DNA from: Acidilobaceae archaeon
GTDB taxonomy: Archaea > Thermoproteota > Thermoprotei_A > Sulfolobales > Acidilobaceae
Length of the DNA stretch: 35,578 nucleotides
Reading direction: 5' to 3'
Assembly (NCBI GenBank): GCA_027014125.1
Contig: JALWEI010000021.1
Coordinates: forward strand, 1-35,578
Shown: positions 1-35,578 of the stretch, piece by piece
Layout: each line of letters opens with the position of its first letter
Position numbering within the stretch: position 1 is the stretch's first letter
Translations under genes and position numbers: made by a program
The notes under the pieces: generated by a model
Database searches by the model: none
Told to the model about the DNA's origin: nothing
Seen by the model: the letters and a program-made list of their open reading frames with translations, nothing else

Positions 1-12
1 CTACAGGCACGC

Positions 13-204
13 CTAGCCACCCTCCAAACTACACTTAATGTCTTCCAACTTCACTACAAGTATAGCCAGCCTGCCCGAGGCCTCCTCCAAGTCCATCTCC
101 GCAACCCTAAGCATACGCTTGACCCTCTCAAGCTCCTCCTCCAACATCCTTATCCTCTTCTCTAGAGCTTCATACTTCAACCTCTCAAACGAGCGACCAG
201 CCAC
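13..204 (-). CDS. Small coiled-coil protein of the integrated element
   Basis: This 63-residue protein is almost entirely a charged heptad-type helix rich in Leu, Glu, Arg and Lys (about residues 5-60), so it is probably a coiled coil that forms oligomers or a scaffold. The start is GTG, and upstream the minus strand carries a strong Shine-Dalgarno stretch (AGGGGTGAT) about five bases before it. It follows the methyltransferase-like gene by two bases and is the last gene of the five-gene operon that fits in the window. No family was recognised; comparable small coiled-coil proteins are common in archaeal plasmids and proviruses, but that comparison is general and not evidence of function. Confidence 0.6.
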   Translation of the reverse strand: MAGRSFERLKYEALEKRIRMLEEELERVKRMLRVAEMDLEEASGRLAILVVKLEDIKCSLEGG

Positions 205-206
205 AA

Positions 207-794
207 CTAATCACCCCTAGGCCTTAAGATAGCAAACCAAGTGTACGGGTTTTCCCTATGAAGATTCAAGTACCTTGTAATAGGCAGAAAATACGTTTCA
301 GTAACAATATCAAACCCTCTGGGCTCATATCGATCTTTCAAGTGAACTAGTAAATATGAGTTAAAGTGCCGTGCAGCTTCGACAGTAGCATCAAGTATAT
401 GCTCTATAGAGCCAAATGCCCTGTCCAAACCATAATAACGTCTAGTAGAGGTCCCCTTGGTAGCCCATGGCGGGTCTACTGCTACTAAATCGGGCTTCCC
501 TCTCAAACAATCTGTAATAATGTTTACATAATGTCTCCATGCCCATGCGGGAGCTTTCATAAAACACTTTGGCCTCCTAACCCAGTCTAGACGTCTAATG
601 TCAAAGGCGTATATCAAAGCATGTGGTATTGTCTTCCAGAATAATCCTTTTCCGTAGGTAAGATCTAGCACACGTAATTGGCGGAATGGCTTCAGCAACC
701 CAGCTCCCGCCAGCAAATTTCTTACTACACAAGAACTAGGATACCTCGCACAAACACCGCCTTTGCGCTGCATATTAACCTGTGCAACGTACAC
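207..794 (-). CDS. Orphan SAM-dependent methyltransferase-like protein, DPPW type
   Basis: This 195-residue protein has the two hallmark motifs of amino-methyltransferases: a motif I-like segment (VLDLTYGKG, about residues 43-51) for SAM binding and a motif IV DPPW (about residues 107-110) for the target amino group. DPPW/DPPY is typical of DNA N6-adenine or N4-cytosine enzymes and of some RNA N6-adenine enzymes. The length is short for a full enzyme, and no separate target-recognition domain is obvious. The start is GTG with a GGGGGA Shine-Dalgarno seven bases upstream. No restriction endonuclease is next to it, so it looks like an orphan enzyme protecting or marking the element. It is visibly more AT-rich than the chromosomal genes to its right, which fits acquired DNA. 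Confidence 0.6.
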   Translation of the reverse strand: MYVAQVNMQRKGGVCARYPSSCVVRNLLAGAGLLKPFRQLRVLDLTYGKGLFWKTIPHALIYAFDIRRLDWVRRPKCFMKAPAWAWRHYVNIITDCLRGKPDLVAVDPPWATKGTSTRRYYGLDRAFGSIEHILDATVEAARHFNSYLLVHLKDRYEPRGFDIVTETYFLPITRYLNLHRENPYTWFAILRPRGD

Positions 795-796
795 TG

Positions 797-1201
797 CTAA
801 TCCCCCTTGCTCTTGCCATTGCTCTCCTCTGGCTCCTCTACGAGCTCTGCCCAGCAGTCGGGGGCATCAGGCCTCCATATCTTGGCGTACCAGCCTCGCC
901 TGTAGAGTTTGACTAGGAGTTCCACGTCTTCTTTGTCTAGCGTGCAATTCTTCCTGAGCACGTAGTCTAGCCCGCACATCCTAGCTATGTCCATACCATA
1001 GCCGACATCGAAGCTATCCCTAGGCTTCTCGGGCCTAGGCGGGACATACAAGCCAGGGATGAGTAAGCCCCTCTCCGCGTCCTCTGGTATAAACTCTATC
1101 ATATAGCCTGGGAACCCGTCAATGGGCACAGGCTCCCCAGGCCTCTCCAGAGCCCTCCTCGCAGCCTGGCAGAGCTTGTCAAAGACCTCCTCAAGCCTCA
1201 T
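797..1201 (-). CDS. Unknown 134-residue element protein
   Basis: The protein is 134 residues long, acidic overall, with three scattered cysteines in the middle and a fourth near the C terminus, and a C-terminal tail rich in Glu, Ser and Lys. No membrane segment or signal peptide is visible and no family was recognised. Its ATG overlaps the TGA of the upstream coiled-coil gene by four bases (ATGA), the usual sign of translational coupling, and the methyltransferase-like gene starts two bases after its stop. It therefore belongs to the same operon, and its role is probably tied to the life of the element. The reading frame is judged real from the tight packing. Confidence 0.55.
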   Translation of the reverse strand: MRLEEVFDKLCQAARRALERPGEPVPIDGFPGYMIEFIPEDAERGLLIPGLYVPPRPEKPRDSFDVGYGMDIARMCGLDYVLRKNCTLDKEDVELLVKLYRRGWYAKIWRPDAPDCWAELVEEPEESNGKSKGD

Positions 1202-1512
1202 AGACCATCACCTCTTCCCCGCTCATCCTCAGACAGGAGTTGTATGACCTCGTATGGATGCTCTAGGGCCCATTTCCTGATGTAGTACTTGTAGCTTGAG
1301 AACCTCCGTGGCAACCTTTCCAGTTCCCTTTTAAGCGCTCTCCTCTCCTTTAGGAGCCTGTTGTACTCCCTCCTGGCCCTCTTGAGCTCCTCTTCAAGTT
1401 GCTTGATCCTCTTCCTAGCCTTGTCTATCTCTTCAGATAGCTCAAAGATCTTTTGTTGTAGCTCCTTCTTCCTAGCCTCTAACTCCTCCCTACTCCTCGG
1501 AGTGCCGTCCAT
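1198..1512 (-). CDS. Coiled-coil protein downstream of the integrase
   Basis: Residues about 8-70 of this 104-residue protein form a continuous charged helix with Leu/Ile/Phe at heptad spacing and many Lys, Arg and Glu, a clear coiled-coil prediction by eye. A short C-terminal part with several aromatic residues follows. The ATG is preceded by a strong Shine-Dalgarno (GGGGGTGA, spacing about five) that overlaps the stop codon of the integrase gene, and its own stop overlaps the next start. It may be a DNA-binding accessory or a structural protein of the element; neither can be decided from sequence. Confidence 0.6.
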   Translation of the reverse strand: MDGTPRSREELEARKKELQQKIFELSEEIDKARKRIKQLEEELKRARREYNRLLKERRALKRELERLPRRFSSYKYYIRKWALEHPYEVIQLLSEDERGRGDGL

Positions 1513-1516
1513 TGTC

Positions 1517-2851
1517 TCACCCCCTCAGGCATGGAATCCTAGCCATGGCCTCGTCGTACTTGGAGCGGAGTTCCTCTAGCCTGTCGAGTTGATAGTAGTA
1601 TTCCAAGTATACCTCTCTTGAGGCATGGCCTGAGAGGAGCTTAGCCTCAAGGCTGGGTAGATGCCTGGCGAAATGTGTCAGCGCCCTATGCCTGATACTA
1701 TACGGTTGAAACCTCTTCCCTAGGGCTTTATCCATAGCCTCATAGACCGCTCTATGTAGCCTGTCCCTCCTCACTGGCAGGAACCTGTCACTCTGTATTC
1801 CGTGGGCCTCTAGGTAGAATTGCCTCCAAGGCAGATAGACCTTCACAAGATACTCTCTGACCGGCTCTGGGAAGAATGCAATGTACTGCCTCTTGGTAGC
1901 CCCCTCTATATCAAAGACTATGAGCCTCCTCTCTAAGTCCACTTGACCCAGCTTAAGGGATCTAATGTAGCCGCTCCTAGCCCCTGTGGATGCTAACAAT
2001 AACATGTAAGCCTTAGCTGGGGGCCACTCGACCGCCTCTACAGTAGTACAGATCTCCTCCCAAGTAGGAGCCTCCCGCTTGGGCCTTCTAGGTTGCACGC
2101 TAGGCACAACCTCATACAGCTCACGGCTCCTGAGGATGTGCTTTATGAAGAGGCGCAGAGCCTTGGCAGTGTGAGCCGCTAGGTCAGGAGCCTCCAGGGT
2201 CAGCTTCCTAATGTAGCTCTGGAGCCTCGCAGGACCTAACAAGTAGTCCAGGTCTTCTAAAGCCCTGCGCAGGTATCGGTCCCTATCCCTTGCGGTCTTC
2301 CCAGAGATCCTACCCTCCCGAATCCGAGCCTCTAGGAACATCTTCCATTCTCCAAGATGCTCCTCGGTAACCCGTATGACCCTCCCAGTGAGCCCTAGGC
2401 GCTCTACCTCAGCTTGGATTGTGTCCAGAGCTACCTTGGCACTCGCAGGGTTAGCCCTCGCCCACTCCAAGAATAGCTTGACTATTCTGTCTACGTCTAG
2501 GCTCCTAACCCTCTCATAGTTAACGTACTGAGCAAAGTAGGGGATTTGGGCTAGGTCGTCGTCTGTAGCCACTTCTAGTAGTCTGCTTAGAATACGGTCC
2601 GGTATCTGCCTTAACCCGTGCCGTAGCTGGTAGAAGTATGCTCTTGATACGCCTAGGTCTCCAGGTCTTATCCTTCCCCTTTCCGATAGAATATTGAGTA
2701 GCTGGCGTCTAGCCTCTTGAGGTATATCCTCAACCCTTGGCAGCAATTCAGCTACCCCTATAGAAGCCTGGCCTAAATATGGGTTAGTGGGAGAGTCCTC
2801 ACCGGATGTGATACTTTGCTCTCTGGTACTAATCTTGCTATACGCTTCCAT
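1517..2851 (-). CDS. int: Tyrosine recombinase (integrase) of a tRNA-Thr-associated element
   Basis: This enzyme should catalyse site-specific integration and excision of the element. With the ATG at 2851 it has 444 residues. An N-terminal helix-turn-helix-like part (about residues 42-95) is followed by a core-binding SAM-like helical domain (about 165-245) and a C-terminal catalytic domain. Catalytic residues that can be seen are R292 (in TGARSGYIRSL), a hairpin lysine K320, R387 in a Y-x-x-R box (the first position is Tyr rather than His, as in several archaeal integrases), H409 in LSGHAS, and nucleophile Y418 nine residues later. The frame stays open to a TTG at 2872, but a TATA-like element centred about 25 bases upstream of the ATG favours a leaderless start at 2851. 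The gene is intact and not split by attachment, unlike SSV-type integrases. It heads a compact operon. Confidence 0.88.
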   Translation of the reverse strand: MEAYSKISTREQSITSGEDSPTNPYLGQASIGVAELLPRVEDIPQEARRQLLNILSERGRIRPGDLGVSRAYFYQLRHGLRQIPDRILSRLLEVATDDDLAQIPYFAQYVNYERVRSLDVDRIVKLFLEWARANPASAKVALDTIQAEVERLGLTGRVIRVTEEHLGEWKMFLEARIREGRISGKTARDRDRYLRRALEDLDYLLGPARLQSYIRKLTLEAPDLAAHTAKALRLFIKHILRSRELYEVVPSVQPRRPKREAPTWEEICTTVEAVEWPPAKAYMLLLASTGARSGYIRSLKLGQVDLERRLIVFDIEGATKRQYIAFFPEPVREYLVKVYLPWRQFYLEAHGIQSDRFLPVRRDRLHRAVYEAMDKALGKRFQPYSIRHRALTHFARHLPSLEAKLLSGHASREVYLEYYYQLDRLEELRSKYDEAMARIPCLRG

Positions 2852-2880
2852 GCCGTCAGTGGCGTATAGCAAGCGTATAG
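2834..2880. repeat. Inverted and direct repeat cluster at the integrase start
   Basis: A perfect 12-base inverted repeat (CTTGCTATACGC at 2834-2845 and its complement at 2862-2873) flanks the ATG of the integrase gene. A further direct copy of the core GCGTATAG lies at 2873-2880, giving three copies of one eight-base core. The arrangement fits an autoregulatory operator or a recombination accessory site; either use is inference. Confidence 0.6.
2872..2880 (-). promoter_or_regulatory. TATA-like element for the integrase operon
   Basis: On the minus strand this reads CTATACGCT and is centred about 25 bases upstream of the ATG at 2851, which suits a leaderless transcript. It is also one copy of a repeated motif, so promoter and operator may coincide. 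Confidence 0.45.
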
Positions 2881-2970
2881 CTGATTGGATAATCGATTGA
2901 GGAATCGGGTTAGGTGGTGGTTGAGCATTTGATTGTAATTGATGTGTAGGAGGCTTGTTTTGATGGTTTG

Positions 2971-3046
2971 TGGAGCCGCCGCCGGGATTTGAACCCGGGA
3001 CCTCCGCCTTACCAGGGCGGCGCTCTGCCGGCTGAGCTACGGCGGC
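2971..3046 (-). tRNA. trnT: tRNA-Thr (anticodon GGT), CCA encoded
   Basis: Read on the minus strand, the gene folds into a full cloverleaf: acceptor stem GCCGCCG/CGGCGGC, anticodon stem CCGCC/GGCGG around loop CUGGUAA (anticodon GGU), T arm CCGGG-TTCAAAT-CCCGG, discriminator U and an encoded CCA at 2971-2973. No intron is seen. Its 3' end faces the integrase operon, 119 bases from the integrase ATG, so the 3' half is the likely attachment site of the element. A second copy of the 3' half was not found in the window and should lie beyond the left edge. Confidence 0.95.
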
Positions 3047-3121
3047 ACGGCCGCGTGGCCCCTGTTATAGTACAGGATTTATAGGGTTTACGCGCCGTAG
3101 CCGGGGTTATAGGGAGCGCCT

Positions 3122-3631
3122 TTGGATAGGAAGAAGCTACTCCTGCTGGCATTGCTTCTAGCATGGCTCGGCTACGAGGCCTTCATGGCAGTCTTGCTTA
3201 GAGAGTCTATGGCTGGGAGGGACTGGGTTGCTCTCTCATACAAGCTAGGGTTCCTGATAGTGTCCATGTGGGGGGTGTATGAGGGGAAGCCCATGGTGGC
3301 GTGTATAGTTGCCCCCAGCTACGCTGGAGCTGTTAGGGCCGCAGGAGGGTGGTTATCGTACACGTGGTTCACAGTGATGGCGCCCCTGCTCGGGGCCCTG
3401 GTGTGCGCATCATGCCGGGACAGGGCGGGGGCTCTGGCTAACGCTGTCTTCGCAGCCTTGATGGCCTTCACAATGGCTAGCAGGGTCTACACGGCTCCTG
3501 CAAGCCTGGGGCTTGATATGGTGGCTGGCCTCCTCCTCGGCATAATCCTGTCTCTGGCCATGGATAGGAGGAGCCTATACCTGATATGGCCGACCCTATT
3601 GGCTACTGCTACCTGGCCAAGCCTACTATAG
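3122..3631 (+). CDS. Small multi-pass membrane protein, unknown
   Basis: This 169-residue protein is strongly hydrophobic, with about five predicted membrane helices (roughly residues 5-27, 38-55, 58-80, 83-118 and 128-165 including short loops). Only a few charged residues lie between them. The start is TTG, preceded by GGGAG. No family motif was recognised. It is the first gene on the chromosomal side of the tRNA-Thr gene, transcribed away from it, and has no obvious operon partner because the next 500 bases hold only decayed coding sequence. It could be a host gene or a remnant of an earlier insertion at the same tRNA. Confidence 0.6.
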   Translation: MDRKKLLLLALLLAWLGYEAFMAVLLRESMAGRDWVALSYKLGFLIVSMWGVYEGKPMVACIVAPSYAGAVRAAGGWLSYTWFTVMAPLLGALVCASCRDRAGALANAVFAALMAFTMASRVYTAPASLGLDMVAGLLLGIILSLAMDRRSLYLIWPTLLATATWPSLL

Positions 3632-3754
3632 CGCTATGAATGGGCTACTAGCGGTTTTTATCCGGCGTCCTTTGTTGTGGCCTAGATGTGAGAGGGTATG
3701 GCACCAGCGGGGTTACTACTAACAGCTCACGCCCTAGACTAGCAAGGCCTGCCA

Positions 3755-4033
3755 ATGTGTGACCCGCCCGGGAGGATAAGCAGGGAGGTCAAGGCCCGGG
3801 AGTGCACCTGCTAGACAAGTCCCTAATCCTGATACCAGCAGACCCAGACAGGCTAAAACTGCTAGGCCTAGACCCCAACGATCAATAACCCTGGAGGATC
3901 TAGTGGAGGCGGTGAGGCGCAGGGTCCTAGCAGAGGCAGGGCCCCCTTCACCTTCAAAGTAAGTGATATAGTAGATGCGTGGGGGTATCCCGGCCCACCT
4001 AGGGTTGCTCGGGTTCTAGCCCCGGTGCTGTAG
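3755..4033 (+). pseudogene. Possible decayed VapB/AbrB-like antitoxin gene
   Basis: No intact gene is present between 3632 and 4135. Three short pieces in successive frames read like parts of one protein: an ATG at 3755 encoding a 17-residue piece with GRISREVKARE, then 3802-3888 (VHLLDKSLILIPADPDR...), then 3885-3962 (ITLEDLVEAVRRRVLAEA). Order and content recall crenarchaeal VapB antitoxins of the AbrB fold, in which a short basic strand region is followed by a hydrophobic LILIP-like strand and an acidic helix. A further piece (KVSDIVDAWGYPG...) ends at 4033 in yet another frame. No PIN-domain toxin is adjacent. The reading depends on at least two frameshifts and may be chance. The rest of the stretch shows nothing I can name. 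Confidence 0.3.
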
Positions 4034-4105
4034 GCCTGGGGGGACCCCCGCCTCCTCAAGCCTTCTGGGATTACGTAGTTTTGCTGCCGTGCCGGGCTAC
4101 AACTC

Positions 4106-4129
4106 GATATAAATTCCCCCGATATATCA
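4106..4129 (+). promoter_or_regulatory. Tandem TATA boxes before the aminotransferase gene
   Basis: GATATAAATT (4106-4115) and GATATATCA (4121-4129) are both good archaeal TATA elements. They predict transcript starts near 4136 and 4150, well upstream of the first canonical in-frame start codon at 4206. Confidence 0.6.
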
Positions 4130-4205
4130 GTGGTCGTGAGGGTGTGGAGGCCTGGAGGACTGGTTAACGCGTGCCCGGAGTCTCATAGGGATAACCCGGA
4201 GGAGG

Positions 4206-5318
4206 GTGTACCTCGACAACGCTGGGGCCGGGCCTATGAGTAGGCCCGTCCAGGAGGCGATCACCAGCTTCCTGGAGCTCTGGGACAGGGAGGGCGAGCC
4301 CTGGGGCGAGGCCCTAGGCCATGTGGAGGAGGCTAGGAGGCTATTCGCCAGCCTCATAGGTGCTAGGCCCGGGGAGGTAGCAGTTACGCCCGGGGCTACC
4401 TATGGCTTCAACGCCCTTGTCTCTATGCTCAGGCTAGGCGGGAACGCGGTTGCTGGCCCTGCAAACTTCCCCACCACATACTACACCCTCCACGCCCTCA
4501 GGAGGAGGGGCGTGCTTAGGGAGGTCAGGATCGTCAAGCCCCAGGGGGAGGTCCCGAGCCTGGAGGACTGGGAGAGGGCTATAGACGATGAGACCAGCCT
4601 GGTTGTCGCTGACCACGTATCCTGGATCACCGGCTACATGGAGGACCTCAAGGCCCTGGCAGAGGTTGCCCATAGGCACGGGGCAGTCCTAGTTACCGAT
4701 GCATTCCACTCGGTCGGCGTGGTTCCTGTAGACGTTAAGAGGCTGAGCGTGGACGGGCTGGTCGTGGGGAGCTACAAGTGGCTCATGGGCCCCCATGGCG
4801 CTGGCTTCGCCTACGCCTCCCCCAGCATACTTGACGGGGCAGAGCCGCTCCTCTCGGGGTGGATGGCCATAAGGGACGGGGTCCTGGATAGGTACGCCCG
4901 GGGGGAGAGGCTCTTCGAGAGGCCCCTAGACATACACGAGCTAGCCCCAGCTGGGGATGCGAGGGTGATGGAGTGGGGCACATGGCCGATACTAGCCCTA
5001 GAGGGCCTCCTAGCCAGCCTCAAGCACATGATCATGGGGCTAGACGCCCCGGGTAGGTACGAGAGCCACACCAGGATGCTGGTAGAGAGGCTCATGGACG
5101 GCCTAGAGGAGCTGGGATACGCCCTCATAACCCCACGGGCCTCGAAGGCTGGTATAGTAACCTTCAGGCACAGGGACCCCTACCAGGCGGCCAACATGCT
5201 GGCTGGCAGGGGGATTATAGTCAGTCCCAGGCCGGGTAGGATAAGGGTCTCGCCCCACTTCTACAACACACGGGAAGAGATCGAGGCTCTGCTGGATGCA
5301 TTGGGTAGGAGGTGGTAG
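4206..5318 (+). CDS. PLP-dependent class V aminotransferase (cysteine desulfurase-like)
   Basis: This is a fold-type I PLP enzyme of the class V family, which includes cysteine desulfurases, selenocysteine lyases and isopenicillin-N epimerase-like proteins. Seen in the sequence: an N-terminal YLDNAGAGP motif, the cofactor aspartate and histidine in TDAFHSVG (D165, H168) and the Schiff-base lysine K191 in GSYKWLMGP. The mobile active-site cysteine loop of true desulfurases is not evident in the C-terminal half, so the substrate is uncertain. The canonical start is GTG 4206, but in-frame sequence from about 4152 (LEDWLTRARSLIGITRR) looks like the normal N-terminal helix of the family, so the true protein may start upstream. 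It overlaps the next gene by a few bases and is probably co-transcribed with it. Confidence 0.85.
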   Translation: MYLDNAGAGPMSRPVQEAITSFLELWDREGEPWGEALGHVEEARRLFASLIGARPGEVAVTPGATYGFNALVSMLRLGGNAVAGPANFPTTYYTLHALRRRGVLREVRIVKPQGEVPSLEDWERAIDDETSLVVADHVSWITGYMEDLKALAEVAHRHGAVLVTDAFHSVGVVPVDVKRLSVDGLVVGSYKWLMGPHGAGFAYASPSILDGAEPLLSGWMAIRDGVLDRYARGERLFERPLDIHELAPAGDARVMEWGTWPILALEGLLASLKHMIMGLDAPGRYESHTRMLVERLMDGLEELGYALITPRASKAGIVTFRHRDPYQAANMLAGRGIIVSPRPGRIRVSPHFYNTREEIEALLDALGRRW

Positions 5319-6430
5319 GAGGCGTGGCATGGTGGATCCAGCCCCTCTCACGCCTACTGGCTGAGTATTGCGTGGAGGCCTGGAGGGGCGACCAGGCCGT
5401 CATACTGGCTGGCCTAGACGCTGTACCCCTGGTCAGGGGCCTATACAGGGAGCTAGCCTCAAGGGGCACCCTCCCACTAGCGATATACAGGGACGAGTAC
5501 GCCATGGACCTCGTCAACAGGCTGGCCCCACCAGAGGTCCTAGCAACACCCCACAGGCTAATGGAGCACTTGGTCAAGGAGATGGACATACTCATATCAA
5601 TAAGGAGCGGCCTCCACACGAAGCCCCTAACAGGCCTACCTCCGGAGAGGCTCCAAGCAGTAACCACAGCCCAGGGGAGATTCATCGAGGTATTCATGGA
5701 GAGAGACAAGGACCCAGGGTTCAGGTGGACCGCCACCATATACCCCAGCCTCAGCCTAGCCCAGGAGGCAGGCCTAAGCCCGGTAGAGTTCGAGGACCTA
5801 GTGGTAGAGGCGCTGAAGCTGGGAGAACCGGATCCTGTGGAGGCGTGGAGGGGGCAGGCGGAGTGGCAGGAGAAGATAGCATCTGCACTCGGCAGGTTCG
5901 ACGAGATAAGGATAGTGGCCCCCGGGACAGACTTGACCCTGAAAGTCGGGGGAAGGACCTGGATAAACGATGATGGCAAGAAGAACATGCCCGGGGGAGA
6001 GGTGTTCACAGGCCCCGTAGAGGACAGCGTGGAGGGCCACATAGAATTCGACTACCCCTCGATATGGAGAGGAGTAGAGGTTGAGGGCGTAAGGCTAGTA
6101 TTCAAGAGGGGCGAAGTAGTGGAGGCAACAGCACGCCGGGGAGAGGAGGCCCTAAAAGCCCTACTCTCCGTCGATGAAGGAGCCAGGAGGGTGGGGGAGC
6201 TAGCCTTCGGCCTCAACTACGGTATAAGGAGGTACACGAAGATCATACTCCTAGACGAGAAGATAGGAGGCACCATGCACATGGCCCTAGGGGCCGGGTA
6301 CCCCTCTATCGGCTCCGTGAACAGGTCGAAGATACACTGGGACATGGTGAAGAGCCTGGAGGAGGGCGTGGTCTACGGCGACGGTGATGTGATCTACAGG
6401 AATGGGAGGTTCATAGAGGAGGTGCTATAG
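5312..6430 (+). CDS. M29-family metallo-aminopeptidase
   Basis: The protein matches thermophilic aminopeptidases of the M29 family (AmpS/AmpT/PepS group), two-metal enzymes that remove N-terminal residues from peptides. Motifs in order are NMPGGEVFTGP (E230), GELAFGLN (E296), EKIGGTMHMALG (H323) and HWDMV (H342, D344); these supply the five metal ligands known for the family. The length of 372 residues is normal. GTG 5312 overlaps the stop of the aminotransferase, while GTG 5324 lies 11 bases after an AGGAGG and is an equally good start that removes four residues. The pairing with an aminotransferase suggests peptide or amino-acid turnover. Its stop codon ends immediately before the tRNA-Gln gene on the other strand. 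Confidence 0.93.
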   Translation: MVGGVAWWIQPLSRLLAEYCVEAWRGDQAVILAGLDAVPLVRGLYRELASRGTLPLAIYRDEYAMDLVNRLAPPEVLATPHRLMEHLVKEMDILISIRSGLHTKPLTGLPPERLQAVTTAQGRFIEVFMERDKDPGFRWTATIYPSLSLAQEAGLSPVEFEDLVVEALKLGEPDPVEAWRGQAEWQEKIASALGRFDEIRIVAPGTDLTLKVGGRTWINDDGKKNMPGGEVFTGPVEDSVEGHIEFDYPSIWRGVEVEGVRLVFKRGEVVEATARRGEEALKALLSVDEGARRVGELAFGLNYGIRRYTKIILLDEKIGGTMHMALGAGYPSIGSVNRSKIHWDMVKSLEEGVVYGDGDVIYRNGRFIEEVL

Positions 6431-6506
6431 TGGTAGCCGGGCGGGGATTCGAACCCCGGTCACGGGGGCCAAAACCCCGCATCCTTGGCCGCTAGACGAC
6501 CCGGCT
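6431..6506 (-). tRNA. trnQ: tRNA-Gln (anticodon TTG), CCA encoded
   Basis: On the minus strand a complete cloverleaf is formed: acceptor AGCCGGG/CCCGGCT, anticodon stem CGGGG/CCCCG with loop TTTTGGC (anticodon TTG), T arm CGGGG-TTCGAAT-CCCCG, discriminator A and encoded CCA at 6431-6433. No intron is seen. The CCA abuts the stop codon of the convergent aminopeptidase gene with no spacer. Confidence 0.93.
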
Positions 6507-6548
6507 ACCCCCAGGTGGTACCAGCCTGGTTGAGGGGATTTATAGGAG

Positions 6549-7250
6549 TTACTGGGACTCGCCGTAGTCTATAACGACGTTCAGCTGGGCCAGCGCCGTC
6601 TTCCTCCTCTCTCCACGTGGGTCGGGGATCATCCTGCCCCTGACAGTCTTCCTCCTCCTCTCGCCCTTCCTCCTAGGCCTGTAGCCGGGCGGGCCTGAGA
6701 GGAGTGCCCTCTTCTTCCCAGCCCCGGGGACTCCGGGGTGCATTGGTATCCCGGTTGCGTCTGATCCGCCCCTTATCTTGAACCTTATACCGGGGTAGCC
6801 TATTATCGCGCCGTCGAATGTGTCTCCTATCTCGAGCCCCGAGAGCCTGACCGCGACCTCCTCAGGGACTGCTATCTGCCAAGCCCTAGCCCTGAAGGCC
6901 TCGGCCTCCGCCTCCAGGTCTCCTGCAACCTCTCCCAGCAGCTCCATGCTGACCTGGACCTCGTAGTCCTCTAGTCCATCAGCTACCTCGACCTTGAATG
7001 GGATGTTGACCCTCTTATCCTCCTGCTTGAAGCGTAGGGTCAGCACGCCGACTTCTCCTAGGCCTAGCTCCTCGTAGAGCTTCTTCGACACCCTGGCTAT
7101 CGGCAGCTCCGTCCTCTCCTTCTCCTTGGTCTTGGTCATGGTCTCCCTTAGCTCTATATCCTCTACGCCCTTAGCCTTGACCTTGACTACCTTACTCCCC
7201 GCCTTGGGGTCCGAGATCACGATCCTAAGTGGAGGCCTCTCCTCTGACAC
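6549..7250 (-). CDS. rps6e: 30S ribosomal protein S6e
   Basis: S6e is a component of the archaeal and eukaryotic small ribosomal subunit. The family signature is clear: the N-terminal IVISDPKAGSK strand, then GGSDATGIPMHPGVPGAGKKR around residues 160-180 and LLSGPPGYRPRRKGERRRK around 183-202, followed by a basic VRG segment. At 233 residues it is slightly longer than crenarchaeal homologues; the middle region is acidic and Glu-rich. The start is GTG, with a GGTGA Shine-Dalgarno about eight bases upstream on a leader of roughly 50 bases. It is divergent from the aIF5B gene, and both are translation genes. Confidence 0.95.
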   Translation of the reverse strand: MSEERPPLRIVISDPKAGSKVVKVKAKGVEDIELRETMTKTKEKERTELPIARVSKKLYEELGLGEVGVLTLRFKQEDKRVNIPFKVEVADGLEDYEVQVSMELLGEVAGDLEAEAEAFRARAWQIAVPEEVAVRLSGLEIGDTFDGAIIGYPGIRFKIRGGSDATGIPMHPGVPGAGKKRALLSGPPGYRPRRKGERRRKTVRGRMIPDPRGERRKTALAQLNVVIDYGESQ

Positions 7251-7322
7251 TCCTGTTCACCCCCACGACCGCCCTGCGATGGGCGGCCAGGTCTCCACGG
7301 GCCAGCCAGGCCCAGGGTACCA

Positions 7323-7331
7323 CTATTAAGG
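7323..7331 (+). promoter_or_regulatory. TATA element between rps6e and infB, possibly shared
   Basis: CTATTAAGG is centred about 29 bases upstream of the GTG of infB, fitting a leaderless transcript. The same bases read CCTTAATAG on the other strand and are the only TATA-like element in the 105-base gap that could serve rps6e. Confidence 0.55.
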
Positions 7332-7355
7332 TTTAGCCCGGGCCACGTCTACATC

Positions 7356-9203
7356 GTGGAGGTGCTAGGTGCGGTGAGTGCCGGCAGGAGGCTGAGGCAG
7401 CCGATAGTAGTGGTGCTCGGACACGTCGACCACGGGAAGACAACGCTCCTCGACAAGATCAGGAAGACGGCGGTAGCGGCTAAGGAGGCGGGAGGCATAA
7501 CGCAGCACATAGGGGCCAGTATAGTGCCTGCTGACGTTATAGAGAAGATAGCGGAGCCCCTCAAGCAGGTCATACCGGTGAAGCTGATCATACCAGGCCT
7601 CCTCTTCATAGACACCCCCGGCCACGAGCTCTTCTCAAACCTGAGGAGGCGTGGAGGCAGCGTCGCCGACTTCGCGATAGTAGTCGTAGATATAATGGAG
7701 GGGTTCAAGCCGCAGACGTACGAGGCTATAGAGCTACTCAAGGCTAGGAGAGTCCCCTTCCTCGTCGCGGCGAACAAGATCGATAGGATACCAGGATGGA
7801 GGCCCAACCCGGACCAGCCATTCATATACACCATCAAGAAGCAGGACCCCAGGGTCCAGGCTATACTCGAGGAGAAGGTGTACGAGATCGTGGGCAAGCT
7901 ATACGAGCAGGGGCTCCCCGCAGAGCTGTTCACCAGGATAAAAGACTTCACAAAGGCAATCGCAATAGTGCCAGTCAGCGCCAAGACTGGTGAGGGGATA
8001 GCGGAGCTACTAACAGTACTAGCAGGGCTAACCCAACAGTACCTACAGAAGAGGCTGAGATACGCAGAGGGCCCAGCCCGGGGGGTAGTGCTAGAGCTAA
8101 AGGAAGTCCAGGGCCTGGGTACGGTGGCCGACTCGGTAATCTACGATGGGGTGCTCAGGGTAGGCGACAGGATAGTCCTAGCAGGCAAGGAGGGCCCCAA
8201 GGTAACAACAGTGAGGGCACTCCTCATGCCCAAGCCCCTACAGGACATAAGGAGCCGCGGGGTCCAGTTCATGAACGTGGATGAGGTATACGCCGCGGCG
8301 GGGGTGAGGATAGTAGCCCCCGGCCTAGACGAGGTCCTAGCAGGCTCACCCCTCTACGTGGCCAACACAGAGGAGGCGCTAAACGAGGCCATAGACATGG
8401 TGAGGAGGGAGGTGGAGGAGCTGAGGATAAGGACAGACAAGATCGGGGTGGTAGTCAAGGCAGACACGCTAGGCACCCTGGAGGCGCTAGTGGAGGCGCT
8501 GAAGAGGAGGGATATACCGGTGAGGATCGCAGACATAGGCCCAGTGACGAGGAGCGATGTTATAGACGCTAGCGTGACCAAGGCACACGACAAGTACCTA
8601 GGCGTCATACTGGCATTCAACGTCAAGGTCCTACCGGAGGCAGAGGAGGAGGCGAAGAGGCTCGGAGTAAAGATATTCAGGGACAACGTCATCTACCAGC
8701 TAATAGACGCCTACGACGAGTGGCTCAAGAAGGAGAAGGAGAGGGAGAGGCTGGAGAAGCTAAACAAGCTAGTCAGACCCGGCAAATTCAGGATCCTACC
8801 AGGCTACATATTCAGGAGGAGCGACCCCGCAATAGTGGGAGTAGAGGTCCTGGGAGGAGTGATAAGGCCAGGATACCCGGTAATGGATCAGCACGGAAGG
8901 GAGCTAGGCAGGATAATGGCGATCCGGGACAGGGATAAGAGCCTAGAAGAGGCTAGGCTAGGCATGGCGGTAGCCGTCTCAATACAAGGCAGAATACTCA
9001 TAGGCCGCCACGCGGACGAGGGGGACATACTCTACACCAACGTCCCCTCGGAGCACGCCCTGAAAATGATCACAGAGCTAAGAGACCTCCTAAGCAAAGA
9101 CGAGATAGAGACGCTAAGGGAAATAGCCGAGATCAAGAGGAAGGCAGGAGACAGGAGCTACATAAGAGTCATAGCCAAACTGCCAAAAACAGTAAAGCAT
9201 TAA
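7356..9203 (+). CDS. infB: Translation initiation factor aIF5B (IF2-like)
   Basis: This is the GTPase that promotes subunit joining and initiator tRNA positioning. G motifs are intact: GHVDHGKT (residues 22-29), GGITQHIGA switch I (46-54), DTPGH (86-90) and NKID (140-143), with SAK in the G5 position. The beta-barrel domain II, the linking alpha/beta/alpha domain III and the C-terminal domain follow, ending with the helical region typical of the archaeal form. The length of 615 residues is standard for archaeal aIF5B, which lacks the long eukaryotic N-terminal extension. GTG 7356 is chosen because of the TATA element upstream. Its TAA overlaps the stop of the convergent downstream gene by three bases. 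Confidence 0.96.
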   Translation: MEVLGAVSAGRRLRQPIVVVLGHVDHGKTTLLDKIRKTAVAAKEAGGITQHIGASIVPADVIEKIAEPLKQVIPVKLIIPGLLFIDTPGHELFSNLRRRGGSVADFAIVVVDIMEGFKPQTYEAIELLKARRVPFLVAANKIDRIPGWRPNPDQPFIYTIKKQDPRVQAILEEKVYEIVGKLYEQGLPAELFTRIKDFTKAIAIVPVSAKTGEGIAELLTVLAGLTQQYLQKRLRYAEGPARGVVLELKEVQGLGTVADSVIYDGVLRVGDRIVLAGKEGPKVTTVRALLMPKPLQDIRSRGVQFMNVDEVYAAAGVRIVAPGLDEVLAGSPLYVANTEEALNEAIDMVRREVEELRIRTDKIGVVVKADTLGTLEALVEALKRRDIPVRIADIGPVTRSDVIDASVTKAHDKYLGVILAFNVKVLPEAEEEAKRLGVKIFRDNVIYQLIDAYDEWLKKEKERERLEKLNKLVRPGKFRILPGYIFRRSDPAIVGVEVLGGVIRPGYPVMDQHGRELGRIMAIRDRDKSLEEARLGMAVAVSIQGRILIGRHADEGDILYTNVPSEHALKMITELRDLLSKDEIETLREIAEIKRKAGDRSYIRVIAKLPKTVKH

Positions 9204-10480
9204 CGGGAGAACTCCACCTCATACGTCATCGGATCCCCATCCTTATACCACCAATAATACCACGGGAGAGGGTTACCGCTAACATCATACACAACTATCC
9301 TAGGCGTAGTATACTCGCTATCATGCCTACCAGCCTTATACACGTCTACACTAAGATAAGCGCACCCCAACCCGTAGCAGAAGCTGATACCGGTAGACAA
9401 TGAACCCCCAATAGTATAATCGGATTCGTATACTCCATCCTCAAACGATATCTCAGCATAGCCCATACTAGGCCCAGCCGGGGCCACAGGAGACCCGGGC
9501 TGGTATACGCCCAGATACGAGGCATAGCTGAGAGCCCTTATACTAACAGGCGTAATAGTATATATGGGCCCTGCATAACATACACCAGCGAACCCATCGT
9601 TAGTCCCAGCATAATAATCGAGCCTATACTCAACCGAGGCCAGCTGCACCCTACGCTCGCCATTAGCAGACCTCTGCATCGACTCCTGGGCAACGACGGT
9701 AGGCGTTAGCTTCTTGCCAACCTCATACCACGACGACCAGGCATAGCACTCGCACGTAACCATGTCCCAGTCTAGACAATCCTGCTGGAAGCCCGATAGG
9801 TACATGGCAGACGGAGGATCCAAGACAAGTTTAAACGCGGTCTCAAGGCCCTCGATACTATTCACGACAGCTAGCCTGGTTAGGGCGGTACATGTGTCAC
9901 CACTACCAAAGTCGCAGTATACCGTGTCTTCAACCTCACTGGGCTTAAAAACACCCTGCTCCATTAGACTAATATCAACAGCGACTTCGGCGATAGGCTT
10001 CGAAGACCTAACCTCAATTATGGTAGAACCCGAGGCCCTAAGCTTAGCCCGAGACCCAACAATATCATAGCACTGCACAGACACTTTATACTCTTGAGGC
10101 TCCCTATACTCTATAGAGCCATCAACTTTATACTTAACAGGAGGAGCATTTCTAACATAATCACTAACCTTAACGGTACTGCCCGGCTTAACAGTATCCA
10201 CCCAGACAAGCTCCATTATACCATCCTTCACAGGGTTATACGGAGTCGAGTATCTATGAACAATCACACTACAAGCATCAGCATCTACACTAGGAACTTT
10301 TACAAAGATATTAACCAGTAATGGCTCACCGCCATTCAGCCACTCATAGAACAACAGTTTAGCATTATCCACAGGCTCACCAATAACGGCAGAACCAAAC
10401 AAGCCTGCAACCAATAAACCTATTATTATAAGTCGTAGCCTACCGTTTGATGCTAACGAGTTCAACCTGATACGGTTCAT
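9200..10480 (-). CDS. Exported cysteine-rich protein, unknown
   Basis: A basic N terminus followed by a hydrophobic helix (LIIIGLLVAGLFGSAVIG, about residues 17-34) predicts a signal peptide or membrane anchor. The remaining 390 residues are beta-rich with many Tyr and ten cysteines, several in close pairs (YCDFGSGDTC, CLDWDMVTCEC, CYGLGC), suggesting disulfide-stabilised folding outside the cell. No family was recognised. The frame opens at TTG 10495, but ATG 10480 lies 26 bases from a strong TATA box and is preferred, giving 426 residues. The gene is more AT-rich than its neighbours and uses more varied codons, which suggests transfer or relaxed selection. It may be an S-layer-associated or secreted surface protein. 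Confidence 0.75.
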   Translation of the reverse strand: MNRIRLNSLASNGRLRLIIIGLLVAGLFGSAVIGEPVDNAKLLFYEWLNGGEPLLVNIFVKVPSVDADACSVIVHRYSTPYNPVKDGIMELVWVDTVKPGSTVKVSDYVRNAPPVKYKVDGSIEYREPQEYKVSVQCYDIVGSRAKLRASGSTIIEVRSSKPIAEVAVDISLMEQGVFKPSEVEDTVYCDFGSGDTCTALTRLAVVNSIEGLETAFKLVLDPPSAMYLSGFQQDCLDWDMVTCECYAWSSWYEVGKKLTPTVVAQESMQRSANGERRVQLASVEYRLDYYAGTNDGFAGVCYAGPIYTITPVSIRALSYASYLGVYQPGSPVAPAGPSMGYAEISFEDGVYESDYTIGGSLSTGISFCYGLGCAYLSVDVYKAGRHDSEYTTPRIVVYDVSGNPLPWYYWWYKDGDPMTYEVEFSR

Positions 10481-10500
10481 AATTATCTGCCTCAAATACC

Positions 10501-10510
10501 TATATTATAG
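10501..10510 (-). promoter_or_regulatory. TATA box for the exported cysteine-rich protein
   Basis: CTATAATATA on the minus strand is centred 26 bases upstream of ATG 10480, the spacing expected for a leaderless crenarchaeal mRNA. It decides in favour of that ATG over the TTG at 10495. Confidence 0.65.
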
Positions 10511-10568
10511 CGTTACTAGTATTAAATTATTTAATGTATTTTGTCATTAAATATTGATATCAAGAGTT

Positions 10569-10579
10569 CTATAAATATA
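10569..10579 (+). promoter_or_regulatory. Strong TATA box with no assigned gene
   Basis: TCTATAAATATAG at about 10568-10580 is one of the best TATA elements in the window. On the plus strand it predicts a transcript start near 10600, next to an ATG at 10604 that opens a 21-codon ORF ending at 10669, followed by a T-rich stretch. Because the element is near-palindromic it could instead be a second promoter for the exported protein on the minus strand. Confidence 0.5.
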
Positions 10580-10646
10580 GTATCTCCACCCCGCCTAGCT
10601 CTAATGTGGGATAGCGAAGAAACTGGTTCAGTGTATGTCGGTGGCG

Positions 10647-11066
10647 TTATATTATTTCTTCTTGGCTAAATACTATTTTATATTCCCTTTCGAAGCTCTC
10701 TTGAGAATCGCTGGCGTGGACTACGTTATTTTGTATCGAGAGGGCGAAGTCCCCCCTTATTGTGCCCGGCTGCGCCTTCCTACCGTCTGTGGACCCGATC
10801 ATGAGCCTAACAACCTCTATAGCACTGTCACCCTCGAGGATCATCGCCACTATCGGCCCGCTCGTTATGAACTCTACTAGGTCGTTGAAGAATGGCTTCT
10901 CCCGGTGGACGCTGTAGAACTCCTCAGCCATCTCCCTAGTCATCTTTAGCATCTTTAGGGCCCTTATCTTTAGGCCCTTCCTCTCGAACCGTGATATGAC
11001 CTCGCCCACGAGGCCCCTCTCCACGCCATCGGGCTTGACGAGCACCAGGGTCCTCTCGACGCCCAT
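10647..11066 (-). CDS. ndk: Nucleoside diphosphate kinase
   Basis: The enzyme transfers the gamma phosphate between nucleoside di- and triphosphates through a phosphohistidine. The family signature NVVHASDS with active H117 is intact, as are K11 in LVKPDG, the [10 protein letters not shown] segment near residues 51-60 and the [12 protein letters not shown] region. The length of 139 residues is standard. The ATG is preceded by GGTGG seven bases upstream and a TATA box centred about 39 bases upstream, so the mRNA has a leader of about 13 bases. In archaea ndk often sits close to infB, as here, although an unrelated exported-protein gene lies between them. Confidence 0.96.
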
Positions 11067-11101
11067 GATCTGCCACCGTGTTGGATGGCTCCCCGGGCTG
11101 G

Positions 11102-11109
11102 GTTTAAAG
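11102..11109 (-). promoter_or_regulatory. TATA box for ndk
   Basis: The minus strand reads GCTTTAAACC around this position, about 39 bases upstream of the ndk ATG. Confidence 0.55.
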
Positions 11110-11226
11110 CGCCACGGTCCCCCTGCTGGGCTAGTATGTGCAAGCGCCTGTGGGATACTGGTCTTGTCTATGTAGATGCTTATAGGTAGTGGACTCTACT
11201 ATTGTATACTAAGCGGGTGGGTTGCA

Positions 11227-11643
11227 ATGCTGAGGGGTTGTTGCGATGTAACGGTTGAGGCGGCTATGAAGCAGGTGTACCCAACGGCAAGGCCTGGGGA
11301 GAGGTTGGGGGACGCCCTGTGCAGGATGGATGAGGACGGGATCCTTATTGTAGTAGATGAGGCCGGAAGGCTACTTGGGGTCGTGGGCCAGGACGTCGCC
11401 GCCAGGGCCCTGTGCAAGGGGCTAGGCGATGCTAAGGTAGAGGACGTTATGAATAAGAACCCACTGGTGCTGAGGCCGGGCATGAGGCTCGACAAAGCGC
11501 TACCGCTAATGCTGTTAGCAGGAGCCAAGGCAGCCCCTGTGGTAGACCAGGATGGAGTGGTTATAGGCCTAGTCACGCTGCCCCTGATAGCAAGGGCGCT
11601 CCACGAGGAGGTCGATGTAGAGGAGCTCCCCTCCGCCGGCTGA
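11227..11643 (+). CDS. Two-CBS-domain (Bateman) protein
   Basis: The protein consists of one Bateman module: a first CBS motif (TARPGERLGDALCRMDEDGILIVV and the GRLLGVVG turn) and a second (NPLVLRPGMRLDKALPLM with GVVIGLVTLP). Such pairs bind adenosine nucleotides or related ligands and act as energy or metabolite sensors. No catalytic or DNA-binding domain is attached, so it probably regulates a partner in trans. The frame is open from ATG 11176; ATG 11227 is preferred because the extra residues look unlike the family and a TATA-like TGTATACT lies about 21 bases upstream. It stands alone between ndk and the ligase gene. Confidence 0.8.
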   Translation: MLRGCCDVTVEAAMKQVYPTARPGERLGDALCRMDEDGILIVVDEAGRLLGVVGQDVAARALCKGLGDAKVEDVMNKNPLVLRPGMRLDKALPLMLLAGAKAAPVVDQDGVVIGLVTLPLIARALHEEVDVEELPSAG

Positions 11644-11811
11644 TACCCCCAGGATTATTTCCAGGCCCCAACCTGAGCCCCCGGTCTGGGGTCATGAGGC
11701 TTTACTGCGGGTCGCTAACCTGGGTCCTCCCCACTACTCGGTCTTGCCGGGTCCGCTCATCCCCAATCTAGCAGGGTCTGCTCCCCCCTTATAGGCTCAG
11801 GCTGTGATTAG

Positions 11812-11819
11812 GTATAGTA
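11812..11819 (+). promoter_or_regulatory. TATA element for the DNA ligase operon
   Basis: GTATAGTA is centred 20-30 bases upstream of the GTG 11836 and ATG 11845 start candidates. The remaining 11644-11811 gap holds no gene I can see. Confidence 0.5.
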
Positions 11820-11835
11820 CTAGGGCGTTGGATGG

Positions 11836-13668
11836 GTGGATGTGATGGCCGACCTTAGGTTCAGGGTCGTAGCAGAGGCATTCGCTGCCATGGAGAGGGT
11901 GACGGCCAGGACCCAGCTCATGCTGACCCTTGTCAAGCTGTTCAAAGCCACCCCGCCGGAGGTCATAGACAAGGTGGTCTACATAATACAGGGCAAGCTA
12001 GCCCCGGACTGGAAGGACGTCCCGGAGCTGGGAATAGGGGAGAAGCTGCTCATCAAGGCTATAGCACTCGCCTATAAGACGAGCGAGGCTACGGTAGAGA
12101 AGCTCTTCAAATCCATCGGGGACCTAGGCGAGGTTGCTGAGAGGGTAGCAAGACAGTACCGGGCCAAGAGGCGGGGCAGGGGCATGGGTCTGGACGCCTT
12201 CATGGGCGTAGAGGAGGAGGCGCTAACAGTGAACAGGGTCTACAACACACTACTCAGGATAGCCCAGGCCCAGGGGGAGGGGAGCAGGGACATAAAGCTA
12301 CGCCTCCTAGCCGGTCTACTCGCAGAGGCGGACCCCCTGGAGGCCAAGTACATTGTGAGGTTCATAGAGGGCAGGCTAAGGGTAGGCATCGGAGATGCCA
12401 CCATACTAGACGCCCTCGCAGTGGCATACGGCGGCGGGGCCCACGCCAGGGAGATAGTCGAGAGGGCCTACAACCTGATGGCGGACCTAGGCTACATAGC
12501 AAAGCTACTAGTCGAGAAGGGCCTAGAGGCACTCAAAGAGATCCACCCAAGGGTCGGTGTACCGATAAGGCCAATGCTAGCAGAGAGGGGCCGGGACCCG
12601 GAGGAGGTACTCAGGAAGGTGGGGGGCCGGGCGCTGGTGGAGTACAAGTACGACGGCGAGAGGGCGCAGATACACAAGCGCGGCGAGGAGGTGGTCATAT
12701 TCTCCAGGAGGCTTGAGAACATAACCAGGATGTACCCCGACGTGGTGGAGATGGTAAAGAGGTCGGTGAAGGCGGAGGAGGCGATAGTAGAGGGGGAGAT
12801 CGTAGCAATAGACCCCGACACCATGGAGCTCAAGCCATTCCAAGAGCTCATGCACAGGAAGAGGAAGCACGATATCCACAAGATAATGAAGGAGGTGCCA
12901 GTGGCGGTATTCCTATTCGAGATGCTATACAGGGACGGCGAGGACCTAACAGGAATGCCCCTCCCAGAGAGGAGGAAAAGGCTACTAGACTCGATACAGC
13001 CAGAGGAGACGTTCAGGCTGGCGGAGTACATAGAGACGGGAGACCCCCAAGAGCTATGGAGCTTCTTCCTCAGAGCAATAGAAGACGGGGCCGAGGGAGT
13101 AATGGTGAAGGCGCTCCACAACCAGAGCTACTACGTGGCGGGGGTCAGGGGCTGGTTATGGGTAAAGATCAAGAAGGACTACAAGAGCGAGATGATAGAC
13201 ACGGTAGACCTAGTCGTCGTGGGCGCATTCTATGGGAAGGGCAAGAGGGGAGGAAAGCTCAGCAGCCTACTCATGGCAGCCTACAACCCCGAGACAGACA
13301 CGTTCAGGACCGTATGCAAGGTGGCAACAGGATTCACAGACGAGGAGCTGGAGAAGATGCAGGACATGCTCAAACCCCTAATCATACCCCACAAGCACCC
13401 CAGGGTAGACTCCAAGATGGAGCCAGACGTATGGATCGAGCCAAGGATAGTGGCGGAGATACTAGGGGCAGAGCTAACACTATCACCAATGCACACATGC
13501 TGCTACAACAAGGCCAAGACCGGGGTAGGCATATCGATAAGGTTCCCCCGCTTCATAAGGTGGAGGCCAGACAAGAGGCCGGAGGACGCGACAACCGAGG
13601 AGGAGCTGTTCGAGATGTACAGGAGGCAGCTGAGGAAGATTGAGGAGGAGGCGGCCCAGGCGGGGTAA
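11836..13668 (+). CDS. lig: ATP-type DNA ligase (archaeal LigI-like)
   Basis: The enzyme seals nicks in replication and repair. The order is an N-terminal helical DNA-binding domain (about residues 1-240), the nucleotidyltransferase domain with motif I KYDGERAQ (adenylated K271), then the further motifs (GEIVAID, EGVMVKA, WVKIKKDY), and an OB-fold domain ending in a basic helix. At 610 residues it has the standard archaeal length. Some crenarchaeal ligases of this group also use ADP; the sequence does not tell. The start is GTG 11836 or ATG 11845, both consistent with the TATA element. The 3' end overlaps the RNase P subunit gene, and the gene appears to lead the following translation operon. 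Confidence 0.95.
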   Translation: MDVMADLRFRVVAEAFAAMERVTARTQLMLTLVKLFKATPPEVIDKVVYIIQGKLAPDWKDVPELGIGEKLLIKAIALAYKTSEATVEKLFKSIGDLGEVAERVARQYRAKRRGRGMGLDAFMGVEEEALTVNRVYNTLLRIAQAQGEGSRDIKLRLLAGLLAEADPLEAKYIVRFIEGRLRVGIGDATILDALAVAYGGGAHAREIVERAYNLMADLGYIAKLLVEKGLEALKEIHPRVGVPIRPMLAERGRDPEEVLRKVGGRALVEYKYDGERAQIHKRGEEVVIFSRRLENITRMYPDVVEMVKRSVKAEEAIVEGEIVAIDPDTMELKPFQELMHRKRKHDIHKIMKEVPVAVFLFEMLYRDGEDLTGMPLPERRKRLLDSIQPEETFRLAEYIETGDPQELWSFFLRAIEDGAEGVMVKALHNQSYYVAGVRGWLWVKIKKDYKSEMIDTVDLVVVGAFYGKGKRGGKLSSLLMAAYNPETDTFRTVCKVATGFTDEELEKMQDMLKPLIIPHKHPRVDSKMEPDVWIEPRIVAEILGAELTLSPMHTCCYNKAKTGVGISIRFPRFIRWRPDKRPEDATTEEELFEMYRRQLRKIEEEAAQAG

Positions 13669-14170
13669 CGATAAGCTCAGGGACCTGGTAAGGCAGAGCA
13701 TGGCGAGGCTCTACAGGATAGCCCAGCAGGAGGCCAGGGCTGGCAGGCTGGATAGGGCGTCAAGGATAGGGTGGGAGATATGGCGCCTCCACGTGGAGAC
13801 AAGGGTCAGGATGCCCAGGTGGATGAAGAGGGGGCTATGCAAGAGGTGCAAGATACCCCTGATACCAGGGGTCACTGCCAGGGTGAGGACCAGGAGCCAG
13901 GGATGCCTAGCCTATAAAACCGTCACATGCCTCCACTGCGGCTGGATACACAGGTACCCGTACAGGAGGAGATGCAGGGGTGGAAGGACTACGGGCGAGA
14001 GTGAAGAGGAAGCACCACTCCAAGCCAGACGTGATCATAGGGAAGAACGGGCTAACCCCAGGGGTAATCGAGGAGATAAAGAGGAGGCTGGACAAGGAGG
14101 AGATAGTCAAGGTAAAGATGCTCAGGACGAGCCTAGAGGCGGAGGACATGGACAGGAGGAGGATGGCTGA
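13640..14170 (+). CDS. rnp4: RNase P protein component 4 (Rpp21/Rpr2) with an unusual C-terminal extension
   Basis: This subunit helps the RNase P RNA process tRNA 5' ends. Residues about 10-60 form the two helices that pair with Rpp29, and residues 67-100 are a zinc ribbon with ligands C67, C70, C97 and C100 (CKRC and CLHC). The family normally ends soon after the ribbon, at about 110-120 residues. Here no stop codon comes until 14170, so the frame adds about 60 Arg, Glu, Gly and Gln-rich residues that lie entirely over the next gene in another frame. The start TTG 13640 overlaps the ligase gene by 29 bases and has only a weak Shine-Dalgarno. Confidence 0.85.
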   Translation: MRRRRPRRGNDKLRDLVRQSMARLYRIAQQEARAGRLDRASRIGWEIWRLHVETRVRMPRWMKRGLCKRCKIPLIPGVTARVRTRSQGCLAYKTVTCLHCGWIHRYPYRRRCRGGRTTGESEEEAPLQARRDHREERANPRGNRGDKEEAGQGGDSQGKDAQDEPRGGGHGQEEDG

Positions 14171-14300
14171 GACGATCGCAAGGGCAACCGGGGCTAGGCT
14201 AATGGGCGTAAGGGGGAGGACACTAATACTATACAAGGAGAAGCCCAGGATACCGCTTAAAACCCCCAAGAGGCAACGAGCCACCCCACGGAGGAGGTAA
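13980..14300 (+). CDS. CRM-domain (YhbY-like) RNA-binding protein
   Basis: This small protein of 106 residues is a single CRM domain, found in bacterial YhbY and plant group II intron splicing factors, where it binds RNA and is associated with ribosome assembly. The domain signature is visible: a basic start (RVKRKHHSKPDVIIGKNGL with the GKNG loop near residues 21-24), EIKRRLDKEEIVKVKML, and GVRGRTLILYK at the end, followed by a basic tail. GTG 13980 has AGGAGG about nine bases upstream. Its position between RNase P protein 4 and S19e supports a role in RNA or ribosome maturation. It overlaps the extended rnp4 frame by 191 bases. Confidence 0.85.
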   Translation: MEGLRARVKRKHHSKPDVIIGKNGLTPGVIEEIKRRLDKEEIVKVKMLRTSLEAEDMDRRRMAETIARATGARLMGVRGRTLILYKEKPRIPLKTPKRQRATPRRR

Positions 14301-14303
14301 GGC

Positions 14304-14765
14304 ATGGTCACAGCACTAGACGTACCCGCAGACAAGCTAATCGAGAAGGTAGCCCAGAAGCTAAAGCAGGACTACCCCCAGATCTCGCCCCCAGCCTGGG
14401 CATTCTACACCAAGACCGGGGTCCACAAGGAGAAGCCGCCAGAGGACCCAGACTGGTGGTACAAGAGGGCGGCCTCCATACTCAGGAAGCTATACAAGTC
14501 GGGCGACCCCATAGGGGTTGGAACCTTCAGGACAATCTACGGCGGGAGGCAGAACAGGGGCTCCGCGCCGGAGCACTTCAGGAAGGGCTCCGGCAGCATA
14601 CCCAGGAAGATACTCCAACAACTAGAACAGGCAGGCCTAGTAGAGAAGAGGCCCGGCAAAGGCAGGATACTATCATCCCAAGGCAGGAGCCTCCTAGACA
14701 AGACGGCCAAGGAGATAATGACGGAGCTTGTAGAGGCCAGGCCAGAGCTGAGGCGGTACCTCTAG
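14304..14765 (+). CDS. rps19e: 30S ribosomal protein S19e
   Basis: S19e is a small-subunit protein of archaea and eukaryotes needed for late 30S or 40S maturation. The family landmarks are AFYTKTGVHKEKPPEDPDWW (about residues 34-53), YKRAASILRKLY, then GVGTFRTIYGGRQNRGSAPEH (71-91), SGSIPRKILQQLEQAGLVEK and the C-terminal winged-helix-like end. The length of 153 residues is standard. The ATG lies four bases after the CRM gene stop, with GAGG in the overlap region serving as ribosome binding site. It is part of the same operon as lig, rnp4 and the CRM gene. Confidence 0.97.
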   Translation: MVTALDVPADKLIEKVAQKLKQDYPQISPPAWAFYTKTGVHKEKPPEDPDWWYKRAASILRKLYKSGDPIGVGTFRTIYGGRQNRGSAPEHFRKGSGSIPRKILQQLEQAGLVEKRPGKGRILSSQGRSLLDKTAKEIMTELVEARPELRRYL

Positions 14766-14784
14766 CCGGGCACGGTGTATACAT

Positions 14785-17046
14785 ATGAAGATCCCCCGGC
14801 CCAGCCTATACCATGCAGGGCCGGGGATAACCAGGCTCGCACCACTCATCATAGCCCTCCTCCTAAGCCTCAGAGTAGCAACATGGTTCGACTGCCCCCA
14901 CATATCCCTCTCCGGCGACCTGAGGCTCTTCTTCAACCCCAGAGCCGCGGAGGCAAGGTACCTCTACTTTATAGACGAGATAGACTATGGCCTGCCCTCG
15001 CCCTACCCCTTCCGCCTCCTCAACCCGATTGAGGCAATAACCTTCCTCCTAGTGGAGGCGGGACTCGGAAACCCCTGTATGGTAGAGGCCATAACGGTAT
15101 ACCTAGTATCAGTCGCATCATTCCTAGTAGCCTACTGGATGTTCAGGGAGATAACAGGGTCAAGGGTAGGCTCGCTGGCCGCAGCCTTCTACATATACAA
15201 TACCCCGTTCATGGTGATAGACAGGGAGATAAGCGCGATAGGAGTAACATATACTCTAATGATAGTATCCCTCTCAACATTGACCCTGCTAAAAGCGGTT
15301 AGAGGAAGTAGGATCGCCCTTCTACTCCTCCCACTCACTCTACTCATGACAATGGCTACATACCCAAACGTGAGGCTATTCTATATAACGGTATACTGGC
15401 AGTTCATAGTAATAACGTATCTATACATAATTAAGTGGGTCGATATAGCATATAACAGAGACGTTGTTCAGGTGAAACTCCGGATCACACCCATTATAGA
15501 GTCGGTTAAGAGGCTGGCTCCAGCCGCCGTGCTTTCGATAATAGCACTTACACCACCAATAGCATTCACGTTATACAATATAGACTTGCTGCTTTCAGAG
15601 TTCCAGTCACTAAATTTAGAGGGGGTGCAGCCTAGGACAGGTATCCTAGACGTGTTCAGGATGCTATATATGTGGAGCTTTACAGCCTACGAGGACAGCC
15701 TAGGGGCATACTATGTTCCATACCACAAGGCCTACTACACCACCTTCATGATCATAGTAACCCTAGCTATGACACTAGCCCTACCACTACTAGGAGCAGC
15801 CCTAGGCCAGGCCCCCCGGAGGGGAAGGCTCCTCCTACTAGGTGTCCTAGCAGTCCTCTACGTGCTCGTACTTGGGAGCAAGGCCCTGGGCGACCTATAC
15901 CTATGGCTGGTCAAGGCAAAGATCGCCGCCCCCTTCAGGAACACGTACAACTGGTACTACCTAGTCGCGCTTACCTCAGGCCTGCTAGTAGCCCTACTGG
16001 CGGCGAGGGCCTCGGCCTGGAGGCCTCCATGGGGCCTAACCCTACTGGCATCCCTAATCATATTCCTAGGAGTAGTATCGGCCTTCCCCCTATACACCGG
16101 CTCGGTGGCTACAAACTGGCTGGACCCCAGCCAGGGTAAGGGTTACAACGTGCCGATACACCTCTACAACAGGCTGGACTCGATCCTAGACGAGGCAAGG
16201 TGGACCACATTCATGCCCCCCACCGGCGTATACATAGTATTCAAGTACGGGGACATACTGTGGGGCTTCGGAAACCCCTACCCCATCTTCCTCTCGAAGC
16301 CCATAGTAACTGGGGCCGGTAGCGAGTACATGGTATCCCCCTACCAGGAGGAGATCAGGGAGTACCTCAGGATGGTAGCCACCGGCTCCCAGGGCTGGAG
16401 GGAAGCCTCAAGGCTGTGGGGGATAGGCTACATAGTACTCTCCAAGGGTGTAGACAAGTACGAGCCCCAACTACTCTTCAAGGATGCAGGGTATGATAGC
16501 GTGAGGAAGGTCCTAGCAGGTATGAGGCCAGAGGCCAGGCTAGACTTCATAGAGGTATACAAGCTAGACTCCTACCCGATGCTATACGCCGCGGACAAGA
16601 TAGTACCATACACAGGCGGCCTGCAAGGCATGGCCCAGGAGGCGTCCGGGCTAGCGGGCTATCCAGGCAAGCTAGCCATGGTAGACAAGGAAGAGGACCA
16701 TGTGCCCGGAGTCACGTGTGGAAGCGAAGCACTGGAGTGGGTCAAGAAGAGCCCCGCGCAGTACGAGGGCCTGATCAGGTGCAGCGGGAGGCTGATGATA
16801 GTACTGCTAACGGGATACGATGATAGGTGGAAGATGGATATTGAGGGGGGCGTAGTGGTCAAGCACGTTAGGGTCAACGAGATCATGAATGGGTGGCTAG
16901 TAGAGGCGGAGGAGGGGGCCAGGTTCAAGATCACATACCAACTCCACGCAGACATGGCCAGGATCACGCTTGCATCAGCGATAGCATACCTAGCCGGCTC
17001 GGCCCTCTACATATCATACTATAGATATAGGGGACGAGCACCCTAA
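14785..17046 (+). CDS. GT-C-like membrane glycosyltransferase
   Basis: The 753-residue protein has about 11-12 membrane helices in its first 430 residues and a large soluble C-terminal part (about 440-725), with a last helix near 727-743. The first outside loop carries GDLRLFFNP (D45), resembling the acidic loop of GT-C glycosyltransferases such as AftD-like arabinosyltransferases that use lipid-linked sugars. The role would be sugar transfer to surface glycans or S-layer glycoproteins outside the membrane; family placement is an inference. The ATG has GGTGT about six bases upstream. The gene sits inside a run of translation genes with no obvious functional tie, and the stretch around 15230-15660 is more AT-rich than the ends. 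Confidence 0.6.
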   Translation: MKIPRPSLYHAGPGITRLAPLIIALLLSLRVATWFDCPHISLSGDLRLFFNPRAAEARYLYFIDEIDYGLPSPYPFRLLNPIEAITFLLVEAGLGNPCMVEAITVYLVSVASFLVAYWMFREITGSRVGSLAAAFYIYNTPFMVIDREISAIGVTYTLMIVSLSTLTLLKAVRGSRIALLLLPLTLLMTMATYPNVRLFYITVYWQFIVITYLYIIKWVDIAYNRDVVQVKLRITPIIESVKRLAPAAVLSIIALTPPIAFTLYNIDLLLSEFQSLNLEGVQPRTGILDVFRMLYMWSFTAYEDSLGAYYVPYHKAYYTTFMIIVTLAMTLALPLLGAALGQAPRRGRLLLLGVLAVLYVLVLGSKALGDLYLWLVKAKIAAPFRNTYNWYYLVALTSGLLVALLAARASAWRPPWGLTLLASLIIFLGVVSAFPLYTGSVATNWLDPSQGKGYNVPIHLYNRLDSILDEARWTTFMPPTGVYIVFKYGDILWGFGNPYPIFLSKPIVTGAGSEYMVSPYQEEIREYLRMVATGSQGWREASRLWGIGYIVLSKGVDKYEPQLLFKDAGYDSVRKVLAGMRPEARLDFIEVYKLDSYPMLYAADKIVPYTGGLQGMAQEASGLAGYPGKLAMVDKEEDHVPGVTCGSEALEWVKKSPAQYEGLIRCSGRLMIVLLTGYDDRWKMDIEGGVVVKHVRVNEIMNGWLVEAEEGARFKITYQLHADMARITLASAIAYLAGSALYISYYRYRGRAP

Positions 17047-17089
17047 TTATAACCCCCGGACGCGGCCGGGTTAAGGGTGGTGGACGGAA

Positions 17090-17440
17090 GTGTCGTACCC
17101 ATACGACGACGAGGAGCTCGAGGCCATAAGGAGGAGGAAGCTACTAGAGATGAGGAAGCAACTGGAAGAGGAGGAGAGGAGGAAACAGCTAGAGGCTGAG
17201 ATGGAGGCCAGGAGGCAAGCCCTACTCAGGGGCCTACTAACAGAGGAGGCCAGGAGCAGGCTAGCCAACATAAGGCTAGTCAAGCCAGAGCTGGCAAGGG
17301 CGGCGGAGGACGTGATAATACAGCTAGTCCAGGCAGGCCGCCTAGCACCGCCAGTGAGCGACGAGCAGGTAAAGGCTATATTACTAGAGCTAGACTCAAG
17401 GAGCCGGCGCAGCTTCGAGATCAAGTTCAAGAGGAAGTAG
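17090..17440 (+). CDS. PDCD5/TFAR19-like DNA-binding protein
   Basis: This 116-residue protein belongs to the archaeal and eukaryotic PDCD5 family of small helical proteins. Residues 8-50 form a long charged helix, and the core triple-helix bundle covers about 55-100 with the typical [18 protein letters not shown] and ILLELDSR patterns, followed by a basic FEIKFKRK end. Family members bind DNA weakly; the archaeal function is not settled. The GTG start has a TATA-like AATTATAAC about 40 bases upstream, so transcription may restart here. Genomic linkage with L39e, L31e and aIF6 is common in archaea and is seen here. Confidence 0.93.
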
Positions 17441-17454
17441 GGGTGCAGCACGGG

Positions 17455-17610
17455 ATGGCTAGGGCCAAGGCGCTCGGGAGGAAGCTAAGGCTGGCCCGGG
17501 CACTTAAGAGCAACAGCCCGGTGCCGGCGTGGGTCATAGTGAAGACCATGAGGAGGTACACCTTTAACCCCAAGAGGAGGCACTGGAGGCGGAGCAAGCT
17601 AAAGGTGTAG
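17455..17610 (+). CDS. rpl39e: 50S ribosomal protein L39e
   Basis: A 51-residue, very basic protein that lines the peptide exit tunnel of the large subunit. The family pattern is clear: [20 protein letters not shown], then WVIVKT, and the [19 protein letters not shown] end. The ATG follows the PDCD5 stop by 14 bases with GGGG-type purine sequence before it, and L31e begins eight bases after its stop, so the three are co-transcribed. It is complete and of standard length. Confidence 0.97.
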
Positions 17611-17618
17611 CAGCCGGG

Positions 17619-17960
17619 GTGAGGATGATGCCTAAGGGGAAGGAGGGATACTACGTCTACATAGTCCCTCTCCAGAGGGTATACTGGGGTAGGAGGACTA
17701 ACAGGGCGGACAGGGCCGTCAAGCTACTACGCAGGTTCGTACAGAGGCACACCGGGGCTGACCACGTGATAATCGATACAGAGGTGAATAACTACATCTG
17801 GTCCCGGGGCAGGGAGAAGCCCCCCAGGAGGATCAAGGTCCTAGTATCGGTGAGGAAGGAGAAGGACGAGGAGGAGGAGACAGAGGTCCTAGTGGCGAGG
17901 GTGAGGCTAGCCGGGCCCAAGCTAAGGCCCGGCACCTACCAGCCCAAGGAGGCCAAGTAG
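17619..17960 (+). CDS. rpl31e: 50S ribosomal protein L31e
   Basis: L31e is a large-subunit protein near the exit tunnel. Recognisable parts are YYVYIVPLQRVYWGRRTNRADRA (about residues 11-33), VKLLRRFVQRHTGADHVIID (34-53) and NNYIWSRGREKPPRRIKVLVS (57-77), then an acidic loop and a basic end. The 113 residues include a C-terminal extension typical of thermophilic archaea. The start may be GTG 17619, ATG 17625 or ATG 17628; the choice only affects three residues. It follows rpl39e within the operon. Confidence 0.96.
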   Translation: MRMMPKGKEGYYVYIVPLQRVYWGRRTNRADRAVKLLRRFVQRHTGADHVIIDTEVNNYIWSRGREKPPRRIKVLVSVRKEKDEEEETEVLVARVRLAGPKLRPGTYQPKEAK

Positions 17961-18029
17961 CCCAGGCCAGGGGCCCGAGAGGGCGCAGAGGCTCCCCCCG
18001 GCCGAGTCTAGTGGTTGAGGTGCATAGCG

Positions 18030-18716
18030 ATGGCGAGGTTCGACGTGGCCCTCATGAACATCCACGGCAACTCCAACGTGGGCGTGTATCTACACGCGAC
18101 CGACTCATACGTACTAGCATCACCCGACATAACAGAGGAGGAGGCCAGGAGGATAGAGGAGGTCACAAGGGTCCGGGTAGTCAAGACCCCAGTCTCGGGC
18201 ACTAGGCTGGTAGGGGTCATGGCCACGGGCAACAGCAACGCAGTCCTCCTACCAAAGACCAGCGACGCGGAGGAGGTCAGGAGGATAAAGGAGGCGCTGG
18301 GGGACGTCAACGTCGTCGTTGTGGAGACCAGGAACAATGCGCTGGGCAACCTAGTGGCGGCCAACGACAGGGCAGCAGTAGTCTACCCCCAGCTAGAGGA
18401 CGAGACCGTGAAGGCCATACAGGACGCGCTAGGCGTGGAGGTGGTGAAGATGAGCATAGCAGGGGTACTCACAGTGGGCTCTATACTAGTGGTGACAAAC
18501 CGGGGGGGCCTAGTCCACCCCGACGCCAGCGAGGATGAGGTGAAGGAGCTCTCCAACCTGTTCAAGGTGCCCATACTAACCGGAACGGTTAATTTCGGGG
18601 TATCCTTCGTTAGAACCGGGCTAGTAGCAAACAGCTGGGGGGCCGTGGTGGGCGAGGACACCCGCGGCCCCGAGCTGGCTAGGATACAGATGGCCCTAGG
18701 AGGTGGCGTGGAGTGA
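18030..18716 (+). CDS. eif6: Translation initiation factor aIF6
   Basis: aIF6 binds the large subunit and prevents premature joining with the small subunit. The sequence shows the five repeated alpha/beta segments of the pentein fold (for example [86 protein letters not shown]). ATG 18030 is chosen because GAGGTG lies eight bases before it and the family starts close to MxRxDV; the frame is open to a TTG at 18015. At 228 residues it is of normal size. Its end overlaps the LX start by four bases. Confidence 0.95.
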
Positions 18717-18976
18717 GCGAGGTTAAGGTATTCAGGGTATCAGGGGAGATGATGCTCTCCCACGACCGGTTCCCAGAGTGGAGGAACTTCACCATATACG
18801 TCAGGGCACTCAAGCCAGAGCACGCGGTGGAGAAAGTCTACTCGGAGCTAGGCAGCAGGCACAAGCTGAGGAGGTACCACATCAAGATACGGAGCGTGGA
18901 GGAGGTTCCACTAGAGGAGGTAGACGACCTGGCAATCCACAGGCTTGCTGCCCTAACCAAGTGGGTGAAGGAGTAA
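18713..18976 (+). CDS. rpl18a: 50S ribosomal protein LX (L18a/L20a)
   Basis: The 87-residue LX protein is the archaeal counterpart of eukaryotic L18a. Seen in order are [20 protein letters not shown] (about residues 4-23), [20 protein letters not shown] and [13 protein letters not shown] (48-60), followed by an acidic end. The GTG overlaps the aIF6 stop in a GTGA arrangement, and the TAA overlaps the prefoldin ATG by one base, so all three are translationally coupled. Confidence 0.95.
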
Positions 18977-19413
18977 TGGCGCAGATAGACCCCAGGGCTC
19001 TCATAGCCCAGGTACAGGCAATAGAGGCGCAGATAAACAGGCTCCAGGGCATACTGGCAGAGCTAACAGCAACCAGGGACAACATACACAGGTCCAAGCA
19101 GAGCATAGAAGCGATAACAAGCACCGAGGAACCAGTACTAGCACCCCTAGACCCCAACATGAACGCGATCGCGCTAGTGGAAGCCAAGGACAAGGAGAGG
19201 TTCCTAGTCCACCTAGGCATGGGGATATACGCCAGGCTCCCCAAGGAGAAGGCCCTCAAGATACTAGAGGAGAAGGAGGAGAGGGTATCCAAGAGCATAA
19301 GCGAAGCCACAAAACAACTCAAAGAGCTAACAAGCCTATACGAGCAGTACCAAGCCCTCCTACAGCAGCTAGCAGCGGCGCAGCAGGCCCAGGCCAGGCA
19401 GGGGAGCCAGTAG
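18976..19413 (+). CDS. pfdA: Prefoldin subunit alpha
   Basis: Prefoldin alpha forms an alpha2-beta4 jellyfish-shaped chaperone that holds unfolded proteins for the thermosome. The 145 residues have the expected pattern: an N-terminal coiled-coil helix (about 6-45), the beta-hairpin region around LAPLDPNMNAIALVE and FLVHLGMGIYARLPKEKALK, and a C-terminal coiled-coil helix (about 92-135) with a Gln/Ala-rich tail. The frame continues upstream through LX in another frame, but the ATG at 18976, overlapping the LX stop (TAATG), is the true start. The gene order LX-pfdA-ftsY is conserved in archaea. Confidence 0.95.
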   Translation: MAQIDPRALIAQVQAIEAQINRLQGILAELTATRDNIHRSKQSIEAITSTEEPVLAPLDPNMNAIALVEAKDKERFLVHLGMGIYARLPKEKALKILEEKEERVSKSISEATKQLKELTSLYEQYQALLQQLAAAQQAQARQGSQ

Positions 19414-19424
19414 GTGGCCTGGGC

Positions 19425-20354
19425 GTGGTCTTCAACAGGCTCAAGGCGGCGATAACCAGCGCCGCCTCCGCCCTAAAGACCGGGATAGGGGAGAAGGTAG
19501 CCTACAAGACAATAAGCGAATCCGACATAGAGGAGGCCCTAGAGGAGTTCCTCATAAACCTGGTCGAGGCCGACGTGGCCTACGAGGTTGCAGAGGAGAT
19601 AGTGGAAGAGGTCAAGAAGAGCCTAGTAGGCTCCAAGGTCAGGAGGGGCGAGGACATAGAGAAGATCGTAGTGGAGGCCGTGAGGAGGAAGATCCTAGAG
19701 AAGCTAGGAAAACCAGGCCCAGACATAGTAGAGCTCGCCAGGGAGAAGTGCAAAACCGGGGCACCACTAGTAATCGTATTCCTCGGAGTAAACGGGGTCG
19801 GAAAGACGACAACAATAGCAAAGATAGCGGCCATGCTCAAGGAGGCAGGCATGACCCCGGTACTAGCGGCGGCAGACACCTTCAGGGCAGGAGCCCAGGA
19901 GCAGCTGGAGACCCACGCCAAGAGGCTCGGCGTGCCGATAATAAGGGGAGAATACGGCAGGGACCCTGCTAGTGTCGCGGTTGACGCCATAAACCACGCC
20001 AAGGCCCGCGGCTACTGCGTGGTCCTCGTAGACACCGCTGGGAGGATGCACGTAGACTACGACCTAATGGGGGAGCTAAGGAAGATCGTGAGGGTAGCCA
20101 AGCCGGATCTGAAGGTCCTAGTAGTGGATAGCCTAACCGGGAACGACGCCGTCGAGCAGGCAAGGAGGTTCAACGAGGAGGTGGGAATAGACGGGGTCAT
20201 ACTAACAAAGCTGGATGCAGACGTGAAGGGAGGCACAGCGATATCGGTGGCAGCCGCCACGGGGAGGCCCATACTATACGTGGGGGTGGGCCAGGGCTAC
20301 CGGGACCTTGAGAGGTTCGACCCCGAGAGGTTCGCATCCGCGATACTAGGCTAG
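19425..20354 (+). CDS. ftsY: Signal recognition particle receptor FtsY
   Basis: FtsY is the membrane-associated SRP receptor GTPase that delivers ribosomes to the translocon. The N-terminal four-helix part (about residues 1-95) precedes the NG GTPase domain, with GVNGVGKTTT (P loop, about 120-129), AADTFRAGAQEQL (insertion box), DTAGR, TKLDAD and a GVGQGYRDLERFD C-terminal segment. The length of 309 residues and the short N terminus are normal for archaea. The start is GTG, eleven bases after pfdA. It ends the long plus-strand operon, and its TAG overlaps the stop codon of the convergent CBS gene in the palindrome CTAG. Confidence 0.96.
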   Translation: MVFNRLKAAITSAASALKTGIGEKVAYKTISESDIEEALEEFLINLVEADVAYEVAEEIVEEVKKSLVGSKVRRGEDIEKIVVEAVRRKILEKLGKPGPDIVELAREKCKTGAPLVIVFLGVNGVGKTTTIAKIAAMLKEAGMTPVLAAADTFRAGAQEQLETHAKRLGVPIIRGEYGRDPASVAVDAINHAKARGYCVVLVDTAGRMHVDYDLMGELRKIVRVAKPDLKVLVVDSLTGNDAVEQARRFNEEVGIDGVILTKLDADVKGGTAISVAAATGRPILYVGVGQGYRDLERFDPERFASAILG

Positions 20355-21214
20355 GCCCTGTAAGCGAAGGCGGTGAGCACCTCTATCTTACTGAACACCC
20401 CAAGCATGGACCCGTCATCATCCACAACAGGGAGGACACCGATACCCTCCCTAACCATGAGCCCGGCCGCAGTCGCCGCGTCATCACTTGGCCTCGCAAC
20501 TATAGGGTCAGGCGTCATTATATCCTCGGCTATCGGAGTTATGTAGACCCTGGCCGACACCATCCTATCAGCATACCTCCTAGTAGTCTTCACCTTCACA
20601 TACCTATCCTTCCCCCTGCTAGATGCCAGGGCAGCATCAATCCTGGTGAAGACAAGGTCCCTCTTCGCTATCACACCTATAGGCTTACCCGACTCGTTCA
20701 CGACTATAACCTTCCCAGCGGGGTCCGACTGGATCAGCCTGGATATGTAGTAGAGGCTGTGCCCCCTCTCCGCCCTGGCATAGGTCCTGCGCATAAGCTC
20801 CCCTACAGTGAACTTGCCCCGGTACTTGTCCGCGAAGGCCCTCACTACGTCGCTCCTCGTCACTATACCCAGAAGGCTCCCCCCGGAGTCTACAACGGGC
20901 AAGCCGCCTATCCTCCTCTTCACCATTATCTGAGCCGCCGTCTTGGTGCTCCTAGTGGCCTCGATCGTTATCGGATCCCTAGTCATAACCTCCTCCACCA
21001 GTATAGTGTCGATAGTCCTGGTGGGGAACCTAGACACGAGGGCCTCGGTTATGTCACTCAGCGTTATTATCCCAACCAACCTCTCATCGGAGTCCACAAC
21101 GACGAGCCTGCCAACATCCCTCTTCAGCATCAGGTTCCTAGCATACGCCAGCGTGTCGGTAGGCCTAACAGCGAGCACAGGGCTACTCATGTATGACGAG
21201 ATCCTGGGAGCCAC
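20351..21214 (-). CDS. Four-CBS-domain protein, third gene of the CBS operon
   Basis: The 287 residues hold four CBS motifs, meaning two Bateman modules, and nothing else. The motifs begin near residues 7 (MSSPVLAVRP), 75 (MTRDPITIEA), 139 (a shorter, more divergent unit ending GKPIGVIAKRDL) and 228 (MTPDPIVARP), most with a following LGIVT/VGIIT turn. Such proteins usually sense adenine nucleotides or other small ligands. GTG 21214 is six bases after the stop of the preceding gene, so it is co-transcribed with the two upstream four-CBS genes. The partner it controls is unknown. Confidence 0.88.
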   Translation of the reverse strand: MAPRISSYMSSPVLAVRPTDTLAYARNLMLKRDVGRLVVVDSDERLVGIITLSDITEALVSRFPTRTIDTILVEEVMTRDPITIEATRSTKTAAQIMVKRRIGGLPVVDSGGSLLGIVTRSDVVRAFADKYRGKFTVGELMRRTYARAERGHSLYYISRLIQSDPAGKVIVVNESGKPIGVIAKRDLVFTRIDAALASSRGKDRYVKVKTTRRYADRMVSARVYITPIAEDIMTPDPIVARPSDDAATAAGLMVREGIGVLPVVDDDGSMLGVFSKIEVLTAFAYRA

Positions 21215-21220
21215 ACGGGG

Positions 21221-22225
21221 TCACCCCACAACTAGGGAGACGAGCACGTCCCTCTCCGTTATAATCCCTATTATGCTATCCTCCTCGGTGACCAGCAGGC
21301 TGCTAACGCCGTACTCGATCATGGCCGAGGCGGCCTCCCCAACATCGGCCCCGGCATCTATAGTATACACGCCGGGCTGCATCACCTCGTAGACAGGGGT
21401 CTCCAGGACCTCCTCTATGTTCCCGGTGGTGGCCCGAGAGAGGGCCTCGTGGCTCCCGAAGAACACTACTATATCCTTAGCCGTCACCATCCCCTTGACG
21501 CTCGAGTCACCGCCGGAGACGACGGGTAGCCTCCTAAAGCCGTACTTAACCATCTGCCTCGCGGCACTCCTGATAGTGGACTCGGCGTCTATCGTCACCA
21601 CCGGCGTGGTCATGTAGTCCCTGACCTTCCTGCCCACGCTCCTCCTGGCCAGGTACTTCACAAGGTCGTGCTCGGTGAGCACTCCATACACTGAGCCATC
21701 GTCATAGACCACGGGGATGAGGCCAACCCCCTCCCCAATCATGGCGTGGAGCACGTCCTCCAGGCTCTGATCTGTGTAGACGTAGACGGGTGAGGGGTTG
21801 TATATAGACTGAACGAGCTCGTTCCTAAGCGCCTTGAATATATTCCTATTATGCCTGGCGATCACGATGTTATAATACTCGCCCCCACCCAGGTAGTTCA
21901 CCATGTCAGTCGTCAACAGTATACCCTTGAGGGACTCCCTAGAGTCAACGACTACCAGGCCCCTGACCCGGTGCTCTGCTATAGCCTCAGCAGCCTCCAG
22001 TATAGTAGAGCTGTAGACAATCGAGCGCGGGGGCCTCGAGGCAAGGAGCCTAGCCTCGCCCGGCTTCTCATATATCCTCTGGCTCCAGTTAGGCGTCCCA
22101 TCGGCACGGAGCCACCTAATACCCTCCGGCCTAGACCTTGGGACAACCCTAGAGACTGGGCCCGGGCTCCTCACCCGGGCGCTCTGAACCCTCCTCACAG
22201 GAGGTCTACGGGCCACAGCTACCAC
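21221..22225 (-). CDS. Four-CBS-domain protein with basic N-terminal extension, second gene
   Basis: The first 60 or so residues are Arg, Pro and Ser rich and strongly basic, probably disordered and possibly nucleic-acid or ribosome binding. Four CBS motifs follow, starting near residues 67 (RSIVYSSTILEAAEAI), 143 (NPSPVYVYTDQSLEDV), 206 (MTTPVVTIDAESTIRS) and 286 (MQPGVYTIDAGADVGE), each ending in a GIIT or GVLT-type turn. GTG 22225 overlaps the stop of the upstream gene by seven bases. The basic extension separates it from the other two CBS proteins and may direct them to a target. Confidence 0.88.
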   Translation of the reverse strand: MVAVARRPPVRRVQSARVRSPGPVSRVVPRSRPEGIRWLRADGTPNWSQRIYEKPGEARLLASRPPRSIVYSSTILEAAEAIAEHRVRGLVVVDSRESLKGILLTTDMVNYLGGGEYYNIVIARHNRNIFKALRNELVQSIYNPSPVYVYTDQSLEDVLHAMIGEGVGLIPVVYDDGSVYGVLTEHDLVKYLARRSVGRKVRDYMTTPVVTIDAESTIRSAARQMVKYGFRRLPVVSGGDSSVKGMVTAKDIVVFFGSHEALSRATTGNIEEVLETPVYEVMQPGVYTIDAGADVGEAASAMIEYGVSSLLVTEEDSIIGIITERDVLVSLVVG

Positions 22226-23022
22226 CCCATCACGGCCCTAACTATGTCCTCCCTATCCACGATCCCCACGAGCCTGCGGGAGGACTCGTCCTCCACAATC
22301 GGGATCCTCCCGTAACCCTTCTCGGCAACAAGCCTAGCCGCCTCCTCCAGGCTACTCCACGGGTATAGGTAGTGCACGGTGTAGGTCATGGCCTCCCTGA
22401 CCCTAGGCCCCCTATGCTGGCCAGCCTCGCTCGTCAACTCAACCCTAGCATAGCCCTTCCTGAGCAGGTCGTACTGGGTTATGATCCCCACTAGCCTACC
22501 CTTCTCATCGACCACCGGCAGGCCTGCGTACTTCCTCTCCACCATTATCCTCCATATACTGGCTATGAAGTCGTCGGGCCCCACAGTTAATGGGTCCCTG
22601 CTCATAACCTCGTCAACCCTTATCCCGGCCAGGTGGCCGGGGTTTAGGCGTAGGTGCTCCGCTATAACGTGCTCCAGGCCCAGCAGGCCTGCTAGAACGC
22701 CCCCATCAACCACGGGGGCATACCACTCGTCGACCCTGAGCATAGACTCCAGGGCCGAGGCCACGGTCTCGCCGGGAGATAGAACTACCGGGGGCTCCTC
22801 CATGATGTCCCTAGCGGTGGCGGTCGTCTTCCTAGTGGTAACAAGGAGTGCGAGCCTCCTGGGGACCCAGCCTAGTAGCCTCGCCTCGTGGGTGACTAGT
22901 ATAACCCTGGCTCCGGTCTCCCTCATGATCTTCCTAACGGTAGCCGCCGAGCTTGTTGGGGGCACGCTGAGGGGCCTAGGGTCCATAAGCTTCGAGACCT
23001 GGACTTGGCTGAGGGAGGACAA
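22219..23022 (-). CDS. Four-CBS-domain protein, first gene of the CBS operon
   Basis: From the chosen start the protein has 267 residues with four CBS motifs (MDPRPLSVPPTSSAATV, then EPPVVLSPGETVASALES, then VMSRDPLTVGPDDFIASI, and last AMTYTVHYLYPWSSLEEA), each with its closing turn. The third unit (GLPVVDEKGRLVGIITQYDL) is the most canonical. The frame stays open far upstream to 23277, but that part is antisense to the NfeD-like gene. TTG 23022 is placed 29 bases from a TATA-like ACTATATAT; TTG 23046, 27 bases from CTTAAAAG, is the alternative. It leads a three-gene operon. Confidence 0.85.
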   Translation of the reverse strand: MSSLSQVQVSKLMDPRPLSVPPTSSAATVRKIMRETGARVILVTHEARLLGWVPRRLALLVTTRKTTATARDIMEEPPVVLSPGETVASALESMLRVDEWYAPVVDGGVLAGLLGLEHVIAEHLRLNPGHLAGIRVDEVMSRDPLTVGPDDFIASIWRIMVERKYAGLPVVDEKGRLVGIITQYDLLRKGYARVELTSEAGQHRGPRVREAMTYTVHYLYPWSSLEEAARLVAEKGYGRIPIVEDESSRRLVGIVDREDIVRAVMGW

Positions 23023-23046
23023 CGCTGGCAGGCGGCACCACCACAA

Positions 23047-23080
23047 TATATAGTATAGTATGCCCCGGCTTTTAAGTTTA
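23047..23080. promoter_or_regulatory. Divergent promoter between the CBS operon and the NfeD-like gene
   Basis: GCTTTTAAGTTT (23068-23079) is a TATA element 27 bases upstream of ATG 23102 on the plus strand. Its complement CTTAAAAGC, and the nearby ACTATATAT (minus strand, 23047-23055), can serve the CBS operon in the other direction. Confidence 0.55.
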
Positions 23081-23101
23081 ACAGTGGCGACATTTTCAAT
23101 T

Positions 23102-23581
23102 ATGATAGAGCGGGTAACCACGGCTATTGGGCATGCATCCATAAAACCCTTTATGGAGCTAGACCCTGCCATAACCAGGCTGGGGGCACAGGGTTTGGGC
23201 AAAACGCTAGAGGCGGTACTAGCAGTACTAGACGAGGCCGCCGTCGTGATACTGCTAGCGGGCGTGGGAGTATACATCCTCTACTCCAACGGGGTGATAA
23301 GCCTAACCCAGGCACTGACAATCATAGCAGCCCTAGGAGCCGCGACGGCCTTCCTAGTGTACAAGGTAGTCGAGGCCCACTCACGAGAGGTCAAGGTGGG
23401 CCCCGAGGCGCTGATAGGAGCCCGGGGGAGGGTAGTGGAGGACCTAGACCCAGAGGGCATGGTTATGGTTGGCGGGGAGCTGTGGAGGGCTGTCTCAGCC
23501 CAAGGCACGATCCCCAAGGGATCTATAGTCAGGGTGAAAGCGATCGAGGACCTAACCCTAATCGTGGAGGCTGAGGAGTAG
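23102..23581 (+). CDS. NfeD-like membrane protein (short form)
   Basis: The protein has two membrane helices (about residues 43-60 and 68-88) followed by a soluble domain of about 65 residues with the NfeD OB-fold pattern (IGARGRVVEDLDPEGMVMV, GELWRAVS, IPKGSIVRVKAIEDLTLIVE). Short NfeD proteins usually work with a slipin/stomatin partner in membrane organisation; no slipin gene is in the window. ATG 23102 is chosen because of the TATA element 27 bases upstream; the frame is open from 23060. The next gene overlaps its stop by one base, so the two are co-translated. Confidence 0.8.
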   Translation: MIERVTTAIGHASIKPFMELDPAITRLGAQGLGKTLEAVLAVLDEAAVVILLAGVGVYILYSNGVISLTQALTIIAALGAATAFLVYKVVEAHSREVKVGPEALIGARGRVVEDLDPEGMVMVGGELWRAVSAQGTIPKGSIVRVKAIEDLTLIVEAEE

Positions 23582-23943
23582 TGGCGTGCCCCTGCAAGGA
23601 CCTACAGGGAGAGGAGCTAGTCAGGTGCCTAGCCCCACCACCAGGCGACTACGAGGTACACATACCCGTCTCAAGGGACAAGGCGGTGGTGGTAAACAAC
23701 AGTATAGGAGTCGGGCTACGCACCATAATACTAGACGAGACCCTCCCGTTCATGAACACCTTCACCAGGCCCCTAAGCCTAGACAGGGCCCTAGCACTTG
23801 CCAGGGTGGGGCTAGAGGAGCTGATGTGCAGAGTAGTCGAGGCGCTGGAGAAGGCAGCGAGCTCCGGCTCGGTCACCTCAAAGAGGCGGCTGGACGAGTG
23901 CAGGGAACTAGTGGATAGGATTAAAGAGTCCTGTAGGGGCTAG
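23581..23943 (+). CDS. Unknown small cysteine-containing protein
   Basis: A 120-residue protein with an N-terminal cysteine cluster (C3, C5, C16 in the segment beginning ACPCKDLQGEE) and three more cysteines in the helical C-terminal part, which could bind a metal or form disulfides. A central beta-rich region (VHIPVSRDKAVVVNN, GVGLRTIILDE) is followed by helices. No family was recognised. GTG 23581 overlaps the stop of the NfeD-like gene by one base (TAGTG), so it is probably translated together with it and may act with that membrane protein. Confidence 0.65.
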   Translation: MACPCKDLQGEELVRCLAPPPGDYEVHIPVSRDKAVVVNNSIGVGLRTIILDETLPFMNTFTRPLSLDRALALARVGLEELMCRVVEALEKAASSGSVTSKRRLDECRELVDRIKESCRG

Positions 23944-23977
23944 CGGCCCGGAATACATATAACCCGCCAGATTCTAA

Positions 23978-23990
23978 TATATAAATATAT
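23978..23990 (+). promoter_or_regulatory. TATA box near the 97-residue unknown gene
   Basis: TATATAAATATAT ends immediately before ATG 23991. Its position predicts a transcript start near GTG 24003; a weaker TACATATAAC near 23953 would suit ATG 23991. Confidence 0.5.
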
Positions 23991-24284
23991 ATGGTGGTAT
24001 CCGTGGCCCACCCAACCGCGCAACTCCTAACAGTAGAAGAGGCAAGAGACAGGCTATACAACGCAAGGATCAAGATAACATACCACGGGAAAACGCTAGA
24101 GATAACACTCAAGAACATAGCCAGGAAACCCCACACCCTCAAAGCCAGAGTAGAGGGAGACTACATACTAGTAGACATACACGACCCCACCGGGGAAGGG
24201 GTAGCAACCTGCTGCATACACAAGGCACACCTAGAAAAGGGAACAGGGGCAGAGTGCAAGAGCTTACTCTTACCACCACATTAG
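23991..24284 (+). CDS. Unknown 97-residue protein
   Basis: The protein looks like a small alpha/beta fold: an N-terminal helix (VEEARDRLYNA), a strand pair (KITYHGKTLEITLKNI, TLKARVEGDYILVDIHD) and a cysteine pair near the end (TCCIHK, then C91). No family was recognised. It has its own promoter. The start is either ATG 23991 or, judging by the TATA position, GTG 24003, which would remove four residues. It is separated from the beta-propeller gene downstream by 89 bases with another TATA-like element, so it is probably transcribed alone. Confidence 0.6.
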   Translation: MVVSVAHPTAQLLTVEEARDRLYNARIKITYHGKTLEITLKNIARKPHTLKARVEGDYILVDIHDPTGEGVATCCIHKAHLEKGTGAECKSLLLPPH

Positions 24285-24373
24285 GCTACAGGCTAGAACA
24301 CCCCCCACCCCGCCGCTCCAAGGCCTAGATCTATAACCACAGCCAGCCAAGGATCCAAAAATGGTGGAAGCAC

Positions 24374-26431
24374 GTGTCGAAGTACACCGGGAGAAGAATA
24401 ACCATGCCAGCACTACTACTAATACTAGTAGTGCTACTGGTGCCCACAGCATACTACACAGGCCTAAAAACAGCAAGCCAGGAAGGAGAAGCCACAGTAA
24501 CTCAGACAACAACGGTAACCGTCACATACACTCAGATCGAGACAGTAACAGCAGGAGGCACACAACAGGGCCAGGAAGAAGGAGAGGAGATAGGATTCAA
24601 GCTAGAAAAAGGCCTCCTAGAGCCCCTAAGCTGGGAGTCAGTAGACCAGCTACTAGCAGAGATATCCCCATGGGGCCCCACACCCCTATACAAGACAGTA
24701 GGCCCGGTCACCAGGACAACCATACAAGCGATCCCGGAGGCCGCGAAGCCAGGGATAGAGGCTCCAGCAGCCCCAAGCCCCGGTGAGGCCCCTGGAGAGT
24801 ATAGCAGGACCAACGTTAGGGTGGAGGGAGTCGATGAGATAGACGTGGTTAAGGTGAATGGGACCCATGCATTCATAGTAACAGGGGACACGCTCTACCT
24901 CGTCAAGGCATGGCCGCCGGAGGAGCTAAGCATAGTCGATAAGGTGGGCATAGGAGACCTCATAGAGGGTATAGAGAAAGGCATAGTCATGGCATACAAT
25001 GTAAGCGGCAGGCTTGTGCCGGCAGCCGGCATACCCTCATGGCCGTGGATAGAGGGGATCTACCTCCACCAGGACGATGTGATCGTAGTGGTGAGGGAGG
25101 GGGCCCAGTGGGGGCTGGATAGGGTATTCGTCGTCAAGTACCGCCCAGGCACCGGGGTGAAAAGCACGCTCTGGGCCACCGGCAACCTAGTAGACTCTCG
25201 ACTACTCAACGATACCCTAGTCCTAGTCCTCAACCAGCCAGCAACATACCCGGGAGCTAGGCCCCTAATCAACGGCGAGCCGCCAAGCCCGGAGAAGCTA
25301 GTGGTTACTGGCACACCCCAGGCATACGTCAACGTGGTGGCAATAGACGTGAGGACGATGAGCTACACGTACACGGGCATACTAGGCCCAGGAGCCACAA
25401 CCATCTACATGACCGCCAATGGGACACTCTACATAGCCCAGTCAACCTGGCAGGGCCCCGTCATACTGGAGCCAGTAGTAATCCCAGGCACCAAGCTGGG
25501 TGTAGACCAGCTGGCCGACATGGTGAAACCAGCCCCCAGGGCCGAGCCCAGCACTATGATCACAAGGATAAACCCCCTCATCGGTGAGGTCGAGGCGCAC
25601 ACCATAGTAGATGGAAGGGTCAGGGACACCTGGGGGATGGACGAGTACAAGGGGTACCTCAGGGTTGTCGTAGACACTGTGGAGTGGAGGAAAGTCAGGC
25701 TCTACATACTAGACGCCGCTACCCTAAGTGAGGTATCGAGGCTAGACGAGATAGCGGTTGACGAGGAGGTGTACGGGGTCAGATTCATGGGAGACATGGT
25801 ATACCTAGTAACATTCCGCAGGGTAGACCCGCTATTCGCGATAAGCCTCGCAGACCCCAAGGAGCCGGTGGTGATAGGATACCTAAAAGCGCCGGGCTTC
25901 GACGACTACCTGCACCCCCTACCAGGAGGCCTACTATTAGGAATAGGATATGAGAGGGTAGACAGGCTCAACAGCGTAAGGATCACGATATACAACATAA
26001 CAACCGGGGGCGCCCCAGAGCCCCTAGACAGGCTGTACATCAAGGCACAGTCAATCTGGAGCCCTCTGATAGAAGCCCCATACGGCTACAGGCTCCTAGA
26101 CATAAACATGGAGAAGGGAGTCATAGCGGTCCCAATAGTAGCATACAATGACACGGGCAAGAGAGGCTGGGAGACGATGAGGGGCTACGCCGTTATAGAG
26201 GTAAACACGTCCAAGCCGGGGCTATCCCTTAAAGGCTACCTTTGGACAGGCCCCGGAGAGTCACTAGTCAAGGCATTCCACATAGGAGACACTATATACC
26301 TGGCATCAACCACAGGCGAAGCAATACCAATAATGCCCATGCCACCAGGCCAACAGCCAGAAAAAACCCTAATAGTAAGGGCCTACAACATGGACACGCT
26401 ACAGCAAATAGGGGAGGCAAGGTCGAGCTAG
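24374..26431 (+). CDS. Exported beta-propeller domain protein
   Basis: An N-terminal signal or anchor helix (about residues 11-29) is followed by a Thr/Glu-rich linker (about 35-75) and a large beta-propeller domain. The line YSRTNVRVEGVDEIDVVKVNG (142-162) is the hallmark of the archaeal and bacterial beta-propeller family often called Beta_propel. Further propeller blades show repeated LYLV, VYLVTF and similar strands to the C terminus. Known members are surface or secreted proteins of unknown function. GTG 24374 has GGTGG six bases upstream and a TATA element CTATAACC centred near 24335. The end lies 22 bases before the hydrolase gene, which suggests co-transcription. Confidence 0.85.
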   Translation: MSKYTGRRITMPALLLILVVLLVPTAYYTGLKTASQEGEATVTQTTTVTVTYTQIETVTAGGTQQGQEEGEEIGFKLEKGLLEPLSWESVDQLLAEISPWGPTPLYKTVGPVTRTTIQAIPEAAKPGIEAPAAPSPGEAPGEYSRTNVRVEGVDEIDVVKVNGTHAFIVTGDTLYLVKAWPPEELSIVDKVGIGDLIEGIEKGIVMAYNVSGRLVPAAGIPSWPWIEGIYLHQDDVIVVVREGAQWGLDRVFVVKYRPGTGVKSTLWATGNLVDSRLLNDTLVLVLNQPATYPGARPLINGEPPSPEKLVVTGTPQAYVNVVAIDVRTMSYTYTGILGPGATTIYMTANGTLYIAQSTWQGPVILEPVVIPGTKLGVDQLADMVKPAPRAEPSTMITRINPLIGEVEAHTIVDGRVRDTWGMDEYKGYLRVVVDTVEWRKVRLYILDAATLSEVSRLDEIAVDEEVYGVRFMGDMVYLVTFRRVDPLFAISLADPKEPVVIGYLKAPGFDDYLHPLPGGLLLGIGYERVDRLNSVRITIYNITTGGAPEPLDRLYIKAQSIWSPLIEAPYGYRLLDINMEKGVIAVPIVAYNDTGKRGWETMRGYAVIEVNTSKPGLSLKGYLWTGPGESLVKAFHIGDTIYLASTTGEAIPIMPMPPGQQPEKTLIVRAYNMDTLQQIGEARSS

Positions 26432-26453
26432 CCCAAGAGGGTGTAGAAGGAGC

Positions 26454-27089
26454 TTGATAATCAAGAGGCTAGTACTAGGGCCACTACAGGTAAACACCTA
26501 CATCATAAAGAGCCGGGGAGAATGCCTAGTAGTAGACCCGGGAGAGTGTATAGGGGAGGAGATATCCAGGCTAGGGTGCAGAAGGATAATAGTAGCAGTA
26601 ACCCACGGCCACTTCGACCACACCCAGGGAGTAGACTGCCTCAAAGATGATGGCGCCACGCTAGCTGCGCACCCCCTAGAGCCCCAGGTGGCCAGGGAAT
26701 CAGCATCACTAGCCAGAGCCTGGGGGCTCAAAGCCCATACACAGGAGGCCGAGCCAGACCTGGAGCTAGGCGAGGGGGACACGCTGGAGATAGGAGGCCT
26801 AGCCTTCAGGGCCATACACACCCCAGGCCACAGCCCCGACCACATAATACTCTACAACGAGGACCCACCCCTAGCACTAGTAGGGGACCTCATATTCATG
26901 GGAAGCATAGGAAGAGTAGACCTACCAGGCTCCAACCCACGGGACATGAAGGCCAGTATAGAGAAGGCCAAGAGCGTGATCAGCCCCCAAGCCAGGCTCC
27001 TACCAGGCCACGGGCCAGAGACTAGCATGGAGGGGGAGCTGGAGAGAAACCCCTTCCTCAGGAACCCAAGCCTCATACTGCCTCCATAA
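26454..27089 (+). CDS. Metallo-beta-lactamase fold hydrolase, glyoxalase II-like
   Basis: The 211-residue protein has the metal-binding motifs of the family: THGHFDHTQG (residues 50-59), HTPGHS (about 117-122), GDLIFMGSIGR (about 139-149) and a late LPGHGPET. The pattern matches hydroxyacylglutathione hydrolase-like and related thioester hydrolases of archaea; the true substrate is unknown because glutathione is absent from such organisms. The start is TTG 26454 with AAGGAG just upstream. Its end overlaps the convergent K+ channel gene by 17 bases. Location in the cell is expected to be cytoplasmic since no signal peptide is present. Confidence 0.9.
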   Translation: MIIKRLVLGPLQVNTYIIKSRGECLVVDPGECIGEEISRLGCRRIIVAVTHGHFDHTQGVDCLKDDGATLAAHPLEPQVARESASLARAWGLKAHTQEAEPDLELGEGDTLEIGGLAFRAIHTPGHSPDHIILYNEDPPLALVGDLIFMGSIGRVDLPGSNPRDMKASIEKAKSVISPQARLLPGHGPETSMEGELERNPFLRNPSLILPP

Positions 27090-27882
27090 TCTCCCTCACA
27101 CCCTTTTCAGCCCTCTTCTCGGCAGTAGCCAGGAGGTACAACAGGTCTAGCTGTGCCTTGAGCCTGCTGAAGTCCTCCTCGTCGAGCTCCTCAATATTCC
27201 TGATCATCTCTACTATAATCTTCTTCCTCCTCTCCAAGGGGTTCCGGGGCTCCTCCCCTATGGTAGCGATCCTCGATATGCCTGAGGCCAGGCTTGACAG
27301 GAAGAAGGTGAAGAGGCCTATACCCACCAGCATGAGGAGGCTAGCTATAGCCCTCCCCTCAGGCGTCGAAGGGACCACGTCCCCATAGCCAACCGTGGTA
27401 ATAGTAACCAGGGCTAGCCAGAAGGCGTCCCACACACTAGAGACCCCACTGCCGGGGACGCCGGACTCGACCATATAGAGGCTGAGGGCTCCCCCCACCA
27501 GGGCTACAGCGGCAAGCACCCCAGCCTGGATAAGGAGGGTGTCAATCATCCTCCCAAGCCTACCCATCCCATGAACCAGGATCCTGACATCCCACACGAA
27601 CCTCGCAGCCCTAGCCAGGAGGGGGGCGAGTATAGCGGCCTTCACCGGCAGGAGTCCCCACACCGCCACGGGCAGCGAGGACGCGGCCAGCAGGGGGCCT
27701 GGGACCCCTGATATAAGGCCTGTGACTACCAGTATCATAGAGTAGACAGCATCGGCCCATATACCGGGGCCCGGGGCCTCGGTGGCGGCGAAGCTATACG
27801 CTAGCCCGGCACCCACCGCAGACGCTATTATATCCAGCAGCAGCCTGAAGCCTGGTGTGAGTATCTTCACATCCTCGTCCAA
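27073..27882 (-). CDS. KvAP-like potassium channel
   Basis: The pore region is unmistakable: S5, pore helix, selectivity filter TTVGYGD (in ALVTITTVGYGDVVPSTPEG, about residues 165-184) and S6 (LLMLVGIGLFTFFLSSLA), followed by a cytoplasmic helix (EELDEEDFSRLKAQLDLLYLL) resembling the KvAP tail. The first 120 residues contain about four hydrophobic segments in the place of a voltage sensor; the fourth (LLARAARFVWDVRILVHGMGR) has arginines but at irregular spacing, and acidic counter-charges in the middle segments are scarce. It should carry K+ across the membrane. The start is TTG 27882 or GTG 27870; a TATATATA lies about 31 bases upstream of the latter. Confidence 0.9.
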   Translation of the reverse strand: MDEDVKILTPGFRLLLDIIASAVGAGLAYSFAATEAPGPGIWADAVYSMILVVTGLISGVPGPLLAASSLPVAVWGLLPVKAAILAPLLARAARFVWDVRILVHGMGRLGRMIDTLLIQAGVLAAVALVGGALSLYMVESGVPGSGVSSVWDAFWLALVTITTVGYGDVVPSTPEGRAIASLLMLVGIGLFTFFLSSLASGISRIATIGEEPRNPLERRKKIIVEMIRNIEELDEEDFSRLKAQLDLLYLLATAEKRAEKGVREIMEAV

Positions 27883-27939
27883 CCCAGGACCCCCACTATA
27901 TATAGGGGGCCTACGTGTAAGGGAGGGGAAGGCGCGGTA

Positions 27940-28875
27940 TCACCCTAGGCACCTGAGCCCGAAGACCTCCTCAGCCGCCCCGTGAAGGTAGGCCTCCAGC
28001 CTACTCCTAGAGACGCCCCTGACCCGGAGGATCGTGTAGACCATACCCAGGTAAACACGAGGGTCTAGACCCTCCACCACCGGGTAATCGGTGCCATAGA
28101 GGACCTTACCCTCGGGCAGCGAGGATGCTATGTACGCAGCAAGCTCCGGGGGAAGGGCTGAGGTGTCCACCCTAACACCCTCAAACCTCCTAGCAAGGTG
28201 GAGTGCCTCCTCGGTGAACACTCCAGGTGCTATAGCGCTATACCCCCCAGCGTGGGCTATAATGACGACGACATCCCTGTACTCCCTGAGGAGGCTCTCG
28301 AGCCTAGAAGGGTCCCCGTAGCGGCAGAAGGCCGGTAGCTCCCATATGCCGGGGTCGCATCCTGCATGGACAACGACGGGGACCCCACGCTCCTCGGCAA
28401 CCTCGAGCACTACATGCATCGAGGGATCATCTAGGTACTTCAGCTGGAGGGTTGATATGACCTTGAAGCCCCCCGCCCCCCGGTCCAGGACTCCATGCAG
28501 CCACTTAGCGAGGTCCTCAGGGTCCATTCCAAGGTTAACGCCAGCCAGGATAGTGTAGTCACCCCCACCTGTGTCCAGGGCTTGGCATAGGGGCCGGAGG
28601 GAGCGTGTTAGGAGTATAGTGGAGGCCATGAGGCTCTCGGGCCTCAGCGCCTCAGCTATCCCCGGGGCGTACTTCCTTATCAGCCCCTCAGCCCTGGAGT
28701 GCTCCCTAACCACCTCCTCCATGGGTATGCTGGGCGGCTTTAGTGGGGGGATACCGAGTATAACAGCGGCGTGGGCCCCCGAGGACCTTAGGCTCCTGAC
28801 CAGGCTCCTTACCCCCTGGGGGCCCTGGGGTGAGTGGGTGTGAGCGTCTATGACGCAGGTCCCTGGCTCCCTCAT
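27940..28875 (-). CDS. Amidohydrolase-family metal-dependent hydrolase
   Basis: The 311-residue protein has the TIM-barrel amidohydrolase motifs: DAHTH at residues 10-14, a mid-barrel VVHAGCD (about 186-192) and IAHAGG (about 224-229), and GTDYP near 278-282 carrying the catalytic aspartate. This set matches the amidohydrolase-2 group (decarboxylase or lactonase-like and related enzymes) more than TatD nucleases. The substrate cannot be told. Its ATG overlaps the TGA of the acetyl-CoA synthetase gene by four bases (ATGA), so the two are translated together, and the product may act on a carboxylic acid or lactone feeding that enzyme. Confidence 0.82.
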   Translation of the reverse strand: MREPGTCVIDAHTHSPQGPQGVRSLVRSLRSSGAHAAVILGIPPLKPPSIPMEEVVREHSRAEGLIRKYAPGIAEALRPESLMASTILLTRSLRPLCQALDTGGGDYTILAGVNLGMDPEDLAKWLHGVLDRGAGGFKVISTLQLKYLDDPSMHVVLEVAEERGVPVVVHAGCDPGIWELPAFCRYGDPSRLESLLREYRDVVVIIAHAGGYSAIAPGVFTEEALHLARRFEGVRVDTSALPPELAAYIASSLPEGKVLYGTDYPVVEGLDPRVYLGMVYTILRVRGVSRSRLEAYLHGAAEEVFGLRCLG

Positions 28876-30869
28876 TTCTTGGCGAGCCTCTTGAACTCCT
28901 CCACGGCCTTCTTTACCTCCTCCACCGCGGTGGGGTCCTCGAGGGTTGAGGTGTCGCCGATCGGCCTGCCCTCTAGGAGGGCGATTAGTATCCTCCTCAT
29001 TATCTTGCCGCTCCTAGTCTTGGGGAGCTTCTTCACGAATAGTATCCTGGCTGGGACCGCTATGGGGCCTATCAGCTCCCTCACCCTCCTCTTGATATCC
29101 TCCTCCAGCTCCGGGCTGGGCTCGTAGCCCTCCCTGAGGACCACGGCGGCCACGGGTACCTGGCCCTTCACCGGGTCTGGGGCCCCCACGACTGCCGCCT
29201 CGCTCACCGCCGGGTGGGTTAGTATGGCGTCCTCCAGCTCTATCGTGCCTAGCCTGTGGCCGGCGACGTTGAGGACCTCGTCGGCCCTGCCTAGTAGCCA
29301 GAAGTAGCCGTCCTCGTCCCTAACCGCGTAGTCGGCGGGGTAGTAGATCCAGATGCCCTCCTCGGGCCTGCTGAACGTGCTCCAGTAGGTCCTCACGTAC
29401 CTCTCCGGGTCGCCCCATATGCCCATTAGCATGCCTGGCCACGGCTTCTTTATCACGATGAGGCCCTTCTTCCCGGGCTCCGCAGGGTCCCCGGTATAGT
29501 CGAGCACGTCGGCCACTATACCGGGCAGGGGTAGGGTTGCGCTCCCCGGCTTTAGGGGCACCAGGCTTATACCCGGGGCAGGGCTTATCATGGCCGCCCC
29601 GGTCTCGGTCTGCCACCACGTATCGACTATGGGGGCCTTCCTCTTCCCTATCTTCTCATAGTACCACTTCCACACCTCAGGGTTGATCGGCTCCCCGACG
29701 GTGCCTAGGAGGCGGAGTGTTTCCAGGCTATGCTTCTCAACCCACTGGTCCCCATACTTCCTGAGTAGCCTGAGGAGGGTGGGGCTGGTGTAGAAGGTCG
29801 TGACATCGTACCTATCCACTATGCTCCATATCCTGCCGGGGTCAGGGTAGTCGGGCGCCCCCTCGTACATGACGCTGGTCACGCCGTTCATCAGGGGCCC
29901 GTAGACTATGTAGGTGTGTCCCGTGATCCAGCCTATGTCGGCGGCGCACCAATACACATCCCCAGGAGCAGGATCCCAGTTCCACTGGAACACGTTGTAG
30001 ACGTAGGTCATGTAGCCCCCGACGCTGTGCATGATCCCCTTGGGCCTCCCGGTCGTGCCGCTCGTGTAGAGTATGAAGAGCACGTCGGTAGCCTTCCTAG
30101 GCTCGGGCCTGACATAGGCCCTGCTGGGCGCCTTCTCCAGCAGGTCGTGGTACCATACATCACGGCCCTCGCTCCACGAAACCTCTACACCCGCCCTCTT
30201 AACAACCACGACCTTCTCAACCTCTACACCCTGCTCCCTGGCTAGCGCTATTGCCTCGTCGGCAGAGTCCTTCAGCCTTACAACCCTACCCCTCCTGTAG
30301 AACCCGTCGGCAGTCACTAGGACCTTGGCCTTGGCATCGACTATACGATCCGCCAGGGCCCTGCTGCTGAAGCCTGAGAATACCACGCTGTGGATCCCGC
30401 CCAGCCTGGTTACCGCTAGCATGGTCGTGGGGAGCTCGGGGATCATGGGGAGGTAGATTGTGACCGTGTCACCTGGCTTGATGCCGACCTCCTCCCTGAG
30501 GCTCCAGGCTAGCCTGTTAACCTCCCTGTACAGCTCCCTGTAGCTTATGGTCCTCCTATCCCCGGGCTCTCCCTCCCAGTAGTAGGCTACCTTATCGAAG
30601 ACTGGGGTTCCGATCCACCTGTCGAGGGCGTTGAGGTTTATGTTAGTCTCGGCCCCCGTGAACCACCTGTAGAACGGGGGGTTGCTGTCATCAAGGACCT
30701 TGTCCCAGGTCTTGTACCACTCCAGCCCCCGGGCCATCGAGTCCCAGAACCCCTCTATGTCCCTCACGCTCTCCTCGTAGAAGTCTAGGTACTCCTCGAG
30801 GCCGGGATAGTACTTCTCCTTGAAGGGGAGAGCCTCCTCAGACAAGACACCACCCCACACTAGTCCCAC
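28872..30869 (-). CDS. acs: Acetyl-CoA synthetase (AMP-forming)
   Basis: The enzyme activates acetate, or another short acid, with ATP and CoA. It has the full set of ANL-family motifs: YTSGTTGRPKG (about residues 268-278), DTWWQTETG (about 418-426), YFWLLGRADEVLNVAGHRLG near 547-566 and the catalytic C-terminal lysine in LPKTRSGKIMRR near 625-636. The size of 665 residues is normal, and the N-terminal part resembles true Acs more than general acyl-CoA ligases. GTG 30869 opens the frame; GTG 30860 (23 bases from a TATA-like GGTTTACTA) or TTG 30845 are possible starts. It leads an operon with the amidohydrolase. Confidence 0.95.
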   Translation of the reverse strand: MGLVWGGVLSEEALPFKEKYYPGLEEYLDFYEESVRDIEGFWDSMARGLEWYKTWDKVLDDSNPPFYRWFTGAETNINLNALDRWIGTPVFDKVAYYWEGEPGDRRTISYRELYREVNRLAWSLREEVGIKPGDTVTIYLPMIPELPTTMLAVTRLGGIHSVVFSGFSSRALADRIVDAKAKVLVTADGFYRRGRVVRLKDSADEAIALAREQGVEVEKVVVVKRAGVEVSWSEGRDVWYHDLLEKAPSRAYVRPEPRKATDVLFILYTSGTTGRPKGIMHSVGGYMTYVYNVFQWNWDPAPGDVYWCAADIGWITGHTYIVYGPLMNGVTSVMYEGAPDYPDPGRIWSIVDRYDVTTFYTSPTLLRLLRKYGDQWVEKHSLETLRLLGTVGEPINPEVWKWYYEKIGKRKAPIVDTWWQTETGAAMISPAPGISLVPLKPGSATLPLPGIVADVLDYTGDPAEPGKKGLIVIKKPWPGMLMGIWGDPERYVRTYWSTFSRPEEGIWIYYPADYAVRDEDGYFWLLGRADEVLNVAGHRLGTIELEDAILTHPAVSEAAVVGAPDPVKGQVPVAAVVLREGYEPSPELEEDIKRRVRELIGPIAVPARILFVKKLPKTRSGKIMRRILIALLEGRPIGDTSTLEDPTAVEEVKKAVEEFKRLAKK

Positions 30870-30942
30870 AGGAGCGTCTAGTAAACCACACGAGGGGCCA
30901 GAAATAAAACCATTACTATAAACATCGTGTGGCGGCGCCCAA

Positions 30943-30951
30943 GCTTAAAGG
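30943..30951 (+). promoter_or_regulatory. TATA box for the LysE-type exporter gene
   Basis: GCTTAAAGG is centred 29 bases upstream of GTG 30976, consistent with a leaderless mRNA and supporting that start. Confidence 0.6.
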
Positions 30952-30975
30952 GAACCCACCCCCAGTGCCATAGAG

Positions 30976-31659
30976 GTGCCCTCCACGGTGTCGCTGAGGA
31001 GCCTGGTCGCGAAGACGCTACTCATAACACCCAGCGGCGCCCTCAGCCCAGGCCCCCTCTCAGCGGTGGGAGTAGCGGTAGGGGCCAGCCTAGGCCCCGC
31101 CGGGGGCCTCTTAGTAGCGTTGGGCCACATGATCGCAGAGTTGCCATACGTCTACGTACTGGTCAGGTTCATAGAGGCCGTTATGAGATGGCTAGACAAG
31201 TGGAGGCGCCCCCTGGTCGCGGTTGTAACGGTGTTCCTCCTCTACTTCTCCTACCTACTGGCTAGGGATGCGTACACCCTCTACACCAGCGGCGCCCTAG
31301 AGGTGGAGGCCGGGACGAGGACCTTCACACCCCTCCAGGCGATTCTAGCGGGGATCGTGTTGACCGCCCTAAACCCCTACTTCCTAGCCTGGTGGGCAAC
31401 TGTAGGCTACCCCCTGGTGGAGGGGGCAGCGAGGCACGGGGCCCGGGGCTTCACTGTGATGTATGCTAGCCACGTGTGGATGGACTATGCCTGGCTAGGC
31501 CTACTAGCCTGGGGCGGCGGGGCGGCTAGGGTCCTAGGTGTGAGGCCCTACGCCGTCCTACTCGGGCTCCTAGCAGTAGTACTGGCAGTGTTCGCGGCTA
31601 TGATGATAGTGGGCGAGGCCCGCGGCGGGAGGCTAGGGGACAGCCTCGAGGAGGGCTGA
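30976..31659 (+). CDS. LysE/RhtB-family exporter
   Basis: This is a 227-residue membrane protein with six predicted helices. The N-terminal signature SGALSPGPLSAVGVAVGASLGP and GLLVALGHMIAELPYV is characteristic of the LysE superfamily, which exports amino acids or related solutes. A second conserved block, ALNPYFLAWWATVG near residue 130, fits the N-P-x-x-x-x-W pattern of the family. The substrate is unknown. It stands alone on the plus strand between acs and the HD hydrolase, and its 3' end overlaps the convergent HD gene by 27 bases. Confidence 0.88.
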   Translation: MPSTVSLRSLVAKTLLITPSGALSPGPLSAVGVAVGASLGPAGGLLVALGHMIAELPYVYVLVRFIEAVMRWLDKWRRPLVAVVTVFLLYFSYLLARDAYTLYTSGALEVEAGTRTFTPLQAILAGIVLTALNPYFLAWWATVGYPLVEGAARHGARGFTVMYASHVWMDYAWLGLLAWGGGAARVLGVRPYAVLLGLLAVVLAVFAAMMIVGEARGGRLGDSLEEG

Positions 31660-33417
31660 GGCAAGCCTAGAGGCGTCTTCGACGGCCTTAGAGAGCAGGT
31701 CCTTGGTGGTATCCCTTGTGGTGCAGCAGATCCTGGTTGCCTCCTCTATGTCCTCAGCCGTGATCTTCCCCTTCTTCCCGGTCCAGCCCTGCACCTCGGG
31801 CCCGTAGGTGGGGCTGGGGTGGAGTATCATGATCTTTGATAGCATGAATCCCCTAGCCGCGTCTAGGCTTGTGAGTATTGGCGCCCTGCCGCTTTCGATC
31901 ACGTCCAGGACAACGGTTCTTCCTCCTGCCCGTGCTGTTGTGTAGATCCTATACTTCCTGCTATCATAGACCTTGAGGGTCTCGTGGCTGAGTATGACGA
32001 GGGGGGTTATGAGGCTCCTAAGCTTATCCAGGTCCAGTATGTGGTGCCTACCCTGTACCATGGAGCCTAGCTGGCTGGAGATCTTCACCGCTGCCTCTCC
32101 CTTGATCATGAGGTAGCTCCAGTGCCTCCTAAGGGCTATTCCCCTACTCGCGAGCGCCAGGGCTAGGCATAGGGATTCGCCCCATACGCTATGGCTCCTG
32201 GCAGCCTCGTACACCTGCCTGGGAGCCTCGCCACGGGCTATCTCGAAGGTCACAGTATCCACCAGCGGATCCACCAGGGCTAGGGAGAGCCTCCCGCCTT
32301 CTACCCGGGCGAGCTCCATAGGGTTCTGGAACCCCAGCGCCACGGCCCCGAAGAGGTTCCTGTAGGTGCGGGGCAGGTCCTCTATGGAGCCCGTATCCTC
32401 TAGGACCCTTGAGACTAGGTATAGGAGCGCGGTCAGCCTCGACTGCATGGCATCGTAGCCCATGGAGACGGGGTGGAGGTAGACGGTGTTGTACATGAAC
32501 TGCCTGGCTAGGAGCGTGGACTCGAGCACCGTGGTGCCCTTCTCTGTTATCCCGAGGCCCAGCCTCCTCTGCCCCTTGTCGTCGGTGTAGGGCACTATAA
32601 CGACTATGTCATAGATCCTATTGATATCTATGTACCCCAGGGGGTTGCCGGAGTAGTAGCTGTCACGGTAGAGGAAGTCCAGCCGATCAGCGTCGAGGGG
32701 GCTACTTATTATGCTGGCCAGTATCGATATGGCGAGGTATCTATAGTTCGCCTCGCCGCCCTCCCCTTGGGGGCACGCGGGCCTATACTCGGGGTTGTCC
32801 TCGATCTCCATCCTGTACTCGTCGTCATAGGCGTACTTTAGTATCTCCACGGCGTCGGAAAGTATTCCTGCAAGGCACTCGTCACCAGCCTTCTCGTGTA
32901 GCAGCGTGGCCATCTCCACCGAGACCTTCTCATGATCAACGCCAAGCCCGGGGGCCGCCTCGTTGAGGACCAGCAGTAGGTCCCTCTGGGCCGCCTCGAA
33001 GTTGTGAGAGTAAGCCTGGTGGCCTACATCGTGGAGGAGCGCCGCCGTTATAAGGGCGGGGCGCATGGCCTCTAGCTCGTCTAGAACACGTGATAGGCAC
33101 TCGGCGTCGCTGGGGGAGGCGCACGTGCACCCAGACAGGATATGCCTCCTGGTATTGGATATGGCGCCCTCCAGTATCTTGTCAGCCATATGGGCGACTC
33201 CAAGGCTATGCTCGAACCTTGTATGCACAGCCCCGGGGTAGACGTAGTGGGTGAGGGCCAGCTGCTTTATACTCCTCAGCCTCTGGTACAGGGGGTTGTC
33301 TATGATACCGTCGAATAGGAGCTGGGGTATCCTTATGACGCCATGCACCGGGTCTGAGACAACCCTCAGGTTTGCCAGCTTATCCCTACACCCGGGGCTA
33401 TAGTGCATGTCGACCAC
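31633..33417 (-). CDS. HD-domain phosphohydrolase, dNTPase/SAMHD1-like
   Basis: The N-terminal half is an HD domain of the dGTPase/SAMHD1 class: TRFEHSLGVAHMA (H70), the HD pair in LLHDVGHQAYSH (H129, D130) and the late aspartate segment SPLDADRLDFLYRDS (about residues 239-253). Known relatives hydrolyse dNTPs to nucleoside and triphosphate. The C-terminal 300 residues form a long extension with no recognised domain, and the protein is 594 residues in total, at the upper end for this class. A loop of four cysteines near 97-108 and about 181 is unusual. The start is GTG or ATG near 33417; it is probably transcribed alone. Confidence 0.88.
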   Translation of the reverse strand: MVDMHYSPGCRDKLANLRVVSDPVHGVIRIPQLLFDGIIDNPLYQRLRSIKQLALTHYVYPGAVHTRFEHSLGVAHMADKILEGAISNTRRHILSGCTCASPSDAECLSRVLDELEAMRPALITAALLHDVGHQAYSHNFEAAQRDLLLVLNEAAPGLGVDHEKVSVEMATLLHEKAGDECLAGILSDAVEILKYAYDDEYRMEIEDNPEYRPACPQGEGGEANYRYLAISILASIISSPLDADRLDFLYRDSYYSGNPLGYIDINRIYDIVVIVPYTDDKGQRRLGLGITEKGTTVLESTLLARQFMYNTVYLHPVSMGYDAMQSRLTALLYLVSRVLEDTGSIEDLPRTYRNLFGAVALGFQNPMELARVEGGRLSLALVDPLVDTVTFEIARGEAPRQVYEAARSHSVWGESLCLALALASRGIALRRHWSYLMIKGEAAVKISSQLGSMVQGRHHILDLDKLRSLITPLVILSHETLKVYDSRKYRIYTTARAGGRTVVLDVIESGRAPILTSLDAARGFMLSKIMILHPSPTYGPEVQGWTGKKGKITAEDIEEATRICCTTRDTTKDLLSKAVEDASRLASALLEAVP

Positions 33418-33456
33418 GTCGACATTATAGTGGGGCGCGGGGGCTCCTTATAAAGC

Positions 33457-33741
33457 CTAGCCCCCCGTGTCGGCCCCGTCTATGAGGCCTAAGTCCTTGA
33501 GCCTCTCTATCGTTACCTCGGGCACCTTCTCCCTCCTGATCTTGTAGCGGCCGTTGGTCTTCACCGCTAGGCCTCCTAGGACCAGCTTCTCCAGCTCCGC
33601 GCTGACGTTAGGCTCCAGGAGTGCGGGGTCCAGGTTGTAGTACCTAGAAGCGTACTTGGCCACCTCCGCGACGCTGGCCTCGCCCTCTCTTAGTAGGTGT
33701 GCCAGGACTAGGTCTACTAGCCAGGTCCTCATTTTCCTCAT
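33457..33741 (-). CDS. Small winged-helix-like protein
   Basis: From ATG 33741 the protein has 94 residues: a helix (TWLVDLVLAHLLREG), a helix-turn-helix-like ASVAEVAKYASRYYNLDP and a wing-like strand pair (LVLGGLAVKTNGRYKIRRE), a layout typical of winged-helix DNA-binding proteins. The family was not identified. The frame runs on to a GTG at 33780, but a TATA box CTATAAAAGCC (minus strand, 33763-33773) is centred about 27 bases upstream of ATG 33741 and would itself be coding in the longer form, so the short form is chosen. A transcription factor role is an inference. Confidence 0.65.
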   Translation of the reverse strand: MRKMRTWLVDLVLAHLLREGEASVAEVAKYASRYYNLDPALLEPNVSAELEKLVLGGLAVKTNGRYKIRREKVPEVTIERLKDLGLIDGADTGG

Positions 33742-33762
33742 GTCTGGTCTTACAGGTTCTCT

Positions 33763-33773
33763 GGCTTTTATAG
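33763..33773 (-). promoter_or_regulatory. TATA box for the winged-helix-like gene
   Basis: CTATAAAAGCC on the minus strand is about 27 bases upstream of ATG 33741 and decides that start. Confidence 0.65.
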
Positions 33774-33890
33774 TGGCCACCTGTATCCACCGTTTAAAAA
33801 GTTTACGCCCGGCCCCGAGTATTAGCCGGGAGCCGTGGTAGTACCGCTAGTGGGGGTGCACCGGGTGTAATCGTCGTGAGGCGGCGCTAT

Positions 33891-34595
33891 TCACAGCTCC
33901 ACCCTGTACAGGTCCCCGGGTAGCCTAGCACCTACGCGGAGGGCGGCCTCCTCCGAGTCGGGGGTCAGGTGGTAGAGTAGGCCCATCCTTGCCTGGGATA
34001 CCTGCTCCAGGGCCTCGCTCACGCTACTATGCCCGCTCCCAGGGCGTGGCTCGGGCAGGGAGGCCTCATGCACGGCTAGATCCGCACCCCCGGCCAGAAT
34101 CCTGTATTCCCGGGTCGGCTCCGTATCCCCGCTGACAAGGATCCTCCTCCCATCGACACTGATCTCCAGGCTCAGGGCCTCCACGCTATGGACGGCCCTG
34201 AAGGTCCTCACCCTGTAGGGGCCTATCGTGTAGGCCCCACCTGGGGCTAGGACCTCTACCCTGGCCCTAACCGCCCCGGGCTTATGGATGGAGGCTAGGA
34301 GCCCCTCAACCAGCGGCTTGGCGTGGCCTGTGGTGTACACGACCAGCTCGGGGGTGCCGGTGAAGGTCTTCATGAACGCGATGTGAGTGAGCCCACAGTA
34401 ATGATCCGCGTGGCCGTGAGTCACTATGACCCTGGATATGGATGCAGGGTTGAACCCGGCCCTAGCTAGGCTGTGGGGCACCGTGCACCCAGCATCCACC
34501 AGCAGGGGCTCCCCAGGGCCTATGACTAGGAGGGAGCTGTGCCCCCTCCCAGGGTGCAGCGCTGCTCCGGTGCCCAGTAGTACAGCCTCTACCAT
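33891..34595 (-). CDS. RNase Z-like metallo-beta-lactamase hydrolase
   Basis: The 234-residue protein begins with LLGTGAALHPGRGHSSLL and has the core metal motif THGHADHYCGL (residues 60-70), then AVHSVEALSLE (about 135-145), SGDTEP (about 155-160), HEAS (about 175-178) and a late YHLTP. This order matches the RNase Z/ElaC and arylsulfatase-like group. It lacks an obvious exosite arm for tRNA binding, so tRNA 3' processing is only one possibility; both tRNAs of the window already encode CCA. The start at 34595 is six bases after the stop of the MarC gene, so it is co-transcribed with it. Confidence 0.8.
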   Translation of the reverse strand: MVEAVLLGTGAALHPGRGHSSLLVIGPGEPLLVDAGCTVPHSLARAGFNPASISRVIVTHGHADHYCGLTHIAFMKTFTGTPELVVYTTGHAKPLVEGLLASIHKPGAVRARVEVLAPGGAYTIGPYRVRTFRAVHSVEALSLEISVDGRRILVSGDTEPTREYRILAGGADLAVHEASLPEPRPGSGHSSVSEALEQVSQARMGLLYHLTPDSEEAALRVGARLPGDLYRVEL

Positions 34596-34601
34596 CCTCC
34601 A

Positions 34602-35183
34602 CTACCCCGGGGCTATCCCCCACTCCACCAGGGCTCCATGGATCATATCAGCAGCCACGGCTGCTATCAGCAGGGCCATGAACTTGGATAGAGCCTTGAC
34701 CCCCGTGACCCCTAGGAGCCTCCTGAGGGTGGGGGAGGTGTAGAGTACCACATCCACGGTCAGAGCTGCAAGTATGAAGGCTGGCACCACAGCCTCCCGG
34801 GGATGCTGGGCGGAAAGGTGGAGTAGCACAGTCATCGCCCCAGGGCCCAGGATCATGGGTGTGGCCAGGGGGACCACCGCCAGCTCCCCGGGCTCGACGC
34901 TCCTAACCTTATGCTCCCCGGTGATCATGTCGACCGCGATCACCATGAGCAGCACACCACCACCCGCACCGAGGCTGGGTAGGTCTATGCCGAGGAGCCT
35001 GAGCAGCTGTTCCCCCGCGAGTATCACAGCGGTACCCAGGATCATGACGAGCGCGAGGCTTACAGCCGCGACCCTATGGGCCTCCCTCGGATCATCCCCA
35101 GCCAGGGTTAGGTACACGGAGGCGGCGGTGAAGGGGTTTAGTATAATCAGGATGTTGAGGTAGAGGTCTAGGACCTCGGCCAA
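34602..35183 (-). CDS. MarC-family integral membrane protein
   Basis: This 193-residue protein has six membrane helices with the MarC features: NILIILNPFTAASVYLTL at the start (N-P-F motif), a conserved glycine-rich third segment (SLGAGGGVLLMVIAVDMITG) and the repeated VVPLATPMILGPGAMTVLL in the second half. The two-fold repeat is characteristic. The function of the family is unsettled; the name comes from the bacterial mar locus. The start is TTG 35183. It is the first of two genes, followed by the RNase Z-like gene. Confidence 0.88.
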   Translation of the reverse strand: MAEVLDLYLNILIILNPFTAASVYLTLAGDDPREAHRVAAVSLALVMILGTAVILAGEQLLRLLGIDLPSLGAGGGVLLMVIAVDMITGEHKVRSVEPGELAVVPLATPMILGPGAMTVLLHLSAQHPREAVVPAFILAALTVDVVLYTSPTLRRLLGVTGVKALSKFMALLIAAVAADMIHGALVEWGIAPG

Positions 35184-35230
35184 CCCGGGGGCACCCCAGC
35201 CCCGCGGGGGCTATGGGGGGTTAATTACTC

Positions 35231-35407
35231 CTAGGCGAGGCCCCTCCTCCTAGCCTCCCTCCTCAGGTGCTCTAGGACCTCGAATGGGTCGCCCTCGTAC
35301 ATGTCCTCCAGCTCCTCGAGGGCGCTCATCCACCTGCTACCGTAGAGCTTCCTGGCTAGGCTTATGGTTTCCTCGAGCATCCTCCTCGCCTCCTCTACCC
35401 CGGGCAT
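35231..35407 (-). CDS. Unknown 58-residue helical protein
   Basis: A short frame from ATG 35407 encodes 58 residues: a helix (VEEARRMLEETISLARKLYG), a short link with W26 and a second charged helix ending RREARRRGLA. Codon choice (AGG, CTA, CTC) and composition match real genes of the region. It lies between the MarC gene and the partial gene at the right edge, on the same strand, 59 bases from the latter. No family was recognised. Confidence 0.55.
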   Translation of the reverse strand: MPGVEEARRMLEETISLARKLYGSRWMSALEELEDMYEGDPFEVLEHLRREARRRGLA

Positions 35408-35465
35408 CCTGGCTACACCCCGGCTATCCTGCTGTCCCCAGGGTGGCGGGGTTTAGCGTGGGGGT

Positions 35466-35578
35466 CTAATTATCGTTTACGCCCAGGACCCTAGCGTTTA
35501 TGGTCCTCCTAGTCCGCCTCCTGCCGCTGGAGTCTATACCTACCTCCTCGTGGGCCTCTCCCAGCCTCTCTATACGGT
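35466..35578 (-). CDS. 3' end of a gene cut by the window edge
   Basis: An open frame enters from the right edge and stops with TAG at 35466-35468, encoding 36 residues (RIERLGEAHEEVGID then an Arg-rich RRRTRRT segment and an end in LGVNDN). Codon use is like that of real genes and no stop occurs in the visible part. It is probably the C terminus of a basic protein, perhaps nucleic-acid binding; the identity cannot be told from this piece. Confidence 0.4.
   Translation of the reverse strand, partial: RIERLGEAHEEVGIDSSGRRRTRRTINARVLGVNDN

Follow-up and report, generated by a model that had tools for sequence, protein, structure and literature searches.

What do three adjacent genes act on when each encodes four CBS domains and no effector domain? 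We found such genes, here called C, B, and A in operon order, in a 35,578-nucleotide stretch of DNA from an Acidilobaceae archaeon (the whole stretch analyzed is referred to as the window). We conclude with high confidence that they represent an sriABC-type (CM-5/4/1) ribosome-hibernation operon, and the target of the trio is almost certainly the ribosome. This reading is based on orthology to Sri proteins, a shared gene order, mutual exclusion with HibA, and the presence of NFACT or translation genes nearby. Systems of this kind are already known. For the heat-loving Thermoproteia, this reading turns what had been an orphan operon of “CBS domain proteins” into a testable ribosome-hibernation operon.

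Gene layout and domain content

A, B, and C are three consecutive and tightly packed ORFs, all on the minus strand. C and B share 7 nt, a gap of 6 nt separates B from A, and A runs 4 nt into the end of the convergent ftsY gene. These positions agree with the coordinates given for the three genes in the first-pass annotation, which had described them as overlapping or nearly touching.

22219..23046, minus strand: gene C, first in the operon, 275 aa from TTG at 23046; the start codon is uncertain (end near 23046)
22228-22401, 22459-22617, 22660-22815, 22855-22998, minus strand: CBS domains of C (Pfam)
21221..22225, minus strand: gene B, 334 aa
21236-21394, 21464-21625, 21647-21814, 21887-22042, minus strand: CBS domains of B (Pfam)
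20351..21214, minus strand: gene A, last in the operon, 287 aa
20363-20530, 20651-20806, 20831-20998, 21035-21202, minus strand: CBS domains of A (Pfam)
19425..20354, plus strand: ftsY, convergent neighbor (TIGR00064 above cut-off), context only

Searching the genome in six frames with Pfam placed twelve CBS domains (PF00571) in the trio, four per ORF, with E-values from 7e-18 to 1.7e-4; eleven exceeded the family cut-off, and the third CBS domain of A fell just under it (23.2 versus 24 bits). When the whole proteins were searched (E-values of 8e-53, 5e-49, and 1e-46), no Pfam domain other than CBS scored over its cut-off. The earlier count of twelve CBS motifs, with two Bateman modules per protein and no effector domain, is borne out by these searches, and the same content is found in the stand-alone Sri/CM factors. 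The accompanying idea of a nucleotide sensor stands in part: about half of the twelve domains (A1, A2, B2, B4, C3, and mostly B3) keep the canonical ribose-binding signature G-x-x-[ST]-x-x-[DN] across orthologues, whereas it is absent or variable in the remainder. Nucleotide control of the trio is speculative, as is its induction by stress.

Relationship to ribosome-bound CBS proteins

The top PDB sequence match was a different Sri protein for each member of the trio: chain 4 of 9znf for C (E=3e-30), chain 5 of 9znf for B (E=6e-43, followed by MJ1225 [3kh5] at 2e-39), and chain 6 of 9zni for A (E=7.5e-29), which was also the best match of A by fold. According to the PDB titles, the 70S ribosome of Methanosarcina acetivorans carries SriA and SriB in 9ZNF, SriD in 9ZNG, and SriC and SriD in 9ZNI, such that two different Sri proteins can occupy one ribosome; the source of the three entries was identified from their titles and from shared eL31 and uS7 sequences. 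The details of Sri given here come from entry titles and sequences, the titles having been used to assign the letters A-D to chains 4–7.

In a phylogenetic tree, C grouped with Methanosarcina chain 4 and the N-terminal half of Dri (support 100/99), B with chain 5 and MJ1225 (97/92), and A with chain 6 and the C-terminal half of Dri (93/88, the weakest of the three), and the minimum number of changes sufficed for all 11 groups together. A further protein from the same genome, D, grouped with chain 7. Sequence, gene order, and tree agree on a one-to-one pairing of C with SriA, B with SriB, and A with SriC. The corresponding CM labels (C is CM-5, B is CM-4, and A is CM-1) were set by gene order and by grouping with Dri, not by the original authors' models. 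The trio shares only about 25%–35% identity with the Methanosarcina proteins, and the exact sites on the ribosome may therefore differ. The tree also resolves A, B, and C as deep, separately conserved lineages, that is, as ancient paralogues. This excludes a recent tandem duplication, the outcome that the first-pass annotation had named as counting against a functional set.

Dri of Pyrobaculum calidifontis (9E6Q, 9E7F; Nissley et al., 2025, as cited in PMC13324472) is a single eight-CBS protein, whereas its halves correspond here to separate genes with B between them: C resembles the N-terminal half and A the C-terminal half, with the same fold and loop position. In many genomes, the C profile matched the N-terminal half of Dri and the A profile matched the C-terminal half, separately.

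Conservation of the operon and its neighbors

We surveyed 126 near-complete genomes of the class. All three genes were present in 46, and in 41 of these C-B-A was contiguous on one strand, so the trio is kept as a unit and is not scattered in relatives, as the first-pass annotation had allowed it might be. The C-B-A-D order is that of the published CM-5/CM-4/CM-1/CM-2 gene cluster (PMC13324472), and it is paralleled in Methanosarcina, where chains 4, 5, 6, and 7 are encoded in that order on one strand. The earlier statement that no complex of this form had been described does not hold, given this cluster, Dri, and the Sri proteins on the M. acetivorans 70S ribosome. The window operon shares with the Sri system the gene order, a content of four CBS domains only, an N-terminal extension on B, and a loop on A; C, B, and A each have a single Sri orthologue, as does D, which is encoded elsewhere in the genome. 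It differs in being a three-gene form, as the SriD (CM-2) counterpart lies apart from the trio on contig C18, in having no upstream two-CBS zinc-finger gene, and in the presence of Dri in the same genome. Another CBS gene of the window (11176-11643) was considered as a displaced two-CBS cluster gene and rejected, since the two-CBS genes of the clusters match something else better. That two archaeal phyla have this gene order in common suggests either great age or transfer as a block.

B orthologues were found in 76 of the 126 genomes and HibA in 39, with no overlap (Fisher p 7e-23, a value that ignores shared ancestry); in one family (f5), two genera are split, with B in one and HibA in the other. 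The exclusion reported with the CM-5/4/1/2 clusters is thus reproduced in this class. HibA resembles the trio in having a four-CBS module, with which it blocks ribosomes, but it also has an HPF/RaiA domain (PMC13324472). The latter domain (PF02482) was detected in none of A, B, and C, nor elsewhere in this genome, from which HibA is absent.

These distributions bear on the very unlikely possibility that A, B, and C make up an adenylate sensor complex akin to AMPK-gamma, controlling a kinase or another non-ribosomal enzyme. The closest fold match of B is the disc of MJ1225 of Methanocaldococcus jannaschii (3kh5, 3lfz), called a gamma-AMPK homologue by its authors, and ligand signatures have been retained in CBS2, CBS4, and mostly CBS3 of B. 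However, B falls together with ribosome-bound SriB in a clade that also contains MJ1225; the AMPK-gamma-like proteins form a separate family, CM-6 (PMC13324472); and the exclusion of HibA fits a role at the ribosome. Similarity of B to the AMPK-gamma fold is general among four-CBS discs, and the tree was built without eukaryotic gamma subunits.

The first-pass annotation had also pointed to a membrane link, as the trio adjoins ftsY on one side and a gene for an NfeD-like protein on the other. The corresponding model, a membrane-, SRP-, or NfeD-linked sensor, is hardly credible and was rejected: ftsY was seen next to the trio only in family f1, the FtsY/NfeD neighborhood was not observed in the other families, whose clusters sit beside NFACT or unrelated genes, and the gene run that ends in ftsY (eL31, eIF6, LX, prefoldin, and FtsY) is a translation cluster in its own right.

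18015-18716: eIF-6, part of the translation gene run

Translation genes are the neighbors of the cluster in the family to which the window belongs, and in genomes of families f2, f4, f8, and f10 the cluster is preceded on its own strand by an NFACT gene. The other part of the original suggestion, a translation-related target, is supported, and action in trans is probable. PADLOC gave no match for A, B, C, D, or Dri, and a defense role was rejected on this basis.

Predicted actions on the ribosome

From the solved relatives we infer ribosome binding, a site for each protein, and hibernation. Under stress, the three four-CBS discs would be made together and would fill functional sites left empty on idle 70S ribosomes. 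C (SriA/CM-5, Dri-N-like) is predicted to lie over the peptidyl-transferase side of the large subunit, and B (SriB/CM-4) would sit on the same ribosome as C with its basic N-terminal tail pushed in. For A (SriC/CM-1, Dri-C-like), the prediction is that a basic loop obstructs the mRNA channel of the small subunit. More speculatively, binding may be adjusted by adenylate levels, acting at those CBS sites where the ligand signature is retained.

20540..20647, minus strand: basic loop of A between CBS3 and CBS4 (residues 190-225), from conservation and model
22058..22225, minus strand: basic, predicted-disordered N-terminal tail of B (residues 1-56), from low pLDDT and basic composition
22085..22126, minus strand: conserved tail motif EGIRWLRADGTPNW of B (residues 34-47), candidate ribosome-inserting element, from orthologue conservation

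The loop of A is conserved (RGKDRYxKxK...RxYxxPxAEDIM), is modeled with a hairpin at a pLDDT of about 60, and lies where the C-terminal module of Dri has its loop; the loop position in Dri and HibA is given in PMC13324472. HhpR, a CM-3 transcription factor that illustrates the versatility of CBS discs (PMC13324472), consists of a CBS module on its own and has a functional loop between CBS3 and CBS4 in the same place, which might suggest that the trio are transcription regulators. We consider this highly improbable and rejected it, as the three proteins score 73, 48.3, and 39.4 bits against the HhpR model NF053603, far under its cut-off of 520 bits, and have direct orthology to SriA, SriB, and SriC.

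The basic, disordered N terminus proposed for B is supported by AlphaFold2: pLDDT in residues 1–50 averages mostly about 50–60, with one ten-residue block at 76, whereas it exceeds 90 in much of the CBS body. Upstream of the motif core, the tail has 10 R/K and 1 D/E. MJ1225, aligned over residues 11–280 of a 280-residue chain, has no room for a long tail of this kind. In a fold comparison with the B model, chain 5 of 9znf was absent from the 50 best matches, an observation that counts against the ribosome reading.

Within the tail, all 41 B orthologues of the order contain a motif of the form R-x-x-R-[ASV]-D-[GAS]-x-P-[N]-[WF], a degree of conservation that is possibly a new observation. In a 19-row alignment, P45 is invariant and R37, R40, and D42 are each conserved in at least 90% of rows. 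The motif is well conserved in Thermoproteia, but SriB of Methanosarcina matches it only partly. The motif may insert into the ribosome, and the tail offers a concrete prediction of a ribosome-inserting element.

An intact Dri is encoded elsewhere in the same genome as a separate 622-aa ORF in the fused two-module, eight-CBS form. The trio could therefore be partly redundant or have drifted, and the reason for the fusion becomes testable in a cell that has both the separate modules (C and A) and the fused one. The coexistence of the trio with Dri in one genome is possibly new. We tentatively raise the possibility, which we think doubtful, that B forms the center of a hibernation system built from modules, in which its EGIRWLRADGTPNW motif plugs the ribosome and B works either with separate C and A or with fused Dri, giving two interchangeable hibernation complexes chosen by adenylate state. 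B was present in 33 of the 34 genomes that encode Dri, an association that may also be new.

Three tandem four-CBS genes

The first-pass annotation described three tandem genes that each encode four CBS domains. A six-frame Pfam search confirmed this arrangement, with twelve CBS domains in total, and found no domain other than CBS above its own cut-off in any of the three products. The genes are transcribed in the order C-B-A, with a 7 nt overlap between C and B and a 6 nt gap between B and A:

22219 to about 23046, minus strand: gene C, transcribed first
21221-22225, minus strand: gene B, transcribed second
20351-21214, minus strand: gene A, transcribed last

Their genome (1.82 Mb, 99.8% complete) belongs to family f1, and the same archaeal order includes families that carry HibA, a hibernation factor with an HPF/RaiA domain. 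The window also holds a separate two-CBS gene (11176-11643) adjoining a DNA ligase gene.

The annotation proposed that the three genes act as a set, and in relatives they are kept together rather than scattered. We surveyed 126 genomes of the class, each at least 90% complete: 76 have B, 50 have A, and 51 have C. The full set occurs in 46 genomes, and in 41 of these the genes are contiguous, on one strand, and in the order C-B-A. Among the five exceptions, two have the genes split between contigs, one has C 55 kb distant, and two (family f5) have A inverted and adjoining C. The C, B, and A types were also found again in 40 neighborhoods of relatives, mostly as one-strand C-B-A. We conclude that C-B-A is a conserved unit and that its genes are not recent duplicates of one another. 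In genus g4 (L072:9972-10832, L073:7499-8359), the third gene of the cluster has diverged so far (23-25% identity) that it can barely be recognized as A.

Correspondence to the Sri proteins

The best PDB sequence matches of C, B, and A were 9znf chain 4 (3e-30), 9znf chain 5 (6e-43), and 9zni chain 6 (7.5e-29), respectively. The eL31 and uS7 sequences of these entries are identical to those of the published Methanosarcina acetivorans ribosome 9O17. Entry 9ZNF is titled "Methanosarcina acetivorans 70S ribosome in complex with SriA and SriB," and its sister entries are titled "with SriD" (9ZNG) and "with SriC and SriD" (9ZNI), all three having been released on 2026-01-28; from these titles we read chains 4, 5, 6, and 7 as SriA, SriB, SriC, and SriD. 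In Methanosarcina genomes, chains 4-5-6-7 are encoded consecutively on one strand, downstream of a two-CBS gene, and so the crenarchaeal gene order is that of another phylum. In families f8, f4, and others the cluster is longer and runs two-CBS, C, B, A, D, where D is the SriD orthologue.

A tree of 87 modules (LG+C20 model) paired each gene type with one Methanosarcina chain. C clusters with chain 4 (support 100/99), in a group that also takes in the N half of Dri, an eight-CBS fused ribosome hibernation factor. B clusters with chain 5, alongside MJ1225 (97/92). The A group (93/88), which contains one long-branch A sequence, holds chain 6 as well as Dri's C half, and D clusters with chain 7 (98/91). 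Independently of the tree, Dri proteins of about 620-650 residues are matched over their C half by the A profile and over their N half by the C profile. Six stand-alone CBS-module families have been described, of which CM-5/4/1/2 cluster in methanogens, and Dri is a fusion of CM-5 plus CM-1 (PMC13324472). Gene order and the grouping with Dri suggest that C is CM-5, B is CM-4, A is CM-1, and D is CM-2. Operons of this kind are already known from the deposited Sri structures and the published CM clusters; of interest here are the trio's occurrence alongside Dri, the near-constancy of B, and the prediction for the B tail.

A candidate ribosomal target

The annotation left open a target related to the membrane or to translation, and the gene contexts favor the ribosome. 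In family f1 the trio faces ftsY, the last gene of an eL31-eIF6-LX-prefoldin-ftsY run; an NfeD neighbor was recognized in f1 only. NFACT (NEMF/Rqc2/RqcH) is a ribosome quality control protein. In several genomes of f2, f4, f8, and f10 its gene precedes the CBS cluster, which links the cluster to that process:

L075:2738-4726, same strand as the cluster: NFACT
L076:982-2985, same strand: NFACT
L077:5833-7734, same strand: NFACT
L064:5748-7997, same strand: NFACT
L066:11125-13035, same strand: NFACT
L067:5247-7193, same strand: NFACT

Most likely, the trio proteins occupy vacant functional sites on idle 70S ribosomes: C would occupy the active site of the large subunit, A would lie within the mRNA channel, and B would share a ribosome with C and insert its tail. 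The N-terminal tail of B is basic and of low predicted order, and is variable apart from a motif around EGIRWLRADGTPNW that is present in all 41 orthologues of the order; conservation of a motif within such a tail suggests a fixed binding partner, such as rRNA. The placement of B is the least secure of the three. Oddly, B's best sequence match, chain 5 of 9znf, does not appear in the top 50 fold matches to the B model; partial modeling of SriB in that entry, perhaps of the tail alone, would account for this. A has a basic loop between CBS3 and CBS4, where the loops of Dri and HibA are located (PMC13324472), and at the equivalent position C has a conserved Q-x-D-L...K-G...L-E-S-E-S stretch.

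Orthologues retain the canonical CBS ligand signature in domains A1, A2, B2, B4, and C3 and mostly in B3; it is degenerate or variable in the others. Adenylate binding is therefore plausible at some sites. The HibA module binds AMP best, yet its binding to the ribosome shows no clear response to AMP (PMC13324472).

Relationship to HibA and Dri

None of the 126 genomes combines a HibA-type HPF domain (39 genomes) with a B orthologue, counted at E below 1e-70 (76 genomes), and 11 lack both. Eight HibA genomes gave weak B-profile matches (1e-46 to 1e-50), seven of these matches being confined to positions of about 114-320; we attributed them to other CBS proteins and left them out of the count. 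The exclusion (Fisher p = 7e-23) was computed on genomes that share ancestry. The division of family f5, in which one genus has B and another has HibA, is more telling. Exclusion with HibA has been reported (PMC13324472), and our survey reproduces it inside one class.

A domain search of the window's genome found no HPF/RaiA domain protein; the genome does encode Dri and D:

Contig C28, 67307-69172 (L079:2308-4176): intact Dri orthologue, 622 aa, eight CBS domains
Contig C18, 22344-23168 (L080:2345-3172): D orthologue (SriD, CM-2), away from the operon

D is preceded by a two-CBS gene in f1; in other families it lies immediately downstream of A. Of the 126 genomes, 34 have Dri, and 33 of those have B as well. 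Twenty-four genomes have B without A or C, 23 of them in family f9 (e.g., L071:9092-10042); ten of the 24 have Dri (nine in f9, plus G051 of f7) and the others have B alone. This distribution fits the idea that Dri replaces separate C and A proteins while B is kept. The window's genome encodes two more four-CBS proteins, of 268 and 272 aa (L081:1814-2620 and L082:1068-1886), which pair deeply on a long branch that lies apart from the A, B, C, D, and Dri groups.
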